DNA from: Kiloniellaceae bacterium
Lineage (GTDB): Bacteria; Pseudomonadota; Alphaproteobacteria; Kiloniellales; J153
DNA length: 48,821 nucleotides
Reading direction: 5' to 3'
Assembly: GCA_021776055.1 (NCBI GenBank)
Contig: JAJFGP010000048.1
Location: 1-48,821 of the forward strand
A program made the position numbers and the translations under genes. The notes under the pieces are model-generated. The model had not been told where the DNA came from, ran no database searches, and saw nothing but the letters and a program-made list of their open reading frames with translations. Shown one piece after another: positions 1 through 48,821 of the stretch (its first letter is position 1; the number at the start of each line of letters is the position of its first letter).

Positions 1-2
1 TA

Positions 3-437
3 GTTGGCCGCAAGTTGGGCCAGCACATGGGCCGCCTGCTGCGCCGGTTTTTCCACCCGGTGCTCGCCTTCATCGAAGAGGCGCAGGAACAGCCGGAGAT
101 GGTCGAATATGTCCTACCGCTCGGCAAGGCATTCGCCCGCCTGCAACAGGCAACAGCCTGGGTGGCCCAGCAAGGCCTGCGCGACCCGGAAGAAGCGGGC
201 GCGGCGGCCAGTGACTACCTCCGCCTCTTCGCTCTCGTTGCACTGGCTTTCATGTGGGCCCGCATGGCCCAAGTAATCCTCGCCATGCCGGAAGGTGACC
301 GCCTGCCCTTTCACAAGGCCAAGCTAGCCACCGCCCGTTTCTACATGACGAGAATCTTGCCGCAGAACTCCGGCCTATTCGCCGCCATAAACGCCGGCGC
401 CGCCCCGGTCATGCAGCCGGAAGAAGCCTGGTTCTAG
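3..437 (+). CDS. Acyl-CoA dehydrogenase, C-terminal part (5' truncated by window edge)
   Basis: The frame is open to the left edge of the window and ends with TAG at 435-437, so only about 144 C-terminal residues are present. The helical sequence, the stretch FHKAKLATARFYMTRILP and the ending in EEAWF resemble the extra C-terminal domain (PF12806 type) of the roughly 590-residue FadE-like acyl-CoA dehydrogenases. The catalytic core lies outside the window. A TTG at 15 could be read as a start, but the open frame continues upstream of it and a 140-residue stand-alone protein is unlikely. Such enzymes introduce the alpha,beta double bond in acyl-CoA oxidation in the cytoplasm. The same metabolism is represented by the acyl-CoA ligase and SCP2 protein about 2 kb downstream, on the other strand. 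Family assignment is fairly sure; substrate is unknown. Confidence 0.8.
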   Translation, partial: VGRKLGQHMGRLLRRFFHPVLAFIEEAQEQPEMVEYVLPLGKAFARLQQATAWVAQQGLRDPEEAGAAASDYLRLFALVALAFMWARMAQVILAMPEGDRLPFHKAKLATARFYMTRILPQNSGLFAAINAGAAPVMQPEEAWF

Positions 438-489
438 AGCACCAGCCTCGCCCGCTGCCGGCGGCGCCGATCTTGATCCGCGCGATATC

Positions 490-503
490 TTGACCCACAT
501 CAA
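490..503. promoter_or_regulatory. FNR/FixK-like binding box
   Basis: TTGACCCACATCAA is a TTGA-N6-TCAA palindrome matching the core of FNR/FixK/Dnr-type boxes (TTGAT-N4-ATCAA). It lies 113 bp upstream of the ATG at 617, a reasonable distance for an activator site if transcription starts around 530-560. The first gene downstream opens the putative sulfur-response operon. A single match of this quality can occur by chance. Confidence 0.45.
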
Positions 504-505
504 TG

Positions 506-528
506 CTACCGCGCATCCGGCGCGGTAG
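506..528. repeat. Perfect 9-bp hairpin (CTACCGCGC / GCGCGGTAG)
   Basis: Arms 506-514 and 520-528 are exact reverse complements around a 5-base loop. The hairpin lies 68 bp past the acyl-CoA dehydrogenase stop and just after the FNR-like box. It has no following T-run, so it may be a weak terminator of the upstream gene or part of the regulatory region of the next operon. Confidence 0.45.
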
Positions 529-540
529 TGGATTGCCCGT

Positions 541-554
541 ACATCGTGCGATGT
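541..554. promoter_or_regulatory. Inverted repeat ACATCG-TG-CGATGT, possible operator
   Basis: Two exact 6-bp arms separated by 2 bp lie 62 bp upstream of the ATG at 617. The spacing and symmetry suit a dimeric repressor. In related operons an ArsR-type regulator (BigR/SqrR) controls DUF442/YeeE genes, but no such regulator gene is in the window, so the assignment is only a suggestion. Confidence 0.35.
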
Positions 555-616
555 GTCGCCCAATGCGGCGCGCACCCGCTTTCCGATGCCCGGTCCTTTC
601 ATGGAGGCTACGATCT

Positions 617-1183
617 ATGCTCGCCCGTCGAATATGTCAGACCCTGCAAGCCATCGCCGCCACCGCCATGCTGGCGGTGATGACCACCAACCATGCCAGC
701 GCCGCTGACGCCGCTCCGCAAGCCGCGTTCGGCGACAAGGTAAGCGCCGCCCTACTCAACTACAATCGGGCGACCCCTCATATCGGCACCTCCGGCAGAT
801 ACGATCCGGCGGCCGTGGCCGAGATCAAGGCGCTCGGTTTCGCCACCACCATCGATCTGCGGGCACCAAGCGAAGAGGGCGTGCCCGAGGTGGCGCAAGC
901 CGTTCGGGCCGCGGGCCTGAAGTACGTCAATATACCGGTGACCACGAAAGCTCCGACCGATGACCAGGTCAAGGAATTTGCCCGTCTGGTCGAGGACCCG
1001 GCGAACTATCCGATCTTGGTCAACTGCGTTTCGGCCAATCGGGTCGGCGCCATGTGGGCCCTGTACCGCGCTAGCGCCGGCGTTCCCGTGGAGGTTGCCA
1101 TCGAAGAGGGGCGCACGACCGGCCTGAAACCAAGCCGCGAGAAGGCAGTGCGCGAACGCCTGGGCGCGCCGGCCATGAACTAG
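617..1183 (+). CDS. Secreted DUF442 / protein-tyrosine-phosphatase-like protein
   Basis: The ATG at 617 has a GAGG ribosome site about 9 bases upstream and gives 188 residues with a signal peptide (RR at 4-5, hydrophobic stretch to about residue 29, A-S-A cleavage region). The mature part has the DUF442 / dual-specificity-phosphatase fold signature: IGTSGRYDP, TTIDLRAPSEEG, VNIPVTT and an active-site-like loop at C137-VSAN-R142. That loop is one residue shorter than the canonical CX5R, and the preceding residue is Asn instead of His, so phosphatase activity is doubtful. The same domain occurs in Blh, the persulfide-detoxification protein of BigR operons, where YeeE/YedE transporters are also found. 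Here two YeeE/YedE genes follow within 15 bp, so a periplasmic sulfur-handling role is inferred. A longer frame from 503 exists but would remove the signal peptide from the N-terminus. Confidence 0.75.
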   Translation: MLARRICQTLQAIAATAMLAVMTTNHASAADAAPQAAFGDKVSAALLNYNRATPHIGTSGRYDPAAVAEIKALGFATTIDLRAPSEEGVPEVAQAVRAAGLKYVNIPVTTKAPTDDQVKEFARLVEDPANYPILVNCVSANRVGAMWALYRASAGVPVEVAIEEGRTTGLKPSREKAVRERLGAPAMN

Positions 1184-1198
1184 CGGGAGCGCAATACC

Positions 1199-1714
1199 AT
1201 GCACGGCCAACCGCGACCCTACTGGAATCCCCTCGTTGCCGGGCTGATTCTGGGCCTGGCGTTGCTCGCCACCTTTCTGGTGACCGGGCATGGCCTGGGG
1301 GCTAGCGGCTTGTCGGCCCGCCTGACGGCGGCGCTGGGAAGCTGGATTCTGCCGGAGGCGACGGCAGCGAACGCGTACCTCGGTGGATATGTGAAGGCCG
1401 GGGCGCCACTTGCCGGCTGGATAACCTGGGAAGTCCTCGGCGTCGTCCTGGGCGGCCTGATCGGTAGTCTGACGAGCCGCCGCTTCCGCCCGAAGGTCGA
1501 AGGCGGGCCGCGGCTAACCCCGGCCCGGCGGCTGACATATGCCTTCGTGGGTGGCGCCCTGGTCGGTTTCGGCGCGCGCCTAGCACGCGGCTGCACCAGT
1601 GGCCTGGGCCTGTCAGGCTCTGCCACCCTGGCGGTGGCGGGCTTCGTCTTCCTCATTGCCTTCTTTGCCGCCGGATTTCTCACCATGCGGTTGGCGCGAG
1701 GAGCCTGGACATGA
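1199..1714 (+). CDS. YeeE/YedE family membrane protein, half-transporter A
   Basis: A 171-residue, strongly hydrophobic protein with about four membrane segments. It carries the family signature ARGCTSGLGLSG near residues 126-137, whose Cys is a conserved substrate-relay residue in the TsuA/YeeE thiosulfate transporters. Some members are single chains of about 350 residues; this one is half that size and is followed by a second half that overlaps it by 4 bp (ATGA at 1711-1714), the PmpA/PmpB arrangement. The likely role is import or export of a sulfur species (thiosulfate or another sulfur carrier) across the inner membrane, together with the upstream DUF442-like periplasmic protein. Substrate is inferred from family only. 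Confidence 0.85.
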   Translation: MHGQPRPYWNPLVAGLILGLALLATFLVTGHGLGASGLSARLTAALGSWILPEATAANAYLGGYVKAGAPLAGWITWEVLGVVLGGLIGSLTSRRFRPKVEGGPRLTPARRLTYAFVGGALVGFGARLARGCTSGLGLSGSATLAVAGFVFLIAFFAAGFLTMRLARGAWT

Positions 1715-2364
1715 GCTTTCCCTTCTATGACAGCGGCTTCTGGCCGGCTCTCGCGCTCGGCGTGCTTTTCGGCCTGGCCCTGGAAGGGGCCGGCTTCGCC
1801 AGCGCACGCAAGCTGACGGCGCAATTCACGCTGCGCGACTTCTCCGTCTTCAAGGTCATGTTCACCGCGGTCATCGTCGCCGCCACGGGCCTCTGGCTGG
1901 CCGAAGAGTTGGGCCTGATGGCCCCGCGCAGCGTCTTCATCCCAACCCTGTATGCCTGGGCCATCGCTGTCGGCGGCGCGCTGATTGGCGCCGGCTTCGC
2001 GATCGGCGGCTATTGTCCGGGGACCTCCGCCGTGGGCTTGGCCAGCGGCCGCTGGGACGCACTTGTCTTTATTGTCGGCATGATCGCAGGCGCCGCGGTC
2101 TTCGCCTGGGGCTTCGATGCGATTTCCCCGCTCTATTGGGCGGCGCCCGGACCGAAAGGGCAGACTCTCGACCAACTGCTCGGCCTACCGGTACCGGCAA
2201 TCCTGGTCGCCATGATCGCCGTGGCCGCCGGCGGGTTTTGGCTTGGCAGCCGCCTCGAGCGGCGCTTCGGCGGCCCCATCGGATCTTCGGATGTTACCTG
2301 TGGAAGCGAAGGGGCGCAGCCGCCTGAGACCGGTACCCGGCCCGGATCGATGCGCCCGAGCTAA
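1711..2364 (+). CDS. YeeE/YedE family membrane protein, half-transporter B
   Basis: A 217-residue membrane protein starting inside the stop of the preceding gene (ATGA overlap), which implies translational coupling. It has about five hydrophobic segments and the second family signature IGGYCPGTSAVGLASGRWDA (residues about 98-117), with a conserved Cys. It also has LEGAGFASARKLTAQF near the N-terminus, typical of the PmpB-type half. Together with half A it should rebuild the pseudo-symmetric YeeE/YedE pore. The last 25 residues are hydrophilic and likely cytoplasmic. The gene ends 21 bp before the convergent SCP2 gene. Confidence 0.85.
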   Translation: MSFPFYDSGFWPALALGVLFGLALEGAGFASARKLTAQFTLRDFSVFKVMFTAVIVAATGLWLAEELGLMAPRSVFIPTLYAWAIAVGGALIGAGFAIGGYCPGTSAVGLASGRWDALVFIVGMIAGAAVFAWGFDAISPLYWAAPGPKGQTLDQLLGLPVPAILVAMIAVAAGGFWLGSRLERRFGGPIGSSDVTCGSEGAQPPETGTRPGSMRPS

Positions 2365-2385
2365 ACCCCGACGGGTGTTGAAGAC

Positions 2386-2688
2386 CTACTCTTCCAACAG
2401 GGCGGCGACCTTCATGGCCACCCCCATGGATCCATCGATTTTCAGCTTGCCCAGGGTATAGGCCAACATCGGGTTGAGGGCGCCGGCCATCAGCTTTTCC
2501 ATGTTCTCGGCCGAGACACGGATGGTGCAATCCGCTTCCATGTTCTCGTCGGCGATGTTTGGCGCGCCATCCTTGGCATCGATGGCGATCGCTCCATCGG
2601 TGCCCATGTCGAAGCGAACGCGGGCGTTCAAACCGGCAAAATCGGACAAGCGGTCCTGTAGCCCCTGGGTGATCGTCTCGGTGCTCAT
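2386..2688 (-). CDS. SCP2 sterol-binding domain protein
   Basis: A 100-residue protein consisting of one SCP2-like lipid-binding domain: alternating hydrophobic strands with VRFDMGTDGAIAIDAKDG, then DCTIRVSAENMEKLMAGALNPMLAYTLGKLKIDG, and the closing helix AMKVAALLE. This is the usual size for stand-alone bacterial SCP2 proteins, which bind acyl-CoA or other lipids in the cytoplasm. Its ATG overlaps the stop of the acyl-CoA ligase gene upstream (ATGA at 2685-2688) and a GGAG lies 9 bases before it, so the two are co-transcribed and probably translationally coupled. The partnership suggests a lipid carrier for the ligase product; that part is inference. Confidence 0.85.
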   Translation of the reverse strand: MSTETITQGLQDRLSDFAGLNARVRFDMGTDGAIAIDAKDGAPNIADENMEADCTIRVSAENMEKLMAGALNPMLAYTLGKLKIDGSMGVAMKVAALLEE

Positions 2689-4475
2689 GCCACGCGCTCC
2701 TTCTGCGCCAGCCGCCGTTGTTCTTGCGCCACAAGTTCACGGCGCAGCGGCTTGCCCACTAGGGTCTTCGGAATTTCCTCGCGGAACTCGACCCGGCGCG
2801 GAATTTTGAAAGGCGCCAGTTTGTCTTTTAGGAACTCACGCAACTGCGCGCCTGTCAGGCCCTGATCATCGCGCGTCTTGACGAAGGCTTTGACCACCTC
2901 GCCCCGGTGCGTATCCGGGATACCGCACACCGCGACCTCCTCGACAGCCGGGTGCAGAAGGATCGCCTCCTCCACCATGCGCGGATAGACGTTGAACCCG
3001 CCGGAGATGATGAGGTCTTTGATCCGGTCGACAATGTAGAGATAACCGTCTTCGTCGAGGTGCCCGACATCGCCGGTGCGCAAACGGCCATCGGTCAAAA
3101 CCCCCTGGGTCTCGTCATCCTGATTCCAGTAACCTGCCATAACCTGCGGTCCGCTAACGACAATTTCGCCGGTCTCACCGATAGGCAGCACCTCCGTCGG
3201 ATCGTCCAGGGAAACGACTTCAATCATCGTGCCGGGCAGCGGCAAACCTGCCGAGCCGGCTTTGTTCAAACCGCCGATCGGATTGATGGTGCACACTGGC
3301 CCTGCTTCGCTCAGGCCATACCCTTCGGCCAAATTGCAACCGGTTACCTCTTCGAACTTGCCCTTGATCGTCGGAGGTAGCGGTGCCCCACCGGAAACGC
3401 AGTACTTCAGACTCGAGAGATCGAAGTTCTCGCGCTCTTTCGATTCGTTGATGGCGGAATAAATTGTCGGCACGCCCATGAGCACGGTCGGCTTCTCGCG
3501 GGCAATCACCGCCAGGGCCTCGGATAGCTTGAAACGCGGCAACAGCAAAAGCTCGGAACCGCAATAGAGACCCAGGTTCATCACCGCCGTCATGCCGAAG
3601 ACATGGAAAAGCGGCAGCACCGCCAGAACCTTCTCACGTCCGGGTTCGAGGTCGATGGCCCACAGGCCGGTCTGCACCGTGTTGGCGTAGAGATTGGCGT
3701 GGGTCAGCATGGCGCCCTTGGGTGTGCCGGTGGTCCCGCCGGTGTACTGGAAAACGGCGACGTCCCGGTGCGGGTCGATGTCCACCATGGCGGGAATACC
3801 GTCGTTACCGATGAGCTTGCTGAACCGCACGTGCGCCGCGTCCGCCGGAATAGCCGACACCTCGCGCCGCTTGAACAGCATGAATGCCGCCATCTTCGTA
3901 AAGCTCAGCGCCTGCCCCATGCCACAAACCACGATCTTTTCCAGATCGCTGTCCCGCAGGCACCGGGAGATCTTTGGATAGAGCGTATTCAGATTCATGG
4001 TCACCATGATCTTGGTGCCTGAATCCTCGATTTGCCGCGCGATCTCGCGTTCGGCGTAAAGCGGATTGAAATTGACGACGATGCCGCCGGCTTTGATGAT
4101 CGCGTGATAGCAGATCACGTAGTACGCCGAGTTCGGCAGAAACAAACCGACGCGCACGCCCTTGCCAACGCCGAGTTCCTGGAACCCCTTGGCCGCCCTG
4201 GCCACCAGCGCGCCAACTTCGGCGTAGGTGTAACGCTTGCCGAGAAATTCCAGGCACGGGCGCTCAGGCCACTTGGTGACCGCTTCGTCGAGAATGGCAA
4301 AGAGCGGCTTGACCGGGATTTCGACGTCCCACGTCAGACCAGCCGGATAGGATCGCTCCCATGGCCGCGGCGGTGGAGCGGGTCGCTGCTCCAAAACCGC
4401 TTTCGCTGGGCTGGGCTTGAAGAACGCAATCAGGAACAGAAGCCCGTTCCGCAGCCCACCGAATAACCTGGTCAT
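2685..4475 (-). CDS. Long-chain fatty-acid--CoA ligase (FadD-like)
   Basis: An ANL-superfamily adenylating enzyme that activates fatty acids to acyl-CoA at the inner membrane. Visible motifs, numbered from the upstream GTG at 4541, are the P-loop QYTGGTTGTPKG at 265-276, then GYGLSEAG, RTGDVGHLDEDGYLYIVDR, the hinge KDLIISGGFNVYP and the C-terminal lysine region PKTLVGKPLRR. The ATG at 4475 is chosen because AAGG and GAGG sit just upstream; it gives 596 residues, close to the family size. Starts at 4541 (GTG) and 4514 (ATG) are possible and would add 22 or 13 residues. The N-terminus MTRLFGGLRNGLLFLIAFF is hydrophobic and may associate with membrane. The gene is followed directly by the overlapping SCP2 gene. 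Confidence 0.9.
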   Translation of the reverse strand: MTRLFGGLRNGLLFLIAFFKPSPAKAVLEQRPAPPPRPWERSYPAGLTWDVEIPVKPLFAILDEAVTKWPERPCLEFLGKRYTYAEVGALVARAAKGFQELGVGKGVRVGLFLPNSAYYVICYHAIIKAGGIVVNFNPLYAEREIARQIEDSGTKIMVTMNLNTLYPKISRCLRDSDLEKIVVCGMGQALSFTKMAAFMLFKRREVSAIPADAAHVRFSKLIGNDGIPAMVDIDPHRDVAVFQYTGGTTGTPKGAMLTHANLYANTVQTGLWAIDLEPGREKVLAVLPLFHVFGMTAVMNLGLYCGSELLLLPRFKLSEALAVIAREKPTVLMGVPTIYSAINESKERENFDLSSLKYCVSGGAPLPPTIKGKFEEVTGCNLAEGYGLSEAGPVCTINPIGGLNKAGSAGLPLPGTMIEVVSLDDPTEVLPIGETGEIVVSGPQVMAGYWNQDDETQGVLTDGRLRTGDVGHLDEDGYLYIVDRIKDLIISGGFNVYPRMVEEAILLHPAVEEVAVCGIPDTHRGEVVKAFVKTRDDQGLTGAQLREFLKDKLAPFKIPRRVEFREEIPKTLVGKPLRRELVAQEQRRLAQKERVA

Positions 4476-4666
4476 CACCTTGACCTCACGCGCGGTATTG
4501 GCCCGCCATTTCATGTTGCACCGCACAACAATCGGGACCACGGCCAGGATCTCATCCTAGTCCTCCCGCCATGAACATTTGGTTATGGATATATGTGGTT
4601 GTGGCTGGCGATCCGGCCAACGCAAGACTTGGTGAAAACCCGTGATTGCCCGGATCGTCCCGGCGC

Positions 4667-5188
4667 CTATTCCGCGGCTGGCAGCGGCAGCCGGATCGTA
4701 GGACCAAGCTGCTGGACCAGCTCTTGCGCGTCATAAACCATGGCATCGCCCGACGCCGCGCCACCCTTGAAGATACGGACCGTTGCATAGCCGGCGTAAC
4801 TGACTCGGGGATAATATCGATCCGGCGCGTAACTGCCGTAATACCCATAGCCAAAATGCCGCCGACGAGAGAGCCCGAACCCGAAATTCGGCCGATACGC
4901 CCCGTATCCCTGATAGGCGACATTTCGCTCGATTTCCTTTTCCAGGATCACGAACTTGTCGAAACCGCCGAAAAGCATGATCTCGGCAGCGCGGTAGAGC
5001 AGGTAGTTCTCCACCGTCTCTCGCGGGGTCACCGTATTGCCGGCGAATTCGACCCGCCAGGTCCGGGAATCAAGCTGCTGCTCGGCATAGCCGGTGCCCT
5101 CGGCCCGCGGCTGGTAAGGCGTCGGCTGCGCGGCGCAAGCCACCAAGCTCAGGCTCAACGCGGCAACAGCCGTCATACGAAGGTTCAT
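4667..5188 (-). CDS. CC0125/CC1285-family lipoprotein
   Basis: A 173-residue predicted lipoprotein with a classic lipobox ending at C18 (LSLVAC). Residues 36-85 carry the family signature: QLDSRTWRVEFAGN, TPRETVENYLLYRAAEI and GFDKFVILEK. A Tyr/Gly/Arg-rich central part (YGYYGSYAPDRYYPR) follows, then a final strand region with ATVRIFKG. The family is common in alphaproteobacteria, was named from Caulobacter proteins and has no known function. It probably sits in the outer membrane or periplasm. It is transcribed divergently from the universal stress gene, with 139 bp between the two starts. Its 3' end is 126 bp from the upstream end of the fadD-like frame, and an operon with fadD is not evident. 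Confidence 0.85.
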   Translation of the reverse strand: MNLRMTAVAALSLSLVACAAQPTPYQPRAEGTGYAEQQLDSRTWRVEFAGNTVTPRETVENYLLYRAAEIMLFGGFDKFVILEKEIERNVAYQGYGAYRPNFGFGLSRRRHFGYGYYGSYAPDRYYPRVSYAGYATVRIFKGGAASGDAMVYDAQELVQQLGPTIRLPLPAAE

Positions 5189-5327
5189 TAGAAGAACATA
5201 GGTATGCGCGATGCGCCCTGCAATCGGCTCACTGGCGCAATCTCTCGTCCAACCCTATGTGGCTCGGCGCCCCGAATTCGAGTATGATCGGCGACAGGCG
5301 AAATGGGCGGCGACGGAGGTGCATAGC

Positions 5328-6191
5328 ATGAGCACGAAAACCATCCTCGTTCCCCTTGAGGATTGCGACGCCACCGGGTCGATGCTCGAGACCGCGTGGC
5401 TCGCGGCGGAGCAATTCGGGTGCTACCTCGAAGGGCTCTACATCAAGCGCGCGCTTTCAGGCGTCGTGGTAGCGGATATCGGTGGTTACGCGGTGGCGAC
5501 CGCCGATTTGGTCGAAAGCTTCGAGGAAGAGGACCGCCAACGCGCTCAGCGTGTGCGCACTAAGTTCGAGAACTTCGTGCGCGACAAGGGTGCTACCCTG
5601 GGTGGCGCCGCTACCGGCCCGTCCGGCGCATCGGCCAACTGGTACGACGACAATGCGCCGGGAGACGCCGCGGCAGGGATGCATGCCCGCCTGTTCGATC
5701 TGACGATCGTCGGCCGTCCCGTGAGCGGCCTTAGCGCCCCGGCGACGAGCACTCTGGAAACCATCCTGTTCGAGAGCGGCCGGCCGATCCTCATTGCCCC
5801 ACCGGTCGCGCCGACGACCTTGGACGGGACCGTGGTCATTTCATGGAACGGCAGCACGGAGACGGCGCGAACCATCGCCCACGCGATGCCGTTCCTCGCC
5901 ACGGCAAAGAAGACCGTCGTGCTCGCGGTGGAAGGCGTCATGGTCCCCGGCCCCACGGCCGCCGAGGTCGCCCGCTACCTCCGCCATGGCGGAATCGCCG
6001 CGGAAGCACGTGAGGTTGCTGCCGGCAATCGCAGTGGTGGCGAGGCCATTCTCGCGGAAGCCGCCGAACTCGGCGCCAACTTGCTCGTCAAAGGCGCCTA
6101 TACCAACAGCCGCCTGCGTCAGATGATCTTCGGCGGCGCAACGTCGCACATACTTGCCGCCGCCGAGTTGCCGGTGCTGATGGCGCACTAG
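5328..6191 (+). CDS. Universal stress protein (tandem UspA type)
   Basis: The ATG at 5328 has GGAGGT at 5315-5320, the best ribosome site in the area; an in-frame start at 5211 is rejected for that reason. The 287-residue product begins KTILVPLEDCD, the first strand of a Usp domain. A second Usp-like half starts near residue 165 (GTVVISWNGSTETART). It ends ANLLVKGAYTNSRLRQMIFGGATSHILAAAELPVLMAH, carrying the G-x(2)-G-x(9)-G(S/T)-like nucleotide motif of the second half. Such tandem proteins are cytoplasmic and respond to envelope or starvation stress; no specific partner is visible. Transcription is divergent from the lipoprotein gene. Confidence 0.9.
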   Translation: MSTKTILVPLEDCDATGSMLETAWLAAEQFGCYLEGLYIKRALSGVVVADIGGYAVATADLVESFEEEDRQRAQRVRTKFENFVRDKGATLGGAATGPSGASANWYDDNAPGDAAAGMHARLFDLTIVGRPVSGLSAPATSTLETILFESGRPILIAPPVAPTTLDGTVVISWNGSTETARTIAHAMPFLATAKKTVVLAVEGVMVPGPTAAEVARYLRHGGIAAEAREVAAGNRSGGEAILAEAAELGANLLVKGAYTNSRLRQMIFGGATSHILAAAELPVLMAH

Positions 6192-6200
6192 GGTGCGCCC

Positions 6201-6613
6201 CTAGGCTTGCTCCGCCGTGCGAAAGATGGGTTCGCCGGCAAGCCAGCGCTCGGTCGCATCGGGTGTCTCCAAGGCTATGCGCAGAGCCGCGGTCAGTTCC
6301 AGGTGTGTGGATTGCAGTCCAAGATCCGACAAACCCTGCCGTAAACCCAGATGCGCCTCCGAGAAAATCCGGTACTGCGGCACGTACACGGGGATTGCCA
6401 CGTTACGCTGCTTGACCGATTGCTCGCAGGCCCGAACATCGCGCGAGTTGAAGCCGCGGCAACTGCTCGGCCGTGCAGCATGGCCGCCGCCGCCTCAACG
6501 ACCGTCTGAACATCACGTGCCGCCGCCAACGCCTCCACCGTACGCGCGTGAATCGTCCGACCGACGTTTTCGGGGATTAGGGCCGCGTCACTTTCAACGC
6601 TCGTATCGTCCAT
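6201..6613 (-). pseudogene. Frame-disrupted small gene of unknown function
   Basis: Two overlapping reading frames together look like one gene of about 137 codons. The first part starts at ATG 6613 and reads MDDTSVESDAALIPENVG and on to AAMLHGRAVAAAST. Around 6400-6450 that frame turns into Ser/Arg/Cys/Trp-rich nonsense, while the neighbouring frame becomes coding-like (CEQSVKQRNVAIPVYVPQYR, then LTAALRIALETPDATERW, ending at 6201). The span of 413 bases is one short of a multiple of three, as expected for a single-base deletion. I do not recognise the family. It may be a real pseudogene, a sequencing error or, less likely, programmed frameshifting; no slippery heptamer is obvious. Confidence 0.5.
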
Positions 6614-6912
6614 TTAACCCATTGCTCTATAACTCAAATATCAGATATTGGGCGTAGAGTTCGTCTCGCAGAGCATATCGCACCATCACCGAGGATGAAA
6701 ACCGAGGCCGGTGACACAACTGATTCACGGCTAACTTATTGCGCGCAAAAGGTGAAATATAGGGACAGAAGATCGCGTTTTCCCTCGACACCTTTAACGG
6801 GCCATTTACCTTGTTTCTCCATAGTTGAGAGTAGCGGATTACCGCACAGGGTCCGAAAACGGACCGATGGAGAGATAAACACAGCGTCCTACGACGCAAA
6901 AAAGGAACCGAG
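6614..6912. other. AT-richer intergenic region with two small inverted repeats
   Basis: This stretch is visibly lower in GC than its surroundings and separates the divergent frame-disrupted gene and the channel operon. It holds a perfect repeat AATATC-A-GATATT (6637-6649) next to the start of the left gene. It also holds GGTCCG-AAAA-CGGACC (6850-6865), a 6-bp stem with a 4-base loop 48 bp upstream of the right gene. Both are candidate operators or leader hairpins. A 90-residue antisense frame here (6627-6899) shows no coding character. I could not settle a promoter. Confidence 0.45.
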
Positions 6913-7743
6913 ATGGGTCAAGCGGGGTCAAGGAGACCGCGTCCTGGCGCCGGTTCCGAGGCCGAGAGGAACGGGCCCATGGCAATTCCGATTTCGCCCG
7001 CGCAGCCGAGGGACCTGGAGGCGGCCGTCCAGGCATCCTTTCAGCCCGACGGCGAGCGGCGGACCGCCGAGCAACACCTGGCTTGGCTGACGGCCAAGGC
7101 GAGCGCGGCGCAAGAGAAGCCATATCACTATCTTCTCGTTCTCCGCTTTGCCTTGATCAACATCATCGGCCTTTCCCTGCTCGGCGTTGCGTACGCGCAG
7201 GGCTTGGTGTCAAAAATTCTGCTCGGCGACCAGACGTATCTATCAGTTGTGATTTTCGTGGTGTTCCTTGCCGGGCTCGGCATATGTGCCAGTAAGATCT
7301 GGCAAACCAGCTGCCAGCTCAACGACGTGAAATCATTCGATCCCCTGGTGCCGTCGGGCGCCGCCACCTACCTGGCGCAAATGCGTGGTCGTGACGGCGA
7401 TACCCGCGGCATTCTGGCGGCGTCGCTGCGCCTCAAGTTATCGCACCGCATCGCGGTCGTTCGCCACGTCGCCAGCAGCTTGGTTATCCTTGGTCTGATC
7501 GGAACAGTGATCGGCTTTATCATCGCTCTCTCCGGCGTTCACCCGGATCAAGCTGCCGACGTCAAGGCTATCACGCCGATGGTCTCGACCCTGATCGCCG
7601 GCATGTCGACCGCGCTCTATACCACGCTGGTCGGTTCGGTGCTCAATGTCTGGCTGACCATCAACTACCACATTCTATCCGGCGGCACCGTCAAGCTGAT
7701 TACGGGATTGCTGGAGTTCGGTGAAGAGCATGGACGAGCTTGA
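6913..7743 (+). CDS. MotA/TolQ/ExbB-like proton channel protein
   Basis: Four hydrophobic segments are visible: FALINIIGLSLLGVAYAQ, YLSVVIFVVFLAGLGICA, then SLVILGLIGTVIGFIIAL and STLIAGMSTALYTTLVGSV. The last two match the core of the MotA/TolQ/ExbB family, in which pentamers drive proton flow through a partner with a single membrane helix. The loop between segments 2 and 3 is large and cytoplasmic. An AAGGA site lies 6 bases before the ATG at 6913; a second ATG at 6979 with GAGAGGA is also plausible and gives 254 residues. The gene overlaps the next by 23 bp, and its partner carries an ExbD-like transmembrane Asp. No TonB, Pal or flagellar gene is nearby, so the driven process is unknown. 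Confidence 0.8.
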   Translation: MGQAGSRRPRPGAGSEAERNGPMAIPISPAQPRDLEAAVQASFQPDGERRTAEQHLAWLTAKASAAQEKPYHYLLVLRFALINIIGLSLLGVAYAQGLVSKILLGDQTYLSVVIFVVFLAGLGICASKIWQTSCQLNDVKSFDPLVPSGAATYLAQMRGRDGDTRGILAASLRLKLSHRIAVVRHVASSLVILGLIGTVIGFIIALSGVHPDQAADVKAITPMVSTLIAGMSTALYTTLVGSVLNVWLTINYHILSGGTVKLITGLLEFGEEHGRA

Positions 7744-8335
7744 TCTCTTCAACGACGAAGGCAGCGACACGGTCTTTCGCGATGTCATTTTCCTGGCCCT
7801 GGCGGGCTTTGTCGCCATGGTGCTTTTGCTACTCCCGCACCTCAATCCGCCCGCTACCGCCAATGAAGGCGCGCCCGCACCGGGCAACGTCATCGTCGAG
7901 TTGAACTGGCCGAAGGAACTCGACACCGACATCGATCTTTGGGTCGAGGCGCCCGGCGACGTTCCTGTCGGCTATTCAAACAAAGGCGGCCTGATCTTCA
8001 ACCTTCTGCGCGATGATCTGGGCGGTCAATCCGATGTGACCGACATCAACTACGAGGTCTCCTACAGCCGCGGTGTGCCGGTCGGCGAATACACGGTCAA
8101 CGTCCATCTTTACCGGGACATGTCCGGCCGTTTGCCGATCCCGATCACACTTGCCGTCAGCGTCAAACCAAAACCACAGATCGCAGCCAAGCGCATCCTG
8201 ACAACGAAGATCGAACTGCAGCACCAGGGGCAGGAGATCACGGCCTTTCGTTTCAGCCTCGACGAAGAGGGCAATCTCGTGCCCGGAAGCGTTCACGATC
8301 TGCCAAAGCCCTTGCGCTCAAAGAAGAAGGGCTGA
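7721..8335 (+). CDS. ExbD-like single-pass protein with DUF2135-like periplasmic domain
   Basis: A 204-residue protein with one membrane segment near residues 20-41. The sequence FRDVIFLALAGFVAMVLLLLP places Asp21 at the start of the helix, the position and context of the essential Asp in ExbD/TolR (FIDVMLVLL). The periplasmic part starts VIVELNWPKELDTDIDLWVEAP and continues with short strand patterns, including GVPVGEYTVNVHLY. It resembles the DUF2135 / YfaP-type beta-sandwich. A GTG at 7721 and an ATG at 7730 are both usable; GGAG at 7713 favours the first. The gene overlaps the channel gene before it and the membrane gene after it (TGATG), so the three are surely one operon. I infer a proton-driven periplasmic machine. 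Confidence 0.7.
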   Translation: MKSMDELDLFNDEGSDTVFRDVIFLALAGFVAMVLLLLPHLNPPATANEGAPAPGNVIVELNWPKELDTDIDLWVEAPGDVPVGYSNKGGLIFNLLRDDLGGQSDVTDINYEVSYSRGVPVGEYTVNVHLYRDMSGRLPIPITLAVSVKPKPQIAAKRILTTKIELQHQGQEITAFRFSLDEEGNLVPGSVHDLPKPLRSKKKG

Positions 8336-8865
8336 TGAGAGACCTTATCCCCCTCTTCGCGGCTTTGGGCCTGCTTGCGGCGGTTCTCGCGCATATTGCC
8401 ATTTGGTCGCCCCGAGATCTCTGGGTCAAGGTAGGCGCCTTGGCAACGACGGCTGCTTTCATGCCGGTCGCCTACCTGAGCCTGTCGACCATGCTCAGCC
8501 GGCCAAAGCCGATCGAGATGGAATGGTCGCGCGACCACCTGACGGAGGCAGCTGTGCTCGGTGCCCGGCTGGAAGAGGGTAAGGCTATCTATGTCTGGCT
8601 GGAAATGGACGGCGTCGACGAGCCACGCGCCTATGTCCTGCCCTGGAGCGAAGAATTAGCCAAGCAACTTCACGGCGCACAGCGCTCGGCCGAGCAGACC
8701 GGAACCAAGGTTCTTATGCGCAAGCCGTTCGAAAACTCGCTCGACGAGCAGGAGCAACTGTTCTTCGCGGCCCCTGTCCCACCGCCACAGGAAAAGGAAG
8801 AAGGTCCGCAGAACGCTCTCCGCTTCGAGCATTCCGAGACTGAACCGAACAGCACCGACAATTAG
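8335..8865 (+). CDS. Conserved-looking membrane protein, third gene of channel operon
   Basis: A 176-residue protein of unrecognised family. It begins with two membrane helices (IPLFAALGLLAAVLAHIAIW and VGALATTAAFMPVAYLSL). A globular cytoplasmic or periplasmic part of about 75 residues follows (EGKAIYVWLEMDGVDEPRAYVLPW), and it ends with a Pro/Glu-rich, probably disordered tail (PVPPPQEKEEGPQ). Its ATG overlaps the TGA of the preceding gene, so translation is coupled and a direct partnership with the channel and its DUF2135-like partner is likely. Nothing in the sequence shows an enzyme active site. Confidence 0.6.
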   Translation: MRDLIPLFAALGLLAAVLAHIAIWSPRDLWVKVGALATTAAFMPVAYLSLSTMLSRPKPIEMEWSRDHLTEAAVLGARLEEGKAIYVWLEMDGVDEPRAYVLPWSEELAKQLHGAQRSAEQTGTKVLMRKPFENSLDEQEQLFFAAPVPPPQEKEEGPQNALRFEHSETEPNSTDN

Positions 8866-8922
8866 ATCGGCGTCGGTTAGCCTTCTTTACGGCCGCGCCC
8901 CGACGTGGCAATTACCCCCATC

Positions 8923-10512
8923 ATGGACGAGCATCTCGCAACACCCGCGATGACGGGGAAAGGCGCCATTGCCTGCGGCCATCCCGCGACCGCCGCCGCG
9001 GCGCAGGAAATCCTTGAGGACGGCGGCAATGCCTTCGACGCGGCGCTGGCCGGCCTGTGCGCGGCAACCGTTGCCGAACCGGTCTTTTGCTCGCTCGCCG
9101 GCGGCGGCCATCTCCTAGCGCACCGCGCCGACGGATTTTCCCAAGTCTATGATTTTTTTGTCGAGACACCGCGACAACGGCGTCCGCGGTCCGAGATCGA
9201 TTTCACCCCGGTTCTGGCCGACTTTGGCACCGCGACTCAGGAGTTTCATATTGGCTTAGGCGCCATCGCTACGCCTGGCCTCATCGCGGGCTTGTTCGCA
9301 GCGCACGCCGACTTGGCCAGCCTACCCGTCTCCCGCTTAGTAGAGCCGGCGATTCGAATGGCACGAGACGGCATCCTCCTTCGCCCCATCGATAGCTATA
9401 TCTTTCAAGTCGTCGGCCGGATTCTCACAGCGCGGCCGGAGGGTCGGACCCTTTTTACCAGGGATGGCGATTGCCTGCTCAGCACCGGCGATCGGCGGCG
9501 CCAGCCGGAGTTGGCCACAACGTTGGATGCGCTCGCCACCGAGGGACCCGCCTTGTTTTACGAAGGCGAGCTAGGGCGGCGCCTCGTCGCCGATTGTCGA
9601 ACCTTGGGCGGGCAAATTACAGAGGCGGATTTGACCGGGTACAAAGTTGTCAAACGGGCGCCCCTTGAGCGGCGCTACCGTGATGCGCGTATCCTGACCA
9701 ATCCGCCGCCATCTTCGGGCGGCATTCTAATCGCCTTCGCCCTGGCACTACTCGAGCAGGCCGATCTCACACACGGCGGCCACGGGTCGGCCAATCATCT
9801 CGGCTCGCTGGCACAGGTCATGAACCTGACCAATCGGGCTCGGGTCGAATCGCGCTTGCACGAAGCCGTGGCCGAAGCCGAGGAAGCGGCCGCCGCCGCC
9901 CGCCTTCTCGATCCGGCGTTACTCGCCCGCTATGCCAAGGAAGTCAGCGGCCACCCCTGCAATCCACGCGGCACCACGCACATCAGCGTCGTCGACGCCT
10001 CCGGCAACATGGCTGCCTTGAGCACGTCCAACGGCGAAGGATGCGGTTATATCCTGCCGGGCACTGGAATCATGCTCAACAATATGCTGGGCGAAGAGGA
10101 TCTCAACCCGCGCGGATTCCACGCTTGGCCCGAGGGCTGCCGGATATCGTCCATGATGGCCCCCACGATTGCCTTTCGGGACGACGGCCGGGTCGCCGCG
10201 CTAGGCTCCGGCGGATCCAATCGAATCCGCACGGCTATCCTGCAAGTTTTGGTCAATCTCATCGATTTCGACATGCCTGCCGAAGACGCGGTATCGGCGT
10301 CCCGCCTGCACATCGAGAATCAGGTGGCCAACTTGGAGGGTGGTATCTCGGATGCCGCCGAGCGAGCCGCTGCTGCCGTCGCCGATCAGACTGTCCACTG
10401 GCCGCCGCACAACCTGGTCTTCGGTGGCGTACACACGGTCACCCGGGACGCCGATGGCCAATGCAATAGTATCGGAGACCCACGGCGCGGTGGTGCCGCG
10501 GTGGTCGTTTAG
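8923..10512 (+). CDS. Gamma-glutamyltransferase family protein
   Basis: An Ntn-hydrolase that, in this family, removes or transfers gamma-glutamyl groups from glutathione and related compounds. The N-terminal part has the family pattern ACGHPATAAAAQEILEDGGNAFDAALA. The self-cleavage site and nucleophile are at GTTHISVVDASGNM, with Thr351 as the predicted catalytic residue counting from 8923. The later part holds NNMLGEEDLNP, then SSMMAPTIAF and GSGGSNRIRTAILQV. Length (529 residues) fits. No signal peptide is visible, unlike the periplasmic E. coli enzyme, so it may be cytoplasmic. A GTG at 8905 would add six residues. The gene stands alone and ends before a strong hairpin shared with the convergent gcrA. 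Confidence 0.9.
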   Translation: MDEHLATPAMTGKGAIACGHPATAAAAQEILEDGGNAFDAALAGLCAATVAEPVFCSLAGGGHLLAHRADGFSQVYDFFVETPRQRRPRSEIDFTPVLADFGTATQEFHIGLGAIATPGLIAGLFAAHADLASLPVSRLVEPAIRMARDGILLRPIDSYIFQVVGRILTARPEGRTLFTRDGDCLLSTGDRRRQPELATTLDALATEGPALFYEGELGRRLVADCRTLGGQITEADLTGYKVVKRAPLERRYRDARILTNPPPSSGGILIAFALALLEQADLTHGGHGSANHLGSLAQVMNLTNRARVESRLHEAVAEAEEAAAAARLLDPALLARYAKEVSGHPCNPRGTTHISVVDASGNMAALSTSNGEGCGYILPGTGIMLNNMLGEEDLNPRGFHAWPEGCRISSMMAPTIAFRDDGRVAALGSGGSNRIRTAILQVLVNLIDFDMPAEDAVSASRLHIENQVANLEGGISDAAERAAAAVADQTVHWPPHNLVFGGVHTVTRDADGQCNSIGDPRRGGAAVVV

Positions 10513-10550
10513 GCAAACATCAGAACCTAGAGGGCACGCCGTGCACAGGA

Positions 10551-10584
10551 TCGCGCCGGCCGCAGGAGGAGTCGGCCGGCGCGA
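10551..10584. terminator. Bidirectional hairpin between gamma-glutamyltransferase and gcrA
   Basis: Arms TCGCGCCGGCCG (10551-10562) and CGGCCGGCGCGA (10573-10584) are exact 12-bp complements around a 10-base loop. It lies between two convergent genes, so it can end transcription from both sides. There is no T-run on either side. Confidence 0.65.
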
Positions 10585-10614
10585 GACGCTCGGACAGAAC
10601 TGGCAAGGCCTGGG

Positions 10615-11052
10615 TCAGGCGGCCTTGTCGTCCGCGCGGGTTCTGGTGATGTAGGCGCGGGCACAATGCTCAGGGCAATACGGCTTGCCCTCAACAGCGG
10701 CCGACCCACAGAAATGGAAATCCGCATCACCTGGGTCGCCATGCGGCCACAGGCAATTCGGCCCCTTGCCGTCCCGGCGCGGGGCCAATCGAGGCGCCGG
10801 CGGTGGTGGTGCAAGAATCGGTGTCGGTGCCGGGCGCAGATCGTTGAGCCTGATGGGCATCGGCACCCGCCGGCGCATACGGACGCGCTGATCGCGGCGT
10901 ATGGGCGATGGGCGGGCCTCAAGCCGCATGCGATGCGCCTTGCCAACAACCGCGTTCTTGGAAACCCCCAGCATCTTACCTATCGCGGACGCGCTATAGC
11001 CGGTATCCCAAAGTTTGGATAGCTCCGCAACGCGTTCTTCGGTCCATGTCAT
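10615..11052 (-). CDS. gcrA: GcrA-family cell-cycle regulator
   Basis: The ATG at 11052 gives the canonical start MTWTEERVAELSKLW and 145 residues; an upstream in-frame start at 11076 is rejected. The N-terminal 45 residues form the GcrA helix-turn-helix (YSASAIGKMLGVSKNAVVGKAHRM). The basic, Pro-rich middle is a flexible linker. The C-terminal part has the family Cys/His pattern CLWPHGDP, then FHFCG and KPYCPEHCARAY. In Caulobacter, GcrA binds sigma-70 and activates promoters carrying CcrM-methylated GANTC sites, coordinating replication and division. A perfect short palindrome lies 21 bp upstream of the start. The gene is monocistronic. Confidence 0.95.
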   Translation of the reverse strand: MTWTEERVAELSKLWDTGYSASAIGKMLGVSKNAVVGKAHRMRLEARPSPIRRDQRVRMRRRVPMPIRLNDLRPAPTPILAPPPPAPRLAPRRDGKGPNCLWPHGDPGDADFHFCGSAAVEGKPYCPEHCARAYITRTRADDKAA

Positions 11053-11072
11053 ATGTTCGCCCCCCGTCGATT

Positions 11073-11088
11073 TCACTAGACCTAGTGA
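11073..11088. promoter_or_regulatory. Perfect palindrome TCACTAG-AC-CTAGTGA upstream of gcrA
   Basis: Two exact 7-bp arms separated by AC lie 21 bp upstream of the gcrA ATG, in the 234-bp region divergent from the VUT-family transporter gene. Position and symmetry suit a repressor operator overlapping the gcrA promoter or start of transcription. It contains no GANTC. The bound protein is unknown. Confidence 0.5.
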
Positions 11089-11286
11089 TTACTGCTATAA
11101 GTTGAGATCCATGCTCAACGCATCACTATATCTTGTGCATAATCGATTGTCGAGCCCTTGGTCAGCTGGGAAGCCAAAAATTTCTCGGGTGACGCCGGAT
11201 GCGCGGCAACGCTTGCCATCCCTATGGTGAGTACGGTATCCGAGCCGGCGGCTAGCAGGGCGCGGCTGCCTAAGTAGGGTCAGGAT

Positions 11287-11838
11287 ATGAACGACAAGAA
11301 ACACACCGCACCGGTGCGCGGCCTGGCGGCAGGCGCCATCGCCATGACGGTCATCGTCACCGGCTCCAACGTCGCCGTGCAATATCCGATCAATGATTGG
11401 CTAACTTGGGGGGCGCTGACCTATCCGATCTCGTTCCTGGTCACCGATCTGACCAACCGCGCTCTTGGCCCGACAACGGCCCGGCGGGTCGTCTATGCCG
11501 GTTTCATGGTCGCCGTCGCGCTTTCGATCTTTCTGGCCACCTGGCGCATCGCCCTAGCCTCCGGGACCGCCTTCCTGCTGGCGCAGCTTCTCGATATCGC
11601 CATATTCGACCGGCTTCGCCGGGCCCCCTGGTGGCAGGCGCCTTTTGTTTCCTCGACCCTAGCTTCGGCCCTCGACACGGCCCTGTTCTTTAGCCTCGCC
11701 TTTGCCGGCACCGGCCTGCCTTGGCTGACCTGGGGACTTGGCGACTATGCCGCAAAACTGCTTATGGCCGTGGCGATGCTGCTGCCCTTCCGGGTATTGA
11801 TGAAACTTGTCATGCCCGAAACACCGTCCCGCGCTTAA
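11287..11838 (+). CDS. Queuosine precursor transporter (YhhQ/VUT family)
   Basis: A 183-residue integral membrane protein with five to six hydrophobic segments. Family features are the start GLAAGAIAMTVIVTGSNVAVQYPI, then LTYPISFLVTDLTNRALGP with its conserved D-L-T-N-R element, LAQLLDIAIFDRLR and the closing GDYAAKLLMAVAMLLPFRVLM. E. coli YhhQ takes up the queuosine precursors preQ0 and preQ1 for tRNA modification. Alphaproteobacterial members of the family are often labelled VUT transporters. The gene is divergent from gcrA and followed after 5 bp by an oxidoreductase, probably as one transcript. I did not find a convincing preQ1 riboswitch in the 234-bp leader region. Confidence 0.85.
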   Translation: MNDKKHTAPVRGLAAGAIAMTVIVTGSNVAVQYPINDWLTWGALTYPISFLVTDLTNRALGPTTARRVVYAGFMVAVALSIFLATWRIALASGTAFLLAQLLDIAIFDRLRRAPWWQAPFVSSTLASALDTALFFSLAFAGTGLPWLTWGLGDYAAKLLMAVAMLLPFRVLMKLVMPETPSRA

Positions 11839-11843
11839 CGCCC

Positions 11844-13166
11844 ATGCCGCCACGCCCCACCGTAAAGGGCGCGAATCTAGCGCCCGATGCCAGCTTCGAC
11901 CCCTGGTGGTGGGAGGCTTTGCCACCTGCCGAGCCCGATCCAGCCCCGCTTCCGCCCCGCTGCGACGTCGCCATCATCGGCGCCGGCTATACGGGCTTGT
12001 CGGCGGCATTGACCCTGGCTCGGGCGGGGCGAGACGTCCTCGTCCTTGACGCCGGCATAGCCGGACATGGGGCCAGTACCCGCAATGGCGGCATGATCGG
12101 CAGCGGCCACCGCTTAGGCTTTCCCGCCTTGGCCGACCGCCTGGGCCGGCCCGGCGCCGCGGCAATCCTCCGCGAAGGCGCGGCATCGCTTGAATTCACC
12201 GCCTCGCTGATCGAGCGCGAGGAAATTGCCTGCCAATTCGCCCGCTGCGGCCGGTTTCGCGCCGCCTGGCGGGCCCGAGACTACGACAGCATGGGCCGCG
12301 AGTTGGACATGCTGCGGCGAGAGATCGAGCTTGATGCGGATATGGTGCCAAGATCCGAGCAACACCGTGAAGTGAATACGGACAGCTACCATGGGGGGAC
12401 CGTCTATCACCGGCACGGCGCCCTGCAGCCGGCGTTGTTTCACAGCGGCCTGCTAGCGCGCGTCCGCGCCGCTGGCGCTCGTGTGGCGGAGCACAGTGCG
12501 GTCAGCGCTATCAGCCGGGAACACAGCGGGTTCACCCTGACAACGGCGCGTGGCCGCATAGAAGCCGCTGCGGTCATCGTGGCGACAAACGGATATACCG
12601 GCCCCGAAAGCCCAACCTTACGCCGCCGGCTGGTGCCCCTGAGCAGCTATCTCATCGCCACCGAGCCTTTGCCGGCAGGTACGGTGGCCGAACTCATTCC
12701 CGGTGGACGGATGATCGTGGAGACCCGTTCGCGCCACTGCTACTACCGGGCCTCGCCCGACGGTCAGCGTATCCTTTTTGGCGGCCGGGCGGCGCTTAGC
12801 GCCATCGAGCCAGCGCCGGCGGCAGAACGCCTGCGCAAGCTTCTGGTTCAGGTCTTCCCCTCGCTGGCGGAAACCCGCTTGACGCACTCATGGAGCGGGC
12901 GCATCGCCTTTCCGCGCGATCAGATGCCGCACATCGGATCCATCGACGGGATACACTTCGCCCTAGGCTACAGCGGCTCTGGCGTCGCCATGGCGCCGTA
13001 CCTTGGGCATAAGGTCGCTCTGAAGGTGCTCGGCTCCGCCGACGGACACACGGCTTTCGACGACGTGCCCTTTGCCCCCATTCCGTTCCATCGCGGCCGG
13101 CCGTGGTTCCTGCCGTTCCTCGATATCGGTTACCGGATACGCGACCGAATGGAAGGCTCCGACTAG
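11844..13166 (+). CDS. FAD-dependent amine oxidoreductase (DAO family, PuuB-like)
   Basis: A 440-residue flavoprotein starting at the ATG 5 bp after the preceding stop; a longer frame from 11721 overlaps the transporter gene and is rejected. The dinucleotide-binding motif CDVAIIGAGYTGLSAALTLA is at about residues 39-58 and is followed by the FAD-contact segment GASTRNGGMIG. The C-terminal part has the DAO signature FALGYSGSGVAMAPYLG. The N-terminal WWWEALPP and the overall layout match gamma-glutamylputrescine oxidase / PuuB-like enzymes, which oxidise glutamylated polyamines. The polyamine-type ABC transporter and gamma-glutamyltransferase in this window make such a substrate plausible, but the sequence alone does not fix it. 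Confidence 0.85.
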   Translation: MPPRPTVKGANLAPDASFDPWWWEALPPAEPDPAPLPPRCDVAIIGAGYTGLSAALTLARAGRDVLVLDAGIAGHGASTRNGGMIGSGHRLGFPALADRLGRPGAAAILREGAASLEFTASLIEREEIACQFARCGRFRAAWRARDYDSMGRELDMLRREIELDADMVPRSEQHREVNTDSYHGGTVYHRHGALQPALFHSGLLARVRAAGARVAEHSAVSAISREHSGFTLTTARGRIEAAAVIVATNGYTGPESPTLRRRLVPLSSYLIATEPLPAGTVAELIPGGRMIVETRSRHCYYRASPDGQRILFGGRAALSAIEPAPAAERLRKLLVQVFPSLAETRLTHSWSGRIAFPRDQMPHIGSIDGIHFALGYSGSGVAMAPYLGHKVALKVLGSADGHTAFDDVPFAPIPFHRGRPWFLPFLDIGYRIRDRMEGSD

Positions 13167-13175
13167 GCAAAAAAA

Positions 13176-13212
13176 CGGTCAGGCCGGCCGTCCATTTCTG
13201 GAACGACCGGCC
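13176..13212 (-). terminator. Intrinsic terminator for the MlaC-like gene
   Basis: Read on the minus strand, GGCCGGTCGT and ACGGCCGGCC form a 10-bp stem with one G-U pair around an 11-base loop. After TGACCG a run of seven T follows (13169-13175). It lies about 70 bp past the MlaC-like stop and also between convergent genes, so it could stop the oxidoreductase transcript from the other side. Confidence 0.6.
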
Positions 13213-13281
13213 CTTCCACAGAGGAGGAGGAGGAAAGGTAGAAGCGAAAGATCGAACCCAACTACGTTAACAACCCAACGA

Positions 13282-14013
13282 CTACTTCACAGCCAAGAGA
13301 ATTCCGATTTTGTTCGCACCCGGCGAGGACAGAATGCTGGCCAGCAGCGAATAGTGCGATGCATCCTTGCGCGGCGCCCACTGCGCGGCTTTCGCTTGCG
13401 CCGCTAGTTTCTCGCGCAGCATGTCGAGCAGGCCATCGAGCCCACGGCGGTTCACCACCGATGCGAACTCGCGCCGCTGCGTGAGGGCCAGGCTTACGCC
13501 GTCCACAGAGACATCAATGATCTTGTACTGTCCGCCATCGCCAGCCCGCACACGCCATACCGGGTGTGTCGGCCCGTCGAGGCTCTCGATGCTGGTCGCG
13601 ACCAGCACGTCCCGGTCGCCAACTAGGTTGCTGTCGACGACAGTCAGGGTCTCAGCTTTAAAGTTGCCGATGTGCCGGACATAATTGTTCAAAAGGTATT
13701 CAGTGAAGAGATCTTGGAATTCGACGCGCTGCTCTGGCGTTGCTCTGTTCCAGAACTTGCCGAGCACAAACTGGCTCGTAAGTTCCAGATTGAAGCTGTC
13801 ACGGATTAACGTGCGCAACGCCGTGCGCTGTTTCTCGGCTTGGCTGACTTTGCTGGACCCCAACAGGATCGCGGCCTGGCTGCCCAAGCCCTCTACGAAG
13901 CGCGAGGCTTCCTGAGGCGAGGTTTGAGCCCGACTCTCGGTCGCGAAACCGATGTTCAATCCCAGCGCCATGGCCGAAATCGCCACAAAGGCGAATGCCT
14001 TAATTTGTTTCAT
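13282..14013 (-). CDS. MlaC/Ttg2D-family phospholipid-binding periplasmic protein (HpnM-like alternative)
   Basis: The ATG at 14013 gives 243 residues starting with a signal peptide (MKQIKAFAFVAISAMALGLN to about A29); the longer frame from 14136 is rejected. The mature protein matches the MlaC fold: LIRDSFNLELTSQFVLGKFWNRATPEQRVEFQDLFTEYLLNNY, then VRAGDGGQYKIIDVSVDGVSLALTQRREFASVV and GGLDGLLDMLREKL-like ending. Such proteins carry phospholipids between membranes; the HpnM subfamily accompanies hopanoid genes. The last 30 or so residues (from AQWAPRKDAS to KIGILLAVK) extend beyond the usual end and look unrelated, so a 3' change is possible. It is a single gene followed by an intrinsic terminator. 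Confidence 0.85.
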   Translation of the reverse strand: MKQIKAFAFVAISAMALGLNIGFATESRAQTSPQEASRFVEGLGSQAAILLGSSKVSQAEKQRTALRTLIRDSFNLELTSQFVLGKFWNRATPEQRVEFQDLFTEYLLNNYVRHIGNFKAETLTVVDSNLVGDRDVLVATSIESLDGPTHPVWRVRAGDGGQYKIIDVSVDGVSLALTQRREFASVVNRRGLDGLLDMLREKLAAQAKAAQWAPRKDASHYSLLASILSSPGANKIGILLAVK

Positions 14014-14363
14014 CGCACCGTCTCCGCCAAACTCTTGGCATCTGACGCTTTTCTGCGGTCTCTTTGATTTAGCGCCGCCCGCGCCAAGATCCGCAAAACG
14101 CCTTGTGCCTTGCTTTGAACGCATTGCAACAGACAAGTCTTAACGGACTGTTTCAGGAATGCCTAAATTCTGCCACTTTTGCCGCAAGTTTTCTTAATTT
14201 ACCGGGCATCTCCGCCCCCGAATGCGCCTGCCGGGAGGCTATGCAGATTAGAAAAAAATAGAAATCAGCATTCTTTCCCAGCGCCTTAGGCCGATGGCCG
14301 TGGCTCATGTCGAAAGCATTTTCGGAAAATTGCGGATGCTATTTGGGTCGCCAAGACGGCTTG

Positions 14364-14379
14364 TGTCATAGCTGTGACA
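14364..14379. promoter_or_regulatory. Palindrome TGTCATAGCTGTGACA, possible sigma-54 enhancer site
   Basis: TGTCA and TGACA arms flank a core AGCT, with a single mismatched pair between them. The site centres about 97 bp upstream of the -24/-12 promoter elements, the usual distance for a bacterial enhancer-binding protein. It does not match the NtrC or LuxO consensus that I know. Confidence 0.45.
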
Positions 14380-14460
14380 ACAGAAAACCGCCATATTTTG
14401 GCCTTCGACTCACCTCCGTCGGGTGGTGTTATTAGGCCGACCACGCTGCCTCTGTGGCGC

Positions 14461-14476
14461 TGGCATATTGTTTGCT
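14461..14476 (+). promoter_or_regulatory. Sigma-54 (-24/-12) promoter of the lytic transglycosylase gene
   Basis: TGGCATATTGTTTGCT matches the RpoN consensus TGGCAC-N5-TTGCW with GG and GC exactly 10 bases apart. Expected transcription start is near 14487, leaving a 16-base leader that contains the GGGAG ribosome site (14491-14495) before the ATG at 14503. The agreement of promoter, leader and start is strong internal support. Confidence 0.7.
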
Positions 14477-14502
14477 TGGCCATGCCGTATGGGAGCCCCG
14501 CG

Positions 14503-15087
14503 ATGACCACCTCTGCCCGCCTAGCCGGCCTGTGCCTTGCCGCCTTTCTGAGCGCCGGGATGGGCGCCAACGCCCACGATGGTGAGGCGCCCCGGGACCT
14601 GTGCCGCATAGCCGTGGCCAAGGCCAATACCGGCGGTGAGCTGCCCGAGCACCTGCTTACCGCCATCTCCCAAGTCGAATCCGGCCGCTGGCACAAGAAA
14701 TCGGGGGAAAAACTTGCCTGGCCCTGGACCGTCACTGCCGAAGGGCGCGGTCGCCATTTGCCCAACAAGGCGGCTGCCCTGGCCGAGATCGATTCCCTGC
14801 AAAAGCGGGGCATCTCCAGCATTGACGTGGGCTGTATGCAGATCAACCTGCGCCATCACCCGGAGGCATTCGAGAATCTGGAGGCCGCCCTGGACCCCGG
14901 CCGCAACGTGGCCTACGCGGCCAAGCTGCTCCGAAACCTGCGACAGGACCGAGGTTCCTGGACCCGAGCCGTGGGCAACTACCATTCGAAGACCCCAACG
15001 CTGAGCGGCCCCTATCGGGTCAAAGTCTTCCGCGCCCTCTTCGCCGAACGCCGCCGCGTCAGTAAGGCACGCCGCGCCGCCCGCTAG
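14503..15087 (+). CDS. Secreted lytic transglycosylase (SLT domain)
   Basis: The ATG at 14503 follows GGGAG by 7 bases and gives 194 residues with a signal peptide (TSARLAGLCLAAFLSAGMGANA). The SLT lysozyme-like domain is short: LLTAISQVESGRWHKKSG carries the predicted catalytic Glu59, and GCMQINLRHHPEAF is the conserved G-x-M-Q-I-N strand-loop. PGRNVAYAAKLLRNLRQDRGSWTRAVGNYHS follows with the usual A-x-x-Y-H/S element. The C-terminus is very basic. Such enzymes cut the glycan of peptidoglycan, often to let an envelope structure pass (flagellum, secretion system); no such cluster is nearby. Upstream starts at 14374 and 14482 would lie before or inside the sigma-54 promoter and leader. Confidence 0.85.
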   Translation: MTTSARLAGLCLAAFLSAGMGANAHDGEAPRDLCRIAVAKANTGGELPEHLLTAISQVESGRWHKKSGEKLAWPWTVTAEGRGRHLPNKAAALAEIDSLQKRGISSIDVGCMQINLRHHPEAFENLEAALDPGRNVAYAAKLLRNLRQDRGSWTRAVGNYHSKTPTLSGPYRVKVFRALFAERRRVSKARRAAR

Positions 15088-15098
15088 AGGGAATGCCG

Positions 15099-15968
15099 TC
15101 AGCGCGCCGCGATCTCAACCCGCCCCGTGGTCGCAATGGCGCCGTCCGCGTCCGCGATCCATAACTCGGCACGCGACCCATCGCCCGAAGGCGCCCCGCA
15201 AACGGTGAAGGGTGCGCCGTCGAAGATAGGCCGGCGGGCACGAAACTCGAAGGCGGTGATCGCGGCCGCAGGATCGTGTTCCCGCACCAGCTCGACCATC
15301 AGGGTCGCGAGCAACGGGCCATGCACCACCAGCCCCGGGTATCCCTCCACCTCCGTTACGTAGGTCCGGTCGTAGTGGATGCGATGACCATTGAAGGTCA
15401 GCGCCGAATAGCGAAAGAGCAATACCGGGTCGGCCCGCCAATCACGCCGCCACGACGCTTGGTCTGGCGCCGGCTTGCCTGGCTGTGCGACTTCATCGGA
15501 AGTTGGTGGCGCGCGGTAAACGATCTCATACTCATCGACAACGCAGACCTCGCCCGCGGCGCTGATCTCGTGCCGCACGGTGACGAAAGCCAACCGGCCG
15601 CTGCGTCCTTGCGTCATCCGCACATCTGCGATGGTTGAGCGCCGCTGGGCCGCGCTCCCGATCGGCAATGGCCGCGGAAAGGTAATGCGGCTGCCGGCCC
15701 ACATGCGGCGCGGCAGATCGATCGGCGGCAGGAAGCCGCCGCGCTCGGGATGGCCGTCGGGTCCAAGCGTCGATGCTGGCGGCGTGGTCCAAAAATAGAG
15801 CCAGTGCCACAAAGGCGGCAGCGGATCACCCGGTCCCGGCGGCGCGCCCGGCAAATCCAGGGCCGAATGCAAGGCACGGGCGCGCACCGGGTCGATCACA
15901 TCCTCGGCCGCTTCGCTGCGCCCGACCCAATCGCGCCAGCGGGCCGTATCGTCCTGCGCGGCTACCAT
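15099..15968 (-). CDS. MaoC-like acyl-CoA hydratase (mesaconyl-C4-CoA hydratase type)
   Basis: A 289-residue double-hotdog hydratase. The N-terminal hotdog includes FLPPIDLPRRMWAGSRITF. The C-terminal hotdog has the family block LFRYSALTFNGHRIHYDRTYVTEVEGYPGLVVHGPL with the catalytic His of the MaoC-like motif. This arrangement is that of mesaconyl-C4-CoA / 3-methylfumaryl-CoA hydratase-like proteins, which add water to branched enoyl-CoA compounds in the cytoplasm. Its ATG overlaps the stop of the acyl-CoA dehydrogenase upstream (TGATG at 15966-15970), so the two make consecutive steps (dehydrogenation, then hydration) of one acyl-CoA pathway. Exact substrate is not determined. Confidence 0.85.
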   Translation of the reverse strand: MVAAQDDTARWRDWVGRSEAAEDVIDPVRARALHSALDLPGAPPGPGDPLPPLWHWLYFWTTPPASTLGPDGHPERGGFLPPIDLPRRMWAGSRITFPRPLPIGSAAQRRSTIADVRMTQGRSGRLAFVTVRHEISAAGEVCVVDEYEIVYRAPPTSDEVAQPGKPAPDQASWRRDWRADPVLLFRYSALTFNGHRIHYDRTYVTEVEGYPGLVVHGPLLATLMVELVREHDPAAAITAFEFRARRPIFDGAPFTVCGAPSGDGSRAELWIADADGAIATTGRVEIAAR

Positions 15969-17155
15969 CAGTACGACCGGGGCAAGCCGAGGACATGCTC
16001 GGCGAGATAAGCCAGAATCAGGTTCGTTGAGATGGGCGCTACCTGGTAAAGGCGTGTCTCACGGAACTTACGCTCGATGTCATACTCCTCGGCGAAGCCG
16101 TAGCCGCCATGGGTTTGCAGGCACATATCCGCCGCTGCCCACGAGGCCTCGGAAGCGAGCAGCTTGGCCATGTTGGCTTCGGGCCCGCAGGGGCGCCCGG
16201 CATCGAACAGGGCGGCCGCGTGCTCAACCATCAGGTTCGCTGCCTCGGTCTGCGCAAACGCTCGGGCAATCGGGAACTGCACGCCCTGATTCTGTCCGAT
16301 CGGCCGGTCGAAGACCCGGCGGGCGCAGGCGTAGTCACGTGCCGTACCGATAAACCAGCGGGCATCACCGATGCACTCGGCGGCAATCAACAGGCGCTCC
16401 GCGTTCATTCCGTCCAGGATATAGCGAAATCCACGCCCTTCCTCGCCAATCAGATTCTCGGCCGGGACCCGCAAACCGTCGATAAAAACCTCGGTGGTGG
16501 CATGGTTGAGCATGGTGCGGATGGGGCGAATGCTCACCTGCGGCACCGATCCAGCGGTTGCCTCCCGCAGGTCGATAAGAAAGATGGAAAGGCCGCTTCC
16601 TTTTTTCTCCACCCGGTCCTTGGGCGTCGTCCGGGCCAGCAAAATCATCAGATCCGAATGCTCGGCGCGGCTGGTCCACACCTTCTGGCCGTTGATTACA
16701 TACTCATCACCATCCCGTTGGGCGCTTGTGGTCAGACTTAGGGTATCCGTGCCGCTGTCCGGCTCGCTCACCGCGAAGGCTTGCAAACGCAGGCGCTCGG
16801 CCGCGATCTCCGGCAACCAGCGGCGCTTCTGCGCCTCGCTGCCGTGCCGCAGGATCGTGCCCATGGTATACATCTGCGCATGACACGCCGCCGCGTTACC
16901 GCCGGATGCGTGCACTTCCTCCAGAATGGCCGCGGCGGCGGCCAGCGGCAGGCCGCTGCCGCCATAGCTTTCAGGAATGAGCGCCGCCAGGTAGCCGGCC
17001 TCGCTGAACGCGCGAACGAACGCCTCGGGATACGCCCGGTTCCGGTCCTGGGCACGCCAATATGTGCCGGGAAATTGCGCACACAGCGCGCGCACCGCCG
17101 CCCGGATTTCGGGAAAGCTTCGTTCGCTCGATTCGCCGGGCTCAACCATCGCCAT
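15968..17155 (-). CDS. Acyl-CoA dehydrogenase family protein
   Basis: A roughly 395-residue flavoenzyme with the standard three-domain layout. The N-terminal helical domain includes YLAALIPESYGGSGL. The FAD/substrate segment is LQAFAVSEPDSGTDTLSLTTSAQRDGDEYVINGQKVWTS. The C-terminal helical domain has QNQGVQFPIARAFA and the closing LQTHGGYGFAEEYDIERKFRETRLYQVAPISTNL. It oxidises an acyl-CoA to the enoyl-CoA, passing electrons to ETF. The start is uncertain among GTG 17164, ATG 17155 and ATG 17149. It is co-transcribed with the overlapping MaoC-like hydratase. A dispersed repeat lies in the 119-bp region between its start and the divergent TIGR02466 gene. Confidence 0.9.
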   Translation of the reverse strand: MAMVEPGESSERSFPEIRAAVRALCAQFPGTYWRAQDRNRAYPEAFVRAFSEAGYLAALIPESYGGSGLPLAAAAAILEEVHASGGNAAACHAQMYTMGTILRHGSEAQKRRWLPEIAAERLRLQAFAVSEPDSGTDTLSLTTSAQRDGDEYVINGQKVWTSRAEHSDLMILLARTTPKDRVEKKGSGLSIFLIDLREATAGSVPQVSIRPIRTMLNHATTEVFIDGLRVPAENLIGEEGRGFRYILDGMNAERLLIAAECIGDARWFIGTARDYACARRVFDRPIGQNQGVQFPIARAFAQTEAANLMVEHAAALFDAGRPCGPEANMAKLLASEASWAAADMCLQTHGGYGFAEEYDIERKFRETRLYQVAPISTNLILAYLAEHVLGLPRSY

Positions 17156-17207
17156 TGCCGCCACTATATTTCGTCAAGTTTATCTGATCGGAACGCCGCG
17201 GGAAATG

Positions 17208-17244
17208 GGCGCAAGCGGTTCCATTTGGGGGGATCATGCTCTAG
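17208..17244 (-). repeat. Dispersed repeat, copy A
   Basis: Read on the minus strand it starts CTAGAGCATGATCC and continues CAAATGGAACCG followed by CTTGCGCC. The 29-base core (17216-17244) matches copy B at 39219-39247 in 26 positions. It sits just upstream of the TIGR02466 gene and lacks the second palindrome arm seen in copy C. Confidence 0.6.
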
Positions 17245-17274
17245 AACCAGGATCGAGAGAAAGGGAGGGGTCCT

Positions 17275-17943
17275 ATGGCGGAAGAACCGCAAGCCTTTGC
17301 TGATGCCCGGGTCATAACGCTATTTCCAACGTGTCTCTGGCTGCACGATCTGAAGCCGGAGGACTATGAGCCGATCAACGCAGCAATTATTCCGAAGATC
17401 ATGGAATTGATCGAGCCGCGCGCCGAGACAATCTCAGGCGGTGTCTGGCAGACCCATCACGATCTGCATCATCTGCCGGAATTCAAACGCCTGACCGCCT
17501 TCATGCGCACGGCCGCGGGCGCCGCAATCGATTATTTGAATATCGAGCACAAAGAATTCGTGATTACGGGCTGCTGGGCCAACATTAATCCACCGGGAAC
17601 CATCCGCACCCGCCACATGCACCCGAACAATCTCCTGAGCGGTGTCTACTACGCGCAAACACCCCGCGAGACCGACGGATTGGTGCTCTACGATCCACGG
17701 CAGCAGCCTTATATGATCTCACCACGCGTGACGAAGTTTACGGAAGCCACCAGCAGCGAGGTAAAGGCCGATGTCCGGCCCGGCCGCATAGTCCTATTTC
17801 CATCATGGTTGGAACATTCGGTGCTTACAACCGGCGGCGAGGCCGAGCGCGTCAGCGTGAGTTTCAATGTGAACTTGACGCAGTTCAGCGAGAAAGTCAG
17901 CCCGCCCAAATGGGGTCGCATACCTAGCGTCGGCCGGGGCTAA
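17275..17943 (+). CDS. TIGR02466-family putative 2OG-Fe(II) oxygenase
   Basis: A 222-residue protein with a strong ribosome site (AAGGGAGGGG just upstream). It has the cupin-like features of the family: INPPGTIRTRHMHPNNLLSGVYYAQTP supplies the first metal His, VRPGRIVLFPSWLEHSVLTTGG supplies the distal His, and ERVSVSFNVNL supplies the Arg expected to bind 2-oxoglutarate. The start FPTCLWLHDL is also typical. Substrate is unknown for the family. Its stop codon overlaps the stop of the convergent threonine synthase gene (CTAA at 17940-17943). Confidence 0.85.
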   Translation: MAEEPQAFADARVITLFPTCLWLHDLKPEDYEPINAAIIPKIMELIEPRAETISGGVWQTHHDLHHLPEFKRLTAFMRTAAGAAIDYLNIEHKEFVITGCWANINPPGTIRTRHMHPNNLLSGVYYAQTPRETDGLVLYDPRQQPYMISPRVTKFTEATSSEVKADVRPGRIVLFPSWLEHSVLTTGGEAERVSVSFNVNLTQFSEKVSPPKWGRIPSVGRG

Positions 17944-19187
17944 AGCCTCGCATAGTCAATTGGGTTGGTATGATCGAGACGTCGTGAAACCGGCGGCATC
18001 GGATACTTCAACCCGGTGGCGCAATTAAATAATACGACTCTCTCCTCCGGCTTCACCCGGCCATCAGCCAGCGCCGCCTTGTACGCGGCATAGGTCGCCG
18101 CCCCTTCGGGACAGAGCAACACGCCCTCTTCCCGCGCCACTTCGTCGCGGGCGCTAAGGATCTCCGCATCGGGCACAGCAATGGCAAAACCGTAGCTATC
18201 CCGCACGGCCTGTAAGATCAGGAAATCGCCGATGGCGGCCGGCACGCGAATGCCGGCGGCGACCGTGTGCGCATCCGGCCAAAGCTCGGCGTGCTCGGCG
18301 CCGTCTTCATAGGCCTTGACGATAGGGGCGCAGCCGCTGGCCTGCACCGCTACCATGCGCGGGCGTTTCTCACCGATCCAGCCGATAGCCTCCAGCTCCG
18401 CAAAGGCCTTCCACATGCCGATCAAGCCGGTTCCGCCGCCGGTCGGGTAGAAGATGACGTCCGGTAATTCCCAGTCCATCTGCTCGGCCAGCTCCAGGCC
18501 CATGGTTTTCTTGCCTTCGATACGATAGGGCTCCTTCAGGGTCGAGCAATCGAACCAGCCTGCCGTCTCCTTGCCCTCGCCCACCAGCCGGCCGCAATCG
18601 TTGATCAAGCCGTTGACCCGGTAGACCGCGGCGCCCTGCATCTCGATCTCGGAGATGTTGATCTCCGGCGTGTCGTCGGGGCAGAAGACCGTCGTGCGCA
18701 AGCCTGCTTGGGTGGCATAAGCGGCCATGGCCGCCCCGGCATTGCCGTTCGTCGGCATGGCGAGATGTTCAAGGCCAAGCTCCTTGGCCATGGCGACAGC
18801 CAAGGCCAGGCCGCGCGCCTTGAACGAACCCGTGGGCAACCGGCCCTCGTCTTTGACCAACACATCGCCTCTGAACGCGCCCAGCTTGCGCGCCAAGCGC
18901 GGCAAGGGCATCAGCGGGGTCATCACCTCGCCCAGGCTGACCACGTTCCGGTCATGGCGTACCGGCAGAAATTCCCGGTAGCGCCAAAACCCGCCACGCC
19001 GCGCCGCCAGTGTCTCCTTGCTGACCCGGGCGCCCAAAGCCTCGAGGTCGTAACGGACAAGCAACGGTTTACCCGCCGCCGATAGGCCGTGCACCCGATC
19101 CGCCTCGTATCGCTCACCAGTCGCCGAACATTCGAGATGGGTAACGAAGGTCGGCGGATCGACGGGCCCATTTGAATGTTCCGGCAT
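17940..19187 (-). CDS. thrC: Threonine synthase
   Basis: A 415-residue PLP enzyme of fold type II that converts O-phosphohomoserine to threonine. The N-terminus has the family start THLECSATGERYEADRVHGLSAAGKPLLVRYDL. The PLP lysine is K123 in GRLPTGSFKARG, and the phosphate cup is FYPTGGGTGLIGMW. The end CATGLKYPMPP is the conserved tail. It is cytoplasmic. It lies 54 bp upstream of the dgcA-like gene on the same strand, in the order dgcN-dgcA-thrC, which would place it last in an operon. Other threonine-synthase-like ligand specificities cannot be excluded, but motif conservation is good. Confidence 0.88.
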   Translation of the reverse strand: MPEHSNGPVDPPTFVTHLECSATGERYEADRVHGLSAAGKPLLVRYDLEALGARVSKETLAARRGGFWRYREFLPVRHDRNVVSLGEVMTPLMPLPRLARKLGAFRGDVLVKDEGRLPTGSFKARGLALAVAMAKELGLEHLAMPTNGNAGAAMAAYATQAGLRTTVFCPDDTPEINISEIEMQGAAVYRVNGLINDCGRLVGEGKETAGWFDCSTLKEPYRIEGKKTMGLELAEQMDWELPDVIFYPTGGGTGLIGMWKAFAELEAIGWIGEKRPRMVAVQASGCAPIVKAYEDGAEHAELWPDAHTVAAGIRVPAAIGDFLILQAVRDSYGFAIAVPDAEILSARDEVAREEGVLLCPEGAATYAAYKAALADGRVKPEERVVLFNCATGLKYPMPPVSRRLDHTNPIDYARL

Positions 19188-19241
19188 CTACCCCATTTCT
19201 CCCCTATTTCCTGCCCATATCTTGCCTATCTCTCCCTTATT

Positions 19242-20237
19242 TTAACCCCATAGCACCGGCTCTGGCGGGTGAACCAGGCTGCCGTCGTAGCGCAACCCGT
19301 CCGGCCTATCGCGGGCCAGCAACAAGGGGGCATCCAGATCGACCACCTTGGCGCCTTGCGCCACGAGAACAGCCGGCGCCATGGCCAACGAAGTTCCGAT
19401 CATGCAGCCGACCATGATCGAATACCCTTGCGCCTGCGCCGCCTCCTTGAGGCGCAATGCCTCGGTCAAACCGCCTGTCTTTTCGAGTTTGATGTTGACG
19501 GCATCGTATCGCCCTTCGATACGCGCCAGGGATGCGGTGTCATGGCACGATTCATCGGCGCAAACCGGGATCGGGCGGCGCAATCCCGCCAGAGCCTCGT
19601 CCCCGTCCGACGGCAACGGCTGTTCGATCATCTCGACGCCAAGAACCTGCAATCGCGGCGCCAGTTCCACGAAGTCCGCCAGCGTCCAGGCTTCGTTGGC
19701 ATCGACGATGAGCCGCGCTCGGGGCGCGTTCGCGCGCACAGCCTCAACCCGCGCCAGATCGTCCGGTCCGGCGAGCTTTAGCTTGAGCAACGGCCGATCC
19801 GCATTTTCGGCCGCCGCCTTGCCCATCGCCTCGGCGGTGCCCAGGGAAAGTGTGTACGCCGTCAACAGCGGCTCGGGCTTGGAGAGGCCGAGAAGTTCCC
19901 AGACCCGATGCCCCGCCCGCTTGGCCTCCAAATCCCAAAACGCACAATCAAGGGCGGTACGGGCCGCCCCGGCCGACAAGGCGCGCTGCAAACCAATACG
20001 ATCGAGGCCATGGGCGACCGAATCGCGCAATCCCTGAAGGGTTTCGATCACCCCATCGACCGTCTCGTCATAGCGGTCGTAGGGAACGCTCTCGCCACGA
20101 CCAACCACCGTCACCCCACTTTCGTCCTCGTCACTCAATTCGACAACGACGACCTCGGCGGTCGTTCTGCTGCCGCGCGAAATAGCGAAGCTGCCGCGTA
20201 TCGGCCAGGACTCTCGTCGTACGGTCAAACTCACCAT
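19242..20237 (-). CDS. dgcA: Enolase-superfamily racemase, N-acetyl-D-glutamate racemase (DgcA) type
   Basis: A 331-residue enolase-superfamily enzyme of the dipeptide-epimerase group. Catalytic elements are the K-x-K motif K152-L-K154, metal ligands D179 (LIVDANEAW), E205 (MIEQPLP) and D228 (CADES), and the second acid/base lysine K250 (AVNIKLEKTGG). By sequence alone it could be an L-Ala-D/L-Glu epimerase. The adjacent DUF1611 gene, 3 bp upstream and co-transcribed, is the known partner in the D-glutamate pathway: DgcN acetylates D-glutamate and DgcA racemises N-acetyl-D-glutamate to the L form. This context makes DgcA the better call. It is cytoplasmic. Confidence 0.8.
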   Translation of the reverse strand: MVSLTVRRESWPIRGSFAISRGSRTTAEVVVVELSDEDESGVTVVGRGESVPYDRYDETVDGVIETLQGLRDSVAHGLDRIGLQRALSAGAARTALDCAFWDLEAKRAGHRVWELLGLSKPEPLLTAYTLSLGTAEAMGKAAAENADRPLLKLKLAGPDDLARVEAVRANAPRARLIVDANEAWTLADFVELAPRLQVLGVEMIEQPLPSDGDEALAGLRRPIPVCADESCHDTASLARIEGRYDAVNIKLEKTGGLTEALRLKEAAQAQGYSIMVGCMIGTSLAMAPAVLVAQGAKVVDLDAPLLLARDRPDGLRYDGSLVHPPEPVLWG

Positions 20238-20240
20238 GAT

Positions 20241-21239
20241 CTAACTCAGGCGATCGACAATGGGACCGGCCCCGTCCCGGAAGGTATCCACAGCGGGCAA
20301 CCCCAAGCTATCTTCGATGTGCAACAACAGGCGCCGCGCCTCGGCGGCGTCCAGGCGCGAAGTATTGACCGAAACGCCGACGCACGTGACCGCCGGGTTG
20401 GTCAGGCGCGCCGCCGCCAAGTTCGCCTCGATACAAACACCAAGATCCGGCAGCGAGTATTCCGGCAGGCCACGCATATGATCTCGCGTCGGCTCGTGAC
20501 ACAGAACGATCGCATCGGGCTGCGCCCCGTGCAGGAGACCCAAGCTAACGCCTGCAAAGGACGCATGAAACAACGACCCCTGTCCCTCGATCACGTCCCA
20601 ATGATTGGGCTCGTTGGCGGGGCTGAGCCATTCAACGGCACCGGAGATGAAATCCGCGACCACGGCATCGACGGAAATACCGTCGCCCGCGATTAAGATA
20701 CCGGTCTGACCGGTGGCGCGGAAATCGACATTCATACCGCGCTCGCGCATCTCCTTTTCGATCGCCAACGACGTGTACATCTTGCCCACGGCGCAATCCG
20801 TCCCCACCGTCAGCAGGCGCTTGCCCGAGCGTTTCCGGCCATTCCCAACGTCAAGCGACCGAGTTGGGTGGCGCACGTCGAACAGCTGCCGGTCGTGTTG
20901 GGTCGCGGCCGTGGCTAGTCTGGGCACCCCGGCCAACCGGTTGTGCAAACCCGCCGCCACATCCATGCCCGCGACCAATGCCGTTTCAAGAACGTCGATC
21001 CAGTGCTCGGAAATGACACCGCCGCGATTGGCCACACCGATAACCAGGGTCTTGGCACCGGCCGCCACGGCCGCCTCGATCGTCATATCGGGCAGGCCGA
21101 GATCAGCTTTGCAGCCGTCCATGCGCAATTGGCCGAGACACCAATCAGGCCGCCAGTCGGCAATTCCATGCGCCGTCTTGGCAGAAAGCTGATCCGCCAC
21201 GTCCCCCAGGAACAGCAGATACGGATGCTCGATTTTCAT
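20241..21239 (-). CDS. dgcN: D-glutamate N-acetyltransferase (DgcN, DUF1611 family)
   Basis: A 332-residue DUF1611 protein. The family core is visible: a Rossmann-like N-terminal half (TLVIGVANRGGVI, VAAGLHNRL) and a P-loop-like block KRLLTVGTDCAVGKMYTSLAIEKEM at about residues 140-164. A GQTGILIAGDGISVDAVVADF element follows, then the downstream IEGQGSLFHASFAGVSLGLLHGAQPDAIVLCHEPTR segment. DgcN acetylates D-glutamate using acetyl-CoA as the first step of D-glutamate catabolism. It is followed after 3 bp by the dgcA-like gene. Cytoplasmic. The two-gene linkage is what makes the specific role likely. Confidence 0.83.
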   Translation of the reverse strand: MKIEHPYLLFLGDVADQLSAKTAHGIADWRPDWCLGQLRMDGCKADLGLPDMTIEAAVAAGAKTLVIGVANRGGVISEHWIDVLETALVAGMDVAAGLHNRLAGVPRLATAATQHDRQLFDVRHPTRSLDVGNGRKRSGKRLLTVGTDCAVGKMYTSLAIEKEMRERGMNVDFRATGQTGILIAGDGISVDAVVADFISGAVEWLSPANEPNHWDVIEGQGSLFHASFAGVSLGLLHGAQPDAIVLCHEPTRDHMRGLPEYSLPDLGVCIEANLAAARLTNPAVTCVGVSVNTSRLDAAEARRLLLHIEDSLGLPAVDTFRDGAGPIVDRLS

Positions 21240-21343
21240 AGGCTAAGGCCTTCCCCTCTCAAACAAATTCGGCCGCATACTAGCTGAAAGGGAAGTCCTG
21301 CCGCCAGGGCTGGCGACGCAATACGTGACGAATCCGACTGCTG

Positions 21344-22984
21344 CTATCGCCGTTTGGCGTGACGCACCTTGTCCGGATTAACCAGAGGCAAGCCCATGAC
21401 CACCGCCAAGCCCCCGCCAGGGCGGTTTTCGGCGCGGATATTGCCGCCGATCGCCTGAAGATTACGCTGCACAATCCACAGACCGATGCCCAGGTGTGGT
21501 CCAATCGGGCCGCTCGCCTCGTCCGCCGCTCCGTTGGCCAGCTCTCCTCCGGCCTCGCCGGCCGCCTCTGGTGCCTCGCCGTTGCTCGGACCGCGCAGCG
21601 AGACATAACGCTCGAATATCCGGTCTAAATCTTCCGGAGGAACGCCGGGACCTCGGTCGCAGACGGCCAAAACCGCTACGCCGGACACGCGTTTGAGCGC
21701 GACCGTGACAGCGGTACCGCGGGGAGCGACTTCGATGGCATTGTCGATCACATTTTCCACAACGGTTTCGATCAAGTCCTCTCCGGCGCGGATGATGATA
21801 CTGGGATCGATATCGCGTTCGAGATGCACACCGCGGCTGGCGATGCTGCCCGCGTAGGCATCCAGCATGCGCGCAAAGAGACGTGACAGATCGATCTCCT
21901 CGCGCGGCGGGTCAAGCAGCTCGGCGGTTGTCTGATCCAGGCGCCGGGCGCTCGAGACCAGGTGATCGAGCCGGTCGACAGATTCTTCGATCACATCGAG
22001 GGCGCGCCGGCCGCGCGGGTTGTCATCAGGCACCAGGCGCTTCACCGGCTCCAATGATTGGCGCATGATGGCGATCGGTGTTTTGAACGCATGCGCGTTA
22101 TCTTCGGCGGCACGGCGGATGCTTTCAGCGGAATCACGCAGCGCCAGGGTCATGCGGTCGAACTCCTCGGCCACCGATGCCAGCTCCGGCACCTGGTTCT
22201 GCGCCGCGAAACCGGCTTGCCCGCCCTGCCCGGCGCCGATGCCGTGCGCCAATTCGCGAAAGCGCATCAAGCCCCGCCAAATGGAAAAGAACAGACCGAT
22301 GGTAAATATCGCCATCGCCAGGTAGATCACGGCGGCCACCCGGACCTCGATGGTCTTCCAATAGGGCTGGTCAATGGCGGTTCCCAGCATCTCACGCGCC
22401 GTGTGCGTGGTGATGATGGCCCAGCACCCTGCTTCGGTCGTAATCGGCGTGATCGAGGTGAGCAATTCCTCCTCGCCGCTCGACTTGCGATCCCGTAGAG
22501 CCATGGAAAGTTGTCCCTGACAGGACTGCGACAACTTGCCGAGGACACCGCGCTCCTTCAGCCGGTCGCGCTCGGCGGTCAGGGTCGCGGCCGGCACCGG
22601 CGGCTCCGAGGCGACGAAGTAGAAGCTATCGAGGCCACTCTCACCAGCCGGTCGATACAGCACCTTGATACCCGCTGGCGGCGCGGCAAATGGCTTGATG
22701 GCTTCATTCAGCGCCGGCAAGGTCGATGTGCCCTCACGATCGAGTAGCGGGCGCAAACTCTCCGCGATCAACCGTCCCTGAACACGCACGCTTTGCAACA
22801 GCAGGGTCCGCTTGTCGGCGTCCGCCTGGCGGAATTCCGCATAAAGAATGATTGGGACAGCGATAAAGACGAGCAGCAACAGGACAAACTTGCTAACCAG
22901 AGAGCGGCTCATCTGGCCCAGCGGATGAATCCGACCGCGCGGTACGGCAGGAGCGCCTATCGTCTCCCGCTCAACCTGAGCCAT
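21344..22984 (-). CDS. Two-component sensor histidine kinase
   Basis: A 546-residue membrane kinase. Two membrane segments (about 31-49 and 216-236) enclose a periplasmic sensor domain of about 165 residues. A HAMP linker follows, then a HisKA domain with phospho-acceptor H298 in EDNAHAFKTPIAIMRQSLEP. The ATPase domain has the N box VENVIDNAIEVAP, G1 CDRGPGVPPEDL and G2 GIGLWIVQRNLQAIGG. The sensor has Cys residues at 155 and 187 that could form a disulfide. The gene lies 54 bp downstream of its response regulator on the same strand. Layout resembles ChvG/BvrS kinases, but the partner regulator is not ChvI-like, so no gene symbol is given. Confidence 0.88.
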   Translation of the reverse strand: MAQVERETIGAPAVPRGRIHPLGQMSRSLVSKFVLLLLVFIAVPIILYAEFRQADADKRTLLLQSVRVQGRLIAESLRPLLDREGTSTLPALNEAIKPFAAPPAGIKVLYRPAGESGLDSFYFVASEPPVPAATLTAERDRLKERGVLGKLSQSCQGQLSMALRDRKSSGEEELLTSITPITTEAGCWAIITTHTAREMLGTAIDQPYWKTIEVRVAAVIYLAMAIFTIGLFFSIWRGLMRFRELAHGIGAGQGGQAGFAAQNQVPELASVAEEFDRMTLALRDSAESIRRAAEDNAHAFKTPIAIMRQSLEPVKRLVPDDNPRGRRALDVIEESVDRLDHLVSSARRLDQTTAELLDPPREEIDLSRLFARMLDAYAGSIASRGVHLERDIDPSIIIRAGEDLIETVVENVIDNAIEVAPRGTAVTVALKRVSGVAVLAVCDRGPGVPPEDLDRIFERYVSLRGPSNGEAPEAAGEAGGELANGAADEASGPIGPHLGIGLWIVQRNLQAIGGNIRAENRPGGGLAVVMGLPLVNPDKVRHAKRR

Positions 22985-23038
22985 AACTCATACCAATTTC
23001 TCGGCGATCAAACGGGTCAATATCACCGATCATTGGTA

Positions 23039-23863
23039 TCACTCGGTCCCGGTGTGACCCGCGGACTCCTGACTGCCCATGAACCCGGCGTCATCCGGCT
23101 CATCGCGCCAGCGATAGCCGAAACCCGGGTAGTTGTCGATCCGGTCGAACTCAGGATCGACGTCGCGAAACTTCTTGCGAATACGCTTGATAAAGGACCG
23201 CACGTTGGCCCGGTACCCCTCGGCCCCATAGCCGGCCAGGAAATCCTTACCGCGAACCATGTCGTAGATCTGCCGGTAGGTCACATCGCCGCCGGATTTC
23301 GTCACCAGAAAGCGAACGATGCCGAATTCGCTCAGCGTCAAATCCACCTGGTCGCCGCGCCAGAAGGCACGGTGGATATCCTGGCGAAGCTCTAGCGGGC
23401 CACGCCGAAGCACGGCGCCATGCCCTTCCTCGACGGCGGCCGACCCGGCGGGTACGGTAATCGGCTTCGCGCCTTCGGTAATGATCTTCAAGCGGCCCAG
23501 GATGATCGGTAACCGGCGTGACTTGTCGATGAAGTCGACGGCACCCCACTTCAGGGCCGCCTCCTCATAAATCTCGTCGCTCAGCATGGTCAGGAAGATG
23601 ACCGGTACCTGAATACGGGCATCCCGCAATCGCCGCAGCACGCCCGGGCCGTCTAGGCCCGGCATGCGCCAGTCCAGCAGCACGGCATCGGCGTCCTCGC
23701 CGCCCATCAGGAAGTCCAGGGCGGTCTCGCCGCTCGGAAAGTCGATGACGTCGTAACCTTCCTCGGCCAAATTGAGGCCCAGGGATTCCCGAAACAAATC
23801 GTCATCGTCGACAATCACGACGCGCTGCTGCGCATCCATAACCAAAGGTTCTTGCATTACCAT
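23039..23863 (-). CDS. Response regulator with winged-helix DNA-binding domain
   Basis: A 274-residue regulator. The receiver domain has the acidic cluster DDDD (19-22), phospho-acceptor D64 (LLDWRMPG), T92 and K114, though the region after K reads KSRRLPIIL instead of the common KPF. The C-terminal effector has VDLTLSEFGIVRFLVTKSGGDVTYRQIYDMVRG and GYRANVRSFIKRIRKKFRDVD, an OmpR/PhoB-like winged helix with an unusual insertion (GKDFLAGYGAEGYRAN). It is encoded directly upstream of the kinase and 3 bp downstream of a lipoprotein gene, all on the minus strand. The start at 23863 has CAGG upstream; internal ATGs at 23857 and 23836 are less supported. Confidence 0.85.
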   Translation of the reverse strand: MVMQEPLVMDAQQRVVIVDDDDLFRESLGLNLAEEGYDVIDFPSGETALDFLMGGEDADAVLLDWRMPGLDGPGVLRRLRDARIQVPVIFLTMLSDEIYEEAALKWGAVDFIDKSRRLPIILGRLKIITEGAKPITVPAGSAAVEEGHGAVLRRGPLELRQDIHRAFWRGDQVDLTLSEFGIVRFLVTKSGGDVTYRQIYDMVRGKDFLAGYGAEGYRANVRSFIKRIRKKFRDVDPEFDRIDNYPGFGYRWRDEPDDAGFMGSQESAGHTGTE

Positions 23864-23866
23864 TTT

Positions 23867-24457
23867 CTAACCTGCGTCCGGTACATCTCTACCCTGCAGC
23901 AAATCGGCGAAACAACGGCGCACGACCGGGCTATCCTTGTCGCTGATCTTGGTCGCAGCGGATAGATCGGCCGTGGCGGTGCCCTCTTTTACGTCGCCAT
24001 CCCTGACCTCGTAAGTCAGCACACGGAAAACGCTGTCGCCAACGCTCGGATAGAAAAACACATTCAACATGCATGAGCCGCCGTTATAGGCCCAAATTTT
24101 CGCCGGTGGTTCCTCGAGTTGCCGCATCGGGTCGCCGAGAAGCGCCTTTGTGGCATCGAAGTCTAGGCCAACGAGGAGTTCCGGATGAAACTCACGGCGC
24201 GCAACGATCGTGACATCCGATGGCTTGCGCCGAGGAACAGGCGGCTCGGCGGCTGCCCCAGCTACTGTCGCCGCGGTTTGCCCCCCTTCCGGCAAATCCA
24301 CCTGCACCGCGGAATCCGTCAAGGCATCAGGCAATGAATCGCCGGTTGTCCCAGGCGATAAAACGCCGAGATCCAAAGATTTTAACGCGGAATCCAGTGA
24401 GGTACAGGCGGCTAGAAGGGTCGTCGCCAGCACCACACTGCCTAAGCGGCGAATCAT
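23867..24457 (-). CDS. Predicted lipoprotein, first gene of the two-component operon
   Basis: A 196-residue protein with a lipobox ending at C18 (ATTLLAAC). A low-complexity linker follows, rich in Ala, Gly, Thr and Pro (to about residue 80). A small globular domain has LVGLDFDATKALLGDPMRQLEEPPAKIWAYNGGSCMLNVFFY, resembling the BamE/SmpA-like fold pattern in which a G-x-P turn precedes a strand with a W. It has three Cys: C18 of the lipobox, one in GGSCMLN and one in VRRCFADLL, so the last two may pair. It ends 3 bp before the response regulator start, so it is part of the same transcript and may be a periplasmic accessory to the kinase. Family not recognised with certainty. Confidence 0.75.
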   Translation of the reverse strand: MIRRLGSVVLATTLLAACTSLDSALKSLDLGVLSPGTTGDSLPDALTDSAVQVDLPEGGQTAATVAGAAAEPPVPRRKPSDVTIVARREFHPELLVGLDFDATKALLGDPMRQLEEPPAKIWAYNGGSCMLNVFFYPSVGDSVFRVLTYEVRDGDVKEGTATADLSAATKISDKDSPVVRRCFADLLQGRDVPDAG

Positions 24458-24638
24458 CGCACCAATCCTGACTTCCGCTCCAGCGGGCCCGTACTAATGG
24501 CCGATTGGCATAGTCGGCCCAGACCTCTTGAGGAAATCTTAACAAATCCCGCCCGAGTTCCCGAATCATTTCGGCTCGGCCGTGCAAATTCTCCCTAAGT
24601 GTACATCATATGGTGGACTTGTCGCATCCGATCTACAC

Positions 24639-24689
24639 CTAGAGCATAGCCCGGCCAGATTGAATCGCCTGCGCCGGGCTATGCTCTAA
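24639..24689 (+). repeat. Dispersed repeat, copy C, full palindrome; also potA-like 3' end hairpin
   Basis: Left arm TAGAGCATAGCCCGGC (24640-24655) and right arm GCCGGGCTATGCTCTA (24673-24688) are exact 16-bp complements around a 17-base loop. The first 29 bases match copies A and B (23 of 29 to B). The right arm overlaps the stop codon of the ATP-binding protein gene (24686-24688), so the element may also act as its 3' hairpin. Confidence 0.7.
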
Positions 24690-25786
24690 GTTGTCAAAAC
24701 GAGAACATCGCCCGGATCCCAGGAACACCAGACATCCTCGCCGACCGCAATCGACTGAAACGCCGATCGGGCATCGTTCTGCAGATTGGCGCTTAGAACC
24801 TGACCGCTCTCCAAAGCCACGAAGACGTGGCTGGTATCGCCGTAATAGGCGATTTGATTGACCTTACCCCGCAAAGCGATTCGGTCTGCTTCCGGTTCAC
24901 GGCGCAGGCGGACTTTTTCCGGGCGCACCGCGATTCCAACGTTTGCCGCCTCGGGTGGGACGGGCCCATTGTCGTCAGCCGGCAGCCAAAGCTGCCCCAG
25001 CCCTGCAACTTCGACCCCAATTTTTCCGTTCTCCCGGCCGGCGATACGGCCCTCGAACAGGTTCATTTTGCCGATGAAGTCGGCGACGAAGCGGCAGTTC
25101 GGGAATTCGTAAAGTTCCGAGGGGCGTGCGATTTGGCGGATCTTACCCCCCTCCATCACCGCGATCCGGTCGGCCATCGACAGCGCTTCGTTTTGATCAT
25201 GGGTGACAATAATGAAGGTAATACCGACGCTGTTCTGCAATCGCACCAGTTCGAGTTGCATAGCCTCGCGCAACTTGGCATCCAGGGCTGACAACGGCTC
25301 ATCCAGCAAAAGCACCTGGGGCCGCTTGACCAGCGCCCGCGCCAAGGCGACCCGCTGGCGCTGCCCGCCCGACAACTGATCCGGCTTACGGTCCGCGAAA
25401 TCGATGAGCTGGGTCATCTCCAGCGCCTCGCGGACCCGCGAGTCGATCTCCGAGGACGGCGTCCTGACCACACGCAAACCGTATGCGACATTCTCGAATA
25501 CGGTCATGTGCGGGAAGACGGCGTAGGATTGGAAGACCATGTTAACCGGCCGGCGGTTCGGCGCCACGTCGGTCATATCCTTGCCGCCGATTGAAATCGT
25601 GCCTTCACCCGGCGACTCGAAGCCGGCGAGCATGCGCAAGAGGGTCGTCTTCCCGCAGCCGGATGGACCGAGCAGAGCGAAAAACTCGTTGGGCCGAATG
25701 TCCAGCGTCACGTCGTCTACGGCGACGACAGCCCCGAACCGTTTGGTCACATCCTGAATCGAAATGATGGGGGCAGCTTGCTCCAT
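24686..25786 (-). CDS. potA: Spermidine/putrescine-type ABC transporter ATP-binding protein
   Basis: A 366-residue ATPase with Walker A GPSGCGKT (40-47), Q-loop Q86, signature LSGGQ (138-142) and Walker B LLLDEPLSALD (159-169). It has an MSP-type C-terminal TOBE domain (GIAVRPEKVRLRR and the NQIAYYGDTSHVFVALESGQ strand block). It energises import through the two permeases encoded upstream. The start has a strong GGAGGAGG site. Order on the minus strand is binding protein, permease, permease, ATPase, the standard Pot layout with the ATPase last. Substrate assigned from the whole operon. Confidence 0.88.
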   Translation of the reverse strand: MEQAAPIISIQDVTKRFGAVVAVDDVTLDIRPNEFFALLGPSGCGKTTLLRMLAGFESPGEGTISIGGKDMTDVAPNRRPVNMVFQSYAVFPHMTVFENVAYGLRVVRTPSSEIDSRVREALEMTQLIDFADRKPDQLSGGQRQRVALARALVKRPQVLLLDEPLSALDAKLREAMQLELVRLQNSVGITFIIVTHDQNEALSMADRIAVMEGGKIRQIARPSELYEFPNCRFVADFIGKMNLFEGRIAGRENGKIGVEVAGLGQLWLPADDNGPVPPEAANVGIAVRPEKVRLRREPEADRIALRGKVNQIAYYGDTSHVFVALESGQVLSANLQNDARSAFQSIAVGEDVWCSWDPGDVLVLTT

Positions 25787-25790
25787 GCCC

Positions 25791-26702
25791 TTATCCTCCT
25801 CCGGGATTGTCTGGGCGCGTCGGCACCTGTAGGCGCGTGGCGGCTACGGTGGCAATGACGGTAATGATGATAAGCACGGTCGACGCCGCGTTGACCTCGG
25901 GCGTAACACTGAAGCGGACCATCGAGAATATCTTGACCGGCAAGGTGATGGTATCGGGGCCGGACGTAAAGAAGGTGATGACAAAATCATCGAGCGACAG
26001 GGTAAAGGCAATCAGCGCGCCCGCGACAACACCCGGCCGCAAATACGGCAAAACAACGTGCCGCAGAGTCTGCCACTCGCTGGCCCCCAGGTCCTTGGAC
26101 GCGTCCTCAAACTCGCGGTTGAATCCGATCAACCGGCCGCGAACGATCACGGCGACAAAGGGGAACGAAAAAGCGATGTGCGAGATCGTGATGTTGGAGA
26201 GATTAAGTGGCCACGGCAGCCCCGTGGGCCAACCGACACGAGCAAAAAACGCCATCATGGCCACCCCCATGCAAATCTCCGGGATGACGATCGGCAGGGC
26301 GGTGAACCCCTCATAAACCGCCTTACCAGGAAACCGGAACCGCCAAAGAAGAAGGGCCGCCAAGACACCGAGGATGGTACTTACGACCGTGCTGACGACA
26401 GCGATCGTCAAGCTGTTGACGAAGGCGTCGAACAAGCTCTGATTGTTCCAAGCCTTCACATAGTAATCGAAGGTGAACCCGCGCCAGACGATGTTACGGC
26501 GGCTATCGTTGAAGCTAAACGCCACAAGGGTCGCGATCGGTGCGTAGAGAAGCAAAAAGGTGGTCCCAACGATGAGCTGCAGCCACCATCTGCGGCAATA
26601 CTCCAGCGGGCCTATCGGCACACGCCGCCGGTCGACGCGCCCAGCCCTGCCTGTCGGCAGGCGCCGCTCCCCCCCCGCCGGATGGGCCTGAAGATTCGCC
26701 AC
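25791..26702 (-). CDS. potC: Spermidine/putrescine-type ABC transporter permease (PotC-like)
   Basis: The GTG at 26702 lies one base after the stop of the preceding permease and gives 303 residues; a longer frame from 26843 overlaps that gene and is rejected. About six membrane helices are visible. The cytoplasmic coupling EAA-type loop reads EFEDASKDLGASEWQTLRHVVLPYLRPGVVAGALIAFTLSLDDFVITFF, characteristic of PotC/PotI. The N-terminal 35 residues are basic and cytoplasmic. It pairs with the PotB-like permease as the membrane channel of the importer. Confidence 0.87.
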   Translation of the reverse strand: MANLQAHPAGGERRLPTGRAGRVDRRRVPIGPLEYCRRWWLQLIVGTTFLLLYAPIATLVAFSFNDSRRNIVWRGFTFDYYVKAWNNQSLFDAFVNSLTIAVVSTVVSTILGVLAALLLWRFRFPGKAVYEGFTALPIVIPEICMGVAMMAFFARVGWPTGLPWPLNLSNITISHIAFSFPFVAVIVRGRLIGFNREFEDASKDLGASEWQTLRHVVLPYLRPGVVAGALIAFTLSLDDFVITFFTSGPDTITLPVKIFSMVRFSVTPEVNAASTVLIIITVIATVAATRLQVPTRPDNPGGG

Positions 26703-26703
26703 G

Positions 26704-27621
26704 TCAGACCTCCAGCGCTTTGCCGCGGCCAACAAGGACCGCGCGCAGCGCCAGGGCGCCAAAGGTGGCGTACATGAGAAGGAACGACAAAGCGCCGCCG
26801 AAAGGCCAATCGTTCGCGGACTTGAATTGCCGCTCAATAACATTGCCGATCAACTGGCTATCGGTACCGCCGAGAAGCTCGGGAATGAAAAACGCGCCCA
26901 GCGCCGGGATGAAGACGATGATGATACCCGACAACGCCCCATGCCAGGTCAGCGGAAATACGACGGAGGTAAAGGTGCGCCAATGTCCGGCGCCTAGATC
27001 GAAGCTGGCCTCCATGTACGATCGGTCCAGTTTCTCGATGTTGGCGTAAAGCGGCAGAATCATAAACGGCAGAAAGGCATAGACGATACCCATGCTCACG
27101 GCATAGTTGTTGTAGAGCATATTGAGCGGCACAAAGCGTTCGCCCAACAGGTGGTATTCACCCAATCCGGCGGTCGCCAGAACCCAATCCCCCTTCTCCC
27201 ACAGCCATTCGAGCGTGAAGTTAGCAAAGCCGCGGGTGCGGAAGACGGCGATGAGAGCGTAAGTGCGGATCAGGATGTTGATCCAGAAAGGCAAAATCAC
27301 CGCCAGCATCAGCCAGATTTTCCACCGCTCGGGCGCGAAAGCGATGGCAAAAGCAACCGGGTATCCGACCACAAGACAAATCAGGGTCGCCGCCCCGGCC
27401 ATCCAAATGGATTTCCAGAAGATCTGCAGATAGAGCGGTTGCAGGGCCCGGGCGTAGTTGTCCAGCGTTCCGGTAATGGCAATGTCGATAAGTCCGCGCT
27501 TCTCGCCGAACGAGATGAACCAGACGATGCCCAGCGGAATCACGAAAAACAGGGCGAGCCACAGGGTCGGCGGGATGCCGAGTACCCAGAATACGACCCG
27601 ATTTTGGCGCCAACTTTCCAT
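26704..27621 (-). CDS. potB: Spermidine/putrescine-type ABC transporter permease (PotB-like)
   Basis: A 305-residue membrane protein with six helices, of which the first follows RQNRVVFWVLGIPP. The EAA-like loop is LDRSYMEASFDLGAGHWRTFTSVVFPLTWHGALSGIIIVFIPALGAFFIPELLGG, typical of PotB/PotH. A GTG at 27624 could add one residue. It is followed after one base by the PotC-like gene, and separated from the binding-protein gene by 110 bp that contain a stem-loop, which probably sets lower expression of the membrane part. Confidence 0.87.
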   Translation of the reverse strand: MESWRQNRVVFWVLGIPPTLWLALFFVIPLGIVWFISFGEKRGLIDIAITGTLDNYARALQPLYLQIFWKSIWMAGAATLICLVVGYPVAFAIAFAPERWKIWLMLAVILPFWINILIRTYALIAVFRTRGFANFTLEWLWEKGDWVLATAGLGEYHLLGERFVPLNMLYNNYAVSMGIVYAFLPFMILPLYANIEKLDRSYMEASFDLGAGHWRTFTSVVFPLTWHGALSGIIIVFIPALGAFFIPELLGGTDSQLIGNVIERQFKSANDWPFGGALSFLLMYATFGALALRAVLVGRGKALEV

Positions 27622-27684
27622 CACGCCGCGCGTTGCGGTGCCGAGAGATTTGCTGCTTGCCGAAGATCAGCCACGGCGGGATCA

Positions 27685-27716
27685 GCCCGGGTCAGGACAA
27701 ACGGCCTAACCCGGGC
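27685..27716. terminator. Stem-loop between binding-protein and permease genes
   Basis: GCCCGGGT (27685-27692) and ACCCGGGC (27709-27716) are exact complements; inside them AGG pairs with CCT after one mismatch, leaving an 8-base loop. It lies in the 110-bp gap of an otherwise tightly packed operon. Such hairpins usually stabilise the upstream mRNA and reduce read-through, giving more binding protein than permease. Confidence 0.55.
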
Positions 27717-27731
27717 CCATGCAATCCCGCC

Positions 27732-28808
27732 TCAGGCCGCCTGTATTCGTGTCCAGGCCGCATCGTAAAGCTGAATCGCCTCTTCGCCGCGATATAGAGG
27801 CGGCTCGCTGCGCTGGATGATCTCATCCGACGGGAACACCGCCGGATTGTTGACATACTCCGGCGGCATCAATTTTTTCGCCGCCTCGTTCGGGGTCGCG
27901 TATTGGATAAAGTCGGCAATGGCCGCGCCGACTTCGGCGTCCAGAATGAAGTTGATGAACTTGTGGGCGTTGTCCGGATGCGGCGCTCCGTTTGGAATGG
28001 CCAAGCAATCCTGCCACAGCTCGCCGCCTTCCTTCGGCACGACGTACGAGAGATCATCGTCCTCGGCCATGACCTGCAGAATGTCGCCGTTCCACTCCAT
28101 GGTCAGGTCGACCTCGCCGGAGAGCAGCAGGTCCTGGCCGTTATCGTCAGCAAATACCTTGATATGCGGCTTTTGTTTGATGAGCAGGGCCTCGGCCTTT
28201 TTGATTTCCTCCGGATTCCGCGAGTTGAACGAGTGCCCGAGATATTTCAGCGTCGTGCCGATGACCGCCTGAGCATCGCCGAGCAAGGCGATGCGGCCCG
28301 AATATTGGTCCGAATCAAGCAGCGCCTTCCAGCTATCCGGCACGCCTTTGACCTTTGACTTGCGGTAACCGATGCCGATGGTGCCCCACATGTAGGGCAT
28401 GGAGTGCTGGCGGCCCGGATCGAACGCCGCATCCCGGAACGCTTTCGAGACGTTCTTGAAATTCGGGATCTTGGAATGATCGAGAGGCAGCAGCATCTCG
28501 GCGCTGATCATACGCTCGACATAGTCGTTGGTCGGCACGATGACGTCATAGCCCGGATTGCCTTCCTTCAACTTGGCGAACAGCTCGTCGTTGTCGGCGA
28601 AAAGGTCCATGGAGACCTCTATACCCGAGGCACCTTTAAAATCGTCCAGGGTCGTTTCACCGATGTACGTATCCCAGTTATAGAAGCTCAGTTTTGGCTC
28701 CTCGGCGGACCAGGACATTTTCGGTTGGAAGGTCAGTCCGGCAGCGACCGCGCCGGTACCGGCAAGGAAAGAGCGGCGGGAAAATCCCGTACGGCGACGT
28801 TGCGTCAT
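27732..28808 (-). CDS. potD: Polyamine-type ABC transporter substrate-binding protein (Tat substrate)
   Basis: A 358-residue periplasmic binding protein. The N-terminus MTQRRRTGFSRRSFLAGTGAVAAG carries a twin-arginine signal (SRRSFLAG), so it is exported folded. The mature part has the PotD/PotF opening LSFYNWDTYIGETTLDDFKGASGIEVSMDLF, then NPGYDVIVPTNDYVERMI and LTMEWNGDILQVMAEDD, which supply the polyamine-site aromatic and acidic residues. The closing TPNEAAKKLMP is also typical. Ligand may be putrescine, spermidine or a related amine. AGGAGG lies upstream of the ATG. It is the first gene of the operon. Confidence 0.88.
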   Translation of the reverse strand: MTQRRRTGFSRRSFLAGTGAVAAGLTFQPKMSWSAEEPKLSFYNWDTYIGETTLDDFKGASGIEVSMDLFADNDELFAKLKEGNPGYDVIVPTNDYVERMISAEMLLPLDHSKIPNFKNVSKAFRDAAFDPGRQHSMPYMWGTIGIGYRKSKVKGVPDSWKALLDSDQYSGRIALLGDAQAVIGTTLKYLGHSFNSRNPEEIKKAEALLIKQKPHIKVFADDNGQDLLLSGEVDLTMEWNGDILQVMAEDDDLSYVVPKEGGELWQDCLAIPNGAPHPDNAHKFINFILDAEVGAAIADFIQYATPNEAAKKLMPPEYVNNPAVFPSDEIIQRSEPPLYRGEEAIQLYDAAWTRIQAA

Positions 28809-28996
28809 TTTTTTAGCCTCCTCTGTTCGTGGCGGGCCCCGGCTGCGGCGGTATCACCCCGTGCCGGTTCGGCTCCGCTTATCTAACGGCCCTGCATCTC
28901 GCGGATGCCTCCGAGCCCCCGGAAACCAAGCGATTGGATCAATACACTAGGGGAATTCAAGCTCGCCCACCATCGGATTGTCAACGCGGGACCGAT

Positions 28997-29758
28997 CTAT
29001 GCAAGCGATGCGAGCTGCGGAATGATGTCCATGGCGGAAACAACTGAATCGGCCAGCCGGACCTGAAATTTTTCGGTCGCCATGCCATGGACCTCTTGCC
29101 GGTCTTTCTGTCCATGCCCCGTCAGGACATGAAGGCCGCCCGCCAGGCCCGCCGCGCCTCCGGCCGCCAGGTCCGAGGCACGGTCGCCGACGATCCAGGA
29201 CCGCGTTAAGTCCAGACCCAGTCGCACACCCGCCCGCAGAATCATGCCGGGGCGTGGCTTGCGGCAGGGGTGCGCCGGATGCGCGTACGGCGGAATTCCC
29301 TCAGCGTGGAACGGGCAGGCCACAACCATATCCAGGTGCGCGCCCCGCGCCGCTAAATCGGCGGCGATGCGCGCCTCGGTCTCCGCGAATTCCGCCCAAC
29401 CGTACTGCCCGCGCCCGATTCCCGACTGGTTCGTTACGGTAACGACCGGGACGCCTATCCGATTCACCGCGGCAATGACCTCGGCCGCGCCGGGCACTAG
29501 CCGGACGTCGTCGGGACGATGCAAATAACCGACGTCCTCCACGATCACGCCATCACGGTCGAGAAAGAGAGCCGGACGCGATCCCCCGAGATCAGCACCC
29601 GCACCGCCTGCAACTGGCTGGCACCAGATGCCGTCTTTCTCCAAGTAACTGGACACGCTAGCAAAACCTTCCCGCGCGATGCTGGGGCTGTCACCAGCAA
29701 CTGATAGCACGTCCCAGTGCGTGAGCCATTCATTCTCGTGGTTGCCCAGCGGCAGCAT
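28997..29758 (-). CDS. GmhB-like HAD-IIIA phosphatase (heptose 1,7-bisphosphate 7-phosphatase type)
   Basis: A HAD-IIIA phosphatase. The nucleophile motif is FLDRDGVIVEDVGYLHRPDDVRLVPGA (D67, D69 counting from ATG 29758). TVTNQSGIGRG is motif 2, CRKPRPGMI is motif 3 with the lysine, and IVGDRASDLAAG is motif 4. A Cys/His set CPFHAEGIPPYAHPAHPCRKP fits the zinc loop of GmhB, which removes the 7-phosphate from heptose bisphosphate for LPS core synthesis. The gene opens the LPS cluster. About 60 residues precede the first motif, which normally starts at the N-terminus; this segment (WLTHWDVLSVAG to EKDGIWCQP) is unrecognised. The open frame reaches 29992, overlapping the divergent ligase-like gene, but that upstream part looks non-coding. 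Confidence 0.78.
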   Translation of the reverse strand: MLPLGNHENEWLTHWDVLSVAGDSPSIAREGFASVSSYLEKDGIWCQPVAGGAGADLGGSRPALFLDRDGVIVEDVGYLHRPDDVRLVPGAAEVIAAVNRIGVPVVTVTNQSGIGRGQYGWAEFAETEARIAADLAARGAHLDMVVACPFHAEGIPPYAHPAHPCRKPRPGMILRAGVRLGLDLTRSWIVGDRASDLAAGGAAGLAGGLHVLTGHGQKDRQEVHGMATEKFQVRLADSVVSAMDIIPQLASLA

Positions 29759-29826
29759 TTCGGTTCTATTCCCGCTGGCGTCCCTTTCCTGGTGACGCTC
29801 CCACCGGCCGCATAGAAACTCGCTGA

Positions 29827-31041
29827 ATGCCTGACGCACAATCCCAAACAACGGCTGTTCTTTCCACCTTTGCCCTTGCCTTGCCCCTCGTCTCGATGTT
29901 CGCACCGGCCGGGACCGTGCTCCTGTTGGTGCTTGCGGCGGTGTTGGCGGGGCTATCCTGCTGGCGGTCCGGTCAGCGCTTCGCATGGCCAAACTTTGGG
30001 TTAGTCTCGGTACTGGCGGTCCTATTGGTGTGGAGCGCCGTTACCGCGATTTGGGCGTTCAATCCGCCTGGATCGTTGTTCCTATCAATACGCCTTGTTG
30101 CGTTATTCGCCGCTGGCTTTCTGCTCTATGCGTGTGCCGCAACCCTCACCGACGTCCAGCGAAACGCGGTCGGGCGTTGGCTGACCATCGGGTTTCTCCT
30201 CGGCCTCGTGATCTTGGCGGAAGAGATTGTGTTCGGGTACCCCCTGATGGCTCTACTCAAGGGGCCGGGAGCTGTGTCGATATCCGCGACCTTAAATCGC
30301 GGGGCGACAGCGTTGGCGATGCTATCGTGGCCCGTGGCGGCATACCTGTGGCAACGGCTGCCACGCCGACAGACCATAGCCTTATTGGTCCTTACCGGGG
30401 GCATCATCGGCGCATCGGAAAGCCAAGCCGCCGGCCTCGCCATGGTCGCCGGCGCCATAACTGTCTTGATCGCCCTGGCCCACCGCCAAGCAGGGCGCGC
30501 CCTGCTCATGGTCACATCGGCGGCGTTGTTCGCCGGTGCCCCATTCGTGGCGGGATGGTTTTACGAGCTCGGATGGCAGCATGCCGCCTGGCTGCCCGAT
30601 ACCGCCCGGCAACGCGTGGACATATGGTATACTGCGGCCGATCTGATCGCCCAGAAGCCGCTGTTCGGCTGGGGGTTCGACGCCTCCCGTGCCGTCTCGC
30701 AGGGGTATACCCACGTAGAGAGCGGTGTTGGCCTCATACCCCTTCACCCGCACAACGCGCCTCTCCAGGTGATTCTGGAACTTGGCGCGGTTGGCGGCGT
30801 GATCGCCGTCGCCCTTCTGTGGATCCTAGCAGCCCGGCTGGACCGTTTTCCGGCGCCATCCCGACTATTCGGTCAAGCCAGCTTCGCGGCAACCTTGGCG
30901 GTTGCCTGTACAGCCTATGGCATATGGCAGAATCAATGGCTCGCAACGATATTCTCGACCGCGCTATTGATCTACGCCACGCGCTCAACCGCCGCGGTTG
31001 AAATGCCGCAACAGGATGGCCACCACGGCCACGGCAGCTAG
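29827..31041 (+). CDS. O-antigen ligase / Wzy-type polysaccharide membrane protein
   Basis: A 404-residue protein with about eleven hydrophobic segments. The long C-terminal periplasmic loop carries the Wzy_C/WaaL features: RVDIWYTAADLIAQKPLFGWGFDASRAV and LIPLHPHNAPLQVILELGAVGGV, with the conserved His pair and following helix. Such enzymes join O-antigen to lipid A-core or polymerise repeat units at the outer face of the inner membrane. Which of the two cannot be decided. It is divergent from gmhB and its 3' end overlaps the convergent WecA-like gene by 57 bp. Confidence 0.85.
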   Translation: MPDAQSQTTAVLSTFALALPLVSMFAPAGTVLLLVLAAVLAGLSCWRSGQRFAWPNFGLVSVLAVLLVWSAVTAIWAFNPPGSLFLSIRLVALFAAGFLLYACAATLTDVQRNAVGRWLTIGFLLGLVILAEEIVFGYPLMALLKGPGAVSISATLNRGATALAMLSWPVAAYLWQRLPRRQTIALLVLTGGIIGASESQAAGLAMVAGAITVLIALAHRQAGRALLMVTSAALFAGAPFVAGWFYELGWQHAAWLPDTARQRVDIWYTAADLIAQKPLFGWGFDASRAVSQGYTHVESGVGLIPLHPHNAPLQVILELGAVGGVIAVALLWILAARLDRFPAPSRLFGQASFAATLAVACTAYGIWQNQWLATIFSTALLIYATRSTAAVEMPQQDGHHGHGS

Positions 31042-31992
31042 CGCCGCCGGCCACGAAAACCCGGCTGTCGCGGCGACTGCCAGGCCCATGAGAACCCCGT
31101 TGCATACCAGGACTTTGGTCGCCACTTGCGCGTGCGAAGCACCGCCCTGCACGGCCCGTTGATAGAAGTGCCCGCGATGCGCCCGCCACACGGTCTCGCC
31201 GCGGACAAGTCGGCGCCCGAGTGTGATCGTCGCGTCGGCCAGGTAGTAGAGCGGAAGAAGGACGGCCGCCAGCCATTGCCCCTGAGCCGCGGTGATCAGC
31301 AGCAACCAGCCAAGCAGAAATCCAAGCGGGACACTGCCGACGTCACCGAGAAAAATCTTGGCCGGCTGCCAATTCCAGCCGAGAAACCCAAGCGCCGCCG
31401 CCGCGAGCAGGGCCGGTAGCGCCACATGCGGCGCCGCTAAGCCAGCCAACCAAGCAACCAGCGCCAGGCCACCGCCGAGCGATACCGTCTCGACTCCACT
31501 GATGCCGTCGATTCCGTCCATGAAATTGAAAAGATTGATGAACCACAGCCACAGAAAAGCGGTCGCCAGTCGATCGAGAAGCGGCGGCAGGACCCCCTGA
31601 AACACCAAACCGACCCCTTGAAAGGTAGACAGAGCAAGAGCCACCGCAATGGCTTGCACGGCCAATCGCATCACCACCGGAGTCCCACCTTTGACATCGT
31701 CGAGCCACGAGATGACGGCGAGCAAAACCAGCCCGCCCATCACCGCGGGGAAAGCGGGTGGTGCGCTGCCCAGCCAAGAGATTGCCAATGCCCACGCACC
31801 GCACACCACCATAAGAAGTGCTAGGCCACCACCACGGGGCGTTGGCGCCGTGTGGCTACTCCGCTCATTGGGCCGATCAAGAATGGACTGACGGATAAGC
31901 AGCCACCGAACACCCGCAGTCGCCAGCCAAGCAACGACAACGGTTCCGACAAACCCGACCGCGAGAAGGGCGAACGCCGGCATCGCACTCAT
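30985..31992 (-). CDS. WecA/MraY-like undecaprenyl-phosphate sugar-phosphate transferase
   Basis: A 335-residue membrane enzyme with about ten helices. Diagnostic cytoplasmic-loop motifs are RPNERSSHTAPTPRGGGLA, then WLDDVKGGT and NLFNFMDGIDGISGVE. WQPAKIFLGDVGSVPLGFLLG follows, and the later loop has the basic AHRGHFYQRAVQGG. The family moves a sugar-1-phosphate from a nucleotide sugar to undecaprenyl phosphate, starting O-antigen or related glycan assembly. It overlaps the upstream glycosyltransferase by 4 bp (ATGA at 31989-31992), a likely two-gene transcript. Sugar unknown. Confidence 0.87.
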   Translation of the reverse strand: MSAMPAFALLAVGFVGTVVVAWLATAGVRWLLIRQSILDRPNERSSHTAPTPRGGGLALLMVVCGAWALAISWLGSAPPAFPAVMGGLVLLAVISWLDDVKGGTPVVMRLAVQAIAVALALSTFQGVGLVFQGVLPPLLDRLATAFLWLWFINLFNFMDGIDGISGVETVSLGGGLALVAWLAGLAAPHVALPALLAAAALGFLGWNWQPAKIFLGDVGSVPLGFLLGWLLLITAAQGQWLAAVLLPLYYLADATITLGRRLVRGETVWRAHRGHFYQRAVQGGASHAQVATKVLVCNGVLMGLAVAATAGFSWPAALAAVAVVAILLRHFNRGG

Positions 31993-33134
31993 TTTTCAGC
32001 ACCCTGCCCGAAAAGCACCTCGAGTTGCCGATCAAGGACCCTGGTTTCATCGAACAGAGCGTGCGCTCGCGCCAGGCCGGCACGTCCCATTCTGCAGCGC
32101 AGTTCCGGGTTGAGAACCAACTCCTGAAGCGCCGCGGCAAGGGCAGCCACGTCCTGGACCGGCACCAGGCGGCCGGTTTCCCCGTCAACAACCTCCTCGC
32201 GGCATCCGCGGATGTTTGTAGCGACCACCGGCAGGCCGCTCGCCATGGCTTCGATGATAGAGCGTGGCATGCCCTCTCGGTGCGATGGAAGCACGAACAC
32301 ATCCGCTGCCGAAAGCAATGCGGGTACATCCTCGCGGCGCCCCAGCAACGAGATTCGCTCCCGAAGGTTGGCATCCCGCGCAACGCCGTCGAGAACCGGT
32401 GCCATGGACTTCGAGTACTCACTGGCCAACCGTTCGCCGATCACCCACAGCTTGGCATCAACCTGACGCATGGCTTCGAAAAGCTCCGGATACCCCTTCT
32501 CCCGCACCAGTCGCCCGTTCATCACGATCACCACGTCATCCGGTCCAGCGCCAAGCTCGCGCCTCAGCTTCGACCGGGCCGCTTCGTCGACCATCTCCGC
32601 TGGCTGAAAGGCGCGCAAATCAACACCATTGCCGATCGCCTCGACGACGCCGCCACGGCAAAGGCCAAGGCGGACAGCTGTCTTCGCGTCCTCCGACGAT
32701 TGAGTCATCAGCATATCGGTGCAGCGACCCGCAAGCCATTCGGCCGCAACGAATATTGCCCGCACCGCCGGCGACATGTTTTCGTGAAAATAGAATCCGT
32801 GGGCCGTGTAGGTAACGACCGGCACGCCAGCCACGGCGGCGGCAAATCGAGCGACAAGCGAAACGATTGGCGTGTGCACGTGCACGATATCGAAGCGCTC
32901 TCGGCGGAAGATTCTAATCAGAGCAACGAACGCCCGGATATGCGCTATTGGCGATAACCGCCGCACCGATGGTATGCACTCGATCCGAAAGCCCTCGGCT
33001 CTGATGGGCACCAGCATGGGGCCATCGGCGCAGATACCGACGACCTCGTGCCCCGAATCGCGTAATCTGCGGAACAAAGGGCGAAGCAAGCGATGGATCG
33101 TAAAATCGACCGCGCAGATTTCGCAAATCTTCAT
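31989..33134 (-). CDS. Glycosyltransferase family 4 protein
   Basis: A 381-residue GT-B glycosyltransferase. The N-terminal domain begins MKICEICAVDFTIHRLLRPLF and contains RRERFDIVHVHTPIVSLVARFAAAVAGVPVVTYTAHGFYFHE. The C-terminal domain has VIVMNGRLVREKGYPELFEAM, the donor-site block VFVLPSHREGMPRSIIEAMASGLPVVATNIRGCREEVVDGETGRLVP with the E-x7-E motif, and a closing helix. It is probably cytoplasmic, acting on undecaprenyl-linked intermediates together with the WecA-like enzyme encoded next. Sugar donor not determined. It is divergent from waaA across 166 bp. Confidence 0.87.
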   Translation of the reverse strand: MKICEICAVDFTIHRLLRPLFRRLRDSGHEVVGICADGPMLVPIRAEGFRIECIPSVRRLSPIAHIRAFVALIRIFRRERFDIVHVHTPIVSLVARFAAAVAGVPVVTYTAHGFYFHENMSPAVRAIFVAAEWLAGRCTDMLMTQSSEDAKTAVRLGLCRGGVVEAIGNGVDLRAFQPAEMVDEAARSKLRRELGAGPDDVVIVMNGRLVREKGYPELFEAMRQVDAKLWVIGERLASEYSKSMAPVLDGVARDANLRERISLLGRREDVPALLSAADVFVLPSHREGMPRSIIEAMASGLPVVATNIRGCREEVVDGETGRLVPVQDVAALAAALQELVLNPELRCRMGRAGLARAHALFDETRVLDRQLEVLFGQGAEK

Positions 33135-33300
33135 GGTGCTTCCAGCGAGGAAAACCTTCTGCGATCGTGTATTCTTCGAAAATTGACCAGAGACTGTTCG
33201 ATTCGGTATGCCGCCTACTCTCTAAGGGCTTGCTGCCACGTGGGCAAGCCACGGGGGATGACTCTCGGCAAGGCTATAGCAAATCTGGCGAAATCCTGAC

Positions 33301-34623
33301 GTGTCAAAACCCGTAGACATCATGGTGGCAGCAACCGCCCTGTCGCTGTACCGCTTGCTGGGCTATGCCGCCGGGCCGATCGTGCGCGGCCACCTGCGGC
33401 GCCGCGCGGCCGGTGGACGCGAAGATCCGGATCGCATCGGCGAACGTCTGGGTAGGGCGCAGATCGAACGGCCGGTTGGTACCCTCGTGTGGGTGCACGG
33501 CGCTAGTGTCGGTGAATCTCTGTCCGCCCTACCGTTGATCGAGCGAATTCGGCGCGACTGGCCGTCATTGCAGGTGCTGGTCACGACCGGGACCGTGACA
33601 TCGGCCCGCCTCATGAAGGACCGTTTGCCCGACGGGGTTCTGCACCAATACATCCCGGTCGATCTGCCTGGTGCGGTGGGCCGCTTCTTCGACCACTGGA
33701 AGCCGACCCTCGGCCTGGTCATCGAATCCGAGCTCTGGCCCAACCTGCTGAGCCAAGCCAAGGCGCGGGACATCAGCCTGGTTCTGGTGAACGGCCGCAT
33801 GTCGGCCACCTCATTTGCCGGTTGGCGGCGGTTTCGCCCGCTCGCCGCGCGGCTATTGAGTTCGTTCGATCTGGTCCTAGCCCAGTCGGAGGAAGATCAG
33901 GTCCGTTTCGAGGATCTTGGCGCTCGGAATGTGTGTTGCCGTGGCAACCTGAAATTCGCCGCGGCACCCTTGTCGGTGGAAACAGACCAACTGCACGGCC
34001 TGCAAGGTGCGTTGGGCGAACGCCCGTGCTGGCTCGCCACCTCGACCCATCCCGGCGAGGAGGAGATCATTGCCCGCGTCCACGCGGAATTGGCGCCAAA
34101 ACACCGCGGCCTGCTGACGATCATCGCCCCGCGTCATCCAAACCGTGGCCGCGACATCACGGCGCGCCTGCGCACCACCGGCCACAGCGTAGCGCGGCGC
34201 GGCGCGGGGGAATTGCCGACTGACGCGACGGATATCTATGTGGCGGATACCATCGGCGAGCTGGGTCTATGGTACCGGTTGTGCGAGATCGTCCTGGTTG
34301 GCGGTTCGCTGGTGCCCAAGGGGGGCCAAAACGCCCTCGAGCCGGCCCGGCTGGGGTGCGCCATTATTTGCGGTGCTCACATGAGCAACTTCCGGCGTAT
34401 TGCGGATAGCATGGCGAATGCAGGGGCCATGCGCCGCGTCACCGATGAAGCCGCCTTGACCGCCACCGTCGCGGAGCTTCTGGGTAACGCGGCGGCGCGC
34501 GAGGCCCTGGCCGCCTCCGCCGCTGCGTTTGCCGCCGCCGAGGCTGGTGTCCTCGACGAGATTGTTGCCGCCCTGATACCGCACCTGGATCGCGCTGTTC
34601 AATCAGGCAACGTATCGGGCTGA
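33301..34623 (+). CDS. waaA: 3-deoxy-D-manno-octulosonic acid (Kdo) transferase
   Basis: A 440-residue enzyme that adds Kdo to lipid IVA at the inner membrane. It has a short N-terminal membrane anchor (VAATALSLYRLLGYAAGP). LVWVHGASVGESLSALPLI with catalytic-type E72 follows, then VLVTTGTVTSARLMKDRLP and LVIESELWPNLLSQAKARDISLVLVNGRMS. The C-terminal half has the nucleotide block EIVLVGGSLVPKGGQNALEPARLGC. It starts with GTG at 33301; an ATG at 33322 is possible. The last 25 bp overlap the convergent dehydrogenase gene. Together with gmhB and the glycosyltransferases it completes an LPS-focused block. Confidence 0.93.
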   Translation: MSKPVDIMVAATALSLYRLLGYAAGPIVRGHLRRRAAGGREDPDRIGERLGRAQIERPVGTLVWVHGASVGESLSALPLIERIRRDWPSLQVLVTTGTVTSARLMKDRLPDGVLHQYIPVDLPGAVGRFFDHWKPTLGLVIESELWPNLLSQAKARDISLVLVNGRMSATSFAGWRRFRPLAARLLSSFDLVLAQSEEDQVRFEDLGARNVCCRGNLKFAAAPLSVETDQLHGLQGALGERPCWLATSTHPGEEEIIARVHAELAPKHRGLLTIIAPRHPNRGRDITARLRTTGHSVARRGAGELPTDATDIYVADTIGELGLWYRLCEIVLVGGSLVPKGGQNALEPARLGCAIICGAHMSNFRRIADSMANAGAMRRVTDEAALTATVAELLGNAAAREALAASAAAFAAAEAGVLDEIVAALIPHLDRAVQSGNVSG

Positions 34624-35507
34624 TCGCCAAGCCGGGCAGGAGCATTTAGCTTCTCGATTTCGAGTAGAATGGCGCTGTGGTCGTAGTCGGCGCCGCCCTG
34701 GTCCACCAGGGACTGGAACAGTTGGCGCACGCTCTCGGCCAATGGCAGCGATAAACCGGCGTCCTTGGCCACGGACGCGACATTGTTCAGATCCTTGAGA
34801 TGCATGCGCGCCGGGCCGCCCGGTAGGAACCGGCGCGCGATCATCCGCTCGCCGTGGATTTGCAGAACCAGGCTGTCGGCAAAGCCGCCCAGCAGCGCTT
34901 GGCGCACCGCCGCCGGGTCGGCACCGCCACGCGACGCCAACAGCAACCCTTCCGCCACGGCCCCGATGGCCAGAGCAACGATCACCTGATTGGCCAGCTT
35001 GGCGACCTGACCGGCGCCGGAGGGCCCCACGTGCGTCGGTCGCCCGAGGTGGGCCAGAACATCGTCGCCACGTGAAAAGTCCGCAACTTCGCCGCCGACC
35101 ATGATGGCCAGGCGAGCCTCCGCCGCACCGCTCGGCCCACCGGAGACCGGTGCATCCAGATGACCGAGTCCCATGGTGGCCAGGCGCGATGCATGCTCCC
35201 GTGCCCGCGCCGGCTCGATGGAACTGGTATCGATGACCAGGCCCCCACGCGACAAAGCATCAGCGACACCACCGGCAAATAGCAGGTCCCCGACCGCGGC
35301 CCCATCGGCCAGCATGGTGAAAACAATATCGGCACCCTCGGCAGCGGCCGTGGGGCTCTCGCCCACGGTCGCGCCCATTTCGGCCAAAGCCTGAGTCTTC
35401 GCCGGTGTCCGGTTCCAGACGGCCACCGGATAACCCGCCTTGACGAGATTGCCCGCCATCGGCGCGCCCATGATTCCGGTGCCAAGAAATGCGATGCGCG
35501 GTTTCAT
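34599..35507 (-). CDS. NAD(P)-dependent beta-hydroxyacid dehydrogenase (3-hydroxyisobutyrate type)
   Basis: A 302-residue member of the 3-hydroxyisobutyrate / tartronate semialdehyde dehydrogenase family. The cofactor motif is IAFLGTGIMGAPMAGNLVKAG with VWNRTPAK, which favours NADP or NAD. The substrate motif is DAPVSGGPSGAAEARL (118-133), and the catalytic lysine is predicted as K170 in GAGQVAKLANQ. The C-terminal domain has the LKDLNNVASVAKDAGLSLPLAE block. It interconverts a beta-hydroxyacid and its semialdehyde in the cytoplasm, but the exact acid is unknown. Its 3' end overlaps waaA by 25 bp, and it is divergent from the DUF3179 gene. Confidence 0.87.
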   Translation of the reverse strand: MKPRIAFLGTGIMGAPMAGNLVKAGYPVAVWNRTPAKTQALAEMGATVGESPTAAAEGADIVFTMLADGAAVGDLLFAGGVADALSRGGLVIDTSSIEPARAREHASRLATMGLGHLDAPVSGGPSGAAEARLAIMVGGEVADFSRGDDVLAHLGRPTHVGPSGAGQVAKLANQVIVALAIGAVAEGLLLASRGGADPAAVRQALLGGFADSLVLQIHGERMIARRFLPGGPARMHLKDLNNVASVAKDAGLSLPLAESVRQLFQSLVDQGGADYDHSAILLEIEKLNAPARLGDQPDTLPD

Positions 35508-35604
35508 CGGTGTTTACCTCGTCAACATGGATGCGGCCTGCGACATCCTATGGCTCACCCCATCGTGATTCGCCAGCCAGGAAAACGGCTCGGATACTGT
35601 CTGA

Positions 35605-36603
35605 ATGAGAATGCAACTCAGATGGCGCGGCGTCCACGGACTTGCCGTGCTCGGCATTGGCGCGCTTTGGCTGGCCTTGGCTGGCGCCGCGCAGGCCAAC
35701 CCGGAAGCCTGGGCCTTCGCCTGGCCAAAGACGGATTTCTCGAAAACCTCTGTCGATTTCGCCGATATCCTCAGCGGCGGGCCGCCCAAGGACGGCATCC
35801 CCTCCATCGACGATCCGATCTTCGTGGCCGTGGCCGAGGTGGCTAACTTATCCCCGACCGAGCCGGTCGTCGGCTTGATGGTCAACGGCGATGCCCGTGC
35901 CTACCCGCTGCGCGTCTTGACTTGGCACGAAATCGTCAACGACGAGGTCGGGGGCATTCCGGTGGTCGTCACTTATTGCCCCTTGTGCAATTCGGCCATC
36001 GTCTATGATCGCCGGATCGAGGGCCGCGCCGTCGAGTTCGGCACCACAGGCAAGCTGCGCAACTCGGATCTCGTCATGTACGACCGGGAAACCGAAAGCT
36101 GGTGGCAACAGTTTCTCGGCGAGGCCATTGTCGGATCGCGCATCGGTATGCGGCTAAAGGCCCTGCCGGCGCGCCTGGAGTCTTGGGAGTTGTTCAAGAA
36201 CCGCCACCCGGATGGCAAGGTGCTCATCCCCACCGACCCGGAAATGCGCCGCTATGGGGCCAACCCGTACGTAGGCTATGACGGTGCATCAGTGCCGTTC
36301 CTCTATGCCGGGGAATTCCCCGAAGGGATCGAGCCGATGGCCCGCGTCGTCGCGGTCGGTGACGAGGCTTGGTCGCTTGAACTTTTGCGCCGGGAGGGGC
36401 GGATTGAAAGCGGCGACCTGGTGCTCACCTGGCAGGCGGGACAGAATTCCGCCCTCGATACCCGTGCCATTTCCGAGGGCCGCGATGTCGGCAACGTTCT
36501 GGTGCAGCACAAAGCCGACGGCAGTCTAAAGGATGTTCCCTACGATGTGACGTTCGCGTTCGTCTTCCATGCCTTCAAGCCGCAGGGCACCCTCAATAAA
36601 TAG
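35605..36603 (+). CDS. DUF3179 family secreted protein
   Basis: A 332-residue protein with a Sec signal peptide (GLAVLGIGALWLALAGAAQA). It carries the DUF3179 core: VNGDARAYPLRVLTWHEIVNDEVGGIPVVVTYCPLCNSAIVYDR with a C-P-L-C pair, then FGTTGKLRNSDLVMYDRETESWWQQFLGEAIVG. The family has no assigned function; the CxxC in a periplasmic protein could be redox- or metal-active. The last 78 bp overlap antisense the end of the tRNA-dihydrouridine synthase gene. It starts 97 bp from the divergent dehydrogenase. Confidence 0.85.
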   Translation: MRMQLRWRGVHGLAVLGIGALWLALAGAAQANPEAWAFAWPKTDFSKTSVDFADILSGGPPKDGIPSIDDPIFVAVAEVANLSPTEPVVGLMVNGDARAYPLRVLTWHEIVNDEVGGIPVVVTYCPLCNSAIVYDRRIEGRAVEFGTTGKLRNSDLVMYDRETESWWQQFLGEAIVGSRIGMRLKALPARLESWELFKNRHPDGKVLIPTDPEMRRYGANPYVGYDGASVPFLYAGEFPEGIEPMARVVAVGDEAWSLELLRREGRIESGDLVLTWQAGQNSALDTRAISEGRDVGNVLVQHKADGSLKDVPYDVTFAFVFHAFKPQGTLNK

Positions 36604-37602
36604 CGACGCACGCGCGGCGCACACCTGATCGATCGCCTGGCGGACAACCTCCGGCCCGGCATTCGGCAACCTCGCGGTCTCCCCCAGGGTTCGGCGCCAG
36701 GCGCGCGCACCCGGCTGGCCGTTGAACAATCCCAGGATATGCCGGGTGATGTGGGACAGCGGCACACCGCGCGCGCACTGCCGGTCGATGTACGGCAACA
36801 GCGCCTCGACCACCGCTTCGCGGCTTGGCACCGGGTGTGCCCCGCCAAAAAACCGCCGATCGACCTCGGCCAAGAGGTATGGGTTTTCATAGGCGGCACG
36901 GCCAATCATGACGCCGTCCACGTGAGCTAAATGCCCCGCCACGGCGTCCAGGTCGGTCACGCCACCATTAATGACGATTTCCAGATCCGGCATGCTGTCC
37001 TTCAGCCGGTAGACCACGTCGTAGCGTAGCGGCGGCACTTCCCGATTCTCGCGCGGACTTAGGCCTTTCAGCCACGCTTTGCGCGCATGAACGATAAGGC
37101 TAGCGCACCCCGCGTCCGCTACCTGATTTGCGAAATCGTACAGCTCAGCAAAAGACTCCCGCTCATCAATGCCTATGCGGCATTTCACCGTGACCGGGAT
37201 TGGCGCGGCCGCATCCATCGCCCGCACACCGGTGGCAACCAGCGCCGGCTCCGCCATCAGGCAAGCGCCGAAGCGGGCATTCTGCACCCGGTCGCTCGGG
37301 CAACCGACGTTGAGATTGATTTCATCATAGCCGAAGGCAGCAGCTATCTGGGCACACTCAGCCAACTCCGCCGGATCCGCTCCACCCACCTGTAGAGCAA
37401 CCGGATGCTCGGTCGGATCGAACGCAAGCAGGTCCGTGCGGCCGCCGTGCACGATGGCGCCGGTGGAGATCATCTCGCTGTACAGCAGCGCGCGGCCGCT
37501 GATCAGGCGCAGAAACACCCGATCATGCCGATCCGTACGCTCCATCATGGGAGCGACACTGATGCGGCGATCCGGCTCGGTGGCGTTTTCCCTCTTTGTC
37601 AT
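36526..37602 (-). CDS. dusA: tRNA-dihydrouridine synthase A
   Basis: A 358-residue flavoenzyme that reduces uridine in the D-loop of tRNA. The FMN barrel begins ISVAPMMERTDRHDRVFLRL. LLYSEMISTGAIVHGG and INLNVGCPSDRVQNARFGACLM follow (C101 the likely catalytic Cys), then IPVTVKCRIGIDERESF, VIINGGVTDLDA-type and VDGVMIGRAAYENPYLL. The C-terminal helical tRNA-binding domain includes ARAWRRTLGETA. The opening is specific to DusA rather than DusB or DusC. It is divergent from the LuxO-like regulator; the two starts are 153 bp apart. Confidence 0.92.
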   Translation of the reverse strand: MTKRENATEPDRRISVAPMMERTDRHDRVFLRLISGRALLYSEMISTGAIVHGGRTDLLAFDPTEHPVALQVGGADPAELAECAQIAAAFGYDEINLNVGCPSDRVQNARFGACLMAEPALVATGVRAMDAAAPIPVTVKCRIGIDERESFAELYDFANQVADAGCASLIVHARKAWLKGLSPRENREVPPLRYDVVYRLKDSMPDLEIVINGGVTDLDAVAGHLAHVDGVMIGRAAYENPYLLAEVDRRFFGGAHPVPSREAVVEALLPYIDRQCARGVPLSHITRHILGLFNGQPGARAWRRTLGETARLPNAGPEVVRQAIDQVCAARASLFIEGALRLEGMEDERERHIVGNIL

Positions 37603-37755
37603 AGCCTACAAACCCATAAACGACCGTCGGCGCCCAATTTAGGGCCTCACTTCAATACCTCCAAGGCCCGAAAATCGATCGCTGGTGGCGTGCGGTTAAG
37701 CAATCGGAAACATCCCAAGGGAATAATCAATTTTACAACTTTTGGTAGAATTTCC

Positions 37756-39183
37756 TTGCGATCAACACTATCATCGGCACCCTGCCTTGCGCAGCCGGCC
37801 AGACCGCGAGTCTTGGTGGTCGAGGACAGCCCGGATTTAACTTGGCTGTACCATCGTTATTTGAAGGACGAGCCGATCACATTGGAGCATGCAGCCACCG
37901 GCACCGAGGCACTGGCCGCCCTCGATGCCAACCCGCTAGCAGCGGTATTGCTGGACCTAAATTTGCCCGACATGGACGGGCGCGCGATCCTGGAGCGGAT
38001 TGTCGCGGCCGGTCTACCCACCTCGGTTCTGGTCATTACCGGGCAGGACGATGTGGATACCGCGGTGGCGGCCATGCGCGCTGGGGCTTACGACTTCATG
38101 AGCAAACCGGTGACGCCGGAACGCCTGCTGACCTCCCTGCGCCATGCCCTGGAGCGGCAGCGACTATCCCAAATGGTCGAATGCTATCGCCGCGATTTCG
38201 ATCGTGATCGCTTCGAGGGCTTCATAGGCGCATCGCTGCCCATGCAAGCCGTTTACCGAGTCATCGAAAGCGCCGCACGCAGCACCGCCACCGTCTTTGT
38301 CACAGGCGAAAGCGGAACCGGTAAAGAGGTTTGCGCGCATGCCATCCACGCCTGTTCGCCGCGCGCCGACAAACCCCTGATCACCCTCAATTGTGGCGCT
38401 ATCCCACGCGATTTGATGGAAAGCGAGATATTCGGCCATGTCAAAGGCGCCTTTACCGGCGCCGTGCAATCGCGCACGGGCGCCGCTCGCCTGGCGAACG
38501 GCGGCACCTTGTTCCTCGACGAAGTTTGCGAGATGGACATCGCCTTGCAGGCCAAATTGCTGCGCTTCGCGCAATCGTCAATGGTTCGCCCGGTCGGCGC
38601 CGATCATGCTGAGCGTGTCGATGTACGCCTGATCTGCGCCAGCAATCGCGACCCCTTGCGGGCGGTGGAAACCGGCCAGTTTCGTGAGGATCTGTACTAT
38701 CGCCTGCACGTCATTCCCGTGCAGCTTCCACCTCTGCGCGATCGGGACAACGACGTTCTGCACCTCGCGCACCATTTTCTGGCAACCTTCGCCGCCGAGG
38801 AAGGCAAGGAATTCACGACCTTCGCACCCAACGTCGAAGCGGCGTTGGCGGCCTATCACTGGCCCGGCAATGTGCGGGAGCTGCAAAACGTGTTGCGCAA
38901 TATCGTCGTTCTCAACAGCGGAACGGAAGTTACGCGAGAGATGCTGCCGCCACCGCTTGCCGCCGTTGCCGCCGCAAACCCGCCATTGCCAAGCCGCCAC
39001 GAAGGCCCGGGGCGCCCCGCTCCGTCCGCAATTCGCCCCTTGTGGCTGGCAGAGCGGGAAATTATCGAGGATGCCATCGCCCACTGCGGCGGCAATATTG
39101 GCAAGGCCGCGGCCCTCCTTCAAATCAACCCGTCCACAATCTACCGAAAACGCACAACCTGGACTCAACGCACCAGGCGTTGA
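37756..39183 (+). CDS. LuxO-like sigma-54-dependent response regulator
   Basis: A regulator of 475 residues from the TTG at 37756. The receiver has VLVVEDSPDLTWLYHRYL, phospho-acceptor D67 (LLDLNLPDMDG) and K in MSKPVTPERL. The AAA+ domain has Walker A GESGTGKE, the sigma-54 contact loop GAFTGA, Walker B GGTLFLDEVCEMD and the arginine block FREDLYYRLHVIPVQLPPLRDR. The C-terminus has a Fis-type helix-turn-helix (GGNIGKAAALLQINPSTIYRK). Segments such as ESGTGKEVCAHAIHA, NVLRNIVVLNSGTEVT, LPPPL, PLWLAEREIIEDAI and PSTIYRK are close to Vibrio LuxO. No LuxU-like phosphotransfer gene or kinase is adjacent. The start is uncertain: a GTG at 37690 is also in frame. Confidence 0.88.
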   Translation: MRSTLSSAPCLAQPARPRVLVVEDSPDLTWLYHRYLKDEPITLEHAATGTEALAALDANPLAAVLLDLNLPDMDGRAILERIVAAGLPTSVLVITGQDDVDTAVAAMRAGAYDFMSKPVTPERLLTSLRHALERQRLSQMVECYRRDFDRDRFEGFIGASLPMQAVYRVIESAARSTATVFVTGESGTGKEVCAHAIHACSPRADKPLITLNCGAIPRDLMESEIFGHVKGAFTGAVQSRTGAARLANGGTLFLDEVCEMDIALQAKLLRFAQSSMVRPVGADHAERVDVRLICASNRDPLRAVETGQFREDLYYRLHVIPVQLPPLRDRDNDVLHLAHHFLATFAAEEGKEFTTFAPNVEAALAAYHWPGNVRELQNVLRNIVVLNSGTEVTREMLPPPLAAVAAANPPLPSRHEGPGRPAPSAIRPLWLAEREIIEDAIAHCGGNIGKAAALLQINPSTIYRKRTTWTQRTRR

Positions 39184-39212
39184 ACTGCTATTGCCGCCGC
39201 CCCAGAGCGCAA

Positions 39213-39247
39213 CGCAGACGGTTCCATTTGGTCGGATTATGCTCTAG
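39213..39247 (-). repeat. Dispersed repeat, copy B
   Basis: Read on the minus strand it starts CTAGAGCATAATCC and continues CAAATGGAACCG followed by TCTGCG. Its 29-base core (39219-39247) matches copy A in 26 positions and copy C in 23. It lies between the LuxO-like gene and the HAD gene, 54 bp upstream of the latter. Confidence 0.6.
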
Positions 39248-39301
39248 GTTTGCCGCCCTCGGAAACCGGCGCGACGGACAGCGAGTGGGGTGGCGGTATA
39301 C

Positions 39302-40054
39302 ATGATCAAGGCGATAACTTTCGACCTATGGGACACCATGGTCCACGATGATTCCGACGAGCAGGCGCGGAGTGCACGCGGCTTGCGATCGAAACGGCAA
39401 GAGCGTCGGCACCTGCTTTGGCAAGCATTGAGCGAGATACAACCGACCGATCGAGACCGGGTCGAGCTGGCCTATGACGTCGCCGATGCTGCCTTCAACC
39501 ACGTCTGGCACCAGCAACACATCACCTGGACCATCGGCGAGCGCCTAACGGTCGCCATGGCCGGCTTGGGACGAAATCTGCCCGAAGCCGCCTTTGCCAA
39601 GTTGGTCAAGGCACACGGGGAGATGGAGATCGAAATCCCGCCGGATGCGATCGAAGGCGTGGCTCACGCCTTGGCTGATCTGGCCAATCGCTACAAGCTA
39701 TGTGTCGTTTCCGATGCTATCGTTACCCCAGGCAGCGGCCTGCGCGCGCTGCTGCGCTTGCATGATCTGGAGCGATACTTCTCCGGCTTTGCTTTTTCCG
39801 ACGAGGTCGGCCACTCCAAGCCGCACCGCGCCATGTTCGACTCGGCCGCAAGTCAACTCGGCGTCTCCGTCGAGGAGATGGTGCATGTGGGCGACCGGGA
39901 TCACAACGATGTGAAGGGGCCGCAGGCGCTGGGCATGAAGGCCGTTCTCTTTACCGCCACCCGCGACCGCGACAAGGACAACACGACGGCGGACGCGATT
40001 TGTGCCCGGCACAGCGATCTACCGGAGGCAATCGACCGCCTGGCGAAAGCCTGA
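39302..40054 (+). CDS. HAD-superfamily hydrolase (haloacid-dehalogenase-like)
   Basis: A 250-residue HAD-type hydrolase with a helical cap. Motif 1 is FDLWDTM: the nucleophile D8 is present, but the general acid/base at +2 is Trp, with Asp at +3, so it differs from ordinary phosphatases and resembles dehalogenase-type variants. Motif 2 is VVSDAIV, motif 3 lysine lies in HSKPHRAMF, and motif 4 is HVGDRDHNDVKG. An ATG at 39302 is chosen; GTG at 39290 would add four residues. It starts a cluster of four same-strand genes (HAD, amidotransferase, HD nucleotidase, PhyH). Substrate unknown. Confidence 0.8.
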   Translation: MIKAITFDLWDTMVHDDSDEQARSARGLRSKRQERRHLLWQALSEIQPTDRDRVELAYDVADAAFNHVWHQQHITWTIGERLTVAMAGLGRNLPEAAFAKLVKAHGEMEIEIPPDAIEGVAHALADLANRYKLCVVSDAIVTPGSGLRALLRLHDLERYFSGFAFSDEVGHSKPHRAMFDSAASQLGVSVEEMVHVGDRDHNDVKGPQALGMKAVLFTATRDRDKDNTTADAICARHSDLPEAIDRLAKA

Positions 40055-40078
40055 CGGCGCAAAGGAGACTGAAATCCG

Positions 40079-40936
40079 ATGGGCTCTCAACCGCGTTTCA
40101 TCGTCGTGGACGGTTACTCCCGTGCCGGCCGTGAGGATCTTGCGGCCGGTGGCGCCAGCACGGCAGGCGACCTCTATGCCCGCATGCTCAAAAGTTGTGC
40201 GCCCGACAGCGAGGTGGATATCGTCTATCCCGCCGATCCGGGATCGAGCCTGCCAAAAGGCGCGGCGATTGCTCAGTACGACGGCATTGCCTGGACCGGG
40301 TCCAGCCTAACCGTTTACGCGGATGATCCCCAGGTCACACCGCAAATCGAGTTCGCCAAGGCGGCCTTCGAGGCAAAAGTCCCTTCCTTCGGTAGTTGCT
40401 GGGCGGCGCAGATCGCCGTGGTGGCAGCCGGAGGGCTTTGTGCCGCCAATCCGAAAGGGCGCGAAATGGGCATCGCCCGCAAGATTGCGCTGACCCCGGA
40501 AGGGCGCGCTCACCCTCTCTACACCGGCAAGAAAGCTGTTTTCGACGCGTTCATTAGCCACGACGACGAAGTCACGCATTTGCCGCCCGGCGGTTTGCTG
40601 CTCGCCTCGAACCGCTACACGAACGTCCAATCGGTGGCGGTTACCCATCAAGGCGGTGTTTTCTGGGGCCTTCAGTACCACCCGGAATACGACCTGCACG
40701 AGCTGGCCCGCCTGTGCTACTGCCGCAAGCAGAAGCTCGTCGACAAGGGCTTCTTTCTCGGCTTGGACGAGGCGCAGACCTTCGTCGATCAGCTCGAAGC
40801 CTTGCACCAGGATCCGAACCGCAAGGACATCGCTTGGCTGCTGGGCATCGATGAAGACGTCATGAACGAAGATATCCGCCGCGCCGAGGTTCGTAACTGG
40901 ATCAACCTTCTGGTGCTACCCAGCATGCGTCGATGA
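40079..40936 (+). CDS. Class I glutamine amidotransferase-like protein
   Basis: A 285-residue protein with the class I amidotransferase fold. The catalytic triad is predicted as C107 (PSFGSCWAAQ), H201 and E203 (WGLQYHPEYD). The oxyanion-side strand DGIAWTGSSLTVY is in place. A C-terminal extension of about 75 residues, rich in charged helices, follows the domain. Stand-alone members include gamma-glutamyl hydrolases such as PuuD-like and GuaA-like proteins, so it may hydrolyse a gamma-glutamyl bond or feed ammonia to an unseen partner. AAAGGAG lies upstream; the gene ends 4 bp before the HD gene. Confidence 0.82.
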   Translation: MGSQPRFIVVDGYSRAGREDLAAGGASTAGDLYARMLKSCAPDSEVDIVYPADPGSSLPKGAAIAQYDGIAWTGSSLTVYADDPQVTPQIEFAKAAFEAKVPSFGSCWAAQIAVVAAGGLCAANPKGREMGIARKIALTPEGRAHPLYTGKKAVFDAFISHDDEVTHLPPGGLLLASNRYTNVQSVAVTHQGGVFWGLQYHPEYDLHELARLCYCRKQKLVDKGFFLGLDEAQTFVDQLEALHQDPNRKDIAWLLGIDEDVMNEDIRRAEVRNWINLLVLPSMRR

Positions 40937-40940
40937 GACC

Positions 40941-41546
40941 ATGAACGCGGCCCCGGCGGCGCGCGCCTGGCAGCGCATGCTCAGCGGCCGGCGGCTTGAT
41001 TTGCTCGACCCGTCACCGTTAGATATAGAGATCGATGATATCGCGCACGGTCTCGCGCGCGTTGCCCGCTGGAATGGGCAAACCTCGGGCGAATGTGCGT
41101 TCAGCGTCGCCCAGCATTGTTTGCTGGTCGAACAGGTGACGGGCAAGCTGGCCCCAAAGACACAGCGGCCCTGGCGCCTGGCGGCACTTCTGCACGATGC
41201 ACCGGAGTATGTAATCGGCGATCTCATCAGCCCGTTCAAAGCCGCGGTGGGTCTGGACTACAAGGCGTTGGAACAGGCACTCCTGCGGGCAATTCACGTG
41301 CGCTTCGGTTTGCCGGCAGAGTTACCGGCAACAACTACGCATCTGATCAAGCGCGCCGACCGGATTGCCGCGTATTTGGAAGCTGTACAGCTTGCCGGGT
41401 TTGGTGAAGCCGAGGCAAAACGTACCTTTGGCCGGCCGCGACGAATGGAATCTGTGCGCCTGCGCCCGGTCTCCGCCGACGAGGCGAAGGCCCGATTTAT
41501 GGCCCGCTTCACCGCCCTCGGCGGTAACGCGCGGAAACCACAATAG
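40941..41546 (+). CDS. HD-domain phosphohydrolase, YfbR-like 5'-deoxynucleotidase
   Basis: A 201-residue HD protein. Metal and catalytic residues fit YfbR: H59 (SVAQHC), H85-D86 (LLHDAPEYVIGD), then E89 and D94 at the same +4 and +9 offsets as E72 and D77 of YfbR, and D140 (LIKRADRIA). YfbR removes the 5'-phosphate from deoxynucleoside monophosphates in the cytoplasm. The gene begins 4 bp after the amidotransferase and is followed after 53 bp by the PhyH gene, so it belongs to the same transcript. The YfbR spacing argues against the oxygenase-type HD protein PhnZ. Confidence 0.8.
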   Translation: MNAAPAARAWQRMLSGRRLDLLDPSPLDIEIDDIAHGLARVARWNGQTSGECAFSVAQHCLLVEQVTGKLAPKTQRPWRLAALLHDAPEYVIGDLISPFKAAVGLDYKALEQALLRAIHVRFGLPAELPATTTHLIKRADRIAAYLEAVQLAGFGEAEAKRTFGRPRRMESVRLRPVSADEAKARFMARFTALGGNARKPQ

Positions 41547-41599
41547 GCCCCCATGAATCACCTTGCGAACAGCTTGCTCAGCGAACAAAACTAAAGGCT

Positions 41600-42367
41600 A
41601 TGGCAATGACATCCCCCCTGACTTCGGCGCAGATCGAGGCCTTTCACCGCGACGGGTTCGTGCGGGCTCCGGCTTTTTTCGATGCCGGCGAAATGCGCCG
41701 AATTACGGATTGGATTGATGAGATCACCGCTTGGCCCGAGGAACCGGGCCGGCACATGGTGTACCATGAGGCAAGCCTTACCGATCCCGACACCCGCGTT
41801 CTTCAGCGCATCGAGGATCTAACGCCATTTCACGAGGGGTTTCGCGCCCTCTATTTGCGCGGCCGCGTGCAGGACGCGGTCTCTACTTTGTTGGATGAAC
41901 CGGCAACCTTGTTCAAGGACAAGATCAACTTCAAGCTGCCCGGCGGCGACGGTTTTAAGGCGCACCAGGATGTGCAGGCGGGTTGGAACGCCTACGCCAA
42001 ATACTGCATCACCGCCCTGATTTCCATCGACGCCGCGACCACCGAGAACGGTTGCCTCGAAATGGCCGCCGGTTGGCATCGCAAGGGCTTGGTCGGCGAC
42101 GAATGGACGCCGCTGGGTGAAGGCGAGACGGCCGGCATGGAATTCAACCCCTACCCGACCGCACCGGGTGATGCGATGTTTTTCGATTCATATACCCCGC
42201 ATCGCTCCGGACCCAATCTGACAAGCTCGTCTCGGCGGGTTCTCTATGTCACGTACAACCGAGCCTCGGAAGGCGATCACCGCGCCCACTATTTTGCCGA
42301 CAAGCGCAAAAACTTCCCGCCGGATATCGAGCGCGATCCAAGCAAGACCTATATCTTTCGGGTCTGA
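41600..42367 (+). CDS. Phytanoyl-CoA dioxygenase (PhyH) family protein
   Basis: A 255-residue Fe(II)/2-oxoglutarate oxygenase. The iron triad is predicted as H122 and D124 (GFKAHQDVQAGW) and H201 (YTPHRSGPN), with R212 or R213 to hold 2-oxoglutarate. The N-terminal EAFHRDGFVRAPAFF is the usual family start. Substrates in the family include acyl-CoA, ectoine, and phosphonates; the KINFKLPGGDGFKAHQD block resembles members acting on small polar compounds, by memory only. It is last in the four-gene cluster and 26 bp upstream of hpnB, with which it may be co-transcribed. Confidence 0.82.
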   Translation: MAMTSPLTSAQIEAFHRDGFVRAPAFFDAGEMRRITDWIDEITAWPEEPGRHMVYHEASLTDPDTRVLQRIEDLTPFHEGFRALYLRGRVQDAVSTLLDEPATLFKDKINFKLPGGDGFKAHQDVQAGWNAYAKYCITALISIDAATTENGCLEMAAGWHRKGLVGDEWTPLGEGETAGMEFNPYPTAPGDAMFFDSYTPHRSGPNLTSSSRRVLYVTYNRASEGDHRAHYFADKRKNFPPDIERDPSKTYIFRV

Positions 42368-42393
42368 AGCGGCGGCTTGGCGCGTTTCACCCA

Positions 42394-43584
42394 GTGGTAT
42401 CCTTCCCAACCGGCATCGGCATTCTCTCGTTGGCCATCTGGCTGTACCTCATCGCCTTGCGCGGTGGCTATTGGCGGGCCAGTGAGCGCCTTAGCAAAAC
42501 CCACGCCGCGCCGCCTGCCTGGCCGGCGGTTATAGCCACCGTTCCGGCACGCAACGAAGTAGACGTGATCGGCCCCGCCATCACCTCCCTGCTGACACAG
42601 GATTATCCGGGCCGCCTCGACGTTGTCCTGGTCGACGACCACAGCAGCGACGATACCGCGCGCCGTGCCCTGCGGGCGGCCAAGGACACTGGGCGGGCGG
42701 ACGCTTTGAGCATCGTCCAGGCACGCCCCCTACCCACCGGCTGGTCCGGCAAGCTGTGGGCCCTAGCGGAGGGCGCCGAGCACGCGCAGGACGCCGATTT
42801 CCTCTGGCTCAGCGATGCCGACATCGCCCATGAGCCGGACAATCTACGCCGCTTGGTTGGCAAAGCGCTGGCCGAGCGGCGCGATTTAGTCTCGCTGATG
42901 GTCGCCCTCTCCTGCCGTGGCGCCTGGGAGCGATTGCTTATTCCGCCCTTCGTCTATTTTTTTCAGATGCTCTATCCCTTCCCATGGGCCAACGATGTGC
43001 GCAAACGCACCGCCGCGGCGGCCGGCGGCTGTATCTTGTTGCGCCGGGAAGCCTTGGAGCAGGCTGGTGGCTTTGCCGCCATCAAGGGTGAATTGATCGA
43101 CGATTGCGCCCTCGCCCGCCTGATCAAGCACAGGTCTCCACCGGGTGCGAGTATCTGGATCGGCCTGGCCACGACGGCCCACAGCATCCGCCCCTATCAA
43201 GGACTTGGCGGAATCTGGCGCATGGTGGCGCGCACTGCGTATACGCAGTTACGCCATTCGCCGGTGGTGTTGGCCGGCACGCTTGTCGCCCTGGTCCTGA
43301 CATTTCTGGTACCCCCCGCGCTGGTCCTAACCGCGTCGGTGCACGGCGATGTACCGGCGGCGCTCGCCGGCCTTACCGCCTGGGCGCTGATGACCGCGTC
43401 CGCCTGGCCGACCCTCACCCTCTATCGCCAGCCAATTTGGCTGGCCGGGTTATTGCCGGTCGCCGCTGCCTTTTACAGCGCCATGACCTTCGATTCGGCA
43501 CTGCGCCACTGGCGTGGGCGCGGCGGCATCTGGAAGGGCCGCGTGCACCCGGCCACGGTGGAAGAACGGCAGCCCAAGCTGTAG
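42394..43584 (+). CDS. hpnB: Hopanoid-associated glycosyltransferase HpnB
   Basis: A 396-residue membrane-anchored family-2 glycosyltransferase starting with GTG. It has one N-terminal helix (GILSLAIWLYLIALRG). The GT-A core reads IATVPARNEVDVIGPAITSLLTQDYPGRLDVVLVDDHSSDDT, with DADIA as the D-x-D metal site and the acceptor region GGCILLRREALEQAGGFAAIKGELIDDCALAR, followed by R-x-x-R/W-like WRMVARTAYTQL. Three or four C-terminal membrane helices follow. The sequence and its position before hpnC identify HpnB, whose exact product is not settled in the literature I know. Confidence 0.9.
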   Translation: MVSFPTGIGILSLAIWLYLIALRGGYWRASERLSKTHAAPPAWPAVIATVPARNEVDVIGPAITSLLTQDYPGRLDVVLVDDHSSDDTARRALRAAKDTGRADALSIVQARPLPTGWSGKLWALAEGAEHAQDADFLWLSDADIAHEPDNLRRLVGKALAERRDLVSLMVALSCRGAWERLLIPPFVYFFQMLYPFPWANDVRKRTAAAAGGCILLRREALEQAGGFAAIKGELIDDCALARLIKHRSPPGASIWIGLATTAHSIRPYQGLGGIWRMVARTAYTQLRHSPVVLAGTLVALVLTFLVPPALVLTASVHGDVPAALAGLTAWALMTASAWPTLTLYRQPIWLAGLLPVAAAFYSAMTFDSALRHWRGRGGIWKGRVHPATVEERQPKL

Positions 43585-43592
43585 ACTAAAGA

Positions 43593-44450
43593 ATGAGCGA
43601 AGCCATCGAGACTCCATCGGGCAAGGGCGCGGCAGACGAGAACTTTCCCGTCGGCTCGTGGCTGTTGCCGGCGCACCTGCGCCCGCACGTGGCCGTTTTC
43701 TATCGCTATGCCCGCGCCATCGACGATATCGCCGACAACCCAGCACTTGCGCCCGAGGATAAGATCAGGCGCCTATCCCGTTTCGAATCAGCACTTCAGG
43801 GCGGCGGTGACCACGATCCGGCGCTAACCACCGCCATCCGCATGCGCGAGAGCCTAGTCGAAACCGAGGTACCCACCCGCCATTGCCTCGACCTGATTGC
43901 CGCTTTCAAGCAGGACGCCATCAAGCTGCGCTATGACGATTGGAACGATCTCATGGGGTATTGTGCGCTGTCCGCCAACCCGGTGGGGCGTTATCTCCTC
44001 GATCTGCACGGCGAGCACACGGACGGTTATCCCGCATCGGACGCCCTATGCAGTGCCTTGCAGGTTCTCAATCACTTGCAGGACTGCCAGGAGGACAAGC
44101 GCGACTTGGACCGTGTCTACCTACCGCTCGATTGGCTGACCGAGGCTGGAATTGATGTTACGGCCGTGGACTTAAGGGCCAGCACGCCGGCCATGCGCCG
44201 CGTCATCGACCAATGCCTGGACGGGGTGGACGATTTGATGGCGGTCGCGCGTGAGCTGCCGGGCCGTCTCGCAAGCCGTCATCTGGCCATGGAATCGGCG
44301 GTTATCGTGCGCCTGGCCGAGCGGTTGACAGCGCACCTTCGCACCGGCGACCCATTGGCCGGGCGTGTGGCCCTGCGCCGGCGCGATTTTGCCGCCTGCG
44401 GCCTGCGCGGTGCCGGTGGTGAATTATGGCGTCGGATGCTCGGCCGGTGA
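43593..44450 (+). CDS. hpnC: Hydroxysqualene synthase HpnC
   Basis: A 285-residue trans-isoprenyl diphosphate synthase-fold enzyme. The first Asp-rich motif is YRYARAIDDIADN and the second is LNHLQDCQEDKRDLDRVYLP. The region KQDAIKLRYDDWNDLMGYCALSANPVGRYLLDLHG is typical of squalene/phytoene synthases. In the bacterial route HpnD makes presqualene diphosphate from farnesyl diphosphate, HpnC converts it to hydroxysqualene and HpnE reduces it to squalene. It follows hpnB by 8 bp and overlaps hpnD by 25 bp, so expression is coupled. Confidence 0.93.
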   Translation: MSEAIETPSGKGAADENFPVGSWLLPAHLRPHVAVFYRYARAIDDIADNPALAPEDKIRRLSRFESALQGGGDHDPALTTAIRMRESLVETEVPTRHCLDLIAAFKQDAIKLRYDDWNDLMGYCALSANPVGRYLLDLHGEHTDGYPASDALCSALQVLNHLQDCQEDKRDLDRVYLPLDWLTEAGIDVTAVDLRASTPAMRRVIDQCLDGVDDLMAVARELPGRLASRHLAMESAVIVRLAERLTAHLRTGDPLAGRVALRRRDFAACGLRGAGGELWRRMLGR

Positions 44451-45289
44451 GCAACGCCGAGGCGCTAGACCACGTCCACGCGATCGTCGCCCGGTCAGGC
44501 ACGTCCTTCCTGTGGGGCATGCGCATCCTGCCGGCGCCCCGGCGCGAAGCCATGTACGCCATTTACGCTTTTTGCCGCGTTGTCGATGACATCGCCGACG
44601 AGCCGGACCGGACAGAGAACAAGCTGGCGCGCCTGGACCAATGGCGAGCGGAAATCGACCGCCTGTACGACGGCCATCCTACCGAGATCATCAGCCGTGC
44701 TCTGCAAGGTCCGATTTCCGACTACGCCCTGCCTCGCGAGGAATTCCTGGCGATCATCGATGGTATGGAGATGGACGCCCGCGACGCCATCGAGGCGCCG
44801 GGTCCCGACGACTATACCCTCTATTGCCGGCGCGTTGCCGGCGCCGTCGGCAGGCTGTCCATCCATGCCTTCGGCGATACCAGCCCGGCGGCCGAGGAGT
44901 TAGCGGTTGTTCTCGGCGAGGCGTTGCAGACCACGAACATCCTGCGCGATCTGGCGGAAGACGCCGCACGTGGTCGCCTCTATCTACCGAGCGACGTGCT
45001 CGATGCGCATGGTATCGATGCCCGCACGGCGGAGGCCGTCCTTGCCCACCCGGCGCTACCCGGTGCTTGCGCCGACATGGCGGCGCGGGCGCAAGATCGT
45101 TTCCACCGGGCGCGAACCCTGCTGGCGCGTTGTAACCGCCGACGGATGCGCCCGGCGGCTTTGATGCTTGCGGCCTATGCGCGCGTCCTGGCCCGGCTCG
45201 AAGCCCGTGGCTGGACCCGGTTGAACGAACCCGTCCGGCTCTCGCGCGTCGAGAAACTCTGGGTCGTTCTTCGCCACGGCCTGCTCTAG
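44426..45289 (+). CDS. hpnD: Presqualene diphosphate synthase HpnD
   Basis: A 287-residue squalene-synthase-fold enzyme. The motif YAFCRVVDDIADEPDR provides the Mg-binding Asp residues and LQTTNILRDLAEDAARGRLYLP the second Asp-rich site. PDDYTLYCRRVAGAVGRLSIHAFG is the strongly conserved central helix. It condenses two farnesyl diphosphate molecules to presqualene diphosphate. The order hpnC-hpnD-hpnE and the short spacing (25-bp overlap upstream, 8-bp gap downstream) are typical. Confidence 0.93.
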   Translation: MASDARPVSNAEALDHVHAIVARSGTSFLWGMRILPAPRREAMYAIYAFCRVVDDIADEPDRTENKLARLDQWRAEIDRLYDGHPTEIISRALQGPISDYALPREEFLAIIDGMEMDARDAIEAPGPDDYTLYCRRVAGAVGRLSIHAFGDTSPAAEELAVVLGEALQTTNILRDLAEDAARGRLYLPSDVLDAHGIDARTAEAVLAHPALPGACADMAARAQDRFHRARTLLARCNRRRMRPAALMLAAYARVLARLEARGWTRLNEPVRLSRVEKLWVVLRHGLL

Positions 45290-45297
45290 GGCACTGA

Positions 45298-46566
45298 ATG
45301 GCACGAGTTCACATTGTTGGCGCCGGCATTGCCGGCCTCGCTTGCGCGGTACGCCTGCTGCGCCAAGGGCACGCGGTTCATGTGTACGAGGCGGCGGCGC
45401 ATGCGGGCGGCCGCTGCCGGTCATATCACGACGCAAAGCTCGACCGCGTCATCGACAACGGCAACCACCTGTTGCTGGCCGCCAACCACGCGGCGCTTGC
45501 GTATACCGACGAGATTGGTGCCCGCCAGACCCTGCAGGGACCACCCCACGCCGCCTTTCCCTTCATGGATTTGCACAGCGGTGAGCGCTGGACCGTGCGC
45601 CCGAACGGCGGGCCCCTGCCCTGGTGGCTGCTGTTGCCGCACCGGCGCATCCCGCACACCCGCCCCGGGGCGTATTTGGCCGGCCTGCGCCTTGCCTTCG
45701 CCGGGCCGGATGATACGGTCGCCGACTGTCTCAACCGCGATGATCCCTTGTGGGAGCGGTTCTGGGAGCCCCTGACTGTCGCCGCCTTGAACACCGCGCC
45801 CGAGGAGGCTTCGGCACGCCTGCTGTGGCTGGTCGTGCGCGCGACCTTTGCCCGTGGCGAGGCCGCCTGTCGGCCCTTGATCGCCCGCCACGGACTGGCC
45901 GCCAGCTTCGTCGATCCGGCGTTGGCGACTTTACGCGCCGGGGGCGCCGAGATCGGCTTCAACCGCCGCCTGCGCGCCATCGCCTTCGCCGGGGATCAGG
46001 CACAGAGTCTCGATTTTGGCGACAGCCAAGTAGATATTGCAGACGGCGACCGCTTGGTCCTGGCCGTCCCGCCAACCGTGGCCGCCACGCTGTTACCCGA
46101 TCTTGAGGCGCCGCAGGAGATGCGGCCCATCGTTAACGCCCATATCCGCTTGCCAGGCCGCCCGGCATTGCCGCCAGGCCTATCCGACGATCTGCCCTTG
46201 ATCGGCCTGATCGGCGGCGCTGCCCAATGGCTGATCGTCCGCGACGATGTGGTGAGTCTCACCGTCAGCGCCGCGGCCGGCCTGGCCGACGAGAGTGGCA
46301 ACGACCTTGCCAACCGGCTGTGGGGTGATGCGGCGGCAGCCCTCGGCCTGAATCCAGCGGACGTCCCGCCCATACGCGTCGTCAAGGAGCGCCGCGCGAC
46401 CTTTGCCCAAACACCCCAGGCGCTACGCCGGCGCCCACCGGCGCGCACCCGCTGGCGAAACCTGCTCCTGGCCGGCGATTGGACGGATACGGGCTACCCG
46501 GCCACCATCGAAAGCGCCGTCCGCTCCGGCTGGGCAGCGGCGCGCGCCTGCGCAAAATCAAGATAA
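45298..46566 (+). CDS. hpnE: Hydroxysqualene dehydroxylase HpnE
   Basis: A 422-residue flavoprotein of the phytoene-desaturase-like amine oxidase family. The N-terminal FAD motif is VHIVGAGIAGLACAVRLLRQGHAVHVYEAAAHAGGR; the C-terminal motif is NLLLAGDWTDTGYPATIESAVRSGWAAAR. In the middle, DDPLWERFWEPLTVAALNTAPEEASARLL is characteristic of HpnE. It removes the hydroxyl of hydroxysqualene to give squalene. It is the last tightly packed gene before a 120-bp gap to shc. Confidence 0.93.
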   Translation: MARVHIVGAGIAGLACAVRLLRQGHAVHVYEAAAHAGGRCRSYHDAKLDRVIDNGNHLLLAANHAALAYTDEIGARQTLQGPPHAAFPFMDLHSGERWTVRPNGGPLPWWLLLPHRRIPHTRPGAYLAGLRLAFAGPDDTVADCLNRDDPLWERFWEPLTVAALNTAPEEASARLLWLVVRATFARGEAACRPLIARHGLAASFVDPALATLRAGGAEIGFNRRLRAIAFAGDQAQSLDFGDSQVDIADGDRLVLAVPPTVAATLLPDLEAPQEMRPIVNAHIRLPGRPALPPGLSDDLPLIGLIGGAAQWLIVRDDVVSLTVSAAAGLADESGNDLANRLWGDAAAALGLNPADVPPIRVVKERRATFAQTPQALRRRPPARTRWRNLLLAGDWTDTGYPATIESAVRSGWAAARACAKSR

Positions 46567-46619
46567 ACGTGCAATTTTTTGTGAACATACAACCGATGCG
46601 ACCCACTTGCGTGAACCGG

Positions 46620-46648
46620 TTGGCTTTATTAAGTAAAGTCACTAGGAT
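46620..46648 (+). promoter_or_regulatory. Possible internal sigma-70 promoter upstream of shc
   Basis: TTGGCT (46620-46625) and TAGGAT (46643-46648) match the -35 and -10 consensus in four of six positions each, with a 17-bp spacer. They sit in the only sizeable, AT-rich gap of the hopanoid operon (120 bp). A GATTC (GANTC) follows at 46646-46650, overlapping the -10 element. Confidence 0.45.
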
Positions 46649-46686
46649 TCTTGTGTATTCCCCGTATCGAGTCGATTTCCCAATCC

Positions 46687-48732
46687 ATGGCTTTCTTCGA
46701 CCGACTTTCTGAAGCCCGCCGGGCTGCGCACCGCGATCATCAGACCGCGGAAGCACCCGATGAGACGCACGGCGAACCCGGCGATCAGGCGCCGGCCCTC
46801 AAGCAATTGCCGGACGATCTGGTTTCAAGCAGCGCGCTTGATCACTTGGTGCGTACGCAACGCCAAGCCTTGAAGGACATGCAGCGCCCGGACGGCCACT
46901 GGGTTTTCGAATTCGAGGCCGATGCGACCATTCCAGCCGAATACATCATGCTCCAGCACTTCCTCGGCGACATCGACGAGGCGCGCGAGCAGCGCATTGC
47001 CAATTTCCTGCGCGGCATCCAGAACGAACAAGGCGGCTGGCCATTGTTCCACAAGGGCGATATCGACCTGAGCGCGACGGTGAAGGCGTATTTCGCCTTG
47101 AAGCTGGTTGGCGATGACCCGGAGGCCCCGCACATGGCGCGGGCGCGCGAGGTCATTCTCGCCCGCGGCGGCGGCGCCCAGTGCAACGTCTTCACCCGCA
47201 TCGCGCTTGCCCTTTTTGGCCAGGTGCCCTGGCGCGCCGTACCGGAAATGCCGGTCGAGATCATGTTGCTGCCGCGCTGGTTCCCGTTCCACCTGTCGAA
47301 GGTTTCGTACTGGTCGCGCACGGTGATCGTACCCCTGCTCATCCTCATGGCCCACAAGCCCCAGGCGCAAAACCCACGCGGCGTGCGCATCGATGAGTTG
47401 TTCTTGCGTCCTCCGAAAGACGAGCGCTTTCCGATGAACGCTACGGGCGATGCTTTAGGCGCTTTTTTTGCCGGCCTCGATACGGTTTTGCGCACGGCCG
47501 GCCGCCGGCTGCCGCGCGGGAGCCGGAAGCGAGCCATCCGCAAGGCGCTTGATTTCATTACCCCACGCCTTAACGGCGAGGACGGGCTGGGCGGCATCTT
47601 CCCGGCCATGGCGAATGCGGTCATGGCCTTCGAAGCGCTCGGCCGGCCACGCGACGACGCTGAGTTCGTCATGGCGCGCAAGGCCGTCGACAAGTTGTTG
47701 CTCGATCGCGGCCCCGATCAAACCTATTGCCAGCCGTGCCTGTCGCCGATCTGGGATACGTGCCTGGCGGCGCATGCCATGCTCGAGGCGGGCGAGGACC
47801 CGGATTCGCCGTCGATGCAGCGGGCGATCGACTGGCTGCTCGAGCGCGAGATTACCGACGTCCTGGGCGATTGGGCTTGGCATCGGCCGGGTCTGCAGCC
47901 AGGCGGCTGGGCCTTCCAGTACCGCAACGACTATTACCCGGATGTGGACGATACGGCGGTCGTGGTCATGGCCCTGGACCGCACGGGCGATCCGCGCTGC
48001 CGCCCCGCCATCGAGCGTGCCACTGACTGGGTCCTGGGCATGCAGAGCAGCAACGGCGGCTGGGGCGCCTTCGATGCCGAAAACGAGTATTACTATCTGA
48101 ACAGCATTCCCTTCGCGGATCATGGCGCGTTGCTGGACCCACCGACGGTGGATGTCACCGCCCGCTGTATCTCGATGCTGGCGCAACTCGGGTTTTCCCA
48201 CAGTCATTCGGCGGTCAGGCGCGGCCTGGAATTCCTGCGTAAGGAGCAGGAGGCGGACGGCTCATGGTTCGGCCGCTGGGGCGTCAACTACGTTTACGGC
48301 ACTTGGTCGGCGCTTTCCGCCTTCAACGCCTGCGATGAAGATTTGTCGGCACCGCACATCCGCAAGGCCGTCGCCTGGCTGCAAGACCGGCAACGGCCGG
48401 ACGGCGGTTGGGGCGAGGATTGCGCAACCTATTGGCCCGAGACTAGCGACCTAGCCAAGGAGTCCACCGCTTCACAGACCGCCTGGGCGCTGCTTGGCCT
48501 GATGGCCGCCGGAGAGGTAGAGAGCAAAGCTGTCCGGCGCGGCGTTGCTTATCTGGAGGCGTCACCGCGCGAGGGCTCGAAATGGCATGAGCCTCTTTAT
48601 ACTGGGATCGGCTTCCCGCGGGTCTTCTATCTGAACTACCACGGCTACAGCGCGTACTTCCCGCTTTGGGCACTAGCCCGCTATCACAATCTGCGGCGGG
48701 ACAACGAGCGCCGCGTACGCACCGGCATGTGA
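46687..48732 (+). CDS. shc: Squalene--hopene cyclase
   Basis: A 681-residue cyclase from the ATG at 46687; an upstream TTG at 46651 would add 12 residues but lies inside the AT-rich gap. The catalytic D-x-D-D motif is DVDDTA at 419-424, with D421 the predicted proton donor. Several QW repeats are visible, for example RQALKDMQRPDGHWVFEFEAD, QNEQGGWPLFH, QSSNGGWGAFDAEN, EQEADGSWFGRWGVNYVYGTWSAL and RPDGGWGEDC. The end FPRVFYLNYHGYSAYFPLWALARY is the conserved C-terminus. The enzyme cyclises squalene to hopene at the inner membrane. The stop overlaps the hpnG start (GTGA). Confidence 0.96.
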   Translation: MAFFDRLSEARRAAHRDHQTAEAPDETHGEPGDQAPALKQLPDDLVSSSALDHLVRTQRQALKDMQRPDGHWVFEFEADATIPAEYIMLQHFLGDIDEAREQRIANFLRGIQNEQGGWPLFHKGDIDLSATVKAYFALKLVGDDPEAPHMARAREVILARGGGAQCNVFTRIALALFGQVPWRAVPEMPVEIMLLPRWFPFHLSKVSYWSRTVIVPLLILMAHKPQAQNPRGVRIDELFLRPPKDERFPMNATGDALGAFFAGLDTVLRTAGRRLPRGSRKRAIRKALDFITPRLNGEDGLGGIFPAMANAVMAFEALGRPRDDAEFVMARKAVDKLLLDRGPDQTYCQPCLSPIWDTCLAAHAMLEAGEDPDSPSMQRAIDWLLEREITDVLGDWAWHRPGLQPGGWAFQYRNDYYPDVDDTAVVVMALDRTGDPRCRPAIERATDWVLGMQSSNGGWGAFDAENEYYYLNSIPFADHGALLDPPTVDVTARCISMLAQLGFSHSHSAVRRGLEFLRKEQEADGSWFGRWGVNYVYGTWSALSAFNACDEDLSAPHIRKAVAWLQDRQRPDGGWGEDCATYWPETSDLAKESTASQTAWALLGLMAAGEVESKAVRRGVAYLEASPREGSKWHEPLYTGIGFPRVFYLNYHGYSAYFPLWALARYHNLRRDNERRVRTGM

Positions 48733-48821
48733 CACGTTTCGCCGTTGTCACCGGGCTTGCCGCGGAAGCCAAACTCATCGAAAAGGCGCACGCACGCGCC
48801 GGTCGCCCCATCCCAGCGCTC
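48729..48821 (+). CDS. hpnG: Hopanoid-associated phosphorylase HpnG, N-terminus (3' truncated by window edge)
   Basis: A GTG at 48729 overlaps the shc stop (ATGTGA) and opens a frame to the window end reading VTRFAVVTGLAAEAKLIEKA. The block FAVVTGLAAEAKL is the start of the MTA/SAH-nucleosidase-like phosphorylase fold. In hopanoid operons HpnG follows shc and removes adenine from adenosylhopane in the first steps of side-chain formation. Only 31 codons are present, so assignment rests on this start and on context. Confidence 0.75.
   Translation, partial: MTRFAVVTGLAAEAKLIEKAHARAGRPIPAL

Follow-up and report, generated by a model that had tools for sequence, protein, structure and literature searches.

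A conserved gene trio pairing a MotA/TolQ-family subunit with a beta-sandwich partner: a candidate ion-driven inner-membrane motor in alpha- and gammaproteobacteria

A contig from a Kiloniellaceae bacterium (assembly GCA_021776055.1, contig JAJFGP010000048.1, positions 1-48,821; this whole stretch of 48,821 nt is referred to as “the window”) carries three overlapping genes in the order P1-P2-P3. They encode a MotA/TolQ/ExbB-family A subunit, a B-subunit-like protein with a single predicted membrane helix and a periplasmic beta-sandwich, and a third membrane protein with two predicted helices. The trio is found repeatedly in alpha- and gammaproteobacteria, and on balance we regard it as probably forming a self-contained 5:2 ion-driven inner-membrane motor, with a shaft of neither the ExbD nor the MotB type and with P3 as an obligate membrane partner.

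An earlier, sequence-only reading of the locus had suggested an undescribed proton-driven envelope machine. The periplasmic part of P2 and the P3 protein indeed match no described family, and the trio is not recorded in the literature searched (subscription journals and preprints lay outside the scope). The class of machine, however, is not new, as B subunits of motors that bear unrelated domains in the periplasm have already been documented (PMC12505986, PMC12204202).

Organization of the locus

The trio occupies positions 6979-8865 on the forward strand of the window (Table 1). P1 most likely starts at ATG 6979 and not at 6913, and P2 at ATG 7730 and not at GTG 7721; both starts were corrected because the downstream codons are the conserved ones. 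Due to the shift of the P2 start, the residue previously numbered Asp21 becomes Asp18. The overlap between P2 and P3 amounts to a single nucleotide, and thus all three genes overlap, as had been noted before. Because of these overlaps, the trio is likely transcribed as one unit; a simple scan of the locus for sigma-70-like promoters found none, and no convincing terminator was detected. Compared with their relatives, P1, P2 and P3 are all under purifying selection, with dN/dS values well below 1.

Table 1. Coordinates of the trio in the window and of related features in other loci
Feature	Coordinates	Strand	Description
P1	6979..7743	+	254 aa; MotA/TolQ/ExbB-family A subunit (PF01618 match, helices, charges, invariant residues, own clade)
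P2	7730..8335	+	201 aa; B-subunit-like; helix ~18-37 with F16/D18, linker of ~14 aa, beta-sandwich 52-180
P2 Asp18 codon	7781..7783	+	Asp21 in the numbering of the sequence-only reading; invariant in the 26-sequence alignment; kept in 7/17 and lost in 10/17 further P2 proteins
P3	8335..8865	+	176 aa; two-helix protein whose C-terminal alpha/beta domain closes with a conserved P...P.K segment
P1/P2 overlap	7730..7743	+	14 nt; exactly 14 nt in 28/34 loci
P4 genes	L087:8136-8828; L089:8172-8882; L090 about 8333-9010; L061:7165-7857		Directly 3' of P3
A. brasilense copies L173 and L177	NZ_CP032340.1 1145785-1146390 and 1171488-1172096		Plasmid p1

P1, the putative A subunit

P1 was assigned to the MotA/TolQ-type channel family by the sequence-only reading, and Pfam bears this out: the protein matches PF01618 with an E-value of 1.3e-8 and 35.1 bits against a cut-off of 22.9. 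Its four predicted helices adopt a MotA-like topology, and helices 2 and 3 are joined by a short, positively charged cytoplasmic loop. The P1 family profile matches the solved structures of MotA and PomA via helices 3 and 4, i.e., the TM3/TM4 pore region, where the GT and TT motifs align. Three threonines, T176, T215 and T216, are invariant across the 23 sequences of the main P1 alignment.

Four PF01618 proteins are encoded in the genome of the source organism, namely TolQ, MotA, a further MotA-like protein and P1. TolQ adjoins the only ExbD (PF02472) match of this genome on contig C101, and both the TolQ/TolR and the MotA/MotB genes are located on contigs other than that of the trio. In a tree that took in TolQ, ExbB, MotA and the further MotA-like group (termed C122-like after its contig), drawn from related genomes, 29 P1 proteins group together in a single clade with 99% ultrafast bootstrap support, apart from all four of these groups. 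Closest to P1 in the midpoint-rooted tree is another PF01618 family of approximately 290 aa, represented by L233 and L234 (G018 C7 and G009 C1).

P2, the putative B subunit

P2 harbours one predicted membrane helix, at which only F16 and D18 are invariant among 26 sequences ranging down to 27% identity. The best alignment of this helix with that of ExbD places TVFRDVIFL on TPFVDVMLV, Asp on Asp, and its score of 21.0 exceeds the maximum of 17.4 obtained when the columns of the ExbD helix were shuffled 60 times. The proposal of a lone helix with an ExbD-like Asp is thus upheld at the level of the helix. Judged by profile comparison alone, P2 resembles ExbD just weakly (hhalign probability 3%, P 0.014), and a Pfam search up to an E-value of 10 yielded no ExbD match for P2. 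Likewise, neither the MotB plug (PF13677) nor an OmpA domain was matched by P2 in Pfam and NCBIfam, and the MotB matches of the genome lie elsewhere. Nor did a von Willebrand factor A (vWA) domain match P2 up to an E-value of 10 in either collection.

The periplasmic domain is therefore unlike ExbD or MotB by sequence, as the sequence-only reading had stated, and the likeness to DUF2135 that it proposed is real but remote. In Pfam, P2 matches DUF2135 (PF09906) with an E-value of 0.031 and 14.8 bits, which is under the gathering score of 22, while the profile-profile comparison by hhalign reaches 91% probability (E 1e-6). The beta-sandwich of P2 hence appears to be remotely related to DUF2135/YfaP. 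In the literature searched, DUF2135 is unmentioned, and the mentions of YfaP are uninformative. Three proteins of about 960-1150 aa (L095:2987-6439, L096:6470-9352 and L097:4083-7121) weakly match the P2 sandwich profile with their C-terminal part, and their loci contain no motor genes.

A sequence search against solved structures gave no match for P2 beyond chance. The AlphaFold model of P2 is of middling confidence (pLDDT 68), and Foldseek returned nothing under an E-value of 0.001 for the P2 and P3 models. In structure comparison P2 resembled MmpS5, DUF4425, TerD and C2-like domains, all with Z under 8, and for this reason a family name from the fold search was dropped for P2 as well as for P3. 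The invariant residues of the domain include W60, D67, D69, R94, D95, D96, G98, D102, N107, E109 and R114 (26 sequences). Because of this invariant acidic run and a moderate structural resemblance to TerD and C2-like folds, we would guess that the sandwich carries a divalent-cation site.

Exceptions at Asp18 and at the pore threonines

In the main alignments, which include the window, Asp18 (26 P2 sequences) and all three threonines (23 P1 sequences) are present without exception. Among the further P2 proteins (Table 1), all 10 that lack the Asp belong to a single alphaproteobacterial large-genome family, f49 (L073-L082), and carry Val at position 18. The f49 P2 proteins contain an Asp four residues before this position and a Lys four residues after it, and the f49 P1 proteins that were read keep their threonines. 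Three gammaproteobacterial P1 proteins (L087, L089 and L090; family f83) read LGLLGKVIGF instead of LGLLGTVIGF, so that the TM3 Thr is replaced by Lys; the P2 Asp is retained in these trios. In the P1 protein of L094 the TM3 Thr is changed to Asn.

The previous suggestion that P1 and P2 are likely a real proton channel pair accordingly does not extend to every member of the family. The main group, including the window, has the residues that an ion-driven pair should show, yet the family as a whole does not. Since f49 has lost the Asp, and the gammaproteobacterial P1 proteins and L094 have changed the Thr, proton coupling should be claimed solely for members that have retained these Asp and Thr residues. 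In f49, the coupling chemistry has probably been altered or lost.

P3, the third membrane protein

P3 comprises two predicted helices, in agreement with the sequence-only reading, and a small C-terminal alpha/beta domain (AlphaFold, pLDDT 68). Across 33 sequences, the mean number of Lys and Arg residues is 2.9 in the inter-helix loop vs. 0.2 at the N-terminus, and the stretch past helix 2 is also fairly positive (mean 2.2). Given the strong positive charge of the inter-helix loop, which the N-terminus lacks, the C-terminal domain is probably periplasmic. Conserved or nearly conserved residues are P57, P59, I85, W88, P97, R98, P103, P147 and K154.

Searches of Pfam, NCBIfam, PHROGs and PDB sequences gave no family match for P3, and its profile matched neither ExbD, MotB nor DUF2135. 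Structure comparison of P3 produced nothing coherent, with Z under 8. A weak PADLOC match to ThsA (E 1e-3), which falls mostly on the two-helix region, was set aside.

Distribution and genomic neighbourhood

P2 was detected in 31 of the 98 relatives sampled and, in the phylum as a whole, in 19 of 398 sampled genomes; three of these 19 are large DUF2135-like proteins without adjoining P1 or P3. P3 occurs in 15 genomes of this set of 398 and always lies beside P2. The trio is therefore widespread, and its genes travel together. P1 lies directly upstream in trio loci, and the gene order is conserved with the exception of L053, which shows the order P1-P3-P2. The sole motor locus without a P3 profile match is L088, in which a two-helix open reading frame of similar build adjoins P2. 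The megaplasmid p1 of Azospirillum brasilense harbours two complete trios approximately 26 kb apart. An 8.2-kb contig of a Chromatiales metagenome-assembled genome (L035) also contains a trio, the P2 of which is 61% identical to that of the window; it represents either a transfer or a contig misplaced in its bin.

No Tol, Ton or flagellar family was found among the 22 other window proteins scanned, in keeping with the sequence-only reading. Among 128 neighbouring proteins from 29 loci there is no recurrent neighbour family; the most frequent, response regulators, occur in 5. A gamma-glutamyltranspeptidase gene repeatedly adjoins the trio within the same family, whereas at L034, the sole additional locus to be compared directly, just a distant homologue (30% identity) is present. 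The enzyme was therefore taken as a sign of shared synteny and discarded as a functional clue. The window proteins gave no match in PHROGs, and the PADLOC similarity to ZorA is at superfamily level only; a phage or defence origin was rejected on these grounds.

In three gammaproteobacterial loci and one alphaproteobacterial locus a fourth gene, P4, follows directly 3' of P3 (Table 1). It encodes a protein of approximately 230 aa with a lipobox in at least two of the four products, and the P4 family shows a weak DUF3108-like match only. P4 was not found in the 58 searched genomes nearest to that of the window.

A candidate motor and alternative explanations

The model that we favour takes MotA/B, ExbB/D and TolQ/R as its guide for assembly, ion flow and rotation (PMC9389320), and for the trio the 5:2 stoichiometry, the use of protons, the ion flow, the rotation, the role of P3 and the function in the envelope are to be read conditionally. 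Five P1 subunits would form a ring around paired P2 helices, and protons would pass via P2 Asp18 and P1 T176, T215 and T216, so that P2 turns or tilts with respect to P1. The shaft would consist of the C2/TerD/YfaP-like beta-sandwich, kept near the membrane by the linker of approximately 14 residues; because the linker is so short, P2 itself would be unable to reach the outer membrane. P3, with its two-helix anchor and putatively periplasmic alpha/beta domain, would be the obligate partner that receives or regulates the movement of P2. In one branch P4, a predicted lipoprotein in at least two cases, may provide the next link and is a candidate outer partner. Points that argue for a motor are the family membership of P1 together with its pore match to MotA and PomA, the register of the Asp, the conserved gene order and overlap, the co-occurrence of P3 with P2, the absence of any other recurrent neighbour, the separate clade, the selection on all three genes and the precedent of documented motor partners with unrelated domains (PMC12505986, PMC12204202). 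Against it count the weak profile match of P2 to ExbD, Val18 in f49, the Thr changes in gammaproteobacterial P1 and L094, the middling models and the lack of an informative neighbour.

The same short linker, and the lack of a conserved force-receiving partner outside the operon, would also suit a gated ion channel or sensor, in which the P2 sandwich senses a periplasmic signal, possibly calcium, and opens an ion path under the regulation of P3. The invariant acidic residues D67, D69, D95, D96, D102 and E109 point in this direction, as does the middling likeness of P2 to TerD, C2-like and other beta-sandwiches, some of which bind calcium. However, the structural matches all fall under Z 8 and may reflect just a common sandwich, those members of the MotA/ExbB/TolQ group that have been studied are regarded as motors whose B subunit moves (PMC9389320), and the loss of Asp18 in f49 would be odd for a conducting channel; we consider this explanation unlikely. 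That loss, along with the loss of the TM3 Thr in gammaproteobacterial P1, speaks for another reading, in which much of the family no longer conducts protons and forms a static scaffold on a motor fold. This is improbable, given that Asp18 and the three threonines persist without exception in the main alignments, to which the proteins of the window belong.

Two more readings assign the trio to known machineries. As a distant Ton or Tol system, it would have P3 as the TonB or TolA equivalent, in line with a three-gene layout of channel, D-helix protein and third membrane protein and with the Pro-rich C-terminal tail of P3. We disfavour this possibility and give it slightly less credence than a static scaffold: P3 has two helices and neither an SHLS motif nor a long linker, the ExbD model misses P2, the one ExbD of the genome adjoins TolQ on another contig, and P1 groups with neither TolQ nor ExbB. 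A Zorya-like anti-phage system is suggested by ZorA, which is the best NCBIfam model for P1 (E 2e-4) and is also matched by P1 among the PADLOC models (best E 1.5e-6). Yet P1 scores 20.5 bits against a ZorA cut-off of 100, the match is confined to the pore region common to the whole superfamily, P2 has no PADLOC match, and no neighbour family recurs, be it of defence or other function, rendering this the least probable of the alternatives.

A bolder version of the motor reading is possible, if doubtful: the trio may represent a separate and long-maintained class of envelope motors, whose A ring drives a calcium-binding sandwich shaft that acts via its dedicated two-helix partner at the surface of the inner membrane, and not on TonB, TolA or peptidoglycan. 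The f49 lineage would then have moved or discarded the proton-binding Asp.

Implications

Should the trio be a motor, it would be a distinct addition to the few known 5:2 motors, with a shaft and a partner unlike those of Ton, Tol, Mot, Gld, Agl, Zor and vWA systems. Only three genes encode it, and it is present in the laboratory-tractable A. brasilense, which is a good experimental host. The lineages with a changed Asp or pore Thr would offer a direct test of which residues a rotary mechanism really needs, and if the distinct-class reading were true, f49 would be a natural experiment on motor coupling.

Comparison with known systems

The trio shares its four-helix A-subunit topology with MotA/MotB and PomA/PomB, and the best solved-structure matches of P1 are MotA and PomA. 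P2, however, lacks the MotB plug and the OmpA domain, the cytoplasmic loop of P1 is shorter, and the genome encodes a MotA and a MotB in addition to the trio. With ZorA/ZorB the trio has in common a MotA-type pore core and an Asp-helix partner; it differs in that the ZorA score is far under the cut-off, no peptidoglycan-binding domain was recognised in P2, and no recurrent effector gene is found nearby. The P2 domain shares with E. coli YfaP and DUF2135 a beta-sandwich, the W....D.D motif and acidic residues further on, but it scores under the gathering threshold, and the sampled DUF2135 proteins were found by the domain alone, not as helix-anchored motor partners.

The generic ion transporters (GIT), e.g., ExbBD and TolQR, carry many unknown appended domains (PMC12505986). 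Like them, the trio has adjacent A and B genes, an A core with Thr motifs and a B helix with Asp, whereas P1 forms a separate clade, P2 is devoid of the ExbD domain and P3 is not TonB or TolA. The nearest precedent are the “transpore helix” motors of the TolQ-vWA type, in which a D-helix is placed on a foreign domain without tolR or exbD nearby (PMC12204202, Mol Biol Evol 2025, section 8). Both systems directly pair a TolQ/MotA-type gene with a single-helix Asp protein that bears a non-ExbD periplasmic domain. Theirs is a vWA domain, and the partners often come in pairs; the trio instead combines a DUF2135/YfaP-like sandwich with a four-helix A subunit and an obligate two-helix P3. From its sequences, the trio thus appears to be a further variant of the TolQ-vWA or appended-domain kind of motor, with P2 and P3 matching no described family.
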